A stretch of 64,000 nt of DNA, taken from NCBI GenBank assembly GCA_014860005.1, contig JACZKP010000177.1, positions 1 through 64,000 on the forward strand, written 5' to 3'. The notes under the pieces were generated by a model. The model made no database searches. It saw only the letters and a program-made list of their open reading frames with translations, and had not been told where the DNA came from. This document shows positions 1-64,000 of the stretch, piece by piece; positions within the stretch are counted from its first letter, which is position 1, and each line of letters opens with the position of its first letter. The stretch comes from Verrucomicrobiota bacterium. GTDB lineage: Bacteria; Verrucomicrobiota; Verrucomicrobiae; Limisphaerales; UBA11358. A program made the position numbers and the translations under genes.

Positions 1-268
1 TCCAGCCAGCGTGAGGCTACGCCTTGCTCGCGTTTCATCCCACAGTCTTCAGCGCCGCTATATTCCCACATTGCTTTGCCTCAATCCACCTTCACCCCCG
101 CTTGTAACCATCCCGCACTTAATCAAAATGAGAACTGCTGAATAAGGCTTGTCGGCCAAGCCGGTTAGGCGTAAAAACGTCCCATGAGTCGAATTTGTCA
201 GTTAACCAATGGCCAACGGGTCCCGGACAATCAATACTGTTAGCCCACCACACGTACACGACAACACT

Positions 269-505
269 ATGAGCAAGATCAATTACTGGGATCAGATTGA
301 AGAGGCGTTCGAGGCCGTAGACATCTATGAGACCTACGACGTGTTCAAGCAAGGTGCTGCGAAGTATCCTGAGTGGAAGATTGATATTCTGGCGGTGCAT
401 TGGACGATGAGTGAGGTCGTCAACGGCGGGCTGAAGCAGTATTTCGGCAACAGCACGGGCATCCTTGCACCCGAGGCCGTGGCTGGTTTTCAGCGCATCG
501 GCAAG
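269..505 (+). pseudogene. DUF4375-family protein, 3' end lost
   Basis: The frame opens at the ATG at 269 and resembles the start of DUF4375 proteins: a short helical lead, then a segment containing VNGGLKQYFGNSTG and ILAPEAV, which I recognise as the family core. The likeness stops near residue 80. The DNA then runs into a cytochrome-type fragment in another frame, and this frame ends at a TGA at 533-535. I read it as a gene cut off by a deletion or recombination event at roughly 505-520. The function of the family is unknown. Confidence in the family is moderate; the breakpoint is approximate. Confidence 0.55.
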
Positions 506-516
506 CCGGAGTTGGC

Positions 517-1014
517 GGCCTGCGCGGCGCGGTGAACAATCCGCCGCCCGGACTCGACACCCGGCCCGTGCCGGCGAAGGCGGGATTGTCCAAACGCGAC
601 ATTGCGCAGCGGCGGATTGACGACCGCACCTGCGGCGCCTGCCATGTGCGATTCGAAACCCTCGCCTTCGCCTTCGAGAAATACGACGGCACCGGCGCGT
701 TTCACAAGCAGGACGAACACGGCAACAAACTGAGCGAGGATGGCGAAGTGTTGTTCCCCGGCGAGGCCAAGCCGGTGTCATACAAAACCACCGCCGAGTT
801 GGCGCGGCTGCTGGCCGGTCACGAGCGCGTGCGCGAGAATCTCACGCGCAAGGTGATTCAGTTTTCCATTGGCCGGCCTTTGACTGCCGCGGACGCGCCC
901 GTGGTGGCGCGAATTTACGAGTCCGCGCAGGCGGCGGGCGGAACTTACCCCAGCCTGATGCGCGCCATCGCCATGAGCGAACTGGTGTTGACCACGCGCA
1001 CCGAAACCAATTAA
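517..1014 (+). pseudogene. C-terminal fragment of a DUF1592/DUF1588/DUF1585 cytochrome-like protein
   Basis: This frame encodes the end of the large secreted proteins that carry DUF1588 and DUF1585 and are typical of Planctomycetes and Verrucomicrobia. Visible marks are NNPPPGLDTRPVP, the haem-type motif CGACH, the FAFEKYDGTGAF stretch, and a C-terminal helical DUF1585-like tail. The N-terminal two thirds or more (DUF1587, DUF1595, DUF1592) are missing. There is no plausible start codon with a signal peptide. In intact loci this gene lies directly upstream of a DUF1552 gene, and that partner follows here about 50 bp downstream. The fragment probably no longer makes a working protein. Confidence 0.75.
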
Positions 1015-1061
1015 ATCGCCCACGTTCCATTAAGAACCACCCGCGAATCAGCCGCCGCACG

Positions 1062-2462
1062 ATGCTCAAGGGCGTCGGGACGATTGCCATCGGCCTGCCG
1101 TTTCTGGAGGAGATGTTCCTCACCAAAGCCCTCGCCGCACCCACGGCCAAAGTCCCGGTGCGGGCGTTCAATCTCTTCTTCGGTCTCGGCATTCCGGCAC
1201 CGCTCCAGACCGAAGGTTATGCGGGCGTGCTCGAACCGTTGAAACCCCTGAGTGACAAACTGCTCATCCTGCGCGGCGTGGACCAGGTGCGCTGCGACGA
1301 GCCGGGCATCAACGCGCATTACGACGGTTCGGCTGGCGCGTTCACCGCTGAGCCACCCAACGGCACGGCCCGCGCGGGCGGGCCGTCCATTGACCAGGTC
1401 ATCCGCCGCGCGCATTATCCGGACGGTTTTCCCGCCGGCATCGTGCCCACGTTGCTGGCCGGAACTTTCTTCCGTCGCAACGACCGGCTCAGCCGCTACG
1501 TGCAAAGTTTCAACGACGACGGCACGCCCGCCGCCGCCATGCAGGAGCGGCCCCGCGATTTGTTCGACCGCGTCTTCGGCACGTACGGCCTGGACGAATC
1601 CGCGCCCGACGCGCAACGCCAGCGCCTCAAGCGCAGCGTGCTCGATTCCGTGACGGAGCAATACAAGTTTTACACCGGCGCCAACTCACCACTCGGGACC
1701 GCGTCCAAGGCGCGCGTGGCCGATCACCTCGACCGCATTCGGGAATTCGAGCAACGCGCCTATGCGATGGAGACGCGCGATCCGAATGCGCCGCAGATTC
1801 CGCCCCGCTCGAAGCTGATCCACGGCGGCGAGGCCGATCCCGGCGGCGAAGGCATTGACATCACGCTCGCCGAACTGATCGAGGGTTGGCGCCTGATGGC
1901 CAATCTTTATGCCACGGCCATCCTCATGGATCGCGTCCGCATCGGCTCGCTTACGTTCCTCGCTGCGGGCGAGCGCATCCGGCTCAAAGGCGACTACGAA
2001 TACGAAGGCCGGAAGGTTTTCCATTTCGACGATGCCGCTCAACACAGAGCGTCCGGCTCCGCCGGTTGTAGTCATGAATGGTGGCACAAGTTCAACGAGA
2101 AAAATCCCAACGAAGCCCTGCGCGCCCATGCACACATGAAGATGCGCGAATTGGCCTACTTCCTCAAAAAGCTCGACACCCCCGACGCGCGCGAAGCCAA
2201 CGGCAAAACCATTCTGGAGAACTCGCTCATCACCATCTCCACTGAGTCCGGTGATGGCCGGCACAACGATTCCAAGCGCGAATTGTCCGGCATCTTCCAC
2301 GCCATCACCGGCGCGAATGGCCGCTTCAAGACGGGGAAGTTCCTGGACGTTGGCGCGGAGGGCCTGGACCTCTACAACACCATGCTCGGCGCGATGGGCG
2401 CGGCGCGGCGGCTCGGCCCCGCCAAACGTGAACACCGTCCGGTGGACACCATCCGAGCGTGA
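1062..2462 (+). CDS. DUF1552 domain protein (secreted, probable Tat substrate)
   Basis: The 466-residue product is a full-length DUF1552 protein, a family of unknown function encoded next to DUF1592/DUF1588/DUF1585 genes. The first ATG is at 1062, but the same frame is open upstream and encodes ISRRTMLKG, a twin-arginine motif that joins onto the hydrophobic segment GTIAIGLPF. The natural start is therefore probably further 5', and the only candidate I see there is an ATT codon at 1029, preceding KNHPRISRR. If translation really begins at 1062 the Tat motif is lost. The gene overlaps or abuts the next one at its TGA. Family assignment is firm; the start is uncertain. Confidence 0.85.
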   Translation: MLKGVGTIAIGLPFLEEMFLTKALAAPTAKVPVRAFNLFFGLGIPAPLQTEGYAGVLEPLKPLSDKLLILRGVDQVRCDEPGINAHYDGSAGAFTAEPPNGTARAGGPSIDQVIRRAHYPDGFPAGIVPTLLAGTFFRRNDRLSRYVQSFNDDGTPAAAMQERPRDLFDRVFGTYGLDESAPDAQRQRLKRSVLDSVTEQYKFYTGANSPLGTASKARVADHLDRIREFEQRAYAMETRDPNAPQIPPRSKLIHGGEADPGGEGIDITLAELIEGWRLMANLYATAILMDRVRIGSLTFLAAGERIRLKGDYEYEGRKVFHFDDAAQHRASGSAGCSHEWWHKFNEKNPNEALRAHAHMKMRELAYFLKKLDTPDAREANGKTILENSLITISTESGDGRHNDSKRELSGIFHAITGANGRFKTGKFLDVGAEGLDLYNTMLGAMGAARRLGPAKREHRPVDTIRA

Positions 2463-2554
2463 CGCGCCCCGTCAAATTGTGGGCTGCGGTTATGGGCTTG
2501 GCTAAAGGCTTGAGCGCGTCGCCGGTTCACATTACGAGAAGTCGCAGTCAATCC

Positions 2555-3661
2555 GTGGCAGATCGAATAAAGCAGCGCATCCCACATTTGCTATTTATCG
2601 CCATCCTCGCGCTTGCAGCCGGGGCGACCAGTGCCCAAGAAAACATTCCTCCTACCGAGAGAATTCGCTGGGACGACGGCCTCCTCCGACAGAAGCCCGG
2701 GTGGTATTCGTCCGTCGCGGCGCGTGCGGTCGCCGATAGCGTGATTCAATATCAATCGCGCCAGGGCGGCTGGCCCAAAAGCACGGATCTCGCCACGCCG
2801 CCGCGTTCGCCCGCAGACATGCCGCCGTCGGGACAGGGCCTCGCCAACAGCCTAGACAATGGCGCGACGACCACGCCAATGGAGTTTCTTGCGCTGGTGA
2901 CCCACGCGACCCACGAAGCCCGATACCGCGAGTCGTTCGCGCGGGGCCTGGATTACCTTTTCGCCGCGCAATACCCCAACGGCGGCTGGCCGCAGTTTTA
3001 TCCCCTGCGCGAGGGCTACTACTCCCGGATCACTTACAACGATGGCGCCATGATGCGCGTGATGTCCGTCCTTCGCGACGTAGCAGCCGGAGCAGCGCCG
3101 TACGATTTCGTGGAAGAAGATTCTCGCGCCAAGGCGGCCGCAGCCGTGGAGCGCGGCCTTGATTGCATCCTGCGCACCCAAATCAAACAGGACGATAAAC
3201 TCGCCGTCTGGTGCGCTCAACACGATGAGCAGACACTGGCGCCGGCGTGGACGCGCAATTACGAAGTGCCTTCGCTCTCGGACAGCGAAAGCGTCGGCAT
3301 CGTCCGCTTCCTGATGGAGATCGAGAAACCGACGCCGCAAATCATCGCCGCCGTGGAAGGCGCGGTCGCCTGGTTCAAGTCAGCGTCCATCTCCGGCGTG
3401 CGCGTTGAGCGTTTCACGAATGCCGATGGCCAGCGGGACTGGCGCGCGGTGGCTGATCCTTCCGCCGCTCCCGTTTGGGCGCGCTTTTACGAACTCGGCA
3501 CGAGCCGTCCAATTTTTGTCGGGCGCGACCAGGTGGTGCGCTATACTTTCGCCGAAATTGAGCGCGAGCGCCGCTCGGGTTACAGCTACTACGGCGACTG
3601 GCCCAGGAGCCTGCTGGTCCGGGATTATCCAAAATGGCGCACGAAGCACAAACTGCCGTAA
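2555..3661 (+). CDS. Pectate lyase, PelA/PL10 family, secreted
   Basis: The product cleaves de-esterified pectin by beta-elimination outside the cytoplasm. I chose the GTG at 2555 because it gives a clean signal peptide (MADRIKQR then a hydrophobic run ending ATSAQ). An ATG at 2459 would add about 32 unlikely residues. The mature part of about 340 residues matches PL10: QGGWPKSTD near the start, repeated GGWPQFYP, the YSRITYNDGAMM segment that lines the active site, and a C-terminal WARFYELGTSRPIF block. It follows the DUF1552 gene closely, but a functional link is not evident. A genus living on plant polysaccharide would use it for growth on pectin. Confidence 0.88.
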   Translation: MADRIKQRIPHLLFIAILALAAGATSAQENIPPTERIRWDDGLLRQKPGWYSSVAARAVADSVIQYQSRQGGWPKSTDLATPPRSPADMPPSGQGLANSLDNGATTTPMEFLALVTHATHEARYRESFARGLDYLFAAQYPNGGWPQFYPLREGYYSRITYNDGAMMRVMSVLRDVAAGAAPYDFVEEDSRAKAAAAVERGLDCILRTQIKQDDKLAVWCAQHDEQTLAPAWTRNYEVPSLSDSESVGIVRFLMEIEKPTPQIIAAVEGAVAWFKSASISGVRVERFTNADGQRDWRAVADPSAAPVWARFYELGTSRPIFVGRDQVVRYTFAEIERERRSGYSYYGDWPRSLLVRDYPKWRTKHKLP

Positions 3662-3825
3662 GACCTCGCTCGGCGCTGAAATCGGCTTGAGACAAACCCG
3701 CTTGCGAAGACTGTCTGTTACCACGTTGCAGAACGCTAACATCGCCCGTGGACGCCATTCGCGCTCGAGTTTTGTCCAATCACCGGCCGCGGCCGGGCAG
3801 GCAAAATTGAAGTTTTCCAACGGTG

Positions 3826-4848
3826 ATGGGTAACGTACCAATAATTTCCATTGTCCTGCCGGTGCGTGATGCGGTCGGGACGATTGCTGCCGCGTTGGAA
3901 AGCATCCTGCGCCAGACCTTCACCGCGTGGGAACTCGTGGCCGTGGACGACGGCTCGCAGGACGAAACGTTGCCTCGATTGAAAGCGGCGGCGCGATCCG
4001 ATGCGCGCATACGTGTGCTGACGCAGCCGGCAGAAGGAATTGCCGCCACCTTGCAGACGGGATGTCACGCGACGCGCGGCGCGTTCATCGCGCGCATGGA
4101 CGCGGACGATGTGATGCTGCCGGAACGATTAGCGCGGCAGGTGGAATTTCTGGAAGAACATCCGCGCATTGGCGTCGTGTCGTGTCGGGTGCGATTTGGT
4201 GGCAACGTGACGGAACAAGCCGGCTACGCGGCGCATATCGAGTGGATCAATTCGCTGCTGACGCCGGAGGCCATCGCGCTGCGGCGCTTTGTGGAAGCGC
4301 CCGTGGCGCATCCGAGCGTGATGTTTCGCCGCGAACTGCTCGCCCAACATGGCGGCTACCGGGACGGCGATTTTCCCGAGGACTACGAACTGTGGTTGCG
4401 CTGGCTGGACGCCGGTGTGCGCTTCAGCAAGGTTGACGCCGAACTGTTGATCTGGAACGATCCGCCCATGCGTTTGTCCCGGGTCGCGCCGCGCTACTCG
4501 CTGGAAAGATTTTATCGCCTCAAATGCGAATATCTGGCGCGCTGGCTCAAGGCTCAGGTCATGCCGCCGCGCGAACTTTGGCTGTGGGGTGCGGGCCGCA
4601 TCACTCGGCAGCGGTTTCGCCCCTTGGAAACCGCCGGTCATCCGTTCACCGGTTTCATTGACATTGACCCCAAAAAGTTCGGTCGGATGCGGGATGGCCG
4701 TCCGGTCGTCGGCCCGGCGGAACTGCCGGACGCGCCGCGCGCGTTTATTTTGGCCGGCGTATCCAAGCGCGGGGCGCGCGAGATGATCATTGCAGAATTA
4801 GACCGCTACGGGCGCCGCGAGGGAAAAGATTATCTGCTCGTGGCGTGA
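3826..4848 (+). CDS. Glycosyltransferase family 2 with C-terminal nucleotide-fold domain
   Basis: This cytoplasmic GT-A enzyme of 340 residues transfers a sugar from a nucleotide sugar. The acceptor is unknown. Residues 1-210 hold the GT2 domain: ISIVLPVRDA at the N-terminus, VAVDDGSQDE, the metal-binding ARMDADD, and a later FPEDYELWLRW motif. Residues from about 245 form a second small alpha/beta domain that begins LWLWGAGRI and ends with FIDIDPKKFG and a run of AGVSKRGARE. It looks like the CoA/NAD-binding-like tail found on some GT2 enzymes. The ATG at 3826 is preferred to a GTG one codon upstream. The gene stands alone, with no evident polysaccharide cluster around it. Confidence 0.85.
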   Translation: MGNVPIISIVLPVRDAVGTIAAALESILRQTFTAWELVAVDDGSQDETLPRLKAAARSDARIRVLTQPAEGIAATLQTGCHATRGAFIARMDADDVMLPERLARQVEFLEEHPRIGVVSCRVRFGGNVTEQAGYAAHIEWINSLLTPEAIALRRFVEAPVAHPSVMFRRELLAQHGGYRDGDFPEDYELWLRWLDAGVRFSKVDAELLIWNDPPMRLSRVAPRYSLERFYRLKCEYLARWLKAQVMPPRELWLWGAGRITRQRFRPLETAGHPFTGFIDIDPKKFGRMRDGRPVVGPAELPDAPRAFILAGVSKRGAREMIIAELDRYGRREGKDYLLVA

Positions 4849-4882
4849 AAATATCCGACAGGCGTTGGTTTGTCGAAGCGCC

Positions 4883-4947
4883 GGAGCGCGGCTTATAGCT
4901 CTCCTCGCTTCGATGAATAACTCTGGGAGAGCTATAAGCCGCGCTCC
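4883..4947. repeat. Perfect 22-bp inverted repeat (dispersed palindromic element)
   Basis: The arms 4883-4904 and 4926-4947 are exact reverse complements, beginning GGAGCGCGGC and ending GCCGCGCTCC, with a 21-base loop. It lies in the 272-bp gap between the glycosyltransferase and the MFS gene. No T-run follows it, so it is more like a REP-type repeat than a classic terminator. Confidence 0.85.
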
Positions 4948-5120
4948 AAGTGTCGGCAGAGTCCCGCCATCCTCCGGTTTTCCCGGGTTGGCGACGTTCG
5001 CGCAGGCGGGTGGTGACTCCCGGTTGGAGACTGCTGGAGTCGCGCCTTTCCCTGGCGGTCAATCCGTTGCACACTGCCTGTCTGGCCTGTTGCCGGATGG
5101 CGCGGGTGGAGTGAAGATTC

Positions 5121-6323
5121 ATGGCTTATTTCCGCTTTTTTCTGACGCACCCACGGGTGTTGTCTTTCGGGGTGTTGCTCACGCTGTTTTCCAGCTTTGG
5201 GCAGACGTTTCTGATTTCCATTTTCGTGCCGCGACTCTTGGCGGAGTTTGCTTTGAACACGGCACAGTTCGGCGCGCTTTATGCCGGGGCGACGCTGGCC
5301 AGTGCAGCAAGTTTGCCCTTTTTCGGACGCTTGTTGGATCGCGTCACGCTGCGGGCGTTCAGTCTGACGGTGGGCTTGGGACTCGTGGCGGCGTGCTTCG
5401 CGATGGCGCTCGCGCCGAACGTTGCGGTGCTCTTCCTCGCCATTCTGGGCCTGCGCCTCACGGGGCAGGGTCTGTTAAGCCTGACGGCCTCAACCACGAT
5501 GGCGCGCGTGTTCACCGAAGGACGCGGCAAAGCGTTGAGTGTGTCCGGCCTTGGCTATCCGCTCGGCGAAGGGTTGTTGCCGATGGCAATTGTGCTGCTC
5601 ATTCACGCGGCAGGCTGGCGGCTGAGTTGGGGGATTCTCGGCGGAATCATTGCCGTGGTGTTGTTGCCGGGGATGATTTCGCTGCTGCGCGATGTCGAAC
5701 CGGTGCATCAAAACGAAGTGGCGGAACACAAGGCGCATCCGCCGAAACTGCGGCTGTGGCGCGGTATGCGGTTTTATCTGCTGCTGCCGGGGAATTTGTT
5801 CCTCGGCTGCGTGCTTACGGCGTTGTTCCTTTACCAGGTGCCGCTGGCGGAATCGCGCGGTTGGTCGGCCCAAACGATGGCCGCCGCCTTCATTGGTTTT
5901 GCGATGGCCCGCGTGGCAGCGTCGCTTACCATCGGACCGGTGATTGATCGCTGGGGCGCGGTGCGGTTGTTCCCGGTGATTCTGCTGCCGGCCTGTGCCG
6001 GGCTGGGGATCCTCAGCGTGGGGACAGGGCCGGCAACGGTGTTTGCTTATCTGGCGCTGGTCGGCGTGAGTCAGGGTATTGCCAGTCCGATGATGACAGC
6101 ATTGTGGGCGGAAGTTTACGGCGTGGAATCTCTCGGCGCAACCAAGAGCACGGTGGCCATGCTGGGCATCTTTGCAACGGCGCTGGGCCCGCTGCTGCTG
6201 GGTGCGTTGCTCAAGGCGGGCGTGCCTTTCAATGTCATCGTGCCGACGAGTGCCCTGCTGGGAGTGGCGGTGGTCGGAATCAGCCTGGCCGCGCGTTCCC
6301 GGCTCGGGAAAAATGGAAGTTAA
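5121..6323 (+). CDS. Major facilitator superfamily transporter
   Basis: The 400-residue inner-membrane protein has about twelve hydrophobic segments and the loop 2-3 signature FFGRLLDRVTLR expected of MFS carriers. A cytoplasmic central loop (residues about 190-210, rich in charged residues, EVAEHKAHPPKLRL) separates the two halves. The substrate cannot be predicted from the sequence. No regulatory gene is adjacent. An upstream frame starting at 4865 overlaps it but is low in protein character and is treated as a shadow. Confidence 0.9.
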   Translation: MAYFRFFLTHPRVLSFGVLLTLFSSFGQTFLISIFVPRLLAEFALNTAQFGALYAGATLASAASLPFFGRLLDRVTLRAFSLTVGLGLVAACFAMALAPNVAVLFLAILGLRLTGQGLLSLTASTTMARVFTEGRGKALSVSGLGYPLGEGLLPMAIVLLIHAAGWRLSWGILGGIIAVVLLPGMISLLRDVEPVHQNEVAEHKAHPPKLRLWRGMRFYLLLPGNLFLGCVLTALFLYQVPLAESRGWSAQTMAAAFIGFAMARVAASLTIGPVIDRWGAVRLFPVILLPACAGLGILSVGTGPATVFAYLALVGVSQGIASPMMTALWAEVYGVESLGATKSTVAMLGIFATALGPLLLGALLKAGVPFNVIVPTSALLGVAVVGISLAARSRLGKNGS

Positions 6324-6362
6324 TAATATACTTGCGCCATCGAAGTTCGTTTGGTTTCGAGC

Positions 6363-6503
6363 CTAAAGGTTGCCCGATCGGTCGGGAGCACCCGCAATAA
6401 CCAGTCGCACCGGCACCCACCACAGGTAGGCGATCATTGCGCCAAGCTCGATCAGGGATTGCAGCACGATGATGGCGGCGGCCAGTTCCCAGCCCGCCGG
6501 TAG
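6363..6503 (-). pseudogene. C-terminal fragment of a membrane protein
   Basis: Read on the minus strand, about 45 codons give WELAAAIIVLQSLIELG then MIAYLWWVPVRLVI and end at a TAG (6363-6365). This is one or two transmembrane helices and a short tail, with no start. It abuts the fragment at 6480-6892 in a different frame. I take it as the tail end of a lost membrane-protein gene; the family is not recognised. Confidence 0.45.
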
Positions 6504-6892
6504 GCGCGGACTACGAGTTTGCCGGACCTGATCCATTCCACGAACTTCCGGACGCCGTCTTCGATCTGGGCGCTGTCCCCGGACTTCTGGAACTCGGCCA
6601 GAATTTCGCCGGGGACGCGCTCCCGGACCTGGGCGTGGGATTCCAAAATAAACTCCTGCTGCGCCTTGGCGGTTTGGATCAATTGGTAAGCCGCTCCGTC
6701 CGTCTTGATGCCGATTAGAATGCGAACCTTCTCGGTCTTGGTCAGCGCGGGATGAAGCCGGTGAAAGCCGCTGATGAAAAAGTAGCCGACGAGACAGTCG
6801 AAGTAGCGCGTGTCGTCACCAAGCAAGACGCCGAAGCGGTCGCCAAGATGCTGGCCCTGCTCGTTGGTGATGAAAGTCAGGTCAGAGGACAT
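6480..6892 (-). pseudogene. N-terminal fragment of a PLD-like/SNF2 helicase-type protein
   Basis: About 135 residues starting MSSDLTFITNEQG resemble the phospholipase-D-like N-terminal domain found in front of some SNF2-type helicases that occur in defence islands. Visible blocks are FDCLVGYFFISGF, HRLHPAL and VRILIGIKTD. Likeness ends near VVRAYRR, where the DNA changes to the unrelated membrane-protein fragment. The helicase part (usually several hundred further residues) is absent, so this is a broken gene. The family reading is from memory and moderately sure. Confidence 0.5.
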
Positions 6893-7091
6893 ACGATTCA
6901 GATTTCAACCGGTGCGGCATGGACGCGAGAATAGCGAATCGAGCATCGCCTGGAAAGCGGCGAGTTCAATCAGCGCCAATCAGCGGATGAACTCTTTACG
7001 TTCCCTGCGTTCTTTGCGGTCGAAACTGTTCGCGTGGTTTCCGCCTTCACCAGCTTCGGCGCGACAGGTGCGTCTTTCGCAGTTGCGTCAT

Positions 7092-7124
7092 GCCGGGTCG
7101 GGAGACCGGCGCTCCGGCTTTTTT
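7092..7124. terminator. Hairpin followed by T-run
   Basis: GCCGGGTCGGGAGACCGG and the following GCTCCGGC can fold into a GC-rich hairpin, and six T residues follow on the plus strand. It lies just beyond the 3' end of the minus-strand kinase gene. The T-run is oriented for plus-strand transcripts, although no intact plus-strand gene lies immediately upstream. The core also looks like one of the dispersed palindromes in this window. Confidence 0.45.
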
Positions 7125-8175
7125 ATTCCTCGCGTTCTTTGCGGGGATAGGGTCTCAGGCCGAGTAATATCTCCGCTCGTTTGGTGAGCGGTTGGGCGGC
7201 GAGTTCACTATCGGTGTGATCCGCCAGATGATGGCGGACGAGGCCATAGACGGTCGGACGGTCTTGACTGGTGTCCACCTCCACGCATTTGTTTTGGCTC
7301 TTGAAGTATTCAACGGTCGGCAGCGTCTCGGTTTTGAAGGTGTCGAATCGCAGCTTCAAGCTTTCCACATTATCGTCACTGCGGCCGGTGTAAGGGGACC
7401 GCGCCAGGATTCGCTTTTCGAGAATCGCGTATGGACACTCGAAGTATAACATTTTTGGGAGTTCCGTTTCCCGTCCGAAGACTTCGCACCATCCTTCCAG
7501 ATTGGACAAGGAGCGGGGAAATCCATCGAGAAGGAAGTTCTTTTTGCCGGTCGTTCGGGTCACGCGCTCCATCGTGTTTTTGAGCAGCGTCACCGTGATT
7601 TCGTTGGGCACCAACTTCCCGGCCGTAACGAATTCCTGGATGAGGGCGGCGGTTGGCCCGCCGGACTCAAGCTCGGCCCGCAACAAGTCTCCCGTGGATA
7701 AGTGCGTCCAGCCGAGTTGCGACTCGGCCAGTTCACACATGGTGCCTTTGCCGGCGCCGGGGCCGCCGAGTACGAAGACGACATTGGGCTTGGGGCAGGG
7801 CTGGCGGGGGTCGTAGTGGTGGAGCACCACTTTGGGCGCCGGGGCGACTCCCTTTTTGTACACGCTCCATTCGCGATCCGTCGGCGGGAGTTCATTGTCG
7901 CAGGTGATCTCGTAAGCGAGATGACCATCGAGCCGGGAGATGCGCCAGGATTTGTAGGTGTTGGAATAAGAGAGCGCCGGGCTGCGGGCCGCTTTGACGT
8001 CGGCGCGGTCCCAGGCCCTTTTGCCGTTCCAGTAGCCGGGACTCGACACGGTGCCCGATTCCGATTTGGCGGGAGGGGCAATAGACGGCACGAAGAGACC
8101 ATCAACTTCAGGGAGTCCAGCTCCAGACACTTCAACAAAGAGGGTGTTCGGTTTGAGTTCTTTTGTTTCGATCAT
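7123..8175 (-). CDS. UMP-CMP kinase-like nucleotide kinase with an N-terminal extra domain
   Basis: The C-terminal 220 residues of this 350-residue protein form a P-loop nucleoside monophosphate kinase, transferring phosphate from ATP to a nucleotide such as UMP or CMP. Seen are VVFVLGGPGAGKGT (near residues 132-145), HLSTGDLLR, KLVPNEITVTLL, FLLDGFPRSLSNLEGW and the short lid TGRSDDN. These follow the eukaryotic UMP-CMP kinase pattern more closely than bacterial Adk or Cmk. Residues 1-125 are an unrecognised domain containing WDRADV, SNTYKSWRI and a PPTDREWSVYKKG stretch. The gene stands between gene fragments, which suggests an acquired segment. The substrate preference is inferred. Confidence 0.75.
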   Translation of the reverse strand: MIETKELKPNTLFVEVSGAGLPEVDGLFVPSIAPPAKSESGTVSSPGYWNGKRAWDRADVKAARSPALSYSNTYKSWRISRLDGHLAYEITCDNELPPTDREWSVYKKGVAPAPKVVLHHYDPRQPCPKPNVVFVLGGPGAGKGTMCELAESQLGWTHLSTGDLLRAELESGGPTAALIQEFVTAGKLVPNEITVTLLKNTMERVTRTTGKKNFLLDGFPRSLSNLEGWCEVFGRETELPKMLYFECPYAILEKRILARSPYTGRSDDNVESLKLRFDTFKTETLPTVEYFKSQNKCVEVDTSQDRPTVYGLVRHHLADHTDSELAAQPLTKRAEILLGLRPYPRKEREE

Positions 8176-8198
8176 AATATTTCTTGTCCCGTCATGGG

Positions 8199-8339
8199 AT
8201 GACCGTGGACCAAATTCAGAACTTCCTTAAGGCCATTCCGAAGCGCGGTGCTGTGGAGCTGTTCGATTCGGAGGATTTCACTTTCGGTATGGGCGGGAGG
8301 GTAGCGAGGCGGACAGCAACTGCAAAGCGGCGAATTTAA
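8199..8339 (+). CDS. Small ORF, 46 residues, possibly a truncated hypothetical protein
   Basis: An ATG at 8199 opens 46 codons (MTVDQIQNFLKAIP then AVELFDSEDFTF) ending at a TAA. The first part looks like the beginning of a small protein and the end like random sequence, so it may be a gene truncated at its 3' side. I do not recognise a family. It is divergent from the kinase gene and only 23 bp away. Confidence 0.25.
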   Translation: MTVDQIQNFLKAIPKRGAVELFDSEDFTFGMGGRVARRTATAKRRI

Positions 8340-8482
8340 TCAGCGTGAAGCCCGAGGATCGCGCCAATGGCAATCACGACCAGATAAATGAGAACCTGGC
8401 CGCGTTCCAGTTGCAGGCGCGTCAACACGCGGCGCTGTGTGGCGAAACGCGACTCACACAGCCAGACGCCATTGCCATTTTA
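8336..8482 (-). pseudogene. C-terminal fragment of a membrane protein
   Basis: On the minus strand about 45 codons read CESRFATQRRVL, LQLERGQ and a transmembrane helix VLIYLVVIAIGAILGL, ending at a TAA. There is a stop just upstream and no start codon. This is most simply the remnant tail of a lost membrane-protein gene, comparable with the fragment at 6363-6503. The family is not identified. Confidence 0.35.
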
Positions 8483-8549
8483 ACCCGGCTTTGCGGACGA
8501 TTCCGAACGGTGTCCATCCACCTCGAAGCGATCAGCTCTGGAAGAATTT

Positions 8550-10361
8550 CTAATCGGCATTGCGCGTGGCTCTAAGTTGGTAGTAGCCCTCGCCGGCAGC
8601 CGGGACGTTGAGAGGATGAGTAATGGTTGCTCCCGTTCCGGGCAGGGATTCAATCAGTTCAAAGTTCGTGCCGAGCGACGGAGCGAAAAGGATTTCGTAC
8701 GTCACGTCTGCTTCGGAAGCGAACACCAAATTCAAGGTGCCGGGGGAGGCTTGAACTAATCCGAGCGCCGGGCGGACGGGCGGCTGCGGGCCGTCCGGGC
8801 AGAAGTTGAACTCGTTCATCGCGAGCGCCACCAGCGGCAGGTCGGTCGGCGTAAGCGCCGTGTTCGCGTCGGTCGCGGTAATGGCGAGGTTGACCGGCGT
8901 GGGCACCGTCGGCGGTGCAGTGGTTTCGCGCGTGGCGGGCGTGAGTTGGAACGCCGTTGGCGTGAACAGTCCACAATCCCGCGCGGGCGTCATGGTGGCG
9001 GCGTCCATTGAGAACACCTGCATGATCCCGCCGTTTAAGATGCTGACGGTGTAGAGCAGACTCTGGGTAGGGGGATCGAGCGAAACCCGAGTCGTCTCTG
9101 CGCCTCCCTCCAATCCGATCAGTTGAGGATTCTCGAGGTTGCCGTCCACCTTGAGCAAGTGACCGATTTGCCCGGTGGGGGGGCTACTGCTTTCCACGGC
9201 GAAGTAGGCGTGCGTGCCGTCCCAGCCTGCGAATTCGCCAATGAAGATGTTTCGATTTGTGATGACCAGGTCGGCTTGCACAAGAATGTCGCCCGTATCA
9301 CCATCAATCCGCATCAGGCCGAGGAAACTGCCTTCCAGGTTAAGATTGTATTCGTTGAACGCGCCAGCGGGAGTGCCCCCGGTAAGCCAGATGTTTTCAC
9401 CGTCGTAAACCGGGTTGCGTCCCAGGATGAAAATGTGGGTGACCGGCATGAATCCGTGGATGATCCTCACCCAGGCCAGCGAACCGTCGGCGTTATATTT
9501 GTACAGACCAGTAGCCCCGTCGGGATATCCGGTAAGGCGCGGCACCGATGTGGCAAACACCATTGAACCCTCCGGCCCGATGGACGGTGGGATGTCGCCC
9601 GGCCCCGGCCCCGCCTTCGCCCAGCGCACCGAACCGTCATTGTCAAGGCAGAGCAAATTATTGGGGCTGACCTGCAAGAGAAACCCGGTCTTATCGGGCA
9701 GACGGCGCAACATGAGGTCGGGCGGTTGAAACTCGCTCGGGGGATTCAGACCGGAATAATCCTTGTCAGCCAGCTTCGTGCCCTGCTCATCGAACAACAT
9801 CACGTTGACATTGCCCCCGAGATGTTGCGCCACGCCGATGACGTTGCCGGGATACCGGTCAATGGACATGACGTGCGAACCCTCGGCCAGCGGATTCGCC
9901 AGAACCGCTCGCAGATCAAACTCATAGCCGAAACGCTTGGCAAGCGTCCGGCCGTTGTAGATTCCAATACGGCCTTTTCCGTCAAGCGTGTAGGCGGCGA
10001 ACAAATTGTCCAAGTCCGCCAGCGCGAGCACGCGTTGATGCCGGGACCTGAAACCACCACTATTGGTGCCGCCGTCGAGATACGCGGCCCACTGCAGTTC
10101 GCCAAGATGATTGAACCGCGCGCCAGTAGCCGTGGTTTGCCCCGAGTTGAAACCCCGAATATCGGAAACGCCACTGAATTCAAACCCCAGACTGAAATCG
10201 TCCGTGAACAACTGTTTGATGGTCGGATCCTGAAGCGTCGTTAGAGCGGGATCCAACGCTTTGGACCAGGGAATGGCAGCCTCACCAGACTTGGTGAGAA
10301 ACGCGCAGAGTGTGAGGAGAAGTGAGAATTTCGCGGCTGGGTAGAGGGCTGAACGTAACAT
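8550..10361 (-). CDS. Secreted protein of unknown function, beta-propeller-like
   Basis: The 603-residue product begins with a typical signal peptide (MLRSALYPAAKFSLLL and a hydrophobic core ending EAA). The rest is rich in beta-strand-like stretches that alternate with GNV, DGT and DNDG turns, as in extracellular repeat or propeller proteins. A short proline/threonine linker near residue 475 precedes a C-terminal region. The end (VTYEILFAPSLGTNFELIES) resembles the conserved C-terminal module of many verrucomicrobial secreted proteins. No enzyme motif is visible. It is transcribed divergently from rnr. Confidence 0.6.
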   Translation of the reverse strand: MLRSALYPAAKFSLLLTLCAFLTKSGEAAIPWSKALDPALTTLQDPTIKQLFTDDFSLGFEFSGVSDIRGFNSGQTTATGARFNHLGELQWAAYLDGGTNSGGFRSRHQRVLALADLDNLFAAYTLDGKGRIGIYNGRTLAKRFGYEFDLRAVLANPLAEGSHVMSIDRYPGNVIGVAQHLGGNVNVMLFDEQGTKLADKDYSGLNPPSEFQPPDLMLRRLPDKTGFLLQVSPNNLLCLDNDGSVRWAKAGPGPGDIPPSIGPEGSMVFATSVPRLTGYPDGATGLYKYNADGSLAWVRIIHGFMPVTHIFILGRNPVYDGENIWLTGGTPAGAFNEYNLNLEGSFLGLMRIDGDTGDILVQADLVITNRNIFIGEFAGWDGTHAYFAVESSSPPTGQIGHLLKVDGNLENPQLIGLEGGAETTRVSLDPPTQSLLYTVSILNGGIMQVFSMDAATMTPARDCGLFTPTAFQLTPATRETTAPPTVPTPVNLAITATDANTALTPTDLPLVALAMNEFNFCPDGPQPPVRPALGLVQASPGTLNLVFASEADVTYEILFAPSLGTNFELIESLPGTGATITHPLNVPAAGEGYYQLRATRNAD

Positions 10362-10688
10362 GAGGCATATACAGATGAATGGTTAACACATGGTTTTTCT
10401 ACGGGATGGCTTATCGTAGTACTCAATGGAAGTTGTCGCAAGCGAAAGCTCAAACAAATGTTCAACCATCCCATGGTGATCCCTTCACGGATCATATTGA
10501 ACCGGAGGCTTTGCTCCGCGCCACTGACGCGCCGGGATTGAGTGGCCAGTGAGTCAACATCCCGAAGTTCCCTCAGCTTACAAAGGTGGTGCTGGTCAAA
10601 CGACCGCCTTAGTGCATACTAGCGATGGATCGCCGTGCGAGTCTCCCGGTTGCCGCCCGGCCAGTTGTCAGCGTCAAAACCCCGATTC
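10362..10688. other. Intergenic region between divergent genes
   Basis: About 330 bp separate the secreted-protein gene and rnr, which point away from each other, so promoters for both must lie here. I see an AT-richer stretch near 10380-10440 but no box that I would call with confidence. No gene is evident. Confidence 0.4.
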
Positions 10689-12932
10689 ATGAAAGACCAA
10701 ACAATCCGGCTGTTGAGCCACAAGAATTACGTCCCGTTGACTGCGGAAAACCTGCGGCGGCATCTGCGCGTACCGCCGGAACGCCAGCGGGAGTTCGAGC
10801 AAACGCTGCGTAAGCTGGAGCAAACCGGCCAGATCGCCCGCATCAAGGGCAACCGTTACATCCAGCCGCGCGAGGCGGACTTGATCCCCGGCCGGATTCG
10901 GATGAACCGCCAGGGCAAGGGGTTTCTCCAGCCGGACGACACGGGCCTCAAGGAAATCGCCATTCCCGAGAGCGCCACCGGCACGGCCTTGCACGAGGAC
11001 CGCGTACTCGTGCGGCGCGATGTCCGGCCCAAGGGCCTTCGGCCCGACGCCGCTGAACCCGCTACGGGAGCGGTGGTTCGAGTCCTGGAAAGACGGCGCA
11101 CACAGATCGTTGGCACCCTCCAACGAGGCCGTCAGTTTCTCTACGTCATTCCGGACGATCCTCGAATGCCTCACGATTTCTATGTACCGGAACCGCGCGA
11201 CATGGGCCGGCCCGTGCGCATGGGCGACAAGGTGGTGGTCGAGTTGCGCGAATGGGAATCGCGCCACACAAATCCCGAGGGCGAGATCATCGAAGTCCTT
11301 GGCGCACCGGACGACGAAGGGGTGGACATGCTTTCGGTGCTGCGCCAATACGATCTGCCACTGCATTTTCCGAAACCTGTTTTGAACGAGGCGCGCACCA
11401 TCGGCTCAACGGTTCATCCGCACGATCTGCCGGGCCGCGTGGACTGCCGGCGTCATCGCGTCATCACCATTGATCCCGACGATGCGAAGGATTTCGACGA
11501 CGCAATTTGTCTGGAGCGGGTGGCGCACGATCAATGGCGGCTCTGGGTTCACATTGCGGATGTCTCGCATTACGTGAAGCCCGGCACGGCGCTCGACACG
11601 GAGGCGCGGCGACGAGGCAACTCAACCTACCTTGTGGACCGGGTCATCCCGATGCTGCCGGAGGCGTTGAGCAACGAACTGTGCTCGCTCAAGCCGAACC
11701 TAGATCGCCTGACCAAATGCGTTGAATTCCTCATCACCAACGAGGGACGGGTATTGAACACGAAGTTTTATCCCGCGGTGATCCATTCGCAACGGCGCTT
11801 CACCTACGGCGAAGTGCTGGAGATTCTCCAACGTAAACCCACGTCCGATGCCATTGAGCAAATGCTGCATCAGGCGCACGAACTGGCGCAGCGCATCCGG
11901 CGGTCACGCTTCAAGGCCGGCTCGCTGGACCTGGACTTTCCCGAAACCAAAATCCGGCTGGATGATCGCGGGCGAATTCTGCGCATCGAGAAGACCGAGA
12001 ATGACGTTTCCCATCAGTTGATCGAGGAATGCATGTTGATGGCGAATGAGGCGGTGGCCACGCGGTTGATGGCGCAGCGCAGGCCGGCGGTTTATCGGGT
12101 CCACGAGTCGCCGGACGCGAAGCGTTTGCAGGAGTATCGCGAGGAAGTTTTGAGCCACAACGTGCCGTGTGGCAACCTCAGTCAGCCCGCCGAAGTGCAG
12201 AAGTTGTTAGCCCGCCTCAACAGCTTGCCTATTGGTCAGGCGCTCAAGATCGGTTTTCTGAAATCGCTTATGCGCGCGCGTTACGCGGTCGAGCCGCTGG
12301 GCCACTATGGGTTGGCCAAGAAGAAATACACGCACTTCACCTCGCCCATCCGTCGCTACGCCGACCTGGTGGTCCATCGCGCGCTCTTTGAAAAGAATCA
12401 CGGTTCAAACTCCGCGCTCAAGGAAACCGCCGAGCACATTTCCGTCAGCGAACGCAATTCCGCGGACGCCGAGCGCGACAGCAAGGACGTGAAACTGTTC
12501 GCATTCCTGAAAGCACAGTTGAAATCCGGCCGACCCGAGCGTTATCCCGCGCTCGTGACCGACGTCCGCAACTTCGGTTTCTTTGTGGACGTGCCCGGTC
12601 TGGCCATGAGCGGCCTCGTGCCGTTGTCCACGGTGGAGGATGACTTTTTTGTATTCGACGCCGCCCGCAATCTGCTCGTTGGACGCCGCACCCGGCGGAT
12701 TATCCGTCTCGGCGACAAAGTCACTGTGCAGGTGGCGAAGGTGGACAGCTTCAAGAAGCAGGTGGATTTCCGTCTGGCTACTGAGCGCAAATCCAACGGA
12801 GTGCGCTCCCCTGCACCACGGCAAAACCAGTCGCGCCCTTCCCAAGGTGATTCTGGGCGTCTCGCCGGAAGAACAACCTCACCCGCACCGCGCCAGAACC
12901 GGTCACGTCATTTCCAGCCCCGCCGACGATAG
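10689..12932 (+). CDS. rnr: Ribonuclease R
   Basis: This 3'-to-5' exoribonuclease degrades structured RNA and takes part in mRNA turnover and RNA quality control. Order of domains: N-terminal winged-helix and cold-shock regions, then the RNB catalytic domain with the metal-binding DPDDAKDFDDAI near residue 261, RRGNSTYLVDRVIPMLPE and HFTSPIRRYADLVVHR, and a C-terminal S1 domain (about residues 615-700). The tail is basic and low in complexity (SPAPRQNQSRP, PAPRQNRSRH), a known RNase R feature. I chose the ATG at 10689, which gives MKDQTIRLLSHKNY, over an upstream start at 10635. At 747 residues the length is normal. Confidence 0.95.
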   Translation: MKDQTIRLLSHKNYVPLTAENLRRHLRVPPERQREFEQTLRKLEQTGQIARIKGNRYIQPREADLIPGRIRMNRQGKGFLQPDDTGLKEIAIPESATGTALHEDRVLVRRDVRPKGLRPDAAEPATGAVVRVLERRRTQIVGTLQRGRQFLYVIPDDPRMPHDFYVPEPRDMGRPVRMGDKVVVELREWESRHTNPEGEIIEVLGAPDDEGVDMLSVLRQYDLPLHFPKPVLNEARTIGSTVHPHDLPGRVDCRRHRVITIDPDDAKDFDDAICLERVAHDQWRLWVHIADVSHYVKPGTALDTEARRRGNSTYLVDRVIPMLPEALSNELCSLKPNLDRLTKCVEFLITNEGRVLNTKFYPAVIHSQRRFTYGEVLEILQRKPTSDAIEQMLHQAHELAQRIRRSRFKAGSLDLDFPETKIRLDDRGRILRIEKTENDVSHQLIEECMLMANEAVATRLMAQRRPAVYRVHESPDAKRLQEYREEVLSHNVPCGNLSQPAEVQKLLARLNSLPIGQALKIGFLKSLMRARYAVEPLGHYGLAKKKYTHFTSPIRRYADLVVHRALFEKNHGSNSALKETAEHISVSERNSADAERDSKDVKLFAFLKAQLKSGRPERYPALVTDVRNFGFFVDVPGLAMSGLVPLSTVEDDFFVFDAARNLLVGRRTRRIIRLGDKVTVQVAKVDSFKKQVDFRLATERKSNGVRSPAPRQNQSRPSQGDSGRLAGRTTSPAPRQNRSRHFQPRRR

Positions 12933-13024
12933 CCACCGGCTGACGGTACTTACCGGTCGCGCGGTGTCAAAATCCTCAAAATACTTCGTCGGATTTTTCC
13001 GGCGGTGGCTGTTTAATGGGTGAG

Positions 13025-14494
13025 ATGCACGATCAGTCCGACGCTCAATTGCTCCGAGACTACGCCGAACGCGGCGCCGAAGCCGCCTTTGCCAAGATTG
13101 TCGCCCGCCACACCGACCTCGTTTATTCCGCAGCATTGCGCCAGGTCTATTCTCCCGACCTTGCACGCGACGTGACACAAAGCGTCTTCACTGATCTCGC
13201 GCGCAAAGCCCGCACCGTCAGCGCAAATCTCAGTCCCGAGGCAAGTCTCGTCGGCTGGCTGTATCGCGGCACGCGGTTCGCCGCGCGCGATCTCCATCGC
13301 AACGAAACGCGCCGCACCCAACGCGAAAGGCAGGCCATGGATCAATTTCTCTCTGCACCCGAAACTGCACCCGACTGGGAGCAACTCCGCCCCGTCCTCG
13401 ACGACGCCATGTCCGAACTGGATGACACCGACCGTGACGCCGTGTTGCTCCGCTATTTCAAGAACCACGACCTCCGCACCGTCGGCGCAACGCTCGGCAT
13501 CAGCGACGATGCCGCACAAAAGCGCGTGAGCCGCGCCGTGGAACGCTTGCGCGAATTCTTTGCCAAACGCGGCGTCACCGTCGGCGCGAGCGGACTCGCC
13601 GTTGTCATCTCCGCCAACGCCGTGCAAGCCGCGCCAGTGGGATTGGCCCTCACCATTTCCACCGCCGCCGCGCTGACCGGAACAACCCTCGCCACCGCAG
13701 CAACTGTCACCGCCACCAAAGCCATCGCCATGACTGCACTTCAGAAAACCATCGTCACCGCCACCATCGCCGTCCTCGCCGGAGTGGGAATCTACGAAGC
13801 TCACCAAGCTTCACAATTGCGCGACCGAGTCCAGACGCTCCAGCAACAGCAAGCGCCGATGGCGATGCAAATGGAGCAGTTAAACCAATCCTTAATTAAT
13901 GCAACCAACCAACTGGCCGCACTTCGCAGCGACAACGAGCGATTGAACCGAAACACCGGTGAACTTCTGAAGCTCCGTAATGAAGTCACTCAACTACGCG
14001 CATTGAGGCCTGAGGTCGTCAAATTGCAAAAACTCGCAACTCAATCCGCGTTTGGCTTGGCGGAGTGGAAACCGAGCCAGTTGGGCAATGTTGGCAGAGA
14101 AACACCGCAAGAAGCTCTACAAACATTTTTTTGGTCGTCAGTGACAACGAATATCGCGGAAATAAGGAATAGTCTTATTGGTGACGTAAGCGATCCCCCA
14201 ACCGAAGCAGCCATTCAAGAATATGTGAACCGCGCTGCAAACCAACAGGAATTCAAAGGTGTCGCAAAAATTAGAGTTCTCTCACAATCATTAAGCCTCG
14301 CCGATGAGGTTCAAATGGAAGTCCAACTGCAATTCGAGCAATCGAGCGGCCAAGTAAATGAAGGCTCTGGTGTATCCGCCATGGTGACGCTCCTAAATAT
14401 CAATGGTGAATGGAAGTTCGTGCTAAACAATACTCGCGATGGAGACGGCAATATCATTGGGGTTGATCTTGCCAATAAGTCTTCAGTGCGGTGA
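13025..14494 (+). CDS. ECF-type sigma factor with transmembrane and C-terminal sensory-type extension (copy A)
   Basis: Residues 1-180 are an ECF sigma factor: region 2 (AAFAKIVARHTDLVYSAAL, DVTQSVFTDLA) and region 4 (RDAVLLRYFKNHDLRTVGATLG, a helix-turn-helix). They would bind RNA polymerase core and redirect transcription. Then comes an Ala/Thr-rich hydrophobic part ending in IVTATIAVLAGVGIYEA, which fits a membrane anchor, followed by a coiled coil and a domain of about 170 residues that would be outside the membrane. The start at 13025 is chosen because it aligns with the start of its paralogue at 16253. The middle of the gene is almost identical to that paralogue. Targets are unknown. 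Confidence 0.8.
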   Translation: MHDQSDAQLLRDYAERGAEAAFAKIVARHTDLVYSAALRQVYSPDLARDVTQSVFTDLARKARTVSANLSPEASLVGWLYRGTRFAARDLHRNETRRTQRERQAMDQFLSAPETAPDWEQLRPVLDDAMSELDDTDRDAVLLRYFKNHDLRTVGATLGISDDAAQKRVSRAVERLREFFAKRGVTVGASGLAVVISANAVQAAPVGLALTISTAAALTGTTLATAATVTATKAIAMTALQKTIVTATIAVLAGVGIYEAHQASQLRDRVQTLQQQQAPMAMQMEQLNQSLINATNQLAALRSDNERLNRNTGELLKLRNEVTQLRALRPEVVKLQKLATQSAFGLAEWKPSQLGNVGRETPQEALQTFFWSSVTTNIAEIRNSLIGDVSDPPTEAAIQEYVNRAANQQEFKGVAKIRVLSQSLSLADEVQMEVQLQFEQSSGQVNEGSGVSAMVTLLNINGEWKFVLNNTRDGDGNIIGVDLANKSSVR

Positions 14495-14512
14495 TCGCAC
14501 ATCAGTCGTTAA

Positions 14513-14634
14513 TTACGCCTTCGGCTGAGGCGTGGGCGTCGGCTGCTTCACTTTCAACTCGATGTGCAGGTCACGGAATTGCTCCGGCTCGACGGTCCTG
14601 GGCGAGTCGGTCATCAGACACGTGCCTTTCGCGG
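14513..14634 (-). pseudogene. Decayed aspS 3' end, copy 1
   Basis: The minus strand reads PKTAKGTCLMTDSP, then TVEPEQFRDLHIELKV and a Pro-rich tail ending in a TAA at 14513-14515. This is the C-terminal segment of bacterial aspartyl-tRNA synthetases (the PKT...LMT...P motif and LRDLHI-type end). Only about 40 codons are present. The sequence stops at the palindromic block that starts at 14641. Confidence 0.7.
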
Positions 14635-14640
14635 TTTTCG

Positions 14641-14880
14641 GGAATGAGAATCCCAACGGGATTCCGGCCTCCAGCCCAAGGTTGCGACGCAGGAGCTACC
14701 TTGGGTCATCGTCCTTAAATTCCCCAACCCCAACGGGGTTGCGGCCAATTCGTTCGCGTTCGCGATGAACCACCGAAGACACAACCCCGTTGGGGTTGCT
14801 GATCTTTTCCGCACGTACCCAGGGTAGCTCGTGCCTCGCAACCCTGGGCTTTGGGTCTCAATCCCGTTAGGATTGTTCTC
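14641..14880. repeat. 240-bp palindromic repeat block, copy 1
   Basis: The block contains three nested inverted repeats: AATCCCAACGGGATT against CAATCCCGTTAGGATTG, CCCAAGGTTGCGACGCAGG against CTCGCAACCCTGGG, and CCCCAACCCCAACGGGG against ACCCCGTTGGGGTT. Near-identical copies lie at 18061-18300 and 18413-18650. No open reading frame in it looks real. Confidence 0.85.
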
Positions 14881-14975
14881 ACGCCTTCGGTGCAGGCGCA
14901 GGGGTCGGCGGCTTCACTTTCAACTCGCTGTGCAGGTCGCGGAGTTGTTTCGGCTCGAATTCTTCTGCGGGCATC
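14881..14975 (-). pseudogene. Decayed aspS 3' end, copy 2
   Basis: Minus-strand codons give EPKQLRDLHSELKV followed by the Pro-Ala tail of the same aspartyl-tRNA synthetase C-terminus as copy 1. It is cut off at the 5' side, next to the 3' end of the AbiEii-like gene. Confidence 0.65.
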
Positions 14976-14981
14976 CTGTCG

Positions 14982-15794
14982 TTACGGTTTAAGCCCACGC
15001 ACCGCCGGCCAGCAACCGCGCACGGACGGCGCATGTGGTTTCAACGTGGCAACGTGGCCAATCCAGCCCGGCTTCCCCGCTGCATCCACAAACGCCACGC
15101 CGATGGGCAGGTCGGGTCGTTCATCCGCCATACGAATCATCTCCGCCTCCGCCGCGTCGCTCATTTCGATCCACGCCATTTTCAGCGCCACGGGATCGAG
15201 ATCGCGGGCCTTGATTTTGTCGAGTTCGGTGGGGTTGATCTTGGCAAACCGCCTCATCATCTTGAGCAGCGACAGCGGGCTGAAACCGGGGTCTTTTCCA
15301 CACGCGGCCCAGCAGACGGCCGGCAGCGGAAATGTTTTGTGCAACTCCACAATGTCCACGTAGTCCCGGGTTTCTGTTCGGGCGGAAAGCGCAAGCGCCT
15401 TGTTCGTCGCGATGTCGAATAAATGCAGCCGCCAGCCCAGCAACGGGTCGCGTTCGATGGGGAAGTAACGGAAAGCCGAGTCCGCCGCCCAATCTATTTC
15501 CACGGATTCGTTGCCGCGACTCACCCTGGCTTTGCGAAACGTGGCGTCCTTTTCCCACTCACCATAACGCGACGGCGTCTCGACTTGAAAGCCGGCCCGC
15601 CGCAAACTTTCCACGTCACGATTGCTGGCACGCGTTACTTCTTCAGCCAGTTCGTGAAAAATGTCGAAGTCGTGCGAGAAACGCGCCGAGTCGTCGGTGA
15701 CATTCAACACGATGCCACCGGCAAAATGACTTTCCTCGCTCCGGTTTCCGGCGAGGACGGTTAGGATGTCTTTTTGTAAAGTGGTGAGAGGCAT
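14982..15794 (-). CDS. AbiEii/AbiGii-like nucleotidyltransferase, putative toxin
   Basis: The 270-residue product carries the pattern of DUF1814/AbiEii-type nucleotidyltransferases: a GG motif (FAGGIVLNV) followed by a DxD catalytic pair in FSHDFDIFHE, then SVEIDWAADS and the IATNKALALSARTETRDYVD block. Members of the family act as toxins that modify tRNA or nucleotides, and some give phage abortive infection. I start it at MPLTTLQKD (15794), where the frame overlaps the upstream small gene by 34 bp. That overlap suggests a toxin-antitoxin or two-gene operon. An in-frame extension to 15974 lacks support. The activity is inferred from motifs. Confidence 0.7.
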   Translation of the reverse strand: MPLTTLQKDILTVLAGNRSEESHFAGGIVLNVTDDSARFSHDFDIFHELAEEVTRASNRDVESLRRAGFQVETPSRYGEWEKDATFRKARVSRGNESVEIDWAADSAFRYFPIERDPLLGWRLHLFDIATNKALALSARTETRDYVDIVELHKTFPLPAVCWAACGKDPGFSPLSLLKMMRRFAKINPTELDKIKARDLDPVALKMAWIEMSDAAEAEMIRMADERPDLPIGVAFVDAAGKPGWIGHVATLKPHAPSVRGCWPAVRGLKP

Positions 15795-16036
15795 CGTTGT
15801 AAATCCTGGGCGTCGCACCAGGCGCGGTGACCGCCGTATTCGCGGAGGTGTTCCACCACCAACCGCACGTCTTCCAGATGGCGCAAGTGGTTTTCCGGGT
15901 GTGAAAGCGCGTCCGGATGCCAGAACCAAAAGCACTCGCGGTGATTGCGCACCAAGGCCGCCGCGCGCTCGCACAATTCCGCCGGGGCGGGTGTGGGCGG
16001 CGGCAACTCGGGCATTTCATCAGGCTCGGCAGCCAT
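15761..16036 (-). CDS. Small partner protein of the AbiEii-like gene, putative antitoxin
   Basis: This 91-residue acidic/aromatic protein starts at MAAEPDEMPELPPP and contains ECFWFWHPDA, LEDVRLVVEHLREYGG and HRAWCDAQDL. It ends 34 bp inside the next gene, so translation is likely to be coupled. It does not look like the winged-helix AbiEi antitoxin, and I do not recognise a named family. Its position as the first gene of the pair is the reason for calling it a putative antitoxin. An in-frame extension upstream to 16480 runs through the promoter region of the neighbouring sigma gene and is not believed. Confidence 0.5.
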   Translation of the reverse strand: MAAEPDEMPELPPPTPAPAELCERAAALVRNHRECFWFWHPDALSHPENHLRHLEDVRLVVEHLREYGGHRAWCDAQDLQRCLSPLYKKTS

Positions 16037-16252
16037 GAAACCAACGTAAGGACCATGGCACGTCAGAGCAAGGAATCGTTGGAGGCGCGGCGCAGCAGGC
16101 GGACGGCTTGCTGGAATTCCATACTTTGCATAGTGTGGACTGGACCTTTCCCGCATCCGTTGGGACTTTTCATCAGTTGGTGCATAAAGCTCAGGGATGC
16201 TTGCCGCCACAATTTCTGTCGGATTTCGCTCGCAGCGGGTACTATCCAACGA

Positions 16253-17914
16253 GTGAACGATCAAACCGACCAGCAACTCCTGCGCGACTACGCCGAGCGC
16301 CAATCCGAAGCCGCGTTTGCCGCCATCGTCCAGCGCTACGTTGATCTGATTTATTCTGCCGCTCTCCGTTTGAGTTGCGACGCCCACGCCGCCAAAGACG
16401 TGACTCAAAGCGTTTTTGTCGTGCTGGCGCAGAACGCCCGGCAACTCACCGACCGTCCGGCCCTTGCCGGTTGGTTGCACGGCACGGCCCGCAATCTTGC
16501 GGTAAAAGCCATCCGCTCAGATGTGCGTCGCCGCGCCCGTGAACAGGAGGCCGCCGTCATGAACGAACTGCTTTCCACCCACCCGGATGCCAGTTGGGAA
16601 CACATCGCCCCGCACCTCGACGATGCGCTGGGTGAACTCAGCGAACCCGACCGCGACGCCGTGTTGCTCCGCTATTTCAAGAACCATGACCTCCGCACCG
16701 TCGGCGCAACCCTCGGCATCAGCGACGATGCCGCACAAAAGCGCGTGAGCCGCGCCGTGGAACGATTGCGGGACTTCTTCGCCAAACGCGGGATCAGCAT
16801 TGGCGCGGGCGGACTCGCCGTCGTCATCTCCGCCAACGCCGTGCAAGCCGCGCCGGTGGGTTTGGCCCTCACCATTTCCACCGCCGCCGCACTGACCGGA
16901 ACAACCCTCGCCACGACCGCAACTGTCACCGCCACCAAAGCCATCGCCATGACTGCACTTCAGAAAACCATTGTCACCGCCACGATCGCCGTCCTGGCCG
17001 GAGCGGGCATCTACGAAGCCCGCCAAGCCTCGCAATTGCGCGAACAAGTTCACACGCTCCAGCAACAGCAAACAGCGCTGATAGAACAAATCAAGCAGTT
17101 GCATGGCGAGCGTGATGACGCGACAAACAAGCTAGTTTCGATGATTAAAGACATTACGAAAACCAGAAGCAATAACCTGGAATTGCTGAGACTGCGGAGT
17201 GAAGTTTCGCGTCTGCGATCTAACTTGAGTCAACCAACAGATTCCACAACCCAAGCCGCGCTGGCTTGGGTGGCCAAGAAAGAAAAGCTCCAGAATCTGT
17301 TTGAGGAAAGACCAGATCAGCAATTGCCGGAGATGGAATCTTTCACCGAAGGTGATTGGCTTGGACTCGTGAAGGATTTGAGGATGGAATCCGAGAAGGA
17401 CCTTGATCATGCAATGCACTTCGTACGGGCTTCGGCCAAGATGAACTCGGCACCTATTATTCGCGATGCGCTCAAGAAATTCGTGGAAGCTAACAATGGA
17501 AACTGGCCGGAGGACGTCGCTCAACTCAAACCTTTTTTTGACTATCCAAATAACGACGCGATTTTGCATCGATATAAAACCCTAAACAAAGCACAGGCTG
17601 AATCTGGATGGTTGAAGGGCATGATATTGGTTGAAAAAATCGCCGTGAACAAATGGAGCGAACCGCAAGTTGCAATTGGTCCAACGACATGGACGCAGGA
17701 GCCGCCACCTGCTCCCGTGCACTTAACTTTGCCGGAAGAACTTAATCCGGCCATGCAATCATTCATGCGAGCACATCAAAACGCGGGTGGTGGACAATGG
17801 CCCTTTCAAGAACCCGAAGACTTCACCAAGCTTTCCCCTTACATTACTACTCCCGAACAAAAAGCGGCGCTAGAAATCATGATTAAGATGTTGAATGGCT
17901 CGCAAGCTCCTTAA
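16253..17914 (+). CDS. ECF-type sigma factor with transmembrane and C-terminal extension (copy B)
   Basis: It is the paralogue of the gene at 13025. The start is a GTG (MNDQTDQQLLRDY) that lines up with the start of copy A. Region 2 (AAFAAIVQRYVDLIYSAAL) differs moderately. Region 4, the Ala/Thr-rich stretch and the membrane segment (VTATIAVLAGAGIYEA) are nearly the same, down to the nucleotide level, over about 400 bp. The part beyond the coiled coil is different (FTEGDWLGLVKDLRMESEK), with no homology to the tail of copy A that I can see. The two genes thus share a sigma-and-anchor core and differ in their far ends. Regulated genes are unknown. Confidence 0.8.
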   Translation: MNDQTDQQLLRDYAERQSEAAFAAIVQRYVDLIYSAALRLSCDAHAAKDVTQSVFVVLAQNARQLTDRPALAGWLHGTARNLAVKAIRSDVRRRAREQEAAVMNELLSTHPDASWEHIAPHLDDALGELSEPDRDAVLLRYFKNHDLRTVGATLGISDDAAQKRVSRAVERLRDFFAKRGISIGAGGLAVVISANAVQAAPVGLALTISTAAALTGTTLATTATVTATKAIAMTALQKTIVTATIAVLAGAGIYEARQASQLREQVHTLQQQQTALIEQIKQLHGERDDATNKLVSMIKDITKTRSNNLELLRLRSEVSRLRSNLSQPTDSTTQAALAWVAKKEKLQNLFEERPDQQLPEMESFTEGDWLGLVKDLRMESEKDLDHAMHFVRASAKMNSAPIIRDALKKFVEANNGNWPEDVAQLKPFFDYPNNDAILHRYKTLNKAQAESGWLKGMILVEKIAVNKWSEPQVAIGPTTWTQEPPPAPVHLTLPEELNPAMQSFMRAHQNAGGGQWPFQEPEDFTKLSPYITTPEQKAALEIMIKMLNGSQAP

Positions 17915-17950
17915 ATCAATTTCTAACTGGGCTCCCGTTAGGATTGTTTT

Positions 17951-18050
17951 TACGCCTAAGGACAGGCGCTTGCGTCGGCTGCGTCACCTTCAATTCGATG
18001 TGCAGGTCGCGGAGTTGTTTCGGCTCGACGGTGCTGGGCGAGTCGGTCAT
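17951..18050 (-). pseudogene. Decayed aspS 3' end, copy 3
   Basis: It carries minus-strand codons for TDSPSTVEPKQLRDLHIELKV followed by the tail, split only by point changes from copy 1. The PKT segment is shortened by a deletion of about 16 bp relative to copy 1. It sits 40 bp after sigma-factor copy B, just as copy 1 follows copy A. Confidence 0.7.
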
Positions 18051-18060
18051 CAGGTTTTCG

Positions 18061-18300
18061 GAAATGAGAATCCCAACGGGATTCCGGCCTCCAGCCCAAG
18101 GTTGCGACGCAGGAGCTACCTTGGGTCATCGTCCCAAGAATTCCCCAACCCCAACGGGGTTGCGGCCAATCCGTTCGCGTTGGCGATGAACCACCGAAGA
18201 CACAACCCCGTTGGGGTTGCTGACATTTTCCGCACGTAACCAGGGTAGCTCGTGCCTCGCAACCCTGGGCTTGGGGACTCAATCCCGTTGGGATTGTTAT
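18061..18300. repeat. 240-bp palindromic repeat block, copy 2
   Basis: It is the same block as at 14641-14880, with the three inverted repeats intact and only a few base differences (for example CCAAGAATTCC for CCTTAAATTCC). Confidence 0.85.
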
Positions 18301-18304
18301 TAAC

Positions 18305-18410
18305 GCCTTCGGCGCAGGCGCAGGCGTCGGCTGCTTCACCTTTAACTCGATGTGCAGGTCGCGGAGTTGTTTCGGCTCGACGGTGCTGGGCGAGTCGGTC
18401 ATCAGGTTTT
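18305..18410 (-). pseudogene. Decayed aspS 3' end, copy 4
   Basis: The minus-strand frame again reads the DSPSTVEPKQLRDLHIELKV end of an aspartyl-tRNA synthetase. The stop codon of the other copies is lost (GCGTTA), so the frame runs on. It lies between two palindromic blocks. Confidence 0.7.
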
Positions 18411-18412
18411 CG

Positions 18413-18650
18413 GAAATGAGAATCCCAACGGGATTCCGGCCTCCAGCCCAAGGTTGCGACGCAGGAGCTACCTTGGGTCATCGTCCTTAAATTCCCCAAC
18501 CCCAACGGGGTTGCGGCCAATCCGTTGGCGTTCGCGATGAACCACCGAAGCCACAACCCCGTTGGGGTTGCTGATCTTTTCCGCACGTACCCAGGGTAGC
18601 TCGTGCCTCGCAACCCTGGGCTTGGGGACTCAATCCCGTTGGGATTGTTC
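18413..18650. repeat. 240-bp palindromic repeat block, copy 3
   Basis: It is nearly identical to the blocks at 14641 and 18061 and in direct orientation to them. Confidence 0.85.
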
Positions 18651-18654
18651 TTAC

Positions 18655-18847
18655 GCCTACGCCGCAGGCACAGGGGTCGGCGGCTTCACTTTCAACTCGC
18701 TGTGCAAGTCGCGGAGTTGTTTGGGCTCGACGGTGCAGGACGAGTCGATCATCAAGCTTGTGCCTTTCGCGGTCTTCGAGAACGCGATGGCGTCGCCGAT
18801 GCTCGGCGTGTTGCAGAGGATCGCGATCACATGATCAAACCCGAGCA
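18655..18847 (-). pseudogene. Decayed aspS 3' end, copy 5 (longest)
   Basis: This copy extends further upstream than the others: LGFDHVIAILCNTPSIGD, then AIAFSKTAKGTSLMIDSS and TVEPKQLRDLHSELKV. It corresponds to the last 65 or so residues of an aspartyl-tRNA synthetase (GxDR/LxxLL...PSIRDVIAFPKT in the family), with several substitutions at conserved sites (FSKT for FPKT). No palindromic block interrupts it. It may therefore show the ancestral arrangement. Confidence 0.75.
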
Positions 18848-18849
18848 CG

Positions 18850-19080
18850 TTACAGGGAATCCCATTCTCCCACCGACATTTTGCGCCCGAGGATGGATTC
18901 AACCTGCCGGATCAACATGCGGACTTGGGGAACGGAGTATTCGGCATTGGTCGGGATGGTTTGCCGGTGCTGTCGAAAGATCAGAAACTGATGGCGCGTG
19001 CCGGAATATGGGCCGTCAAAGCCCAGCGCGCGGAGTTTGCGGATGAACTCGCGCCGTTTAAGTGGTCGCCACGCGGCCAT
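18850..19080 (-). CDS. hicA: HicA-like mRNA interferase toxin
   Basis: The 76-residue protein is of HicA/YcfA type, a small double-stranded RNA-binding-like fold that cleaves mRNA. The N-terminus has PLKRREFIRKLRALGFDGP, then GTRHQFLIF with the conserved catalytic His, and it ends in VRMLIRQVESILGR. It overlaps the end of the hicB-like gene by 23 bp, as expected for an operon with antitoxin first. The pair lies inside the repeat-rich zone between the sigma genes and purD. Confidence 0.8.
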   Translation of the reverse strand: MAAWRPLKRREFIRKLRALGFDGPYSGTRHQFLIFRQHRQTIPTNAEYSVPQVRMLIRQVESILGRKMSVGEWDSL

Positions 19081-19321
19081 TTTGAACCTTGTTCAAATCA
19101 ATGCCAGCCAGCACCGGCAGTTTGTGGCCGAGTCTCAAGCCCACCAAAATCCAGTCTTCCAAAGTGGAGCGCAGCTCGCCCTCGCATTCGCGCAGGGTTT
19201 TTCCGAACGCCGCCACGCCCTTGAGCTTGGGAATCTCACCCGCGAACGAGCCATCTTCCAGCTTGTCGTATTGAGCCAGTTCAAGAGCCGCTTCGATGTA
19301 GGCAGTGATCGGAAACATCAT
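19058..19321 (-). CDS. hicB: HicB-like antitoxin
   Basis: The 87-residue product matches the HicB fold: YIEAALELAQYDKLEDGSFA, GEIPKLKGVAAFG and TLRECEGELRSTLEDWILV, then a short tail. HicB binds and neutralises HicA and often represses its own operon. No C-terminal DNA-binding domain is evident here, so autoregulation may depend on the complex. The start at 19321 is preceded by a weak purine-rich stretch. Confidence 0.8.
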   Translation of the reverse strand: MMFPITAYIEAALELAQYDKLEDGSFAGEIPKLKGVAAFGKTLRECEGELRSTLEDWILVGLRLGHKLPVLAGIDLNKVQNGRVATT

Positions 19322-19383
19322 GGGCAGATTCTAGTTCAGCAGCAGCTTTGCCGCAACGGGCTTTTGAACCCGACAAACTCGCT

Positions 19384-19458
19384 ACGTCGCTTTCGGCGCG
19401 GGTGCGGGCGTCGGCTGCTTCACCTTCAACTGAATGTACAGATCGCGGAGTTGCTTCG
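19384..19458 (-). pseudogene. Decayed aspS 3' end, copy 6
   Basis: It reads LRDLYIQLKVKQPTPAPAPKA on the minus strand, the last 20 or so codons of the same aspS-type C-terminus. It is joined at its 5' side to the palindrome at the purD 3' end. Confidence 0.6.
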
Positions 19459-19518
19459 GCACGGACGTCTCACCCGTGCGTCGTAAATCTGAGTCGAACG
19501 GGCGGGACGCCCGTGCCA
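19459..19518. repeat. Palindromic element at the 3' end of purD
   Basis: The arms GCACGGACGTCTCACCCGTG (from 19459) and ACGGGCGGGACGCCCGTGCC (from 19498) face each other across a 20-bp loop. The right arm runs up to the purD stop codon. Its core GGCACGGGCGTCCCGCCCGT recurs inside clpB at 21982-22009. Confidence 0.75.
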
Positions 19519-20862
19519 CTACATCGCCTTCGTTGCGATATCGCGCCGGAAATGCGCGCCGTCGAAATGGATTCGCTCCACGGCGGCGTAGGCAGCAGAC
19601 TGCGCGGACTTCAAATCCCAGCCCAGCGCCGTCACGCCAAGGACCCGCCCACCATTAGTTACGATCTGCTCCCCTGCCCTTGCTGTGCCCGCGTGGAACA
19701 CCTTGGTATCGGGCAGGGCGTTCGCTTCGTCGAGGCCGGTGATGATTTTGCCCTTCGGGTAACTGCCGGGATAACCGCTGCTGGCCATCACCACGCACAC
19801 GCTTGCGAACTGACTCCATCTTAACTCATGCTTGGCGAGCGTGCCGCTGACGCTGGCGTCGAGCAGTTCAACCAGATCGTTTTGCAGGCGCGTGAGATAA
19901 ACCTGTGTTTCCGGGTCGCCGAAGCGGGCGTTGAACTCCAGCACCTTGGGACCTTCCTTCGTGAGCATGATGCCGGGATACAAGATACCGCGGTAATCAA
20001 TCCCCTCAGCCGCGCAGCCGCGAATGAAAGGATCAAGGATTCTCCTGGCGGCGTCCGCGAGTTGCTCGTCGGTCAGGAACGGCGTGGGCGAATACGTGCC
20101 CATGCCACCGGTATTGAGGCCCTGATCGCCGTCGAGCGCACGCTTGTGATCCTGTGACGTGGGGAAAACCTTCGCGGTCCCACCGTCGCACAGGGCGTGC
20201 AATGAGACCTCGATACCTTCCAGATATTCCTGGATCACCACGCGCGCGCCGGCCGCCCCGAAGGTCTGGCTGACCATGATTTCATTCACCGCGCGCTCAG
20301 CTTCATTGGCGTTGGCGCAGATCAATACGCCTTTGCCGAGAGCCAGACCGTCGGCTTTCACAACGCACCTGCCGAGTGATGCTGCAAATTGTCTGGCGGC
20401 TTCCACGTCGTCAAACGTTCCGGCGGCGGCCGTGGGAATGCCATATTTCTCCATAAACTTTTGGGAGAACACCTTTGAAGACTCAAACTGCGCGGCTTTC
20501 TGATTTACACCCCAGATACGCAAACCGTCGCGCTGGAACAAATCCACAATGCCGAGCGCGAGTGGATTGTCCGGTCCGACAACGGTCAGGTCGGGTTTCT
20601 GCTCCTGAGCGAACGCCAGGAGTTTTGGCAATTCTTCCGCGCCGATGTTCACACATTCGACCTTGTTCGTAGGACAGGCGTCGGGCCTGTTGCTGACTTT
20701 GTTTTCTGAAAATGGAGACAGGCGCGACGCCTGTCCTACGATTTCCTGCGCGATGCCGGCGTTGCCGGGGGCGCACCACATCCGGGTGACGTGCGGTGAC
20801 TGCGCCAGTTTCCAAACCAGCGCGTGTTCGCGTCCGCCTGAACCGATGACCAGAATCTTCAT
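19519..20862 (-). CDS. purD: Phosphoribosylamine-glycine ligase (GAR synthetase)
   Basis: The enzyme joins glycine to phosphoribosylamine with ATP in de novo purine synthesis. The 447 residues show the family layout: MKILVIGSGGREHAL at the N-terminus, GTFDDVEAARQFA, VVKADGLALGKGV, the SQDHKRALDGDQGLNTGGMG motif, and EFNARFGDPETQ with the metal ligands. Residues about 41-65 are an insertion absent from ordinary PurD proteins (VGQASRLSPFSENK and then NRPDACPTNK). They are encoded by a palindromic repeat of 72 bp at 20669-20740, exactly 24 codons. Without it the length would be close to normal. The insertion lies in an early loop, between the first Rossmann segments. Confidence 0.95.
   Translation of the reverse strand: MKILVIGSGGREHALVWKLAQSPHVTRMWCAPGNAGIAQEIVGQASRLSPFSENKVSNRPDACPTNKVECVNIGAEELPKLLAFAQEQKPDLTVVGPDNPLALGIVDLFQRDGLRIWGVNQKAAQFESSKVFSQKFMEKYGIPTAAAGTFDDVEAARQFAASLGRCVVKADGLALGKGVLICANANEAERAVNEIMVSQTFGAAGARVVIQEYLEGIEVSLHALCDGGTAKVFPTSQDHKRALDGDQGLNTGGMGTYSPTPFLTDEQLADAARRILDPFIRGCAAEGIDYRGILYPGIMLTKEGPKVLEFNARFGDPETQVYLTRLQNDLVELLDASVSGTLAKHELRWSQFASVCVVMASSGYPGSYPKGKIITGLDEANALPDTKVFHAGTARAGEQIVTNGGRVLGVTALGWDLKSAQSAAYAAVERIHFDGAHFRRDIATKAM
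20669..20740. repeat. Palindromic element inside purD
   Basis: Arms GTAGGACAGGCGTCGGGCCT and, in reverse, GGCGCGACGCCTGTCCTACG enclose an AT-rich loop. The length of 72 bp keeps the purD frame. Similar ends occur at 46694-46826 and 60334-60414. Confidence 0.85.
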
Positions 20863-20954
20863 GGTTATGCCGACGCAGACTACGATGTCCGCTCGAACTT
20901 AGAAAGTTCAGACATGCCCGGACGACAATTTGCGTCCAGGACGGTACGGCGGGA

Positions 20955-23573
<2,619 letters not shown>

Positions 23574-23715
23574 GCCTCAATAAATGTAACGGCGCGGACG
23601 CATCGTCAAGGGGTGTCAGAACGGGTAAATCCCCACGAACGAAAAATTATTTGCCTTGGACCGCATTTGTCCCACCCGACCCGTCACACTGACCTCAAAA
23701 ATGAAAGGTTCAATT

Positions 23716-23922
23716 ATGACAAATCAACAAATGGAACTTGGTTTCGGTGGCCAGAAACTCCTCACCCGGTCAGGCCGGCGCGAACGGCGGATGACGCGGG
23801 CCAGGTGGTGGTTTGCGAACATGCGCCAGATTGTGGATCGCGCCATGGACTGGCAGGCAGCGGCCGAACCAAGGCCCGAGCAAACCTGGCTGCCGGAAGC
23901 CAATCGGCAGGTGCGGGTTTAA
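23716..23922 (+). CDS. Small conserved-type hypothetical protein
   Basis: The 68-residue basic protein begins MTNQQMELGFGGQK and has RRERRMTRARWWFANMRQIVDRAMDW in its middle. Similar small proteins with the WWF...MR..VDRA pattern occur in Verrucomicrobia as far as I recall, with unknown role. AAAGG at 23704-23708, seven bases before the ATG at 23716, is a good ribosome binding site. An upstream ATG at 23701 is also in frame. A strong hairpin (23992-24022) lies 70 bp after the stop. Confidence 0.6.
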   Translation: MTNQQMELGFGGQKLLTRSGRRERRMTRARWWFANMRQIVDRAMDWQAAAEPRPEQTWLPEANRQVRV

Positions 23923-23991
23923 TTTAATGGAGGCATCGCGCGCCGGCCCCGCCCCACAACAGTCAACGTGGCCGGCGCGCGCAAAACAAAC

Positions 23992-24022
23992 AAAACCGCC
24001 GGACGCAATGTCCGGCAGTTTT
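23992..24022. terminator. Rho-independent terminator-like hairpin
   Basis: AAAACCGCCGGAC and GTCCGGCAGTTTT fold into a GC stem (GCCGGAC with GTCCGGC) with a four-base loop CAAT and flanking A and T runs. It can act in both directions and follows the small gene at 23716. Confidence 0.75.
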
Positions 24023-24164
24023 AAGAAGCGCTTTTTAACGCGGCGTGTCCGGCTGGCGGACAGTGGCACGGTCTGCGTTATTTAACTTTGGATACTGGTA
24101 TTGCTACCAGTCCTTGATTCCGGAACAATGTTTTCCAGACTGGAATCCTAACCACAAGAAAAAT

Positions 24165-24314
24165 ATGGGCGACCTTTTGATCCGCTTCGATGAGAGCATC
24201 AGTTCAACTGGCTGGTCGGTTTGGAAGACCGACACATTCGAACCGACTCTTTTAGCCACTGGCGATGAGGACTTGAATGAAATACGGCGTCGCTCGAAGG
24301 GCTTATCTCCATAG
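24165..24314 (+). pseudogene. RuvC-fold-like N-terminal fragment, possibly a cas9 or resolvase remnant
   Basis: The 49-codon ORF starts MGDLLIRFDESISSTGWSVW. The pattern hydrophobic-FD-x4-S-x-GW-x-V matches the first RuvC motif, in which the Asp is catalytic. It occurs at the N-terminus of type II Cas9 proteins and of phage RuvC-like resolvases. The ORF then ends after IRRRSKGLSP with a TAG. Nothing further of a nuclease is visible before the cas-adjacent genes. Since the locus continues into cas1 and cas2, a degraded cas9 5' end is conceivable, but a stand-alone resolvase fragment fits equally well. Confidence 0.3.
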
Positions 24315-24438
24315 GAACTTCTCGCCGGGAATTTCCGCAAGATTAGCCAAGCACTGAATGGAACGCCGTTAAACACCATCAAGGGATTCGCAATAATGAA
24401 CCGTTGCGTGGATAACCAACTCGGCTAAATTATGAGCA

Positions 24439-24693
24439 ATGAAACTGCGACTGGATCTGCTGGAGCAAATGACGGACGAGGACATCCTGGAGGAAGTCCT
24501 GGCGAACAATCACCGTTACAAGCCCGAGCCGCTTTTCTCAAAAACCGGAGTTGGGAGCTTGTCGTCGGCCTCAACCGAGGAGCGTGCGCAAGAGGAGGCG
24601 CGCAGCACGGCCAGAATTCAGAGAGCTATGGAGCGCTTGAAACAGAGTGGCAGCAACTCCAGCCCGAAGTCCGATCCCTCGCCGAAACCATAG
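24439..24693 (+). CDS. Small hypothetical protein upstream of cas1
   Basis: The 84-residue frame begins MKLRLDLLEQMTDEDILEEV and continues with LANNHRYKPEPLF and a charged helix EERAQEEARSTARIQRAMERL. It has good protein character up to about residue 66, and the last residues (SGSNSSPKSDPSPKP) look like an out-of-frame tail. An ATG at 24432 in another frame opens 7 bp earlier. I do not recognise a family. It may form one functional unit with the frame that ends at 25055. Confidence 0.5.
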   Translation: MKLRLDLLEQMTDEDILEEVLANNHRYKPEPLFSKTGVGSLSSASTEERAQEEARSTARIQRAMERLKQSGSNSSPKSDPSPKP

Positions 24694-25055
24694 AGTTCCT
24701 GCGGCAATGTCATCGCCGCGCGCCTTTCCTTTTCTTCAACGGCAATACTTTTGCCGACGTCGGGCGAACCGTCGTGGACTTCGTCTTTGCTGAACTTCCC
24801 ACCGGGCGGCGGCGCGAAGTCATGTCCGCCGTGGCCCATTACATCGCCGGGGTGCTGCCGTGGGAGGCGATGGTGCAAATCATCGAAACGCTCTCTCAAT
24901 CCGCCGACTTCAAACCGGGCGACCGCGTGAAAACCCTGCGGGGCTCGACGCATGGCGTAATCGTCCGCTTGTTGGACGATGGCCGGGTGGTCTGGCGACC
25001 CGATGGCACGGACAGCGAATTGACCGGGCTGCCGGAAAGCCTGGTCTGCGAGTAG
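24618..25055 (+). CDS. Hypothetical protein with C-terminal SH3/KOW-like segment, upstream of cas1
   Basis: The protein-like part of this frame begins near ALETEWQQLQPEVRSLA and continues through FLRQCHRRAPFLFFNGNTFA and RRREVMSAVAHYIAGV. It ends with GDRVKTLRGSTHGVIVRLL and VVWRPDGTDSELTGLPESL, which looks like a small beta-barrel. There is no ATG, GTG or TTG at the start of that part: the frame opens only at an ATG at 24432, where its first 60 codons read as a shadow of the neighbouring gene. Either it begins at 24432, or a frameshift joins it to the 24439 gene, or it is a damaged gene. The function is unknown. Confidence 0.45.
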   Translation, partial: SESYGALETEWQQLQPEVRSLAETIEFLRQCHRRAPFLFFNGNTFADVGRTVVDFVFAELPTGRRREVMSAVAHYIAGVLPWEAMVQIIETLSQSADFKPGDRVKTLRGSTHGVIVRLLDDGRVVWRPDGTDSELTGLPESLVCE

Positions 25056-25056
25056 C

Positions 25057-25159
25057 GGCGACGCCTCGTCGCCACTGAGTGGCAGCGACGCCCACGTCGC
25101 TCTCTCATCCGCGAGCAATTTTCCCACCGAAGGCCAGGAAGCGACGGGGCGTCGCTTCC
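25057..25159. repeat. Cluster of three short hairpins upstream of cas1
   Basis: GGCGACGCCTCGTCGCC (25057-25073), AGCGACGCCCACGTCGCT (about 25084-25101) and GGAAGCGACGGGGCGTCGCTTCC-type sequence (25137-25159) are each self-complementary with a common GCGACG core. They occupy the gap before the cas1 start at 25213. Confidence 0.7.
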
Positions 25160-25212
25160 ACCTGCCAAAACGGACAGTTTTCGGCAAGACACCTGCTTTC
25201 TCTCATGCTGCG

Positions 25213-26217
25213 ATGTCCTATCACATCGTCAGCATAGACAGCGCAAATTGCTCGTTGAGTTGCCGGGACGGGCAGTTGACGTGCAAAACCGCCGACGGCG
25301 AGCGCAAGCTGCCGCTGGAGGACGTGGCCTCCATCATCGTCACCAGCTTTTCGGCCTCCATTCACAGCAACCTTTTTCTGGAAGCCGCCAAGCACGGGGT
25401 CGCCCTGATCATCTGCGAATCCTTCAAGCCGGTGAGTCTCGTACTGCCGGCCAATCGCTCCACGGACACGATTCTTTCCCGCGCCCTGCTGAATCTCACG
25501 CCGCGGGCGCGGGAGCATCTCTGGCAAAAGACCATTGACGCCAAATGCCAGAATCAACTGGCATTGGCCGAACACATCGCGCCGGATGACGAATCGCTCG
25601 CCAGCCTGCGGCAAACCGCCTTTGGCAAAAAGCCGCACAAGGAATCCATCTGCGCCAGAACATTCTGGCAGATTTTTGGCCGCAGTCTCAACCAGGAGGA
25701 GTTTGTCCGTGACCGCGCCCGTGGCGGGTTGAACAACTTGCTCAACTACGGTTACGCGGTATTACTCTCCACGGTGCTGCAAAAGTTGTTTGGCGTCGGT
25801 CTTGATCCCACCTTCGGCATTGCGCACGTCGCGCGCGAGCGGAGCACGCCGCTGGCGTACGATTTGATGGAGCCGTTCCGCCCGTGTGTGGAATGGCGCG
25901 TCATCCAGTGGGTGAAGCAGCAGCGATCCAAACTTGGTTGCAGCGGACGTCAGTCCGCTCATTCTGATTCCAAAGGGGAAAGTCAGAGCGGACTCACGTC
26001 CGCTGCTACGGAATCCGAATCGTTTTACGAAGTGACCAAGGAATTCCGCAAATGGGTGACGGGATTCCCATTGGAGCGCATGGAATACTTGAATCTCACG
26101 CTGGAAATCCAGGGCGTGATCGAAGGCGTGGGGCGCGGCTTCCGCCGGGCAGTGGTGGAGAACCAGCCGCGCCATTACAAACCGTGGACACCGAAAAACA
26201 ACAAATGGACTTCGTAG
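25213..26217 (+). CDS. cas1: CRISPR-associated endonuclease Cas1, type II-like, with an in-frame repeat insertion
   Basis: Cas1 and Cas2 together integrate new spacers into a CRISPR array. The protein begins MSYHIVSIDSANCSLS and matches Cas1 of the type II/II-C kind: VTSFSASIHSNLFLEAAKHG, PVSLVLPANRSTDTIL, the KESICARTFWQIFG segment, NNLLNYGYAVLLSTVL, FGIAHVARE and DLMEPFRP with the presumed Glu, His and Asp/Glu metal ligands. Residues about 242-265 (GCSGRQSAHSDSKGESQSG) are foreign. They come from a 73-bp palindrome at 25937-26009 and keep the frame. ATG at 25213 is the natural start. No array or effector gene is next to it. Confidence 0.9.
   Translation: MSYHIVSIDSANCSLSCRDGQLTCKTADGERKLPLEDVASIIVTSFSASIHSNLFLEAAKHGVALIICESFKPVSLVLPANRSTDTILSRALLNLTPRAREHLWQKTIDAKCQNQLALAEHIAPDDESLASLRQTAFGKKPHKESICARTFWQIFGRSLNQEEFVRDRARGGLNNLLNYGYAVLLSTVLQKLFGVGLDPTFGIAHVARERSTPLAYDLMEPFRPCVEWRVIQWVKQQRSKLGCSGRQSAHSDSKGESQSGLTSAATESESFYEVTKEFRKWVTGFPLERMEYLNLTLEIQGVIEGVGRGFRRAVVENQPRHYKPWTPKNNKWTS
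25937..26009. repeat. Palindromic element inside cas1
   Basis: GCAGCGGACGTCAGTCCGCTC pairs with GAGCGGACTCACGTCCGCTG across a 25-bp loop. It is inserted in frame between the YDLMEPFRP segment and the final conserved block FRKWVTGFPLERMEY. Confidence 0.85.
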
Positions 26218-26302
26218 GAGGCGACGTGAGGAGAATCATTTCAACGGCAATGAGCGGGTTTTTGATCAGAGACTCTTTACCTCGTTTCCTACCAGGAAGG
26301 AG

Positions 26303-26638
26303 ATGGACACGGAGAAATTCAAAATGGGCTGGCTAGTCGTCGCATTTGATTTGCCGGTGGGAACGAAGAAGCAGCGCAAGGCCGCGACTGACTTCCGCAA
26401 CTATCTGCTGGATGACGGCTACCAGATGATGCAGTTCAGCGTTTATGTGCGAGCGTGTGTCTCGTTCGCGCGCCAGGAAACTCACATTGAGCGGCTGAAG
26501 AAGAATCTGCCACCCGAAGGAAGTGTCCGCGCGGTCTTCGTGACGCGGGCACGAGGGGAACGGTCTTACGTGATCCAGGGCACGCCCGCCACGGAAGCCG
26601 AGCCAGAGGAGATGCCCGAACAAATCCAGCTTTGCTAG
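26303..26638 (+). CDS. cas2: CRISPR-associated endoribonuclease Cas2, type II-like
   Basis: The 111-residue protein begins MDTEKFKMGWLVVAFDLPVG with the conserved Asp of the ferredoxin-like fold. It continues with the dimer segment YQMMQFSVYVRACVSFARQE and the VRAVFVTRARGERSYVIQG strand, then a Glu-rich tail. It is the usual partner of Cas1 and follows it by 85 bp. Cas2 helps form the Cas1-Cas2 integrase complex. No repeat-spacer array follows it: the next 110 bp are an inverted repeat (26637-26738) of the dispersed type. Confidence 0.9.
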   Translation: MDTEKFKMGWLVVAFDLPVGTKKQRKAATDFRNYLLDDGYQMMQFSVYVRACVSFARQETHIERLKKNLPPEGSVRAVFVTRARGERSYVIQGTPATEAEPEEMPEQIQLC

Positions 26639-26738
26639 CGGGCGGCTCGTTAAGCCGATGCCCGGACATCGGTTAGTGAAAGTCTGACCCAATCCGACCA
26701 TCCGCATCCATTCGGGCATCGGTTTGACGAGCCGCTCA
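26637..26738. repeat. Long inverted repeat downstream of cas2
   Basis: AGCGGGCGGCTCGTTAAGCC and GATGCCCG (26637-26664) pair imperfectly with CGGGCATCGGTTTGACGAGC (from 26713). The spacer of about 50 bp has no repeat units. It is placed where a CRISPR leader might start but shows no array. Confidence 0.65.
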
Positions 26739-26852
26739 CCGGCCAAAGCAGCGCAAACTCAGGGGCTTGCGCCCACCGAGTTTGCCGCCGCCGATTTTGG
26801 AATCAAGGCAAAGCCTTTCAGCCTAGCGTGAATTTCTCCCCCTGTTCGCCGA

Positions 26853-27626
26853 CTAATCCCTTCCGGTCTGAAGTTGTCGTCCAAACTCGCGCAGGTGTTC
26901 CAGTCGTTCGGCGGTAAGCGGGTGCGAGCCGGCGTATTTCTGCCAAAGCGGGTCGCCATTGGTCCGCTGGAGTTGCTCAAAAAACTCCAAGGCCTCCTGG
27001 AGGTCGCCATATTTCTGGTGAACCAGACGCAGGGCGAATTCATCCGCCGCTCGCTCCTGGCGGCGCGAGTAACCCGTTTCGGCCAGGCGGAACGCGGCGT
27101 CCACGGAGGAAAGGCCGTCGTAGTTGAACAACAGCGCCGCCGCCAGGCCCAGGATCAAACGCCGGCCCAGGCCGCGCAGGATGTGGCGGTGCTGATGGTG
27201 TCCCAGTTCGTGGGCAATGACGAAGGCCAGCCCGGCTTCGGAGCGCACGGCCTCCAGCAGTTCCGGAGTGAGTCCAATGCCGCCGCCGGGTACGGCGACG
27301 GCATTGGGCGAGCCGAGTTCAATGACAAACACGCGGTAATCGAGCTGGCGCAAAGCTTCTTCGGCGGTGAGTTTTGCCAGAATGTCCTGGGCACGCTGGA
27401 CGGCGTTGGAATCAGATTGGGCAAGGATGGTTGCCGCGCGGCTCAATTTACATTCCCAGCGATCCGGCAACGTGCGCGCAAGGAATTCGCCAAGCAACCC
27501 AAGCACGAAGTAAAGCACCGCCAGCACGAGCACGACGGAGAGGGCGCTCTTGAGAAAAGACTTGAGGGTGGTTTTGCCGCGCGAAATATCCGCGGTTTCA
27601 ACCAGGGGTTTGGGGATGTATTTCAT
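26853..27626 (-). CDS. M48-family membrane zinc metallopeptidase
   Basis: The 257-residue product has one transmembrane segment (LSVVLVLAVLYFVLGLLG) and a catalytic domain with HELGHH at residues 139-144, the zinc-binding and catalytic motif. A third ligand Glu is likely in RQERAADEFALRL. It resembles HtpX/YcaL-type peptidases that degrade damaged membrane proteins. The gene lies at the end of a minus-strand operon with two YbjQ-like genes, overlapping the preceding one by 29 bp. The substrate is unknown. Confidence 0.85.
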   Translation of the reverse strand: MKYIPKPLVETADISRGKTTLKSFLKSALSVVLVLAVLYFVLGLLGEFLARTLPDRWECKLSRAATILAQSDSNAVQRAQDILAKLTAEEALRQLDYRVFVIELGSPNAVAVPGGGIGLTPELLEAVRSEAGLAFVIAHELGHHQHRHILRGLGRRLILGLAAALLFNYDGLSSVDAAFRLAETGYSRRQERAADEFALRLVHQKYGDLQEALEFFEQLQRTNGDPLWQKYAGSHPLTAERLEHLREFGRQLQTGRD

Positions 27627-28083
27627 CCGCGAAAGTCACCGCGGTTGCGTACGCGATCACTTCCACCGTCCCGATGGTGTTGCGTTCGCCCTTGGAAACG
27701 CTCGAGGTTTCGAGCCGGCAGTTGAGAAAAAGATGCGCACCGGGCGCGGATTCTTTCATCCGCAGAACGGCTTCACGGCGGGCGCGGTCCAGCAGTGACG
27801 AGTAGGAGCGCATTTCCCCGCCGAAGAACATGCGAAAACCGGCGAGGAAGCGTTTGTAGTAATCCACCGAGACAGCGATGCTGCCGACCGCCAGCGTCGC
27901 CGAGGCGACAGGCCGATCTTCCGGCAGTTGTTTGAAGGTGACCACGGCTACTCCCAAGGTGGCGGCCTCGCGCTGCTTGATGCTGGCGTAATGTTGCGCT
28001 TCAAGGTACTTGCCGACACCGAAACCCAGTACGAGCAGGACCAGCAGGACAATCCACCCGAACAAGCTGAAAATAATTTCCAT
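27598..28083 (-). CDS. YbjQ-like (PF01906) protein with N-terminal membrane segment
   Basis: The 161 residues start with a transmembrane helix (SLFGWIVLLVLLVLGFG). The remainder resembles the YbjQ/heavy-metal-binding-domain family: MRSYSSLLDRARREAVLRM, then a strand like HLFLNCRLETS, and finally IGTVEVIAYATAVTF. The role of the family is unsettled. It overlaps the M48 gene and follows the next YbjQ gene by 3 bp. Two related genes in tandem with a membrane peptidase suggest joint action at the membrane. Confidence 0.65.
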   Translation of the reverse strand: MEIIFSLFGWIVLLVLLVLGFGVGKYLEAQHYASIKQREAATLGVAVVTFKQLPEDRPVASATLAVGSIAVSVDYYKRFLAGFRMFFGGEMRSYSSLLDRARREAVLRMKESAPGAHLFLNCRLETSSVSKGERNTIGTVEVIAYATAVTFADEIHPQTPG

Positions 28084-28086
28084 GGG

Positions 28087-28437
28087 TCACTCGACGGTAA
28101 CCGCCGTGCCGTAAGCGAGGATTTCCGCGGCGCCCTGCGCCACCGAGGCCGTGCTGAAGCGCACGTTGATTATGGCATTGGCGCCCAGCTCGCGGGCCTG
28201 AGCCACCATGCGGTCCGTCGCCTGTTGCCGGGATTCCTGCAACAACTCGGTGTAGCCTTTCAATTCGCCGCCCACGATGTTTTTCAGGCTGGCCATGATG
28301 TCGCGCCCGACATGCTTTGCGCGAATGGTGCTGCCTTGAACCAAGCCGTAATGAGCCACAATCCGCCGGCCTGGGAAGTGGTCCACGTTGGTGAGAAGGA
28401 GGTTGCTCGCAACCGGGATCAATGGAGGTGGGTTCAT
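28087..28437 (-). CDS. YbjQ family protein (PF01906)
   Basis: The 116-residue cytoplasmic protein carries the family signature: NVDHFPGRRIVAHYGLVQG at the front, RDIMASLKNIVGGELKGYTELL in the middle and NAIINVRFSTASVAQGAAEI, YGTAVTV at the end. Such proteins form pentamers in solved structures, and the proposed metal-binding function is not proven. It heads the operon YbjQ, YbjQ-membrane, M48 peptidase. Confidence 0.85.
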   Translation of the reverse strand: MNPPPLIPVASNLLLTNVDHFPGRRIVAHYGLVQGSTIRAKHVGRDIMASLKNIVGGELKGYTELLQESRQQATDRMVAQARELGANAIINVRFSTASVAQGAAEILAYGTAVTVE

Positions 28438-28557
28438 AATCGCTGAACTGGCGCGATGCTAGAATTGAACTGGCTTTGGTCAAGAGGATTCTCGCAACAG
28501 TCACTCGCGCCAGCTTCAGGCCGGCCAAAGCCCTTGACGCCGTGCGCAAGCATTCGG

Positions 28558-29193
28558 TCAAGCCACCGCGACACCAGGATAACCGGCTTGCACGAACTGC
28601 CGGATCACGTCCAGTTCCTCCTCGCCAGCGATGGTGTGGGGTTTGACGAACTCGTGCCACTCCACTTGCAGTCCGGCGGCTTTGAGGACGTTGACGTCCT
28701 CGCGGGTTTCGGCAAAGGGAAGCAACGGATCCAGCGTCCCGTGTGTGATGAGCAAACGCTGTTGAAACGCCACCGGCGAAAGTTCCGTCACCAGCTTTTC
28801 CGCATCACCCACCTTGCCGCTGATCCCCACAATGCCGGCCAGCCGGTGCGCATAACGCAAACCCACCTCGATGGACATCAGGCAACCCTGTGAGAAACCG
28901 CCCAAGGTCGTATGTTCCGTCGGAAAGCCTTTGGCCCGTAAGGCATCGAGCAAATCGAATAGCAGCTTGCGGCTGCGCTCGATGCCCGGAACGATGTCAC
29001 CTCCGAAATTAAACCAGGAATAACCGCCGTAGTAGTCGTCCGGCGCGTTAACCAGCACGTAATTCAGCCACGGAAAAGCCATCGCTTCAGGCAGCCAGCG
29101 ATAGCCTTCAATGCTGTCGCCCAGACCGTGCAACATGATCATCAATCGTCTGGAGTCTCGTTGATTCGCGGGGATGAGTTCGTAATCGAGCAT
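28558..29193 (-). CDS. Alpha/beta-hydrolase, phospholipase/carboxylesterase family
   Basis: The 211-residue enzyme follows the YpfH/carboxylesterase pattern with MIMLHGLGDS near residue 18 (oxyanion loop), the nucleophile Ser101 in GGFSQGC, an Asp in THGTLDPLLPF and His in VKPHTIAGEE. It probably cleaves a short-chain or lysophospholipid ester in the cytoplasm, since no signal peptide is seen. It is a single-gene unit 120 bp upstream (on the minus strand) of the YbjQ operon. The exact substrate is not predictable. Confidence 0.88.
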   Translation of the reverse strand: MLDYELIPANQRDSRRLMIMLHGLGDSIEGYRWLPEAMAFPWLNYVLVNAPDDYYGGYSWFNFGGDIVPGIERSRKLLFDLLDALRAKGFPTEHTTLGGFSQGCLMSIEVGLRYAHRLAGIVGISGKVGDAEKLVTELSPVAFQQRLLITHGTLDPLLPFAETREDVNVLKAAGLQVEWHEFVKPHTIAGEEELDVIRQFVQAGYPGVAVA

Positions 29194-29305
29194 CGGGGTT
29201 GGTCGGTTTAGTAGTGGCAGAAAAAAACCATCAAACGTCAGTCCAGGATGCGCCAGAAGATCAGGCTAGCAACTTGCCGGATTGTTGAATGCGAAAGACG
29301 ACTCA

Positions 29306-29848
29306 TCATTGTTCCGATTCGTCATCGCCACCGGTTTGTAGCAAGTCTGCCTGTTCCTCCGCCCAGTCCATCAAGACTTGACGCTGCTGGTCGGTGAGCC
29401 GGGCTCCAGAGTGCATCCAGGTGTAACTTGGCAAGGGCATGTTGCCGTACTCGACTTCCTCTTGAATGCTTCTGAAATAAGTGCGGGCCTTGCGGGGCCG
29501 GTCATGCGGCCATTCTGAGAAGTTCAACTCCTCACGGCCATCGTTGACATGATCTACCACCCACCACGCCAAGGGCGACACCTTGGAATACCAAGGCCAG
29601 CGAGTTTCATAGGAATGGCAATCGTAACAGGCCGCCCGCAGAATACTGGTGACCTCGGCGGGCGGTTCATTGCTGGCGAGGAAATCGTGACCGGGCAGCA
29701 CCGGTGGGTTGGTTCGCTGCGGCTGCCAGAACTGGATAAGACATCCTGCCAGCAGGATTCCTCCGATGATCCATTTCGCGTATCGCTTCACCTGGTTTGT
29801 CTTGTGAGCCTCGTCGGAGTGAGGCGGTCTCGTCTGGTTTAGGATCAC
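29306..29848 (-). CDS. Haem-binding domain protein (Haem_bd type), membrane anchored
   Basis: The 180-residue product has an N-terminal membrane segment (WIIGGILLAGCLIQF) and an exported domain with the haem motif CYDCH in ACYDCHSYETRWPWYS. It continues with the characteristic SPLAWWVVDHVNDGREELNFSEW and a distal MPLPSYTWMHSGARL. The domain is found in small putative cytochromes, often fused to or near redox enzymes. Here it is alone. Haem attachment at the periplasmic side is inferred from the motif. Confidence 0.85.
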   Translation of the reverse strand: MILNQTRPPHSDEAHKTNQVKRYAKWIIGGILLAGCLIQFWQPQRTNPPVLPGHDFLASNEPPAEVTSILRAACYDCHSYETRWPWYSKVSPLAWWVVDHVNDGREELNFSEWPHDRPRKARTYFRSIQEEVEYGNMPLPSYTWMHSGARLTDQQRQVLMDWAEEQADLLQTGGDDESEQ

Positions 29849-29991
29849 CCCAGCGTAGCTTGAAGCACAACGACAAGTTACACCGCCTGTCGGGTAATCA
29901 GATGCGTGCAGGATAAAATTGTTCCTGGAAAACGCAAATCCGAATAGGAGCTGAACTTTGGCTGCGTCAATTTGCCATGGATTGGAGGGCT

Positions 29992-30048
29992 GATTTCCAA
30001 AGCGGCTCGTTGCCGTGGAGCGGTCACGTTCGAGCCGATTTGGAAATC
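29992..30048. repeat. Palindromic element between the haem-binding gene and malQ
   Basis: GATTTCCAAAGCGGCTCG (29992-30009) faces CGAGCCGATTTGGAAATC (30031-30048) with one mismatch. The 260-bp gap between the flanking genes, both on the minus strand, otherwise shows nothing. Confidence 0.75.
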
Positions 30049-30136
30049 GGCGCTCCGATGCGTTGGGGGTAAACGTTCACTCCGCGATATGATGTTTCGG
30101 GGGGGATTCTTACCAGTCACGCACTCCCAGTACTGA

Positions 30137-31858
30137 TCAAATGCCTCGCCCGCTGTCGCGCACGAACCGGGAAAACATTCGCGCCTTCGCCGCGAGTTCC
30201 GGTTCGCGATCCAGTTGTTTCACCGTCTGTGACAGCCGGTGCGACCAATTTGATGCGGCAGCGGATCCGGGCGTGTTGAATCGCTCCGCCTGCCCAAACA
30301 CATCGGTGATTTGAAACACCGCGAGCCAGGAATTCGATCCCAGCATCGCTCGCGTGAATGCTTCGTGCAGGCGGTTGCTGAAATCTCGCGGCGGCGCTTC
30401 GTCCTTCAATCCGGAAAAATCCATGATCCGCTGCAATTCATGGCGGCAACCATCGGGATCAAGATCCGCATCAATATTGGCCCACAAATCCGCCCAAAGG
30501 GCGGCCAGTGGCGGATGGTCGTGGGTCGCCGGTTGGGCCAGGGAAAGGCGTGGATATTGTTTCGGGTCCGCCAGCCGTCCGTTGTGATCGCGGAACATAG
30601 TAGGAATGCGGAAGCCGGGGATCCCGAGCTTGTGCAACGTGGGCGCAACATATTCGGGCACAACCCCGAGATCCTCCGCCACGACCACCGTGTCGCCCGA
30701 AGCCTCCTGGATCATACGCAACAATTCTTCGCCTTGGGCTTGATTCGCCGCCCGGTGTTCGGGCTTGTCATCGGGAAATGGTTTGAAGCCCGGCAAACGT
30801 CCTCGGCAATGGTCGGCCACCTCTGTTTCATTCATGTGCAGGAATTCACGATTGCGATCCGGCGTCCACGGGAATGAATATATGCGGAACAAGCCAAGCA
30901 CGTGATCAATGCGATACAAGTGGAACACTTTGCGAAGATTGCCCACGCGCGTGCGCCACCACTCGAATTTGTGCCGGCGCAGTTCATCCCAGCGATAAAT
31001 CGGGATACCCCAGTTCTGACCCCACTTCTCGGTGAACTCATCCACCTTGAACGTCTTCTCGGGCGGTGCACCGCCGCTCCACTCCAGGTCGAAGATTCCC
31101 TGATTGGCCCAGACATCCGCGCTGAAACGGCCCACGCCAAAGGGAATGTCGCCCATCAGGAAAACGTGCTTTGCCGCGCCATAAGTTTTCACCGCCTCCC
31201 ACTGGCTGAAGGCAATCCACTGGACATACATGAAGAAAAGCTGCTGACGCATCAAATCATCGCGCCGCGCCTCCGGCAGCGACAACAACCAGGTGCGGGC
31301 GCGCCTGGGACCGCGATGTTCCGCGGGCCAATGATCCCATGTCGGGACACTTCCATTTTCCTCCATGAGCACGCGAAACAGCGCGTAGTCAGAGAGCCAC
31401 TCGGCGTTCTCCAGCAGAAAGGTCCGAAATTGCTGCGCACGTTTTGTGTCACGATTGAAGTGTTGCTTTAGGAAATTCGTAAAGCCGGCAGCGAGCAACT
31501 TCCGTTTGAGCGCTTTCACTTTCGCATACTTCACCGGGCCGGCACGCAAATCTGCAAGTAGTGGAGGTTTCGCGATCTGCTGGAACTGCGTCGCGGACAA
31601 ATCGGGCAGGCGCTGTGGCGAAACGGCGATGGTCGTTGGATCAATGGCAAGCGAACTGATGGCATTGTACGGCGAGTTGTCATCGCTGGTTTCGTTGATC
31701 GGCAGAGTCTGGAGAATCCCCAGTCCGTGCCGGTGACACCAATCAATCATCTGGCGGACGCCATCGGTGTCACCCACACCCAGATCATGCTCGGTCCGGA
31801 TGGCAAAGACCGGTTCGAGGATGCCGGCGAGCAGTCGTTCGGGATTCAATTTCATCAT
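30137..31858 (-). CDS. malQ: 4-alpha-glucanotransferase (amylomaltase, GH77)
   Basis: The enzyme moves maltodextrin segments between alpha-1,4-glucans during starch/glycogen use. The 573-residue length is typical. It has LQTLPINETSDDNSPYNAIS, FDLEWSGGAPPE, the nucleophile Asp in RIDHVLGLFR, and the general-acid Glu in VVVAEDLGVVP. ATG at 31858 precedes MMKLNPERLLAGI. No sugar regulon neighbours are visible. A short sequence between this gene and the divergent pdxH probably carries the promoters. Confidence 0.93.
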   Translation of the reverse strand: MMKLNPERLLAGILEPVFAIRTEHDLGVGDTDGVRQMIDWCHRHGLGILQTLPINETSDDNSPYNAISSLAIDPTTIAVSPQRLPDLSATQFQQIAKPPLLADLRAGPVKYAKVKALKRKLLAAGFTNFLKQHFNRDTKRAQQFRTFLLENAEWLSDYALFRVLMEENGSVPTWDHWPAEHRGPRRARTWLLSLPEARRDDLMRQQLFFMYVQWIAFSQWEAVKTYGAAKHVFLMGDIPFGVGRFSADVWANQGIFDLEWSGGAPPEKTFKVDEFTEKWGQNWGIPIYRWDELRRHKFEWWRTRVGNLRKVFHLYRIDHVLGLFRIYSFPWTPDRNREFLHMNETEVADHCRGRLPGFKPFPDDKPEHRAANQAQGEELLRMIQEASGDTVVVAEDLGVVPEYVAPTLHKLGIPGFRIPTMFRDHNGRLADPKQYPRLSLAQPATHDHPPLAALWADLWANIDADLDPDGCRHELQRIMDFSGLKDEAPPRDFSNRLHEAFTRAMLGSNSWLAVFQITDVFGQAERFNTPGSAAASNWSHRLSQTVKQLDREPELAAKARMFSRFVRDSGRGI

Positions 31859-32031
31859 TCCTTCCGCAGCCTGTCAGAGATCGGCTGCCGATTCAAATCT
31901 GTTAACGTTTCACCGCGCCAGCCGCTGACACAGGCAGGTCCGGCAATTCACATTGTTCGGACAAGCCTTTGGCGCCGAGGCACCGTTAACGTGGACACTT
32001 GCGGTGAAATCGTCTTAACTGACGCGAGGGT

Positions 32032-32739
32032 ATGGCAATTGCAGATCTCAGACGTGAATATGACCTTGGCGGATTGAACCGCCAGGACCTTCAGGCAGAC
32101 CCGCTGGCGCAGTTCAATGCCTGGTTTGGCCAGGCGTCAGGAGCGCGAGCCGGCAGTCGCTGGCGTGCCGTCGGCATTGCGTTGTACAAGGCGTGGCACG
32201 CCCTGCTTGGCCAGGCGCCGCCGGATGTGAATGCAATGGTGTTGGCCACCACAACCATGGACTCGCAGCCGTCCGCCCGTACCGTTCTACTCAAAGGGGT
32301 GGATGAACGGGGTTTTATCTTCTTCACGAACTACGACAGCCGCAAAGGACTGGAACTGGCGCAAAATCCTCACGCGGCCCTGGTGTTCTATTGGCCCGAC
32401 CTGGAACGTCAGGTTTGCGTGGCGGGAACGGTGACCAAACTGCCGGTTGCTGAGTCAGAGGCTTATTTCAAGAGCCGGCCCAAAGGCAGCCGATTGAGCG
32501 CATGGGCCTCGAATCAGAATACGGTCGTGCCGGACCGCCAGACCCTGGAACAGCGGTGGCAGGAGGTTGCCAAACGATTTCCAGGGGAGGACGTTCCTTT
32601 GCCGCCGAATTGGGGTGGCTACGTGCTGGCCCCGACTCGCATGGAATTCTGGCAGGGCCGGCCCAGCCGCCTGCACGACCGATTCCGTTACGCCCGGCAA
32701 GCAGATAACTCCTGGATGATTGAGCGCCTCTCCCCCTGA
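32032..32739 (+). CDS. pdxH: Pyridoxamine 5'-phosphate oxidase
   Basis: The FMN enzyme oxidises pyridoxine and pyridoxamine phosphates to pyridoxal phosphate. Residues show FMN-binding RTVLLKGVDERGFIFFTNY and SRKGLELAQNPHAALVFYW, then ERQVCVAGTV, KGSRLSAWASNQN and the family C-terminus PTRMEFWQGRPSRLHDRFRY. It has 235 residues, a little above the usual 210-220. The extra residues are at the N-terminus, MAIADLRREYDLGGL. It is divergent from malQ. Confidence 0.95.
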   Translation: MAIADLRREYDLGGLNRQDLQADPLAQFNAWFGQASGARAGSRWRAVGIALYKAWHALLGQAPPDVNAMVLATTTMDSQPSARTVLLKGVDERGFIFFTNYDSRKGLELAQNPHAALVFYWPDLERQVCVAGTVTKLPVAESEAYFKSRPKGSRLSAWASNQNTVVPDRQTLEQRWQEVAKRFPGEDVPLPPNWGGYVLAPTRMEFWQGRPSRLHDRFRYARQADNSWMIERLSP

Positions 32740-33041
32740 AGCCACGCGCCGATCTCCGATCCGGTGCGTTGGAATGGAATCAAGAGACAAGCCGGCTCGA
32801 AGCCCGGCGCTCCTGTGCCACCACCGATTAGGAGGCAGCGCTCGATTTGATTCCGGAAATTCGCCTCCTGAAATGCGTGAAATAGTCATGCTCGTCCATG
32901 CCAACTGACCACCTTGGTAGGGCGTTTCATAAACTGGTTGAATTCCGCGCCAACGCGACGAAGTTATTGGTGTGTCGAGTGCGTAACCCTGCCTTCCAAC
33001 CGCGCAAACAGGAAGGCAGTTCAATACGGAGAGGCGACGTA
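32740..33041. other. Gap between pdxH and the next gene
   Basis: About 300 bp without a convincing gene. A palindromic fragment GCCGGCTCGAAGCCCGGC lies near 32791 and the ribosome-binding GGAGAGG of the next gene is at its end (33029-33035). Confidence 0.4.
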
Positions 33042-33611
33042 ATGAACATGACTGAAGCAACAACAACAACGTTGGGAAAACCGGATGAAATTTGGTCGGT
33101 GGCAGTGCTTTATGATGATGCACCCACCCGCCAACGGGCGATGGAGGTTGGCCGCGAACTGGTTCAACGATTCTGGACGGAGGTTGAGTTCCAATTCCAC
33201 TGGTGGCGCAGCGATTTTCTGGAGGATGACGCGATGCTGGCCGCTGCAGTTGGCGACGCCAGCACGGCGGATTTCATCGTGGTCAGCAGCCGGCCGGAAC
33301 AGCCGTTTTCGCCTTTCGTCATCAAGTGGTTTGATGATTGGATCGGTCGGCGGGCCGGGCGGGAAGGCGCGTTCGTGGACCTGACCGAGCCAACTGCCGG
33401 TACTGCCGACCTGGTTCACCGGCGGCAACTTCACCTGCGGCGACTCGCGCATCGGGCAATGATGGATTACCTGACCCGAATGCCGGAAATAATGGATGGG
33501 GCGCTGCCTGATTCATTCGAATCCGCGGAAAACCGCGCGGCTCAACTGACTTCGGTGATGGACCAGATTCTACATCTGCCACCGCCACCGCGACTGAATC
33601 TTCCGCGTTAG
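33042..33611 (+). CDS. Hypothetical protein, 189 residues
   Basis: The ATG at 33042 follows a good GGAGAGG site. The product opens MNMTEATTTTLGKPDEIWSV and contains VAVLYDDAPTRQRAMEVGRE, FWTEVEFQFHWWRSDFLEDD and DFIVVSSRPEQPFSPFVIKW. It ends in a helical region and a short Pro-rich tail. The pattern of strand-helix alternation suggests a response-regulator-like or flavodoxin-like fold, but I do not recognise a family. No signal peptide. Its neighbour gyrA is convergent, with 43 bp between their stops. Confidence 0.7.
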   Translation: MNMTEATTTTLGKPDEIWSVAVLYDDAPTRQRAMEVGRELVQRFWTEVEFQFHWWRSDFLEDDAMLAAAVGDASTADFIVVSSRPEQPFSPFVIKWFDDWIGRRAGREGAFVDLTEPTAGTADLVHRRQLHLRRLAHRAMMDYLTRMPEIMDGALPDSFESAENRAAQLTSVMDQILHLPPPPRLNLPR

Positions 33612-33654
33612 CGATGCCAACCGGTCAGCATTTCTTCAAAGCAAGTGAGGGGGT

Positions 33655-36351
33655 TCAGGCCGCCGTTTCGTCCACGGTAGCAATGTCTTCCTGCGATTCG
33701 CTGATGACAGGCGCGATGGCCTGAAGCTTGTCGCCTTCGTCCAGGTTCACCAGTTTCACGCCCATCGTGTTGCGGCCGGCTTCACGGATGTCTTTGACAA
33801 ACGTGCGCACCATCTGACCTCCCACCGTGATGAGCATGATTTCGTCCGTGTCGCGCACCGGCAACGCTCCGATGACGCCACCGGTCTTCTCGCCGACTTT
33901 CATCGTGATGCGGCCTTTGCCGCCGCGCGATTGCTTGCGCGTCCCGGTCTCGCCTTGCACGAGGTATTCGTCGAACGAAGTCCTCTTGCCGATGCCGTTC
34001 TCACCGGCAACCAATAGCGCCGCGTCCGGCACCACCACGGCCAGCGCGACGACCGCGTCGTCCTCCTCCAAAGTGATGCCTTTGACGCCGGCAGCGTTAC
34101 GCCCCATGGAACGTACGTCGGATTCGCTGAAGCGGATGCTCATCCCGTTGCGGGTGATCAGCACCACATCGTCGCCCTCATCGCCACCCGGCGTGCAGCC
34201 GCGCGTTTGTTTGACGTCAATCAACGTGTCGCCCGGCTCAATGGTAATGGCGATGATGCCGCCTTTGCGCACGTTGGCAAAATCGCTCAAGGAGGTTTTC
34301 TTGACGGTGCCTTGCTGCGTGGCGAAGAAAAGTTCGCCCAGCTGCTGCCAGGTCACATCCTCCCGATTCTCGTCGGTTTTGGAGAGAATGCGGATCAGGG
34401 CGGCGATTTTTTCGTCGGCTTTCAACTCCAGCAAATTTGCGATGCTCCGCCCTTTCGCAGCGCGTCCCATGTCGGGAATCTCATGCACCCGTTCGACGTA
34501 CACGCGACCGGTGTTTGTGAAGAACATCAGGTAGTCGTGCGTGCTGGCCGTGAACAGATGCTCGACGAAATCCTTGTCCTCGGCCGTCTCGCCCTCGCGC
34601 GTGGTCATGCCGATGACGCCTTTGCCACCGCGCTTTTGCGAGCGATACTGGCTGACATTGGTACGTTTGAGCAGTCCGGCGTGAGTCAGGGTGATGATGA
34701 CGCCTTCGTTGGCTATCAGGTCCTCGATGGCGATTTCGCCCTCATCCGGCACGATCTCCGTCTTGCGCGGGGTAGCATGCTTTTCCTTGATGGCCTGCAA
34801 CTCGGCCTTGATGATCGCCATCACCCGCGATTCCTTCGCGAGGATGTCGAGCAGGTCTTTGATGATTTCGAGCAGCGCCTTGTATTCCTTGTCAATCTTG
34901 TCAATTTCCAGCCCCGTCAATTGATAGAGGCGGAGGTTGAGAATTTCGTCCACCTGCCGTTCCGTCAGCGCATAACGCCCCGCCTGCAAACGAGCCTCGC
35001 TGCGGATGAGCACGCCCCATTTTTCCACCTGTGCCCGCGACCACTCGAATGCGAGCAACTTCACCCGAGCTTCATCCCGGGTTTTGGAACCACGTATTAT
35101 GGCAATGAATTCGTCGAGGTTCGATAACGCAATGATGAAACCTTCCAGCGTTTCCGCGCGCTCCTCGGCCTTCTTCAACTCGAAGCGCGTGCGACGCAGC
35201 ACCACTTCGCGGCGATGCTCGATGTAACACTGGATGATTTCCTTGAGGTTGAGCGTCTTCGGGCGGCCATGATCAATCGCCAGCGAATTGACGCTGAAGG
35301 AAACCTCCAGTTGCGTGTGCTGGTAGAGATTTGCGATGACAACTTTGGGGATGCCATCGCGCTTCAATTCGATGACGAGGCGGCAGTGTTCGTCCGATTC
35401 GTTGCGCATCGCGGAGATCTCCGTGATGACCTTTTCGTTGACGAGTTTCGCAATCTGTTCCTCGAGATTGGCGCGGTTGACGTTGAAGGGAATCTCCGTG
35501 ATGACCAGTTGCTCGCGGTTGCCCTTGAGTTCCTCCATCCCGACGCGTCCGCGCAATTTCACACTGCCCTTGCCGGTCGTGAAATAATTTTTGATGCCCT
35601 CGACACCGCAGATCATCCCGCCCGTGGGAAAGTCCGGGCCTTTGATGAATTTCATCAACTCGGGAATCGTGATCGTCGGCTTGTCAATCTGCGCACAGAC
35701 TCCGTCAATTACCTCGCCCAGATTGTGCGGCGGCATGTTCGTGGCCATGCCAACGGCGATGCCGGTGCCACCGTTGACCAGGAGATTGGGAAACGCAGCC
35801 GGAAAAACCCGCGGCTCGGTGCGCGTCTCGTCGTAGTTTGGGACGAAATCCACCGTGTCCTTCTCCATGTCCTCCATGAGCACGGCGCCGAGATGAGTCA
35901 GCCGCGCTTCGGTGTACCGCATGGACGCCGGCGGATCGCCCTCCACCGAACCAAAATTTCCCTGGCTGTCCACAAGCCGCTCGCGCATGGCCCACGGTTG
36001 CGCCATGTGGACGAGCGTCGGATAAATCGCCTGGTCGCCATGCGGATGGTAATTGCCCATCGTCTCGCCGACGATCTTGGCGCACTTGAGATGCTTGCGA
36101 TTCGGCATCACGCCGAGTTCGTTCATCGCATACAGGATGCGGCGCTGCGAGGGCTTTAACCCGTCGCGCACGTCGGGCAACGCGCGGGAAATGATGACGG
36201 ACATCGAGTAATCAAGGAATGAATTCTTGATCTCGTCCGCGACGTTGATCTTGGAAATCTTTTCACCCTGTGAGTAGGCCCCGCCCGGCTGGTGCGATGC
36301 ATTGGATTCCGGCTGATTGGATTCGGTTTCGTCTGGCATGATTAAAATCAA
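33655..36351 (-). CDS. gyrA: DNA gyrase subunit A
   Basis: GyrA breaks and rejoins DNA in type II topoisomerase reactions and works with GyrB. The 898 residues begin with a charged N-terminal extension, then FLDYSMSVIISRALPDVRDG and PSQRRILYAM. The catalytic Tyr146 lies in SMRYTEARLT, and the C-terminal wrapping domain holds the GyrA box QKRGGKG (wrapping of DNA). It is the last gene of the minus-strand set gyrB, vapB, vapC, gyrA, separated from vapC by 6 bp. Length is normal for the family. Confidence 0.96.
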   Translation of the reverse strand: MILIMPDETESNQPESNASHQPGGAYSQGEKISKINVADEIKNSFLDYSMSVIISRALPDVRDGLKPSQRRILYAMNELGVMPNRKHLKCAKIVGETMGNYHPHGDQAIYPTLVHMAQPWAMRERLVDSQGNFGSVEGDPPASMRYTEARLTHLGAVLMEDMEKDTVDFVPNYDETRTEPRVFPAAFPNLLVNGGTGIAVGMATNMPPHNLGEVIDGVCAQIDKPTITIPELMKFIKGPDFPTGGMICGVEGIKNYFTTGKGSVKLRGRVGMEELKGNREQLVITEIPFNVNRANLEEQIAKLVNEKVITEISAMRNESDEHCRLVIELKRDGIPKVVIANLYQHTQLEVSFSVNSLAIDHGRPKTLNLKEIIQCYIEHRREVVLRRTRFELKKAEERAETLEGFIIALSNLDEFIAIIRGSKTRDEARVKLLAFEWSRAQVEKWGVLIRSEARLQAGRYALTERQVDEILNLRLYQLTGLEIDKIDKEYKALLEIIKDLLDILAKESRVMAIIKAELQAIKEKHATPRKTEIVPDEGEIAIEDLIANEGVIITLTHAGLLKRTNVSQYRSQKRGGKGVIGMTTREGETAEDKDFVEHLFTASTHDYLMFFTNTGRVYVERVHEIPDMGRAAKGRSIANLLELKADEKIAALIRILSKTDENREDVTWQQLGELFFATQQGTVKKTSLSDFANVRKGGIIAITIEPGDTLIDVKQTRGCTPGGDEGDDVVLITRNGMSIRFSESDVRSMGRNAAGVKGITLEEDDAVVALAVVVPDAALLVAGENGIGKRTSFDEYLVQGETGTRKQSRGGKGRITMKVGEKTGGVIGALPVRDTDEIMLITVGGQMVRTFVKDIREAGRNTMGVKLVNLDEGDKLQAIAPVISESQEDIATVDETAA

Positions 36352-36357
36352 TAAACT

Positions 36358-36792
36358 TTATTTCACCCCCGGCGGTGGCACGAGCGACAAACCGATGAAG
36401 TCCGACGCATCGCAAACCCGCTGGTCGCTGCTACACATTTGTTCGCCACCATTCGATTCCGCCGTTGCGACATGAATTGCATCCAGGGTCCGCAACGCCA
36501 CGTTCGGATGACACTGGTCAATTACGGCACCCGCTCGCTCGATGACCTGGCGATTCAGCGGCAGCAACAAAAATTCCTGATCGCGCACCTTGTCCTGAAA
36601 CAGTCGCCAGCCCGCCAGGCGTGCCTGACGAGAAATCCGCCCTGCCCGTTCTTTGGTGAGCAGGGCGGATCGTACTTCCGCCACGGCCAGTTCCGAGGTG
36701 ACGATGGCCTGCCCCGTCACGACGCCGTGATACGCCTCGCTGTCGGGTTCGTGGCTGACCAGTTTGACGATGACGCAGGAATCGAGATACAT
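36358..36792 (-). CDS. vapC: VapC-like PIN-domain ribonuclease toxin
   Basis: The 144-residue product has the PIN-domain acid quartet: Asp in YLDSCVIVKL, Glu in SELAVAEVRSALL, and Asp residues in RTLDAIHVATAE and CSSDQRV. VapC toxins cleave tRNA or rRNA when free of VapB. It overlaps nothing, and it follows vapB by 5 bp, which is the normal order. It is inserted between gyrB and gyrA. The target RNA is unknown. Confidence 0.88.
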   Translation of the reverse strand: MYLDSCVIVKLVSHEPDSEAYHGVVTGQAIVTSELAVAEVRSALLTKERAGRISRQARLAGWRLFQDKVRDQEFLLLPLNRQVIERAGAVIDQCHPNVALRTLDAIHVATAESNGGEQMCSSDQRVCDASDFIGLSLVPPPGVK

Positions 36793-36797
36793 CGTCT

Positions 36798-37130
36798 TTA
36801 CCAGCCTCGACCGTCGCGGTCAGCGCGGATGATTTCTTCGGCAAACGGTCCTTCGGTTTGCATTGGCAACTTTTGCAGATGCTCCCAAGTGCCGGTGAAA
36901 ACCTTCCGCGCCTTCTGTCCGCCCACCGGCGACAAGACAGCTTTCGGTTTCCCATCCGACGTGATCGTGACTTCCTGCCCGCCCGCCACTAACTCCAGCA
37001 ACGCCGAGAGTTTGGCTTTGGCCGCGCGAACCGGTACGGCCAGCCCCACTCCGGGCATCGCAACCGCGTCGTTCAGGACCGAGGCCTGGGGTTTGTGTTC
37101 TGGATAGACCAATGCTTTTTTCGTTTTCAC
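36798..37130 (-). CDS. Phd/YefM-type antitoxin (VapB-like)
   Basis: The 110-residue protein carries the Phd/YefM pattern in its middle: AAKAKLSALLELVAGGQEV then TITSDGKPKAVLSPV. The first 30 or so residues (MKTKKALVYPEH) may be dispensable, and a start at MPGVGLAVPVRAAK is possible. The C-terminal part, TEGPFAEEIIRADRDGRGW, is the likely toxin-binding tail. It should bind the PIN toxin and repress their shared promoter. It starts 46 bp after the gyrB stop. Confidence 0.8.
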   Translation of the reverse strand: MKTKKALVYPEHKPQASVLNDAVAMPGVGLAVPVRAAKAKLSALLELVAGGQEVTITSDGKPKAVLSPVGGQKARKVFTGTWEHLQKLPMQTEGPFAEEIIRADRDGRGW

Positions 37131-37176
37131 GCGCTCAATGTAGTTTCATGTGACTACATTCGTCAAGCCCTTTTTA

Positions 37177-39915
<2,739 letters not shown>

Positions 39916-40752
39916 TCAGGACTTGATGTCGCGGAGTTGAAATGCCGTGCAACCGATGACAAAAGTCGTGGCGCAGGCGGCGACCAATACAATCTCCGAT
40001 TGCAGAATCTGCGCCCACGGAATCGGGTTCTGGAAGACATGGAGCCAGCAACGAAAGTGGTGGGTGATAAACCAATGCTCGTAACGATCAAAGAATGGAA
40101 TACCCTCCAGCACCACGTTCACGAACATGTACGAGAGCGCGAGAATGGTGGCGGCGGCCGGCTTCATGTTGAAACAGGAAAACATGAACGCCACCGACAG
40201 GATCACACTCGCGTTCACTGCCAAAAACACGTGGGCCAGGATGAATCGTGCGAAACCTTCGCCCGCCGGCAACACGCTAAAAGCCATTCCGGGCGCGAAG
40301 AAAAACATGCCCTTCCACGGAAACAATATCCGCGCAAAACCCAGCGCCAGCATTCCCAGCGCCACCACCAGCACCGCTGCGAAAATGACGCCGGCAATCC
40401 ACTTCACGAGCAGCAGGCGCGGGCGGGAAATTGGTCGAGAGAGAATCATCCGCAACGTGCCGTCCTCGTATTCCTTCGCCACCAGATCTCCGCCCACCAG
40501 GGAGGTGTAGAGTGGCATCAATAATATGATCTGCGGCATTAACATCACGACGGCCACAGTGAGCGCGGAGATGAATTCAGTGGCCAGGTAGCCGTTGCCC
40601 GCCAGTAACCGTTCGAAATCGCTTTGCCAGCGAGTGTATTTGAAGGCCAGCAACATGGCCGTTTGCGCCAGGATGAAGGCGCCAAAGCCAATGTAAGTCC
40701 GCTTCTTGCCGAACAGTTTCCAAAGCTCGTTTTTGAGTTGCGCGAGGAACAT
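39916..40752 (-). CDS. ABC-2-type transporter permease
   Basis: The 278-residue integral membrane protein has about six hydrophobic segments (GFGAFILAQTAMLLAF, ALTVAVVMLMPQIILLMPLY, AGVIFAAVLVVALGMLALG and so on). In the first loop after them lies EYEDGTLRMILSRPISRPRL, the coupling helix region of ABC-2 permeases. It is the partner of the ATPase gene just upstream, with a 3-bp gap. The exported substrate is unknown. Confidence 0.88.
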   Translation of the reverse strand: MFLAQLKNELWKLFGKKRTYIGFGAFILAQTAMLLAFKYTRWQSDFERLLAGNGYLATEFISALTVAVVMLMPQIILLMPLYTSLVGGDLVAKEYEDGTLRMILSRPISRPRLLLVKWIAGVIFAAVLVVALGMLALGFARILFPWKGMFFFAPGMAFSVLPAGEGFARFILAHVFLAVNASVILSVAFMFSCFNMKPAAATILALSYMFVNVVLEGIPFFDRYEHWFITHHFRCWLHVFQNPIPWAQILQSEIVLVAACATTFVIGCTAFQLRDIKS

Positions 40753-40755
40753 GAA

Positions 40756-41667
40756 TCAGTGAGTCGGTCCCGTCACAGTTGGCGCTTTGACGAGCGACAG
40801 GTAAAAATCTTCCAGCGTTTGCTCGTGTTGCCAGATACCTTCAACGTCCATGCCTGCCGAAACCAGCGCCCGCGTCACGTCCGCAGTGCCGGTGCCGTCC
40901 TGTAACAGAATGAACCGGCCATCCGTCGCACCCGAGATGAGCCGGCGCTCGCCCAGCAATGCCGTGGCCGCCGCAAAATCGGGCGTTCGCAACACCACTC
41001 GACTGCGCTCCGCGCGCACCTCGTTCACCTGACCTTCAAAGACTTTGCGGCCTTGATTCAACACGGCGATGCGCGTGCATAGCTGCTCGACCTCGTTGAG
41101 CAGATGTGAGGAGAGCAGAATGGTGAGCCCCATTTCGCGATGCAACCGGACAATGGTCTGCCGCATTTCGGCAATGCCTTCCGGATCCAGCCCGCTTCCC
41201 GGTTCGTCGAGGATCAGCAATTCCGGTTGCGGCAACAAAGCCTGCGCCAGCGCCAGTCGCGCCCTCATGCCGTGCGAGTAGGTTTTCACTTTGGATTGTT
41301 CGCGGCCCGACAATCCAACCCATTCCACCACTTCGCGAATCCGCTCCTTTGAAGTCGGTGCGGTGTAATGGCTGAGAATCTCCAGATTCCGCCAGCCGCT
41401 GAGGTAATCGTAAAATGCCGGCGTCTCAAAAATCGCGCCGACTTTGCGCAAGGCGTGGGCGCGTTGGCGGGTCACGTCATGGCCGCACACCTCCACTTCG
41501 CCGCTGGTGGGCCAAACCTGCCCCAACATCATTCCGATGGCCGTGCTCTTGCCGGCACCATTGTGCCCGAGCAATCCGAAAATTTCGCCCGCCGGCACAG
41601 TAAGCGTGAGATTATCCACCGCCAGTCGGGCGCCAAATTTCTTCCTAAGCGCACGTAATCGGATCAT
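40756..41667 (-). CDS. ABC transporter ATP-binding protein
   Basis: The 303-residue ATPase has Walker [10 protein letters not shown] at residues 34-42, the Q-loop ([11 protein letters not shown]), a signature [12 protein letters not shown] and Walker [16 protein letters not shown], then the H-loop [13 protein letters not shown]. An extra C-terminal domain of about 80 residues is common in the ABC-2 class. It overlaps the preceding pseudopilin gene by 4 bp and lies in a four-gene unit with it. The substrate is unknown. Confidence 0.92.
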
Positions 41668-42239
41668 TTCTGAAGCGTCCCTTCGATGGCGAGCAGGTTC
41701 TTAATATGGCCGTCCGCGTAAAGATAATTCACACCTTTCTTGGCGCCGCGCGCCGCGTGAAAAGCCTCCTTGTCGAAGCTCACCGGAATGGCATGCGGAT
41801 CGAACTGCAATCCCAGCACCTGAAGATGGTGCGCCGGCTGCCCATTGAGCAGGCTGTTCCACGAATAGCTTGAGCCGGTTTGCTCGAAGACTTGCGCCCG
41901 ATCCGATGGACACCGCAACACGTTCGTGTTTCCCAACTCGTCCTTCAGCACCACGGCCATGCCCGGCAACTCATCCGGCGGTGGATTCGTGCCGATCAAC
42001 TTGTCGCGCATGCTGGGAAGCCGGTTATTGTTGCTGTCCACGTAGAGTTGCAGGGCCACCCCGATCTGCCGCAGATTGCTGATGCACGCTGCTGACCGGC
42101 CAGATTCTTTCGCGCGACTCACCGCCGGCATCAACATCGCCGCCAGAATGGCGATGATGGCGATGACGACCAGCAACTCAATGAGGGTGAAAGCCGGGTA
42201 ACGACCAGAGCGGGATACATCTCTGCAGTGGCGATTCAT
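41664..42239 (-). CDS. Type II secretion-like pseudopilin
   Basis: The 191-residue product has a class III prepilin leader and N-methylation site in the sequence [18 protein letters not shown]. It then carries a periplasmic region ([19 protein letters not shown]) and an end [12 protein letters not shown] that is common in verrucomicrobial pseudopilins. The leader peptidase would cut before Phe. Such lone pseudopilins are very numerous in Verrucomicrobia and Planctomycetes, with unclear role. It overlaps both neighbours by 4 bp, so it is co-translated with an ABC transporter. Confidence 0.85.
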
Positions 42240-42856
42240 CTTCCGCGAAACCTCCCCCCGCGTTCCATCACCCGCTGCAACTCCTCCAGCACCGGCGCCA
42301 ATTCCGCCTTGGTCTGCGCCGAACTTTCGCTGTAAAAGGACTTCAGCCCGATGGCGCGCACCCTGGCCTGCAATTCTTCGCTGATCGGCGGCTCATTCGT
42401 GCCGCCTCGCATTGCGTCCGGGCCGGTCTGAAGGCGGCTGTTCGTTTCGCGCAACCGCTTGAGCGCCTCATCAATGCTCCGGCGGCGGCGTTCTTCCGGC
42501 ATTTCCTCAAACGCCGTGATCATCTGCTTGAATCCCGTGGGCATCGTCGCTTCGATGAACCCCGCCTTCTCTTCCTCGGTCATTTGCTCGAACCACTGAT
42601 ACGCGGTGCGCTCCAGCCGCAATTGTTGCCGCTCCTCCAGCGACAACGCATTGATCTTCTTGGCGAGATCCGCCAGCGCCTTGGCGCGTGCTGCGGCGTT
42701 CAGTTTCCCCAAATCCACGGATTCGACGTAAGCGCGCACCTTCTCTGCCGTGACCTTGGCGTTCTTGGTAATGTAATAGCCAGCAACCGCCACGGTCCAG
42801 ATTGCCACCAATCCCGTCACGGCCCACAACAGCGCGCGTTGTCGTTGACTCAACAT
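42236..42856 (-). CDS. Hypothetical single-pass membrane protein
   Basis: The 206 residues have a single transmembrane segment ([22 protein letters not shown]) near the N-terminus and then a helical, Lys/Glu-rich region ([40 protein letters not shown]) that probably faces the periplasm. I recognise no family. It overlaps the pseudopilin gene start by 4 bp and so belongs to the ABC operon. Confidence 0.65.
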
Positions 42857-42933
42857 GAGGAGAGTTTAACTCGCGGGAACGGCTTGGCCACGACCAAATA
42901 ACACCGCGCATCCATCCTGGTGCTCAAATCCGC

Positions 42934-43527
42934 TCAATCCAACAATCCCATCAGAACGGCAATGGCTTCCTGACGCTGCGTCAATACCTTGCGCAAGTCA
43001 TCCTGGGCTTTCAATAGACTCGCCTGCTTTTGTTGGCGGGCCTCTTGGAGCTTGGCGAGCTTGGATTTGATTTCCGCCGCCGGCGCTTTGGCGTCAATCG
43101 CCTGCTGCAATGCCTGTGCCTCGGCACTGGGTTGCCCGAACAATCCTCCCAACCCGCGTCCGCCGCCAGGAGCTTCACCGCCTCGGCCACCCGGCCCGCC
43201 CCGTCCGAACGCCATGGCACCCATTCCCATCATGCCAGCGCCATCAGCGACTGTGGCCATCCGCGCCTGCGTCACGCGGCCCAGCCGTTCCTCGACGATC
43301 TTCCACTCGGCATCATCAGTCACCTCCAACCGCTCGCGAAACGTTTCCATCATGCGCCGCTGGATGAATTGCTGCATTTGCTGGCCGTCCATGTTTTGCC
43401 AGTCCGGCCGCGGATTCCGGCCCTCGTTTTGATTGGTGTTCGGTTGCGTTTGAGCTGCAAGGTTGCCCACTGCCGTCAGGACCAGGACCGCGCCCACCGC
43501 GATCAGCCATGGATTCGTTTTTTTCAT
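42934..43527 (-). CDS. Secreted hypothetical protein, Gly- and Gln-rich
   Basis: The 197-residue product has a signal peptide (MKKTNPWLIAVGAVLVLTAV...AQ). The mature part has a DDAEWKIVEERLGRVTQARM segment, a Gly-rich block (GRGGPGGRGGEAPGGGRG) and a C-terminal heptad-type helix (KSKLAKLQEARQQKQASLL). No family recognised. It lies 77 bp upstream of the ABC operon on the same strand and may share its promoter. Confidence 0.6.
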   Translation of the reverse strand: MKKTNPWLIAVGAVLVLTAVGNLAAQTQPNTNQNEGRNPRPDWQNMDGQQMQQFIQRRMMETFRERLEVTDDAEWKIVEERLGRVTQARMATVADGAGMMGMGAMAFGRGGPGGRGGEAPGGGRGLGGLFGQPSAEAQALQQAIDAKAPAAEIKSKLAKLQEARQQKQASLLKAQDDLRKVLTQRQEAIAVLMGLLD

Positions 43528-44236
43528 AACACGTTCGTCATTGAGTTGCTGGTTGCTGTGACCACTTGCGAAACCAGACGGCAGGTCCCTGGTTGATGGC
43601 TGTCAATTCGCTCCGCCTTCCGAGGCTGCGGCTGAACCGGAATTCACCTCCACCGCTGCTCGCTGGACTTCCGCCCGCACCTGCGCCGCCCCAACCATCG
43701 CGCCTGGCTTTCAATTCATCACAGGGCGAGTTTAACTCGCGATTCAGGGACTGCCACGAAAATTGCAGCAATTGTTATTTGTGGATGGAGCGCGGCTGTG
43801 TCGTCTCGACCAGCCGCAGGCTCTCCGCGGGTTCTTTGGGCAGCAATCCAACCGCAGAGCCGCAAACCAAAACCAAGCCGTCTGACTTCACGCAGAGGGC
43901 GCGGAGGTTCTCGCAAAGGTCGCAAAGAAAATCCAGCTCCGCGTTCCTCGGCGCCAACCTTGGCGTCCTCTGCTTTAAGAAATCTTCTCAGAATTGCGAG
44001 ATGGTGGGAGATAGCACTGCGATGGCCGCAGAGAGAAGTCCGCTGCGGCGAAGCTCTGCGTTTATCGTGTCTCCGCGGTTTCCATCTGCCCGCGCTTTGA
44101 TTGCGCTCTGCCACGCTGCGCGGCCACCGTGGCGAAATCTCAACCACCACGTGCCAGGGCCACGACCTGACATTCAAGGTTGAACTTCTCCGGAAAAATC
44201 GTTGCCCGATCTGGTGACGCTCTCTACCGTACGTTC
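43528..44236. other. Long gap with dispersed low-complexity repeats
   Basis: About 700 bp without a convincing gene. The stretch 43790-43990 contains the recurring word-like patterns GGCGCGGAGGTTCTCGCAAA and GGATGGAGCGCGGCTGTG that I know as dispersed intergenic repeats in related genomes. Frames on either strand here have no protein character. Confidence 0.4.
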
Positions 44237-45019
44237 GTGGCTGTCAAACTCACGATTCTCGGAAGCGGCTCGGCCGGCAACAGCGCCTATCTGGAAACGG
44301 ATGAGGCGCGCGTGCTGGTGGACGCCGGTTTCAGCGCGCGACAGATCCGCCAGCGGCTAGCCAGCATTGGCCGCGCGCCGGAAAACTTGAGCGGCATTCT
44401 GATCACGCATGAGCATGGGGATCACGTGCAAGGTCTGGCTGGTATCGCGGAGAAATTGGGCATCCCGGTTTATTGCAACCGCGCGACGCAGGAGGAAATT
44501 CAGCGACAACTCGAAACGCGAATCGAGTATCGCCTGTTTGTCACGGGCGGCGCGTTTGAAGTCGGGGATATCGCCGTGGAAACGTTCGCTGTGCCGCACG
44601 ACGCGCAGGACCCGGTGGGTTATCTGCTGCGAACCAGCGCAGGCACCTTTGGCTTCGCAACCGATTTGGGCCACGTGACCACGCTGGTCATGGAACGACT
44701 TCGGGCCGCGAATGTGGTGGTGCTCGAAGCCAATCACGACGTGAAGATGTTGCAGGATTGTCTGCGCCGTCCGTGGAGTCTAAAGCAACGAATTCTCAGC
44801 CGCCACGGGCATCTCTCCAACGAAGCTGCCGCCGAGGCGGTGGCCGAATTCATGTCGGCGGAGTTGCGCCACTTGTTTCTGGGACATCTGAGCCGGGACT
44901 GCAACCGGCCCGACCTTGCTTTTGGTGCGGTACAAACTCGTCTGGACAGGCTCAACGCGACGCAAGTTCGGCTGGAATTGACGAACCAAAACCTTCCTTG
45001 CCCAACCCTCACCCTGTAG
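44237..45019 (+). CDS. Metallo-beta-lactamase-fold hydrolase (YycJ/WalJ-like)
   Basis: The 260-residue protein starts at a GTG (MAVKLTILGSGSAGNSAYLE). It has the zinc-binding HEHGDHVQG motif, a later FAVPHDAQDPVGYLL and the second-half motifs FATDLGHVTT, EANHDVKML and RHGHLSNEAA. The pattern is that of WalJ/YycJ, an exonuclease-type MBL hydrolase. It is a single-gene unit upstream of an oxidoreductase. The frame is open 57 bp further upstream, but the GTG start agrees with family N-termini. Confidence 0.85.
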   Translation: MAVKLTILGSGSAGNSAYLETDEARVLVDAGFSARQIRQRLASIGRAPENLSGILITHEHGDHVQGLAGIAEKLGIPVYCNRATQEEIQRQLETRIEYRLFVTGGAFEVGDIAVETFAVPHDAQDPVGYLLRTSAGTFGFATDLGHVTTLVMERLRAANVVVLEANHDVKMLQDCLRRPWSLKQRILSRHGHLSNEAAAEAVAEFMSAELRHLFLGHLSRDCNRPDLAFGAVQTRLDRLNATQVRLELTNQNLPCPTLTL

Positions 45020-45256
45020 AAGCTCGTGCCGCCGTTCCGCCATCTTTGAATGTCGGCGGATCTCACTGCGTCAACTAATGGTCTGAAATCGCCCGGGCGC
45101 GGCGCGGGATAATTGATTGCACCTGCTTGCGCCCCGCGTTAAAAATGCGTCCGTAGTTGCCATGAAATTCAACCTGAGCCTTCCAACCTGCGTGTTCGTT
45201 CGTAACGAATCCTGCGCACGGATAAGGCTTGGTTGCCCCAAAAGGAGAATCGTCCC

Positions 45257-46690
45257 ATGAAAACCGGTCTGAATCGTCGTCTGTTTCTCAAACGCACCGC
45301 CCTGGCGGCCGGTGCCGTGTCGGCTGCCAATTTGTTTCCTGTTCCCAACCTGCTCGCCGCGCGCGGTCCCAGCGACAAGCTGAACTGTGCTTTGATCGGT
45401 TGCGGGGGACGCGGCATGACGCACCTGAACGAGATCATCGCCCGGGCCGGACAAAACCTGGTGGCGATTTCGGACCCCGAGGAAAAACGGCACGCCGAGG
45501 TGCAACGCTGGCTGAAGGGCAAAGAACAGGACCCCGATAAACTCAGAATCTTCACCGATTATCGGAAGTTGTTTGACCAGGTCGGCAAGCAGATTGACAC
45601 CATATTCATCGCCGCGCCGAATCATCATCATGCGCCGGCCTCAATGATCGCCATGCAACTGGGCAAAAATGTTTTCTGCGAAAAACCCGTGTGCCACGAC
45701 GTCGCCGAAGGACGCCGGATGCGGGCAATGGCGCTTCAATCCAAGGTCGCAACGCAAATGGGCAACCAGGGTCATGCCGAGGAAGGCTATCGCCGATTGT
45801 GCGAATACATCTGGGCCGGCGCCATCGGCAAGGTGACGGAAACCCATAGCTGGACGAATCGCTGCAACGGCGGCGTCGGGCCGCGCCCGCCCGTCCAACC
45901 GGTGCCCACTGGACTGCACTGGGATGAGTGGATTGGCCCATCGCCCTACCGCGATTTCCACAGCGATCTCCACCCGCACTCCTGGCACGGTTGGTTTGAC
46001 TTTGGCAATGGTTCGATTGGCAACATGGGTTGCCACGTTCTGGATGGCGTTTACTGGGCGCTCAAGATTGAGCATCCCACGAGTATCGAAGTGGAATACA
46101 TCCGCGGCGGCAGCAAGGAGCGTTACCCCACCGGCAGCCGGATTCGTTGGGATTGTCCTGCCCGCGGCGACATGCCCGCGGTGAAGGTTTACTGGTATGA
46201 AGGACTCAACGCGACGACCACTGAGGCACCCTATGGCAACCTCCGCATGGCCCGCGGTGAGGCGCGCAATCTGCCGCCGATCTTGCTGGAATTACGCAAG
46301 CAGTATCCCGAGGAGGAACTCGATGGCGGCGACAGCGGCACGCTTTACGTCGGCGAAAAAGGCGTGATCTACACGGCCACTTACGGCGACAAGATGCACA
46401 TCGTGCCCTGGGATAAAATGCGGGCAACTCCCGAGCCACCCAAGACGCTGCCGCGTCCCAAAAATATCTTCACCGACTTCATCGAAGCCTGTCGCGCCGG
46501 TCAAAACGATACCGCCGTGAGTTTTGATTACGGCACGCGCCTGACGGAATTTGCCGTCCTTGGCAACCTGGCCCAGCAGGCTGGCGAGGGTAAGAAAGTG
46601 GAATGGGACGGCCCCAACATGAGAGTCACCAATCTGCCGGAACTTAACCGTTGGGTGAAACCCGATTACCGCAAAGGCTGGCGGGTTTGA
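45257..46690 (+). CDS. Gfo/Idh/MocA-family oxidoreductase with Tat signal
   Basis: The 477-residue product begins with a twin-arginine signal peptide (MKTGLNRRLFLKRTALAAGA) and a NAD-binding Rossmann domain with CALIGCGGRGMTHLNEI, then VAISDPEEK and the EKPVCHDVAEGRRM motif of the family. AAAGGAG at 45241-45247 is a strong ribosome binding site. Homologues in this phylum act on sugars or inositols, often outside the cytoplasm. The exact reaction is unknown. A palindromic repeat follows the stop. Confidence 0.9.
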   Translation: MKTGLNRRLFLKRTALAAGAVSAANLFPVPNLLAARGPSDKLNCALIGCGGRGMTHLNEIIARAGQNLVAISDPEEKRHAEVQRWLKGKEQDPDKLRIFTDYRKLFDQVGKQIDTIFIAAPNHHHAPASMIAMQLGKNVFCEKPVCHDVAEGRRMRAMALQSKVATQMGNQGHAEEGYRRLCEYIWAGAIGKVTETHSWTNRCNGGVGPRPPVQPVPTGLHWDEWIGPSPYRDFHSDLHPHSWHGWFDFGNGSIGNMGCHVLDGVYWALKIEHPTSIEVEYIRGGSKERYPTGSRIRWDCPARGDMPAVKVYWYEGLNATTTEAPYGNLRMARGEARNLPPILLELRKQYPEEELDGGDSGTLYVGEKGVIYTATYGDKMHIVPWDKMRATPEPPKTLPRPKNIFTDFIEACRAGQNDTAVSFDYGTRLTEFAVLGNLAQQAGEGKKVEWDGPNMRVTNLPELNRWVKPDYRKGWRV

Positions 46691-46693
46691 CCG

Positions 46694-46826
46694 GTAGGAC
46701 AGGCGTCGCGCCGGTCTCTGACAGTTCGTAAGACGATTATCGTCGAGGGACGCGCCCGCTACCCGGTTCACCACCGAGCAGAGTTAAGATTCTTGAAGAT
46801 GGAGACAGGCGCGACGCCTGTCCTAC
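46694..46826. repeat. Palindromic element between oxidoreductase and methyltransferase genes
   Basis: GTAGGACAGGCGTCGCGCC at 46694 and GGCGCGACGCCTGTCCTAC ending at 46826 face each other with a 95-bp interior. It is an intergenic copy of the family found inside purD and glnE. Confidence 0.85.
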
Positions 46827-46844
46827 GCGCATCGCCGAATCCAA

Positions 46845-47663
46845 ATGTTCCACCTCCACCGCATTGACTCGCTCGACCTGCCGGAGCTAGCGCCGTATCG
46901 CACTCTCAAACGCCCGGCCAACCACCAGGCGCAGGGAATTTTCGTGGCCGAGAGCGAGAAGGTCGTGCGTCGCCTGCTCGCCAGCCGCTTTCCGGTGGTT
47001 TCCGTGCTCCTGCCGGAAAAATGGCTGGCCGAATTTGAGCCGCTGCTCCGGGCGCGTCCAGAAAACATCCCCGTGTACGTGGTCGAGAAAAAGGAAACGC
47101 TCGAAGCGCTCATCGGCTTCACGATGTTTCAAGGCGTGATGGCGGTGGGAAAAATTCCCGCGCCGGTTTCACTGGAAGCAGTGCTCGCCGAAACCGCGCC
47201 TCCTCGATTGTTCGTTGCCGTGGATGCGCTCGCCAACGCGGAGAATCTCGGCGTGCTGGTGCGGAACTGCGCGGCGTTCGGCGTGCAGGCGTTGCTGGTG
47301 GGCGAAACTTCGAGCAGCCCCTTTCTGCGCCGCGCGGTGCGGAATTCCATGGGCGCAGTCTTTCAATTACCAGTCGTCGAGCCGCCCACGCTGGCCCACG
47401 CGTTGCGCGAACTGCGCGATCACAACATTCGCTCCGTCGCCGCGCATCCACCGGCTTCCGGCAAAACCCTTGCCCAAACGGACTTTTCCGGCGACTGCTG
47501 CCTCGTCTTTGGCAGCGAAGGCTACGGAATTTCACCGAAAGTTCTGGCGGCGTGCGACGAAGCCGTGGCCATCCCCATGCCGCCAACCGTGGATTCACTC
47601 AACGTCGGCAGCGCGTCGGCAGTGTTCCTTTACGAAGTACAGCGGCAGCGCGGGGGAATATAG
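46845..47663 (+). CDS. SpoU/TrmH-type RNA 2'-O-methyltransferase
   Basis: The 272-residue enzyme methylates a ribose 2'-OH in tRNA or 23S rRNA using S-adenosylmethionine. The N-terminal substrate-binding part includes QGIFVAESEKVVRRLL. The catalytic SPOUT domain has NAENLGVLVRNCAAFGVQAL, LVFGSEGYGIS and VDSLNVGSASAVFLYE, the three SpoU motifs with the knot. The closest relatives would be TrmH/RlmB-like proteins, but the exact site cannot be predicted. Confidence 0.92.
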   Translation: MFHLHRIDSLDLPELAPYRTLKRPANHQAQGIFVAESEKVVRRLLASRFPVVSVLLPEKWLAEFEPLLRARPENIPVYVVEKKETLEALIGFTMFQGVMAVGKIPAPVSLEAVLAETAPPRLFVAVDALANAENLGVLVRNCAAFGVQALLVGETSSSPFLRRAVRNSMGAVFQLPVVEPPTLAHALRELRDHNIRSVAAHPPASGKTLAQTDFSGDCCLVFGSEGYGISPKVLAACDEAVAIPMPPTVDSLNVGSASAVFLYEVQRQRGGI

Positions 47664-47680
47664 CGTTCCAGTTGAAATAA

Positions 47681-49171
47681 CTACTGGCCTAATCGGTAAA
47701 ACCTGCTTGCACCTGTCGCCGGATTAGTAATCGCATAGTCTCCGTTGACAACTGCCGGTTCAAGCGACACAGGGATCCAAACTGGCGGCGCAGCAAAGTT
47801 GGTCGTGCAGTACAAAGTAAAACCTTCGGCATCAGTCGGCCAAGTGCAGACGACATTCGTTCCAGAAAGATGCACCCCGAGTTGTGGCGGACTGGCTGAG
47901 GGCAACGAAAGCCGATATACCGCACCATTGGCGGCGTTGCCCCCATAGCGGGCGGTTCCATACAGATCGTTGCCAGACAAAACCAAGCCGGCGAATGGAC
48001 CGGCATACGGGTAAGTCGCAAAGGTGGCCGTGAAATTATGCAGTGTTGCAAAGCCCGTCCCGTCGGTTCTGACCTTGAACACTACGCCGGCGCCCGAACT
48101 ACCACCTGACACCGCCGTCCCATATAGCGTGCAATTCGACAAAAGCAATCTAGCGTGCGGATCGGCTCCGTCCCAATTAGTGCCGGGGTTTGGCGCGTGG
48201 AGAGCCGTAAAAGTATGGAGGATCGTAAACCCTGAACCATTAGTGTTGACGGCGAACACCGTGCCATTCCCAAAACTGCCGCCACCCTCTGCTATTCCGT
48301 ACAGAGTGTTACCGGACAGGATCAGCCCAGCGATCGGAAAGGCTCCGTCGTTGTTTGTAACATATGGGTAGTTGCCAGAGCCTGCCGCGAAAGTATGGAT
48401 TGTCTTAAAATCAGTGCCATCGGTCTTAACGGCGAACACCGTACCATTCCCAAAACTGCCGCCACCCCCTGCTGTTCCGTAGAGCCGAGTTCCCGAGAGA
48501 ATAAGACCGGCCGAGGGACCAGCCCCATCCCAGTTGGTGCGGACACCCGAAGAATTGGTGGTGGTGGCCGAGAATGTGTGTAGGATTGTGTAACCAGTGC
48601 CATCGGTGTTGATCTTAAAAACCGTTCCGGCTGATGTCGTTCCGAATAGGGTGTCGTCCCACAAGAGCAATCCGCCAAAAGGCGCTCCGTCCCGGCCTCC
48701 AAAACTATGCAGGTTTGAGAAACTTGTGCCATCCGTGTTGACGGCGAACACCGCACCCGCCCCTGAGCTGCCGCCGTACAATGTCGTACCGTATAACCTG
48801 TTGCCGGATGAAACCAAACCGGCGATCGGACGAGCCCCGTCTGTATTGGAATTAAGAAGACCAGATGTTACAGAGAAACTGTGCAGGTTTGAAAAGCCCG
48901 TACCATCGGTGTTGATCCTGAAAACGGTACCGTTGCCCGAACTGCCGCCCCTGTATGCCGGTCCATAAAGGGTATTGCCCACAACAAGCAAATCGCCGCC
49001 GGGATAACCGCCGTCGCGGTTGGTACCAGCCTTAACGACATCATTGTAATGTAGCGCAGAGAAATCATACAGGTTCGTGAAGTTCTGCGCACCCGTCCGG
49101 TCAATCGCCATCAAGCCGAGACAGACAATCAGTGCGAACACAAAGAATAAATTCTTGATGCACATTCCCAT
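47681..49171 (-). CDS. Secreted GloVer-repeat protein
   Basis: The start at 49171 is supported by AGGGAA six bases upstream and gives a signal peptide (MGMCIKNLFFVFALIVCLGL). The product of 496 residues consists of many copies of a roughly 40- to 60-residue repeat with the pattern LYGT...GGSSGNGTVF, INTDGTGFSNLHSF, the Gloeo-Verruco (TIGR03803) repeat. It probably folds as a beta-propeller. The C-terminus (LYCTTNFAAPPVWIPV) is the conserved end module of secreted proteins in this phylum. The role is unknown. Confidence 0.85.
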   Translation of the reverse strand: MGMCIKNLFFVFALIVCLGLMAIDRTGAQNFTNLYDFSALHYNDVVKAGTNRDGGYPGGDLLVVGNTLYGPAYRGGSSGNGTVFRINTDGTGFSNLHSFSVTSGLLNSNTDGARPIAGLVSSGNRLYGTTLYGGSSGAGAVFAVNTDGTSFSNLHSFGGRDGAPFGGLLLWDDTLFGTTSAGTVFKINTDGTGYTILHTFSATTTNSSGVRTNWDGAGPSAGLILSGTRLYGTAGGGGSFGNGTVFAVKTDGTDFKTIHTFAAGSGNYPYVTNNDGAFPIAGLILSGNTLYGIAEGGGSFGNGTVFAVNTNGSGFTILHTFTALHAPNPGTNWDGADPHARLLLSNCTLYGTAVSGGSSGAGVVFKVRTDGTGFATLHNFTATFATYPYAGPFAGLVLSGNDLYGTARYGGNAANGAVYRLSLPSASPPQLGVHLSGTNVVCTWPTDAEGFTLYCTTNFAAPPVWIPVSLEPAVVNGDYAITNPATGASRFYRLGQ

Positions 49172-49360
49172 TTGATTTTCCCTAGCAAACTGCAACCTCC
49201 GATACACTCTTTTTGCTTTTTGACAAGCCGGATTTGGCATCTCTGACACCCTCAAAAGATGGCCAAATGCTCTTCCAAATTCGGTCGAGGGGAAATTGTT
49301 TGTGCTCCCAAGATGTAACCGCTTGCCGCCTGCGACGGAATTGCCACAATACCCGGCGCC

Positions 49361-50263
49361 ATGAACACTCGCATTCTTCGACCGAATCGTTTCCGTTGTC
49401 TCGTCCTCACCGTGGTTGCCGCTACGCTCGCCCTGACGCTGCGGCCCGGCTCGGCCCAATCTGCCGCCTCTGGCGATACGCTGTGCGTGATGAGTTACAA
49501 TCTGCGTTATGCCAGCCCCAAACCGCCGAACGCCTGGCCGGACCGCCGCCCGCTCGTGCGTGAAGTCATTCAGACCGTTGCACCCGACGTGATCGGCACG
49601 CAGGAGGGATTGTACGCACAAGTGAAGGATGTGGCTGCCGATTTGCCCGATTATGAGTGGCTCGGCCTGGGGCGGGACGGCGGCAGTCGCGGCGAATTCA
49701 TGGCCATCTACTATCGCAAGGCGCGACTCGAACCGCTGGCCTTCGATCATTACTGGCTCTCCGACACACCGGAAGTCATGGGTTCAAAAACCTGGGGTCC
49801 CACCCTGCCCCGCATGGTGACATGGATCAAATTCCGCGACCTGCGCACCAAGCAGGAATTCTATTTCATCAACACCCACTTTGATCACCAGGTCCAGGTC
49901 GCGCGCGAAAAGAGCGCCGAACTGGTCCGCAAACGCGTCGAGGAATTGAACACCACCCTGCCCGTCATCATGGTGGGCGACTTCAACGCCCGCGCCGGTC
50001 AGAATAAGGCCTACCACACCCTGACCGAGGACGGCTTCTTCAAAGACACCTGGGAAACGGCGGGCGAACGCAAGGGCGAAGGCATCAATACCTTTAACAG
50101 CTTTCAATCCATCCAGACCAACGGTGTGCGCATTGACTGGATCCTCACCCGCGGCGACGTCACCGCCAGCAAAACGGAAATTGTCACCTTCGCCCGCGAC
50201 GGCCAGTTCCCCAGCGACCATTTCCCCGTGGTAACGTGGATGAAATTGGGCCCGGCAAAGTAA
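49361..50263 (+). CDS. Secreted endonuclease/exonuclease/phosphatase-family hydrolase
   Basis: The 300-residue protein has a signal peptide (MNTRILRPNRFRCLVLTVVA). The EEP fold motifs are VMSYNLRYASP, VIGTQEGLYAQ (metal-binding Glu), FINTHFDHQ, MVGDFNARAG and SDHFPVV. It could be a phosphodiesterase or a nuclease acting outside the cell. No context helps to specify. The length and order of motifs are normal. Confidence 0.85.
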   Translation: MNTRILRPNRFRCLVLTVVAATLALTLRPGSAQSAASGDTLCVMSYNLRYASPKPPNAWPDRRPLVREVIQTVAPDVIGTQEGLYAQVKDVAADLPDYEWLGLGRDGGSRGEFMAIYYRKARLEPLAFDHYWLSDTPEVMGSKTWGPTLPRMVTWIKFRDLRTKQEFYFINTHFDHQVQVAREKSAELVRKRVEELNTTLPVIMVGDFNARAGQNKAYHTLTEDGFFKDTWETAGERKGEGINTFNSFQSIQTNGVRIDWILTRGDVTASKTEIVTFARDGQFPSDHFPVVTWMKLGPAK

Positions 50264-50325
50264 CCAGATCAAGGCGACAAGGCGCGACTGAATGCCCGCC
50301 GCGAACCTTCTCTCAGCGAGAGTCC

Positions 50326-50526
50326 ATGAGCGGCGAGCTGGACGGAATTCTGGAAAGCAAGCGCGCGTTCCGACAACGCCTCGCGACCCGGCCCATCGAG
50401 GACCAACCGGCCCTGCTGGACGCCTTGCGCAAACGCGCGCTCGCGCCGCGCGAAGCCCGACCGGGAGCAGCAGCGGGAAGAATCTCCGCCTTTGGGGATG
50501 CAGCGCGCAGGCAAGAGAAATCCTGA
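50326..50526 (+). CDS. Small hypothetical protein, possible toxin-antitoxin component remnant
   Basis: The 66-residue frame begins MSGELDGILESKRAFRQRLA and continues with DQPALLDALRKRALAPREA, a helical pattern that I associate with small partners of AbiEii-type nucleotidyltransferases, although I cannot be sure. Its tail (GRISAFGDAARRQEKS) looks worn. It lies 63 bp after the preceding gene. It may be a leftover first half of a two-gene unit. Confidence 0.35.
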   Translation: MSGELDGILESKRAFRQRLATRPIEDQPALLDALRKRALAPREARPGAAAGRISAFGDAARRQEKS

Positions 50527-50542
50527 CCGCAAATAGACGCTG

Positions 50543-50854
50543 ATGAACGCGGACTCAAAAGGGCTGAAGGCCCGACAGATGACAGCCCGGGGTGAAGCCC
50601 CGGGTTGGCGATTCACGGACAGTCCAAGCCCTGCAAGGGCGCAACAAGATTGGTACGCCGCCGCGCCCGAGCCATTGCGCGAAGCCTTTCAAGCCGCCAT
50701 CCAATCCGCCCAAGCCGCCGGCTATTCCGACTGGCTGGCTGCTGACGAAGCCGCCCTTGACTACATCGCTACGCGCATCGCGCCAAAGTTCGGCGTCTCG
50801 GCGGAAGTGATTGCGAGACGGTTGCGTGTTCAAACATTTTGGCCGCCAAGTTGA
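50543..50854 (+). pseudogene. Small gene fragment with palindromic insert, upstream of the NTPase gene
   Basis: Only the last 65 codons look protein-like (QQDWYAAAPEPLREAFQAAI, DEAALDYIATRIAPKFGVS). The first 35 codons are a palindromic repeat (50571-50640). The C-terminal part is reminiscent of the tail of ImmA/IrrE-type or other metallopeptidase-associated proteins, but this is only a suggestion. It ends 7 bp before the ATG of the next gene. Confidence 0.3.
50571..50640. repeat. Hairpin-rich repeat
   Basis: GGGCTGAAGGCCC and AGCCCGGGGTGAAGCCCCGGG are self-complementary. A partner AAGCCCTGCAAGGGCGCAAC follows. This is a second type of dispersed repeat, known to me from related genomes, and forms the start of the ORF at 50543. 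Confidence 0.6.
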
Positions 50855-50861
50855 AGCGCAG

Positions 50862-53800
50862 ATGCCAACGACTGGACAAAAGCAAATGATTCCGTGGAAG
50901 CGTTTTTGGTGTCCCTTCGGCGGGCCGATTCATGTTGGCGATCAGCTGCAGGGATTTCTCACCGACCCCGAAGGCGAATTCACCAAGCTCTACAATCCCG
51001 AACTTTTCACGCTGGATCAGTTGGCGACGGAATCCTGCCTGATTCTTTGCGGCGACCCCGGCATTGGCAAAAGCACGGTGATTCAGCAGCACAAGGACGC
51101 GCTAAAATCTTCGCTGGGTGAACGCGGGAACTTCATCCTGATTGATTTTCGGGATGTTCCCAGCGAGTCAGCTTTCACGCGCTGGACAGTTGATTCGCCC
51201 GATTGGCAAAGGTGGCGGGCTTCGACAGACAAGCAGCTTCTCGTCGTTGATGGAGTGGACGAAGGGTTGGTGAAGATTCCGGGTTTCGTCAGTTTCTTGG
51301 CAGCGTCACTTCGTAACGAACCGCTTGACCGGCTGAAACTCATCCTTGCGTGCCGCTCCGCCGAATGGCCGGTAAACGAAGGGCCGCAACTCATCTCGCT
51401 TTTTGGTAATTTCGAGAAGCCACCCATCTACGAACTGTGTCCGTTGCGGCAGTGCGATGCGGAACTGGCGGCGGAAAAGAACGGACTCAAACCTCACGAC
51501 TTCATTCAAAGCGTGTATCAGCAAAAGGTCGTCGGGATGGCTGCGCTGCCGACGACGCTGTTCTTCCTGCTCGACGAGTTTCGCGAAGGCGGTGGATTCA
51601 GCGGCACGCATCGCCAGCTTTACGAGCGCGGTTGCGAGCGGATGTCGCGGGAGATTGACGCGCGCCGCACCGAGGCCTTGCGACAACTTCGCAAAACGGA
51701 GCGTGTCTCATCGCCGCAGGAAATTTATGAGGCTGCGAGTCGTCTGGCTACACTGCTTCTTGTTTGCGGCAAATCGGCCATTCACACCGGAAAGCTTGAG
51801 GATGCTGACGCAGCCAGTGATTTGCATGTCAGTCAGGCTGCCGATTCGACTCTGACGGAAGACGTGATGCGTGATGCCATTGCATCTGCCCTTTTCACTT
51901 CACGCGGGCCGAGTCGGTTTGGTTTCGCTCACCAGACTTTTGCCGAGTGTCTGGCCTCGCAATTTCTGTCGCGCCTGCCGCTCGCTCAAATCCGCAGCGC
52001 CCTGTGTGCGCGTGACGGTCAGCAAGAGCACGTCATCCCGCAGTTGGCTGAAACCGCTGCGTGGGTCGCGGGCGTACGGGAAGATTTTTTCGATTACCTT
52101 TGCCAAATTGAGCCGGAGGTGCTTTTGCGGAGCGACGTGTCCAAAGTCCAGAACCACCGCAAAACCGCATTGGTGGAGGCGGTCTTGGAGAAGGTAAAGC
52201 GCGCCGAACTATTTGACGACCGGAACATCAGCCGTTTCTTTGACGCCCTCAAACATCCGGGGCTCGCTGCCCAGCTTCAGCCATTCATCACGAACAAAAC
52301 GCTGCACACGGTAGTGCGGCGGATGGCGATGAGTATAGCCGGCGACTGCAAAGAAGCTGAGCTTACAGATGTGCTGTTTGCCGTGCTCCACGACACCTCC
52401 GAAGCGCAGCATCTCCGGGATCAAGCGGCTCGCGAGCTTGAAGTATTGATTCCTGCAGCGCGGCTGCACGAACTGATTCCACTCGCTCTCGGACAAGTGG
52501 GGGCTGACCCCGATGAGGCCATACGCGGCTGTGCCATCCGCAAACTTGTTCCGGCTGTCTGGACTGTTTCGCAAGCGCTGGTGGCTATCCGTGCTCCGCG
52601 TAATACTAATTTCTTCGGTTCATATTGGGCACTCTTACACTATGACTTGCCGCGCCATCTAACTGAAGCCGACTTGCCCTTGGTGCTGGGTCGCATGATT
52701 CGTTGGACGAATTGCTTGGATACACTGAGTTGGTTTGAGAAACTGGCGCAGACGGCGTTCATGATGGCACTAAAAAACCTCCACAAGCGTAGCATCCGAA
52801 AAATAGCAGTTCGACTTTGGGTCGTGAAAACCCAGCGCCATCATCCGCTGCCAAACTCGAAAGAATCACCGGTCACCAAGCTGTTTGAATCCGACGTGAA
52901 TCTGCGGCGTGAGTTTGTTGCCGCTATTGTCAATGACCCGGCAACGCCGTCTGATGATTTTTACGTCGTCAATGGCCTTCGCGTTTCCATTTTCCTCAGC
53001 AGCGATTTCGACTGGGCTTTGAATCAAATCGCGCAATGCCCACTTGATCGGCGCGCGGCTTGGGCTACTCTGATTTCATTCGCCAGCCGACCAGACACCA
53101 CCTGCGCGTGTTGGGACTTATTCCTCCAGCGCATCGAGGAGATTCCCGAATTGAGAGCAAAGTTCGAGTGGTTGCGGGCTTGGGATTTAGACGAGCAGAT
53201 GGCACGCAACGCCAAGACTCAATGGTTGAAAAACCAGCGATTGATGAAGCAGCTTGAGCGGCCAAGAGAGAAACTGGATGTCGAAGCGCTGACGAAGGCT
53301 GCCCTCACCGACATCGCTACGGGAAAGACATTTCGTTGGATACACCTTTGCGACCTGCTGTCTCTGGAGAAGAATCAAACTCAGGTGATGCATCCACTTG
53401 AACACGATCTGACTGAATTTCCAGGTTGGAAAGTCGCTGACGAATCGCGACGAACCGACATTCGCGCCGCCGCCCGCAAATTCCTTCTCAATCACAGCGA
53501 TGGCCATACAGAGACCGGCGCACGAACGAATTACTCTGATCCTGGCTACATTGCCATTTGGTTTCTTCGGGACGAAGTGCGGACGGACAGCGCGCTGAAG
53601 CCGGCTGTAACGGCCAAATGGATGGAAGCATTGCTCGGGCAGTTCAACAATGGCAGCGACCATTATCAGGAAACTGCGGCGATGGCTTATGAATTGAATC
53701 CCGATGTAACGATTAAAAGCTTTCTCCGTGAAACGAAGGACGATGACCAAAAGCACGGGCGGATTCATTGCCTTTGGGGATTCAAGAAGGCTTGGGACTC

Positions 53801-55049
53801 ACGATTCACCGCCGCAACGCTTGGTTCAATTCGCGAAGGAACACTCAAAGCTGAAAGCATTGAGACGCTGCTAACCTTCCTCGGCGCGATTGCACCAAAA
53901 GAAGCCGCCGCTTGCGCACGCGAACTCCTTTCGCCCGAAGCAGTCGCCGACGCAACGTTGCAGGATCGAACGGTTGGCGTGTTGACGTCTTGCATTGGCG
54001 CAATGCCTGCGGCTGCATGGGATTTTGCGTGGCCGATTATCGAAGCTGACATGATTCTGGCGGAAAAGGCTTTACTCCGTGCGGCACACCGCTTGGATCA
54101 TGACCGGAAGAAATTTCTGCCGATGCTCACCGAGCGCCAGTTGGCCGATTTGTATTTGAAGTTGCATAGCTTGTTTCCGCCAGAAACCGACCCGCCGCGA
54201 CGAAATGAGGCTTCGTTTGTAACACCACGAGACGAGATCGTTCATTTTCGCAGCGACGTGATCAATACGCTGGAGAGCCGAGGCACAGAGGAGGCCTGCA
54301 AAGAACTGTTATGCCTAGCGAACGCGCTCCCCAAAGAAGGCGTGTGGCTGCGTTGGCGGCTTTACAACGCCCGCCTGAGCAAGCGGCGATTCGACTGGAG
54401 TCCGCCTCCGCCCAAAACCTTTCTGTTGCTCGCCAAGCGCACTGAGGGGCGTCTGGTTATGGATACTGACGATTTGCTGGAAGTGGTGATGGAGTCACTG
54501 AAACGATTCCAAACCCAGCTGACCCAAAGCACGCTGCCGAGAAGCGAACGGTTTTGGCACTGGGACGGTGCGGACAACAAACGGAACAATTTCAGACATC
54601 GCGACGAGCCCTTCCTCTCTGATGAAGTCGCCAGTTGGCTGCGCGATGACTTGAACCAGCGCGGAATCATAATCGGTCGGGAAGTCCAGACGCGCCGAGG
54701 TCAACGCACGGATGTCTATGTTGATGCGGTGGCGCGCGGTGATTCGAGTTCATCCATGCAAACCGTCACGGTGGTAATCGAAGTCAAAGGATGCTGGAAT
54801 GCCGAGGTGAGGACGGCTGTGGATTCCCAGCTTGTCGGCGACTACCTGCGCCCGAATGGACTGACGCATGGAATTTATCTAGTCGGCTGGTTCATGTGTG
54901 CTGCATGGGAGAAACCGCTGAACAAGCTCACAAGCACAACGCTGGAACTGGCCGAACAAGAAATCGCCCACCTTGTTTCCGCTTATGACGGCAAAGCCAA
55001 TCCTGAACGAGTGAGCGGAGTGGTTTTGGACTGCCGATATCCAAGTTAA
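50862..55049 (+). CDS. Large NACHT/STAND-like NTPase with C-terminal PD-(D/E)XK nuclease, putative defence protein
   Basis: The 1395-residue protein (ATG at 50862; in-frame ATGs at 50811 and 50886 are alternatives) has Walker A GDPGIGKST at residues 64-72 and Walker B LLVVDGVDEG at 126-135, then ACRSAEWP as sensor-like Arg. FGFAHQTFAECLASQFL fits the NACHT/STAND end of the ATPase. About 850 residues of helical, probably HEAT-type repeats follow. The C-terminus is a PD-(D/E)XK nuclease: GREVQ, Asp in RTDVYVDAV (residue 1284) and IEVKG (Glu1307-x-Lys1309), then QLVGDYL. Such architecture suggests a sensor-ATPase that fires a nuclease on infection. No partner gene is evident. The role is inferred from domains. 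Confidence 0.8.
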   Translation: MPTTGQKQMIPWKRFWCPFGGPIHVGDQLQGFLTDPEGEFTKLYNPELFTLDQLATESCLILCGDPGIGKSTVIQQHKDALKSSLGERGNFILIDFRDVPSESAFTRWTVDSPDWQRWRASTDKQLLVVDGVDEGLVKIPGFVSFLAASLRNEPLDRLKLILACRSAEWPVNEGPQLISLFGNFEKPPIYELCPLRQCDAELAAEKNGLKPHDFIQSVYQQKVVGMAALPTTLFFLLDEFREGGGFSGTHRQLYERGCERMSREIDARRTEALRQLRKTERVSSPQEIYEAASRLATLLLVCGKSAIHTGKLEDADAASDLHVSQAADSTLTEDVMRDAIASALFTSRGPSRFGFAHQTFAECLASQFLSRLPLAQIRSALCARDGQQEHVIPQLAETAAWVAGVREDFFDYLCQIEPEVLLRSDVSKVQNHRKTALVEAVLEKVKRAELFDDRNISRFFDALKHPGLAAQLQPFITNKTLHTVVRRMAMSIAGDCKEAELTDVLFAVLHDTSEAQHLRDQAARELEVLIPAARLHELIPLALGQVGADPDEAIRGCAIRKLVPAVWTVSQALVAIRAPRNTNFFGSYWALLHYDLPRHLTEADLPLVLGRMIRWTNCLDTLSWFEKLAQTAFMMALKNLHKRSIRKIAVRLWVVKTQRHHPLPNSKESPVTKLFESDVNLRREFVAAIVNDPATPSDDFYVVNGLRVSIFLSSDFDWALNQIAQCPLDRRAAWATLISFASRPDTTCACWDLFLQRIEEIPELRAKFEWLRAWDLDEQMARNAKTQWLKNQRLMKQLERPREKLDVEALTKAALTDIATGKTFRWIHLCDLLSLEKNQTQVMHPLEHDLTEFPGWKVADESRRTDIRAAARKFLLNHSDGHTETGARTNYSDPGYIAIWFLRDEVRTDSALKPAVTAKWMEALLGQFNNGSDHYQETAAMAYELNPDVTIKSFLRETKDDDQKHGRIHCLWGFKKAWDSRFTAATLGSIREGTLKAESIETLLTFLGAIAPKEAAACARELLSPEAVADATLQDRTVGVLTSCIGAMPAAAWDFAWPIIEADMILAEKALLRAAHRLDHDRKKFLPMLTERQLADLYLKLHSLFPPETDPPRRNEASFVTPRDEIVHFRSDVINTLESRGTEEACKELLCLANALPKEGVWLRWRLYNARLSKRRFDWSPPPPKTFLLLAKRTEGRLVMDTDDLLEVVMESLKRFQTQLTQSTLPRSERFWHWDGADNKRNNFRHRDEPFLSDEVASWLRDDLNQRGIIIGREVQTRRGQRTDVYVDAVARGDSSSSMQTVTVVIEVKGCWNAEVRTAVDSQLVGDYLRPNGLTHGIYLVGWFMCAAWEKPLNKLTSTTLELAEQEIAHLVSAYDGKANPERVSGVVLDCRYPS

Positions 55050-55066
55050 AGATGAGCCCGCGTTCA

Positions 55067-55385
55067 ATGTCTCCCGTAGTTCCGTCCGTGGAGATTTACA
55101 CGGACGGCGGATGCAAACCCAACCTCGGCCCGGGCGGAGACAATTTGATTTCCCCAACAACCCTCATCCGGCTTCTGGCGGCCCTGACCCGTCGCTTCGC
55201 GCCACCCTCTCCCATCAGATGGGCGAGGGGAATCTCCCGCTCCCGCGAGCGAAGGAACGCGGCGCAGTGTTGTTGCATCCCAAAAAACGCAAAGAAGTCA
55301 TTGGCGAGTTTCGGTTGACCACCAACAACCAGATGGAAATCTTCGCCGCCATGGCGGGCCTCGAAATGTTGAAGCAACGCTGCCA
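55067..55385 (+). pseudogene. RNase HI remnant 1, interrupted by a repeat
   Basis: Codons for [17 protein letters not shown] are followed by about 125 bp of foreign sequence with the pattern CCCTCATCCGGCTTCTGGCG, then the frame resumes with AVLLHPKKRKEVIGEFRL and TTNNQMEIFAAMAGLEMLKQ. These are the first and second core segments of RNase HI (Asp and Glu of the active site). The end is lost at 55385, just before the antitoxin gene. It cannot yield an intact enzyme. Confidence 0.8.
55136..55260. repeat. Dispersed repeat inserted in RNase HI remnant 1
   Basis: CCCTCATCCGGCTTCTGGCG and CTCTCCCATCAGATGGGCGA resemble a common dispersed intergenic sequence. It interrupts the RNase HI reading frame after GPGG. 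The CTCTCCCATC part is a short inverted repeat with GATGGGCGAG. Confidence 0.65.
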
Positions 55386-55447
55386 CGGCATCGGTGTGCG
55401 CGGCATCGCACCTTGCGCGGCCCATCCACTAAAGGTAAGGTCCCACC

Positions 55448-55633
55448 ATGAGCACGGTAGCCGAAATCAGCGACGCCATTGAAAAGCTGGACGTGAAGGA
55501 ACAGGTCGAACTGCTTCGAATTCTGCCGCAGCACCTGAAGATTTCACCTGAGGACCTCGCGTGGTCGCGACTGGCCGAACCCGCCTTTGAATTCTGGAAC
55601 AATCCCGAGGATGCCATCTACGACAAGCTATAA
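55448..55633 (+). CDS. Putative addiction-module antitoxin
   Basis: The 61-residue protein MSTVAEISDAIEKLDVKEQV is a small acidic helical protein that ends WNNPEDAIYDKL, the typical C-terminal pattern of antitoxins of PemK/MazF-type pairs (DUF2281-like or VapB-like). It overlaps the toxin start by 23 bp, so the two are co-translated. It should bind the toxin and block its RNase. The family is inferred from size, sequence pattern and position. Confidence 0.7.
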   Translation: MSTVAEISDAIEKLDVKEQVELLRILPQHLKISPEDLAWSRLAEPAFEFWNNPEDAIYDKL

Positions 55634-55964
55634 ACGGGGCGACGTCGTTTTTGTTCCCTTTCCCTTCACCGACCTGAGCAATGCAAAGCAGCGACCGGCT
55701 TTGGTCGTCTCGGCGGACGCCTTCAACGCCACCCGTGATGACGTGCTCGTGGCAGCGATTACCTCACAAGTTCCCGCACAGCTCGCTGCGGATGAATTCA
55801 TGATTCCAACGTGCGATCTGGCCGCGTGCGGACTGCCCAAGCCGTCCATTCTCAGATTGAGCAAGCTTGTGGCTCTGCATCGGCAACTGGTCATCAAGCG
55901 CGTGGGCGCTCTGCCAGTTGCCACGCTCACGCAGGTCATGGTGCAGTTGCGGCAGCTATTTTGA
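55611..55964 (+). CDS. PemK/MazF-type mRNA interferase toxin
   Basis: The 117-residue protein has the MazF/PemK core: YKRGDVVFVPFPFTDLSN at the start, KQRPALVVSAD, then VAAITSQVP and a C-terminal KLVALHRQLVIKRVGAL. MazF-type enzymes cut single-stranded mRNA. The start ATG at 55611 overlaps the antitoxin. A longer frame from 55587 is open but not needed. The pair lies between two damaged RNase HI copies. Confidence 0.85.
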   Translation: MPSTTSYKRGDVVFVPFPFTDLSNAKQRPALVVSADAFNATRDDVLVAAITSQVPAQLAADEFMIPTCDLAACGLPKPSILRLSKLVALHRQLVIKRVGALPVATLTQVMVQLRQLF

Positions 55965-56036
55965 GATAGGTTCGGCGTGCAGAACACGAACAGTGAGTGA
56001 AGTCCCGCCCCACCGCATGGAATTGTGGCATCAAGT

Positions 56037-56290
56037 ATGAACTACAATTCAACGCCCCACGTTGAGATTTACACGGACGGCGGATGCGAACCTAATCCCG
56101 GCCCGGGCGGCTATGGTGCGGTGTTGATTCATCCCAAGAAGCGCGCCGAGGTCAGCCCAGTGGGATAAGGGACGCCGAGGCTCTATTGCATCACCAGCCT
56201 CCACCTATCCCACGGGGCAGGCGGCGGCTTTCGGTTGACCACCAATAACCGGATGAAATCTTTGCCGCCATTGCGGGGCGCGCGGCCTTT
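56037..56290 (+). pseudogene. RNase HI remnant 2, interrupted and frameshifted
   Basis: [20 protein letters not shown] then [19 protein letters not shown] is the start of RNase HI. About 70 bp (roughly 56155-56225) of a palindromic sequence (AGTGGGATA ... TATCCCAC) follow. The frame resumes GFRLTTNNRM and then lacks one base compared with the other copy (CGGATGAAATC against CAGATGGAAATC), which shifts the frame. It is the second decayed copy. Its insertion site differs from that of remnant 1. Confidence 0.8.
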
Positions 56291-56318
56291 CGCGTGGATC
56301 GCGTATTCTGCGGTGGCT

Positions 56319-57221
56319 TTATTTAGATTTTCCTGGAGCCGCGCGACCGATTGTGGCCGGGGCATCACCCGCCACTCTGACCACAAACTCCGCCAGCAGC
56401 GCATCGTCCAGCGGCAGCTTGAGCTCCTGCGGACGATACTGGGCGAACAGTTTGTAAGTGCCGGGCCGGGGGAAAACCTGATGGAAGCGAATCACCGGCT
56501 GGCCCGGCCGATGATTCTCCGGATGAGCATGAAGCATCACGGATAAATCATCTTTCACGATGACCAGGTGCATGGGGGCACCCAGAAAGTTTTCCGTGAG
56601 CGCTTCCGCGCCATCGGCGGCGCGCAACGTGAACTGGAGTTGGTTGGTGCGGCCGACCCGCAGCGGTTCAGTGGAGGTGAAACTGAGCTGGTATCCTGAA
56701 TCGCGGTCGCCCTTCGCCGGATCGGGTTCCGGTGTTGGGTTCGTTGCCGGAGCGGCCACCCGGAGCCGCGAGTGACCGAACACGTAGGACGCACCGCGAT
56801 ACTTCACTTCGGTCCACAGCTTGTAGCTGCCACGGTTCGTGAACGTGTGGCTCACCGCCCACAAACCCGGTCCGGCCTTGCGCGGATGAAGATGTATGAA
56901 CTCGCTCAAATCGTCCCGCACTCCCAGCACGTGCATAAACTTCTCGTGTTCCACCTGTAGATCGTCCACGGGGAGGCTGCGCGGTTTCAGGTTCACCAGG
57001 AAGCGCAGGGTGACGGGATGGTTGGCTTGCGCGTCGCCCACCAGCAGTTCCACCGCCAGACCCTGCCGCACTTGTTCAGCGTCGTAACGGAAATAGTTAC
57101 GTGTGAAGCCACAGATTTCCTCGTTGAGTGGGAGGATCGGCACGGCGCCCGGCTGGGCCGAACCGTTCAGCGCGGCCAACCCGATAATCGCAACCATGAG
57201 GAAGTGCTTTTGTTGATCCAT
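56319..57221 (-). CDS. Secreted hypothetical protein with two FixH/YtkA-like domains
   Basis: The 300 residues begin with a signal peptide (MDQQKHFLMVAIIGLAALNG). Two similar domains follow, the first with EHEKFMHVLGVRDDLSEFIH and HPRKAGPGLWAVSHTFTNRG, the second with MHLVIVKDDLSVMLHAHPEN and FHQVFPRPGTYKLFAQY. The HLHP and HAHP motifs recall metal-binding or copper-related periplasmic proteins. The family is not settled. The neighbouring lysyl oxidase is a copper enzyme, which may be coincidence. It is divergent from the lysyl oxidase gene. Confidence 0.65.
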   Translation of the reverse strand: MDQQKHFLMVAIIGLAALNGSAQPGAVPILPLNEEICGFTRNYFRYDAEQVRQGLAVELLVGDAQANHPVTLRFLVNLKPRSLPVDDLQVEHEKFMHVLGVRDDLSEFIHLHPRKAGPGLWAVSHTFTNRGSYKLWTEVKYRGASYVFGHSRLRVAAPATNPTPEPDPAKGDRDSGYQLSFTSTEPLRVGRTNQLQFTLRAADGAEALTENFLGAPMHLVIVKDDLSVMLHAHPENHRPGQPVIRFHQVFPRPGTYKLFAQYRPQELKLPLDDALLAEFVVRVAGDAPATIGRAAPGKSK

Positions 57222-57343
57222 GAATTCCCCGCCTGTGGTAACAAAACAATTTCCTCCTGTAAACGCTGCTCCCTCATTCGTGCGCCGGGCGTTGCAACCC
57301 CGGTGCGGGGATTGACGCGTCTGCTATCTTTCCGGCGAAAACA

Positions 57344-59866
57344 ATGGCTGTGAATCAATCTGGTAACACAAAATTTTTGTCCCTGGGAAATGTCGCCGTA
57401 CCGCGGCCTGGCTGCAAACTGCCAATTACCAAGCTTTCGCGGTGGGTGGGGGTTGGCTTCATCCTCTTGGGCGCCTGGCTCAATGGCTTCTCCCAAACGG
57501 CGGTCGTTTCGGATGCGTGGTGGACGTTCCAGCAGGATTGCAATGGCGACGGCATCAAGGCCGGCACGCTGGAGGGCGATTTTGCGCGGCTGAACTGGGC
57601 ATCGGATGTTTCCAATTGCAACGGCACGCTCAACGTTTACGAGAAGGTCTATTATCGTCCCTGCGGCACGAGTGCCTGGACCCCGATTTACACCAACGCG
57701 GCGCACTCAATTACTGGTTGTCGCAGTATCGGTCATCAATACGTGGACATTTCGATGGGCGCCGGCGGCGAGTGTCGTGATTACAAGATCGAGATTTTTC
57801 GCGTGGGCCGGACCACTCCCGATTCCACCCGATCCAGCACGAACGACGTGGACCTGGCGCAGCACCGCGAACAGGCGTTGTCCGAGGATTTTTGCCTCAG
57901 TGATTTCTTCGCCACCTGTGTGGCGCTGACCGGCGCGGTGGGTTCGCAGTCCGACAACAATTCCTACGCGACCAAAGAACCCGGCGAACCAGACCACGCC
58001 GGCAACCCCGGTGGACGGTCGTTGTGGTATTGCTGGACGGCCATGACCAACACACCCGTAACGTTTGACACCACGGGCAGTTCGTTTGACACGGTGCTGA
58101 CGGTGTATGCCGGCGACAGTCTCGCCAGCCTCACGCTGATCGGGAGCAACGATGACATCGCCGGCGCCACCAACCGTCAGAGTCAGGTGACGTTCACACC
58201 GACGACCGGCACGACTTACCGCATCGCGGTGGATGGATTCAGCGGCGCAGCCGGTATCGTGGTTTTGAACTGGAACCAAACCGGCGGCGGTCTGGCAGAC
58301 TTGATCATCTGGGGGCCGGCGACGTCGCCACGCATCGTGACGCGAACCCTGTCCTCCAGCAGTTGCGAGGTACGGGAGGGCTGCGTCGTCAGCGGCACGC
58401 GAAAGCTGCTGGAGTTCACCACCGAGACGCGCAACATCGGGACAGGTGATCTGGTCATGGGCAATCCGGCAACGAACCCACTCTTCCACTGGGCTTCCTG
58501 TCACCAGCATTATCACTTCGAGCAGTTTGCCGAGTTCAACTTGATTGACACCAATGGAAACGTCGCAGCCACCGGGCGAAAAATCGGGTTCTGCCTGGAA
58601 GACGTGCGGCCCTGGTCGCCCACGGCCAGCCCGCAACTGAAATACAACTGCAACTATCAAGGCATCCAGAAGGGTTGGGCGGATGTGTATTCCGTCGGGC
58701 TGCCGTGCCAGTACATAGACATCACGGCGTTGCCGCCCGGGAATTACATCCTGCAGATGATTGTGAATCCCGACAACCTGTTGCCCGAATCCAATCTCGA
58801 CAACAACATCACGCTCGTGCCGGTGAATATCCCTCCGTCAAGTTGTCCCACGGGATCGGCACCGGACAACGATCATTTCGTGAATGCCATCACCGTGGAA
58901 GCCACTCCGTTCACCCAGTCGGTCTTCAACAATTGCGCCACGAAACAATCCGGTGAACCCAATCACGCGGGCAATTCCGGCGGTCATTCCGTCTGGTTCA
59001 ATTGGATGCCCACGGAAAACCACGCGGCGGTTATCACCACCAAGTCCAGCAATTTTGACACGACGCTCGCGGTCTATACCGGCAGCGCAGTCAACGCCCT
59101 GTCCTTGGTGGCGGCCAACGACGACATCCTTGCCGGCGTCAACCGTCAGAGTCAGGTGGCATTTGCCGCTGTGGCCGGGACGACTTACCGGATTGCCGTG
59201 GACGGTTTCAACAACGCAGTCGGCAACGCGGTGTTGAACATCAATCCGCCCGCCAATGACGACTTCACGAATGCCTTCGTGTTGTCCGGCCCGCTGGGGA
59301 CTGTATCGGGCCATACCATCGGTGCGAGCAAGCAATCCGGCGAACCGGCGCACGCGTTCGATGTCGGCGGTTATTCCGTCTGGTATGAATGGACCGCGCC
59401 CGCCAGCGGCCCCGTGGATTTCAACACCAGAGGCAGCACGTTTGATACAACGCTGGCGGTTTACACCAATCATGTGCTGACCAACCTGACCTTGATCGCC
59501 GCCAACGATGACGACGCGCAGGGCGGCGGCTTGCTCACCAGCCGGCTCAGTTTCATTGCCGTGGCGGGTGTGACCTACCGGATTGCCGTGGACGGTTTCG
59601 GCGGTGTGTGGGGCGAGTTTCAACTCGATTGGAACATGGAATCGCGGCTGGGCATCACGCAACTTCCGGGCGGCGCGCTGCAACTCACGCTTACCGGCGT
59701 GGACTGGCAGCGCTACACTTTGCTGGGGTCCACCGATCTGGAGTCTTGGTTCACGAATACGCCGCCCATTACCATGTCAGGCGGCTCGCATCAATACACC
59801 AACGCGCCGGCCGCCAACGACCCAACCGTGGCGCGGCAGTTCTTTCGTGCCATCTTGGTGCCGTGA
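57344..59866 (+). CDS. Secreted lysyl oxidase-domain protein with three beta-sandwich repeats
   Basis: The 840-residue exported product has a lysyl-oxidase domain at about residues 318-500. It contains ADLIIWGP, the copper-binding HWASCHQHYHFEQF (residues about 382-395), RKIGFCLEDVRPW and IQKGWADVYSVGLPCQYIDI, where one Tyr would form the quinone cofactor. On each side are similar domains of about 120 residues (DNDHFVNAITV, GEPNHAGNSGGHSVWFNWM, TTLAVYTGSAVNAL...AANDD) of PPC type, three in all. The C-terminus has the phylum's end module. Lysyl oxidases form aldehydes on lysines. Substrates here are unknown. An upstream hydrophobic stretch serves as the signal. Confidence 0.8.
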   Translation: MAVNQSGNTKFLSLGNVAVPRPGCKLPITKLSRWVGVGFILLGAWLNGFSQTAVVSDAWWTFQQDCNGDGIKAGTLEGDFARLNWASDVSNCNGTLNVYEKVYYRPCGTSAWTPIYTNAAHSITGCRSIGHQYVDISMGAGGECRDYKIEIFRVGRTTPDSTRSSTNDVDLAQHREQALSEDFCLSDFFATCVALTGAVGSQSDNNSYATKEPGEPDHAGNPGGRSLWYCWTAMTNTPVTFDTTGSSFDTVLTVYAGDSLASLTLIGSNDDIAGATNRQSQVTFTPTTGTTYRIAVDGFSGAAGIVVLNWNQTGGGLADLIIWGPATSPRIVTRTLSSSSCEVREGCVVSGTRKLLEFTTETRNIGTGDLVMGNPATNPLFHWASCHQHYHFEQFAEFNLIDTNGNVAATGRKIGFCLEDVRPWSPTASPQLKYNCNYQGIQKGWADVYSVGLPCQYIDITALPPGNYILQMIVNPDNLLPESNLDNNITLVPVNIPPSSCPTGSAPDNDHFVNAITVEATPFTQSVFNNCATKQSGEPNHAGNSGGHSVWFNWMPTENHAAVITTKSSNFDTTLAVYTGSAVNALSLVAANDDILAGVNRQSQVAFAAVAGTTYRIAVDGFNNAVGNAVLNINPPANDDFTNAFVLSGPLGTVSGHTIGASKQSGEPAHAFDVGGYSVWYEWTAPASGPVDFNTRGSTFDTTLAVYTNHVLTNLTLIAANDDDAQGGGLLTSRLSFIAVAGVTYRIAVDGFGGVWGEFQLDWNMESRLGITQLPGGALQLTLTGVDWQRYTLLGSTDLESWFTNTPPITMSGGSHQYTNAPAANDPTVARQFFRAILVP

Positions 59867-59882
59867 GCACTGCGGAGTTTCG

Positions 59883-62800
59883 TCAAACCGCGAAAACTTT
59901 TGCGTACACCTCGCGAATCGCCGCGCGCCATTTCGCCAGCGCTGCCGCAAAGGCTTCCGGGGTGGCGAACCCGCAGCGGACGGACACACGATAGTACGGC
60001 GCGGGATCGTCCGGGAGAACGGTTTCGCCTTCGTAACTCCAGCGCCGCAAAATTCCTTCAACCCGCCGCAACTGGCGGTAGTTCTCCAGAAACTTCCCGC
60101 CGTCCGGCAATACGCCTTCCGTGTGCGCCCGCTCCAGCGCCCGAAGCGTGTGCGGCGCCTGCCAGCCGTGCGCCAGGCACATCGCCTGCGCAATGAACTC
60201 CGCATCCATCAATCCACCCTTGCCGGTCTTGATCGCAAGAGCATCCTGACCCGTCGGGGTGCGCTCCTTCTCAATGCGCAGCCGCATCTCGTGAATCTTC
60301 TGTTTCCAATCCGGCGAGAAGCAGGAAGGCAACGTAGGACAGGAGTCGTGCCTAGCTTTATCTTTTCCTCCCTCAGTTCGTCTCGATTGCGACAGGCGCG
60401 ACGCCTGACCTACGCGAGAAAAATCTGCCAATTGCGCCGCCAACTGCTGAAACTTTGCCCCAAGCTTCAAGTCTCCCGCCACGGGCCGCACGCGGGTGAG
60501 GGATTGAATCTCCCAGAGTTGCGCGCGTTGCCGGTAGTAATCCGCGTAGGCGGAAAGTGTGTTGACCAGCAGCCCTTTCTCGCCGTCCGGCCGCAGGCGC
60601 GCGTCGGTGGGAAAAAGCAGACCCTGTTCGGTCCGCTTGGACAACAAGTCCATGACTTCCACCGCAAACTTTTGCAAACCCGCAAGATTTCTGGTCTTGG
60701 AATTGGCGACGAAGACGATGTCGAGGTCCGAGCCGTAATTAATCTCGCTGCCGCCAAGCTTGCCCAGCCCCATGATGACGAAGGGCGGCTGCTTGAGTTT
60801 GTGTTTGCGCATGACGGATTCCAGCGCGTATTGCAGACACGCATCCGCGAGCGCCGAAAGTTCCGCCAGGTTCTGTTCAAAATCCACCAGGCCCAGGATG
60901 TCGCGCAGGCCAAGGCGCATGAATTCCGCCGCATGATAACGCCGCAGCCAATGATGCTGGTCCGCATCGGCCAATCCGTGGCGCAGGTCCTTGAGGATTT
61001 CCTGGGCTGTCTTGCGCGTGGTGAGCCGTCCGCCGAATACCAGGTCATCCAGTAATTCCGGCGCGCGAATCAAACCCTCGGCGAGAAATTCCGAACGGTC
61101 AAACAGCAGCAGCAGCAACTCGAAGAAAGTCGGATTGCTGTTCCACAAATCAAACAGCGTCGCGCGTGTGCCGTAGGCGCTGATAAAGCTGTCGAGCCGC
61201 GTCACGACCCGGTCGGGATCGGACAGTGTTTTCGGAGACAACGTCAGCGTGTCCGATTTGCCATCATCCGTGCGGCAAAGCGCAAAGAGCCGGGGCAGAA
61301 GCTGGCGGGCAAGTTCCACCGTGCGCGGCGAAACATGCACGTAACCCGGACCCTCCACAAATTCACGCAGTACGCGGAACGCCTTGTCCACGTCGCGAAA
61401 CCAATGCCGGACCAGCAGCGCCTTCCACTCCGCTTCCGCACCGTCGAAACTGTCAGGGAATGGAGACGCCTCGCGAGGCGCTTCCGAGCGGAGCAATTGA
61501 TCATAGACCCGTCGCACATTCTGTGTGTGCTTTTGGCGGGCGGATTCGAATTGCTTGCGGGAAGCGAAACCCATCAATTTCGCGAGTCGCTCCTGTGCAG
61601 CTTTGTCATCGGGGATGGAGTGCGTTTGCAGGTTTTCCTCCATCTGCAACCGATGCTCGACGTCGCGCAGAAAACAATAAGCCGCTTCCAGTTCTTCCGC
61701 TTCCGTTGCGGTGAGCCAGTGGTACTCCACGAGCTTGGCCAGGCAGGGCAAGGTTTGGGTGAGCTGCAGAAAGGGCTGCCGGCCGGCGTGAAGCAATTGC
61801 CGGGATTGCGCGATGAATTCAATTTCGCGAATGCCGCCGCGTCCCAGTTTCACATTGCGGTCCAGTTCGCCGGTGCGCACCACCTCGGTTTCGATGCGGT
61901 CCTTCATCGCGGCGACTTCCTTGAGCACCCCGGGACTGATGGACCGCGCGAAGCGGAACGGCTGGATCATCTCCAGAAACTCGGCGGCCAGCCCTTGATC
62001 GCCGGCCACGCCCCGGGCTTTGATCAGCATCATACGCTCCCAGGTTTGTCCCCATTGCGCGTAATAATTCTCATAACTGCCCAGTGACCGGCAAAGCGGG
62101 CCGGCATCGCCCTCGGGTCGCAGCCGTAGATCAATCCGATACAACGCACCATCATTCGTCATGCGCGACACCTCGGCGATGAAGCTTTCCGCAAGGCGAT
62201 TGAAGAACTGGTGGTTCGACAGAGTCGTGGCCGGCGTTTTCTTTTTGCCGGGCGGTTCTTTGAAAACTTGCCCCTCCTCACTGTAAACGAACAACACATC
62301 CACGTCGGAGCTGTAATTCAATTCCTGTCCACCCAGCTTGCCCATGCCCAAAACACAGAACGCGGTGGGCCACCATCGGCCCCCGGCATCCTGATGAAAA
62401 GGCAGGCCAAAGCGGGTGGTGAATTGTACGCGGCATGTCTGCCAGACGCTCTCCAGGCATACATCCGCCACGTCGGAAAGTTCCCGCGTGATTTCCACGA
62501 CCTTCGCCAGCCGGGCCAGGTCGCGCGTCGCGATGCGCAGCATCTGCTGTTGCTTGAAGCGCCGCAACCGAACTAAGGCTTCAGGCTGGTCGCGGGCCGC
62601 CAACAGCGGCTTGAGCCAGACCGCCACCTCGCCCTGCAAACCCTGCTTGCGGCGCGGATGACGAATGTGGTCCAGGTCTATCGCCGCGAGCCAGTCCGGG
62701 TTGGCCACCAATAGATTGCTGAGCGCCTGCGATCCGCTGAACAACGCCGTCAATACTTGAATATGGTCCGCGGAAAGTCTCTCCAATTGAGGCCCTACTT

Positions 62801-62888
62801 CCGTGGCGGACAATACCTCGAAGAAGTGTCGCGCCCGCTGCGGGTCAGCGCAGTTCGCGAGGGGATTGGCCCAGGATGATGCAATCAT
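59883..62888 (-). CDS. glnE: Glutamine synthetase adenylyltransferase/deadenylase (GlnE)
   Basis: The bifunctional enzyme adds or removes AMP on glutamine synthetase and so controls nitrogen assimilation. The two nucleotidyltransferase domains show GMGKLGGQELNYSSDVDVLF (residues about 181-200) and GLGKLGGSEINYGSDLDIVF (about 706-725), with the catalytic DxD in each. The linker domain lies between. The 1001 residues include an insertion of 27 codons near residue 825 (VGQASRLSQSRRTEGGKDKA and then HDSCPTLPS), encoded by the palindrome at 60334-60414. It is preceded by a glycosyltransferase gene 12 bp upstream in the same direction. Confidence 0.93.
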   Translation of the reverse strand: MIASSWANPLANCADPQRARHFFEVLSATEVGPQLERLSADHIQVLTALFSGSQALSNLLVANPDWLAAIDLDHIRHPRRKQGLQGEVAVWLKPLLAARDQPEALVRLRRFKQQQMLRIATRDLARLAKVVEITRELSDVADVCLESVWQTCRVQFTTRFGLPFHQDAGGRWWPTAFCVLGMGKLGGQELNYSSDVDVLFVYSEEGQVFKEPPGKKKTPATTLSNHQFFNRLAESFIAEVSRMTNDGALYRIDLRLRPEGDAGPLCRSLGSYENYYAQWGQTWERMMLIKARGVAGDQGLAAEFLEMIQPFRFARSISPGVLKEVAAMKDRIETEVVRTGELDRNVKLGRGGIREIEFIAQSRQLLHAGRQPFLQLTQTLPCLAKLVEYHWLTATEAEELEAAYCFLRDVEHRLQMEENLQTHSIPDDKAAQERLAKLMGFASRKQFESARQKHTQNVRRVYDQLLRSEAPREASPFPDSFDGAEAEWKALLVRHWFRDVDKAFRVLREFVEGPGYVHVSPRTVELARQLLPRLFALCRTDDGKSDTLTLSPKTLSDPDRVVTRLDSFISAYGTRATLFDLWNSNPTFFELLLLLFDRSEFLAEGLIRAPELLDDLVFGGRLTTRKTAQEILKDLRHGLADADQHHWLRRYHAAEFMRLGLRDILGLVDFEQNLAELSALADACLQYALESVMRKHKLKQPPFVIMGLGKLGGSEINYGSDLDIVFVANSKTRNLAGLQKFAVEVMDLLSKRTEQGLLFPTDARLRPDGEKGLLVNTLSAYADYYRQRAQLWEIQSLTRVRPVAGDLKLGAKFQQLAAQLADFSRVGQASRLSQSRRTEGGKDKARHDSCPTLPSCFSPDWKQKIHEMRLRIEKERTPTGQDALAIKTGKGGLMDAEFIAQAMCLAHGWQAPHTLRALERAHTEGVLPDGGKFLENYRQLRRVEGILRRWSYEGETVLPDDPAPYYRVSVRCGFATPEAFAAALAKWRAAIREVYAKVFAV
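60334..60414. repeat. Palindromic element inside glnE
   Basis: GTAGGACAGGAGTCGTGCCT (60334) and GGCGCGACGCCTGACCTACG (ending 60414) are the arms. The 81-bp length keeps the glnE frame. It is the same family as in purD and the gap at 46694. Confidence 0.85.
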
Positions 62889-62900
62889 CGCTGCTCGAGA

Positions 62901-63890
62901 TTATCGTGTGATGGTTTCCAGCGTAACGGCTGTTGGGCTGTTTGCCTGCGTCCGGTTTAGCGTCGTGAACAGTCCGCGCCAAAATCCCGCGCCGTAGAGC
63001 AAGTGCGCCATCACCATTAGCGGCAAGGCACACAGACTGTGAGCGACTCCGCCTCGTGCCATTAGCACCATGATTTGAAGAATCACCGCAACCAGGTAAA
63101 GCAGCAGCGGAACCTCATAAGCCTTCAAAAGCCATTCTGAATCCGGATGGAAGGTGATGCTCCAGAGGATTGGCAGCGTCAGAAGATAAATCAGGAATAG
63201 CGGCGGGGCGAAGTTCAATGCCGAGCCGAATGTCGGATTAACCCGGAATTGTTCCGCCCGCCCCCGTCCGTAAGTCAGCAGCATTTTCGCAAAAGATTTG
63301 ATTGTGCGCCGTGGACGGCGGTAAACGACCAGTTCGGGATCGTAGAGCAGCTTCCCGTCTGCTTTCTGAATATCATCCATCAACGCATTCTCCTCGTTGG
63401 GATAGAGGGCCTCGTTGAAGCCGCCGTGCTTGAGCACCGTTGCGCGCCGCGCAAGCTGATTGCAGAGAATCAATTCCTTTTCGCCGGTTTGGCGCAACTT
63501 TCCAACGGGGGTGTAGCGGGCGCGGCTGGGGCCGAAGGCAAGCCAGCTTGCCAGCACCAACGCAAGAACCTGTTCCAGAACCGGCGCATCAGCCGGGCAG
63601 AGGTTCGGCCCACCGACGATCTGCACGTTCGGATCACGGAAATGTTCCACGGCTCGGCGAAGGTTGCCGGGAGCTGCAACAGAATCATCATCCAGAAAAT
63701 AAACCAGTTCGCCGTGCGCGGCGCGGAGGGCGGCGTTGCGTTGAACGGAAGGCTGCCGGCCGCGCGCAACAATGATCTCCAGTTTGTCCGACGGATAGTC
63801 CAGGGCGCGAGCAGCGGCCACGGCCTTCGGCTCACCGCCGTCGGGCCGCGTGGGAATGATGACCGTTACGCTCGGCAAACTGTCGCTCAC
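62901..63890 (-). CDS. Glycosyltransferase family 2, membrane type
   Basis: The 329-residue protein has a GT2 domain (SVTVIIPTRPDGG, LEIIVARGRQPSVQRNAALR, VYFLDDDSVAAPGN with the DxD) and, at the C-terminal third, about three transmembrane helices (ALNFAPPLFLIYLLTLPILW, VPLLLYLVAVILQIMVLMA). It is a processive-type or membrane-bound glycosyltransferase. The acceptor is unknown. It heads a unit with glnE (12-bp gap). Confidence 0.88.
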   Translation of the reverse strand: MSDSLPSVTVIIPTRPDGGEPKAVAAARALDYPSDKLEIIVARGRQPSVQRNAALRAAHGELVYFLDDDSVAAPGNLRRAVEHFRDPNVQIVGGPNLCPADAPVLEQVLALVLASWLAFGPSRARYTPVGKLRQTGEKELILCNQLARRATVLKHGGFNEALYPNEENALMDDIQKADGKLLYDPELVVYRRPRRTIKSFAKMLLTYGRGRAEQFRVNPTFGSALNFAPPLFLIYLLTLPILWSITFHPDSEWLLKAYEVPLLLYLVAVILQIMVLMARGGVAHSLCALPLMVMAHLLYGAGFWRGLFTTLNRTQANSPTAVTLETITR

Positions 63891-64000
63891 GACGCAGAGG
63901 CTACGTTTAGGCGTTCAAAGTTCAATGTTCAAAGTTTGGAGTTGTCATTGCGTCCCGGTGGCCAATCAGTGAGACTGCCAGCCTGAATTCGTTATGGAAA

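What the first reader, a model, noticed from the sequence alone, without database searches (positions are those of the whole stretch)
50862..55049. Single-gene NACHT/STAND-like ATPase fused to a C-terminal PD-(D/E)XK nuclease
The protein begins almost directly with a STAND-type ATPase (GDPGIGKST, LLVVDGVDEG, FAHQTFAECLASQFL). It then has about 850 residues of probable helical repeats, and the nuclease signature (Asp1284, Glu1307-x-Lys1309) sits at the very end. Known Avs proteins and many NACHT defence proteins carry the effector at the N-terminus, so this order with effector last would be a different architecture. It lies in an accessory segment next to a toxin-antitoxin pair and wrecked genes, as expected for a defence gene. 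That it senses phage is inference.
Basis: partly seen in the sequence, partly recalled or inferred. Interest (0 to 1): 0.8.

Follow-up and report, generated by a model that had tools for sequence, protein, structure and literature searches.

The report
Bacterial NLR-like receptor, C-terminal nuclease effector
A bacterial relative of animal immune receptors such as NOD2 and NLRC4 carries its predicted DNA-cutting domain at the tail end instead of the front, and its cousins show that this tail is a slot into which quite different effector domains have been plugged repeatedly.

Summary
Window 50862-55049 (+) encodes one 1395-aa protein: an NLR-type NACHT module starting about 50 residues in, a long alpha-solenoid, and a C-terminal PD-(D/E)XK nuclease. 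D130, D133, E134 (Walker B) and D1284, E1307, K1309 are identical in 58 of 58 aligned sequences (the window's and 57 relatives), K70 in 57. AlphaFold2 models resemble NLRC4/NLRP3/NOD2 and PD-(D/E)XK restriction enzymes. It is a distant relative of NCBIfam's "NACHT antiphage" families EruA (244 bits, cut-off 1000) and HyoA (149, cut-off 1200), which carry the same tail, so "effector last" is not unique to it. Relatives are patchy, also on plasmids, often beside known defence genes. New here: among 356 proteins sharing the receptor scaffold the C-terminal module varies: nuclease 249, helical tail 39, CHAT protease 25, transmembrane tail 19, alpha/beta hydrolase 14, TIR 3, Schlafen-AlbA 1, unknown 1, unassigned 5. 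Receptors up to 92.6% identical over about 1200 residues carry unrelated tails, the break falling at one conserved motif. The scaffold tree needs 29 changes (minimum 7). This supports a reversed-polarity bacterial NLR with an exchangeable C-terminal effector. Phage sensing itself is untested.

The parts
50862..55049 (+). whole gene: NACHT - alpha-solenoid - C-terminal PD-(D/E)XK nuclease, 1395 aa (alternative ATG at 50886 gives 1387 aa)
50895..50969 (+). conserved N-terminal segment WKRFWCP...G.L.DPE (aa 12-36) before the P-loop; no room for an N-terminal effector
   Evidence: W12, R14, F15, W16, G31, L33, P36 nearly invariant; 63 aa before Walker A here
51009..51428 (+). NACHT nucleotide-binding domain (about aa 50-189)
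   Evidence: weak Pfam AAA/NACHT hits below cut-off; model and structural alignment to NLRC4/NLRP3/NOD2
51051..51077 (+). Walker A GDPGIGKST (aa 64-72)
51237..51266 (+). Walker B LLVVDGVDEG (aa 126-135)
51429..52301 (+). helical and winged-helix part of the NACHT module (about aa 190-480)
   Evidence: most NLR chains align to about residue 440-490
51924..51968 (+). FAHQTFAECLASQFL motif (aa 355-369); H357 in 118 of 118 aligned sequences
52209..54371 (+). alpha-solenoid (about aa 450-1170), putative sensor; least conserved at aa 651-750, 801-850 and 951-1050
54381..54449 (+). junction (about aa 1174-1196), where relatives switch effector
54450..55046 (+). C-terminal PD-(D/E)XK nuclease domain (about aa 1197-1395)
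54681..54683 (+). Glu1274, invariant, before the catalytic strand
54711..54713 (+). predicted catalytic Asp1284
54780..54788 (+). predicted catalytic Glu1307-x-Lys1309
54828..54830 (+). Gln1323, identical in 58 of 58

Best explanation
It is a single-protein, NLR-like anti-invader receptor of reversed polarity. Inferred working: in the resting state the NACHT module holds ADP and the solenoid keeps the protein inactive. Binding of a ligand (most likely a phage protein or infection product) to the solenoid allows ADP/ATP exchange and NACHT-driven oligomerisation, which brings the C-terminal PD-(D/E)XK domains together; these then cut DNA, stopping phage replication and probably killing or stalling the cell. 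The effector sits in an exchangeable C-terminal slot behind a conserved junction motif. Shown by sequence and models: domain order, conserved ATPase and nuclease residues, NLR-like and restriction-enzyme-like folds, repeated exchange of the C-terminal module on one scaffold, association of relatives with defence genes. Inferred: ligand, oligomerisation, DNA cleavage, cell death, phage protection.
Confidence: 0.77

Rival explanations
1. Restriction-like DNA enzyme: the C-terminal PD-(D/E)XK domain (with the solenoid) recognises and cuts invading DNA directly, with the NACHT ATPase as motor or licensing switch, as in McrBC-type restriction, without sensing a phage protein.
For: The nuclease model aligns best with sequence-specific restriction enzymes and McrBC appears in the list; the STAND ATPase also aligns with ORC/Cdc6 DNA-binding ATPases.
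Against: Relatives with the same scaffold carry CHAT, TIR, hydrolase, AlbA or membrane tails, which a DNA-recognising C-terminus would not explain; structural alignments are led by NLRs.
Confidence: 0.12
2. It is simply another EruA: a member of a named antiphage protein family and nothing else.
For: EruA profile matches nearly end to end, E 3.2e-72, same order and same catalytic residues.
Against: 244 bits against a cut-off of 1000; of 7 further proteins scanned, 6 also stay below the cut-off and only L087 passes; HyoA matches too. It is a relative outside both equivalogs, and the exchange of effectors is not part of either family's description.
Confidence: 0.08
3. Not defence: a stress- or plasmid-control or housekeeping switch, with the nuclease acting on host DNA or RNA.
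For: No phage assay exists; the window itself is not an evident defence island.
Against: Patchy presence (EruA profile hit in 15 of 288 genomes of the phylum), plasmid carriage (22 records), defence-gene neighbourhoods of relatives against control, lower GC3, a remnant in a related genome, and effector exchange.
Confidence: 0.03

Closest known systems
NCBIfam NF058535 antiphage_EruA ('NACHT domain-containing antiphage protein EruA')
   Same: NACHT near the N-terminus, C-terminal D...ExK...Q nuclease motif in L087; profile aligns from residue 51 to 1345
   Different: only 244 of the required 1000 bits; trigger and spectrum unknown
NCBIfam NF058534 antiphage_HyoA
   Same: same order; the C-termini of the 7 over-cut-off proteins found carry D..ExK
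   Different: 148.5 of 1200 bits; best match only in the NACHT/solenoid part
Avs (AVAST) and bNACHT proteins such as bNACHT25 (PMC12169576, passages seen)
   Same: STAND/NACHT receptor, with a PD-(D/E)XK effector in bNACHT25 and bNACHT32
   Different: described as N-terminal effector, central NACHT, C-terminal sensor (likewise PMC10907252, passages); here only about 60 residues precede the P-loop and the effector is last
Animal NLRs (NLRC4, NLRP3, NOD2)
   Same: fold of about residues 3-490
   Different: LRR instead of this solenoid, and N-terminal CARD/PYD instead of a C-terminal enzyme (recalled)

Membership tests
NACHT/NLR-type STAND ATPase | Walker A and Walker B (DxxDE) intact | tested here: met
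   G64, P66, G69, D130, D133, E134 in 58 of 58; K70 in 57 of 58
NACHT/NLR-type STAND ATPase | NBD-helical-winged-helix fold as in NLRs | tested here: met
NACHT/NLR-type STAND ATPase | Pfam NACHT gathering score | tested here: not met
   15.2 bits against 26.7
PD-(D/E)XK nuclease superfamily | alpha/beta core with D ... (D/E)xK on the central strands | tested here: met
   (predicted model; plain Foldseek gave nothing at E <= 0.001)
PD-(D/E)XK nuclease superfamily | nuclease activity | not testable with these tools
   needs purified protein or infection assay
EruA (NF058535) | score over curated cut-off 1000 bits | tested here: not met
   244.2 bits
EruA (NF058535) | same domain order including C-terminal nuclease residues | tested here: met
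   (L087)
EruA (NF058535) | protection against phage | not testable with these tools
   known here only from the name of the NCBI model; no paper found
HyoA (NF058534) | score over curated cut-off 1200 bits | tested here: not met
   148.5 bits
Avs / bNACHT tripartite proteins | N-terminal effector domain before the STAND module | tested here: not met
   63 aa before Walker A here; median 57, maximum 167 in 249 nuclease-tailed proteins
Avs / bNACHT tripartite proteins | C-terminal repeat domain senses a phage protein | not testable with these tools
   a solenoid is present but lies between NACHT and effector; ligand unknown

The most novel reading that the evidence does not exclude
A large superfamily of bacterial and archaeal NLR-like receptors has reversed polarity: the receptor (NACHT plus solenoid) is constant and the killing domain is a C-terminal cassette that evolution exchanges at one junction motif, drawing on nucleases, CHAT proteases, TIR domains, hydrolases, Schlafen-AlbA domains, membrane helices and small helical adaptor-like tails. 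Activation must then work through proximity at the outer end of the solenoid, not through an N-terminal assembly hub, and the receptor would be a ready-made platform for attaching chosen effectors.
Probability: 0.72. Interest if true: 0.8.

Novelty: new variant of a known kind. Interest (0 to 1): 0.7.

Why it matters
The papers of which I saw passages describe bacterial NACHT/STAND immune proteins as N-terminal effector, central ATPase, C-terminal sensor. Here is a widespread class in which the effector is last and is exchanged between close relatives, with scaffold pairs up to 92.6% identical and unrelated tails. That gives natural chimeras for a direct test of how NLR-type activation is passed on: same receptor, perhaps same trigger, different output. 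It also points to a large set of candidate defence genes (2423 proteins match the scaffold profile among 7995 scored), many of the listed ones named only 'hypothetical', 'NACHT' or 'CHAT' proteins.

Tried and rejected
PADLOC gave only a weak P-loop hit for the protein itself (E 0.08) and phmmer against PDB sequences found nothing; both uninformative. Plain Foldseek of the nuclease model gave no hit at E <= 0.001 and listed acetyl-CoA carboxylase first; I set those rows aside because of their large rmsd (up to 27) and low probability, and because VIA-align put restriction-type enzymes on top. Small GTPases (Ypt7, Rab) appear there from rank 23 and are taken as a common alpha/beta arrangement. 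No Avs or bNACHT entry appeared among the rows shown; that says nothing about kinship.

No phage record matched. E. coli genomes gave no DNA match to the HyoA-type gene of L122 or the EruA-type gene of L087, so I reached no E. coli reference. Papers naming EruA/HyoA were sought without success (the EruA of PMC12839154 is, by the start of its abstract, a SlyA-like regulator); DefensePredictor (PMC13092281, passages) holds neither 'eru' nor 'hyo'. Whether C-terminal effector exchange in NACHT proteins is in print was sought; I saw no such statement in the listings. PMC8195603 (passages) mentions GT4 glycosyltransferase domains, often in a C-terminal position of STAND proteins, the nearest statement I saw; PMC7159879 (passages) did not bear on it. 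The papers I recall as the main ones on bNACHT (Cell 2023) and Avs (Science 2022) are not held, so prior description there is not excluded.

Chimeric metagenome assembly as the cause of tail exchange was considered and rejected: the trees need 27-29 changes, and strongly supported branches alone force at least 15 for the helical class, 11 for CHAT, 8 for nuclease and 6 for the membrane class; a CHAT tail inside a contig of at least 5.84 Mb (L146, G876) has a scaffold 88.2% identical to the Nostoc sphaeroides protein P0131 with the helical tail. The changes count cannot tell gain from loss, and the trees carry warnings of long branches and uneven composition. The 'helical tail' class (39) is a BLAST cluster that may hold more than one domain; 4 of the 19 'membrane tail' proteins lack a strong hydrophobic stretch. 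The hydrolase label rests on sub-cut-off Pfam hits (21.1 of 25.8 bits; 18.9 of 27) plus AHSFG in 14 of 14. Rows left out before the tree: 5 proteins with short or unassigned tails (L050, P0154, P0018, P0203, P0223). In the neighbour test two very long ORFs of 126 were left out of the case set, and the control took 122 of 184 ORFs (at most the first nine per stretch) from 14 of 15 stretches; L112 was dropped because its partner L037 was not in the case set; control stretches lie at least about 38 kb from the gene on the same contig.
Full report
WHAT IS THERE. Window 50862-55049 on the + strand is one open frame of 1395 codons; the database entry for the same protein is 8 residues shorter (P0002). 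Pfam sees only weak P-loop and NACHT signals, but NCBIfam gives two strong relatives: EruA, 244 bits, E 3e-72, covering residues 51-1345, and HyoA, 148.5 bits, both called 'NACHT domain-containing antiphage protein', both far under their cut-offs of 1000 and 1200.

CONSERVATION. A search of 5.8 billion proteins gave 202 homologues among 7990 candidates scored, 120 listed. I aligned 57 of the 120 with the window's protein. In all 58 the order NACHT - solenoid - nuclease is kept; E1249, E1274, D1284, E1307, K1309 and Q1323 are identical in 58 of 58, Walker A K70 in 57 of 58, Walker B D130/D133/E134 in 58 of 58. Only 24-167 residues precede the Walker A motif in these 58 (median 57 in the larger nuclease-tailed set), so there is no N-terminal effector. 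The first 50 residues carry a conserved WKRFWCP...DPE motif of unknown role.

DISTRIBUTION AND NEIGHBOURS. 22 plasmid records match, 16 of them typed conjugative, 7 covering at least 80% of the query; no phage record does. EruA-type matches occur in 15 of 288 genomes drawn from the phylum of G001 (a Verrucomicrobiales genome), 1 over the cut-off, and in 0 of 14 control genomes; HyoA-type matches in 23 of 398 genomes of the phylum of G302 (Crenobacter), 7 over, and in 0 of 14 controls. 330 ORFs within 5 kb of 48 of the 79 loci include strong PADLOC matches to BREX, DISARM, Wadjet (Jet), Zorya, AbiE, AbiL, Avs3a, Dpd, MADS and type IV restriction genes. In a paired control from 14 of these genomes, 124 neighbour ORFs hit 50 PADLOC families at E <= 1e-20 against 7 families for 122 ORFs from stretches on the same contigs at least about 38 kb away; families overlap, so this is a ratio of signals, not of genes. 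In the window the gene's GC3 is 0.607 against 0.70-0.75 in six neighbours.

THE TAIL IS A CASSETTE. Aligning 118 sequences (the 58 above and 60 from loci), 112 kept D..ExK and six did not. Those six share the receptor over about 1180-1190 residues but end differently: CHAT protease in L021 (PF12770, 32 bits, cut-off 24), an alpha/beta-hydrolase-like domain in L025 (below cut-off), other tails in L018, L020, L022, L050. Two more searches with scaffold-only queries gave 2423 and 640 proteins of 7995 and 7991 candidates scored, 120 listed each. 24 of the 120 listed carry a precomputed CHAT domain and 3 a TIR domain. In 356 unique proteins of at least 1150 aa, BLAST clusters of the tails are: nuclease 249 (243 with the aligned catalytic set), helical tail 39, CHAT 25 (His and Cys present in 25 of 25: 21 by pattern, 4 by eye), membrane tail 19 (15 with a 19-residue window of Kyte-Doolittle >= 1.6), hydrolase 14 (AHSFG in 14 of 14), TIR 3 (WYDE in 3 of 3), single cases of Schlafen-AlbA (P0300) and an unknown domain (P0281), and 5 short or unassigned. 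These numbers describe the proteins I fetched, which were picked by my queries, not nature's proportions. Pfam on representative tails: CHAT 46.7 bits, SLFN_AlbA_2 51.2, TIR_2 76.8, all over cut-off; Abhydrolase_1 21.1, below; the window's nuclease, P0197's nuclease, the HyoA-type tail of L122, P0281 and the membrane tail have no Pfam match at E <= 0.1, the helical tail only insignificant ones.

EXCHANGE IS RECENT AND REPEATED. Scaffold identity between proteins with unrelated tails reaches 92.6% over 1203 residues (P0125 CHAT, P0130 helical), 89.1% (P0172 membrane, P0185 helical), 82.2% (P0300 AlbA, P0302 nuclease), 81.0% (P0177 membrane, P0197 nuclease), 78.8% (P0218 CHAT, P0225 TIR) and 76.6% (P0133 CHAT, P0312 nuclease). 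In these pairs identity stays high up to the motif RR-x-TW-x-P-x-x-PE-x-x-LQ-x-V (window residues about 1174-1196), after which the sequences no longer align meaningfully. A FastTree of 351 scaffolds needs 29 changes of tail class (least possible 7, shuffled mean 98.8); strongly supported branches alone force at least 15 for the helical, 11 for the CHAT, 8 for the nuclease and 6 for the membrane class, while hydrolase and TIR may each have arisen once. An IQ-TREE quick tree of 184 thinned rows needs 27 (shuffled mean 65.2). Both trees carry warnings of uneven composition, the first also of long branches. Among records picked as named isolates or large contigs, L146 (CHAT) and the Nostoc sphaeroides protein (helical tail) share 88.2%. 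The window's own close relatives (58 of 58) all carry the nuclease; exchange was seen in the wider family, chiefly in cyanobacteria and, for the hydrolase, around an Acidobacteriia MAG.

HOW IT PROBABLY WORKS. In the 58-sequence set the solenoid is the least conserved part (pairwise identity 0.22-0.28 at residues 651-750, 801-850 and 951-1050, against 0.36-0.55 in residues 51-500 and 0.45-0.57 in residues 1201-1350), as expected of a sensor. Because proteases, TIR enzymes, nucleases and membrane tails share little but activation by crowding (recalled knowledge of those families), the simplest account is that a trigger bound by the solenoid lets the NACHT modules assemble and brings the tails together. 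Ligand, assembly and killing are inference.

COMPARISON. Papers seen in passages describe bacterial NACHT/STAND defence proteins as N-terminal effector, central NTPase, C-terminal sensor (PMC12169576; PMC10907252), and DefensePredictor speaks of activation of an N-terminal effector (PMC13092281). This protein departs from that order, but EruA and HyoA share its order, so it is a new variant, not a new kind. I found no print statement of C-terminal effector exchange in this scaffold, though two papers I recall as central, on bNACHT and Avs, are not held.

Noticed in passing
window about 55088-55385 and 56061-56280: Two broken fragments carrying YTDGGC-PN-GPGG (recognised from memory as RNase HI) lie on either side of the MazF pair, like a disrupted duplication.
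   Followed up: partly
window 55448-55633 and 55587-55964: MazF/PemK-like toxin (63.6 bits) with a 61-aa antitoxin-like ORF overlapping its start (read by eye).
   Followed up: partly
window 50543-50854: 103-aa ORF ending 7 bases before the gene; its end weakly resembles the end of ImmA/IrrE peptidases (E 0.01, below cut-off), perhaps a remnant.
   Followed up: no
L077, about 10001-10724 (G001:C17): In another Verrucomicrobiales genome only pieces matching residues about 4-149 and 1302-1384 of the protein remain, with stops in the N-terminal pieces: a decayed, internally deleted copy.
   Followed up: partly
P0281, C-terminal 188 aa: A tail with no Pfam match on a scaffold 61% identical to nuclease-tailed P0188: a possible undescribed effector.
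   Followed up: no
P0131, P0185 and others (helical tail); P0172 and others (membrane tail): Glycine/asparagine-rich stretches (GDQIGTQHNYA; NSPNSPINAPVGTSG) precede the helical or membrane part; they look like signalling or adaptor motifs but were not tested as such.
   Followed up: no
window residues 12-36 (50895-50969): The N-terminal WKRFWCP...DPE motif is largely conserved in the 58-sequence set and has no role known to me.
   Followed up: no
P0071, P0074 and others: A precomputed domain PF28130 is listed for some nuclease-tailed relatives, but the local Pfam copy did not report it for P0074 or P0103, so its meaning is unknown to me.
   Followed up: partly
L088 (G177): An EruA-type copy (821 bits, below cut-off) has one in-frame stop.
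   Followed up: no
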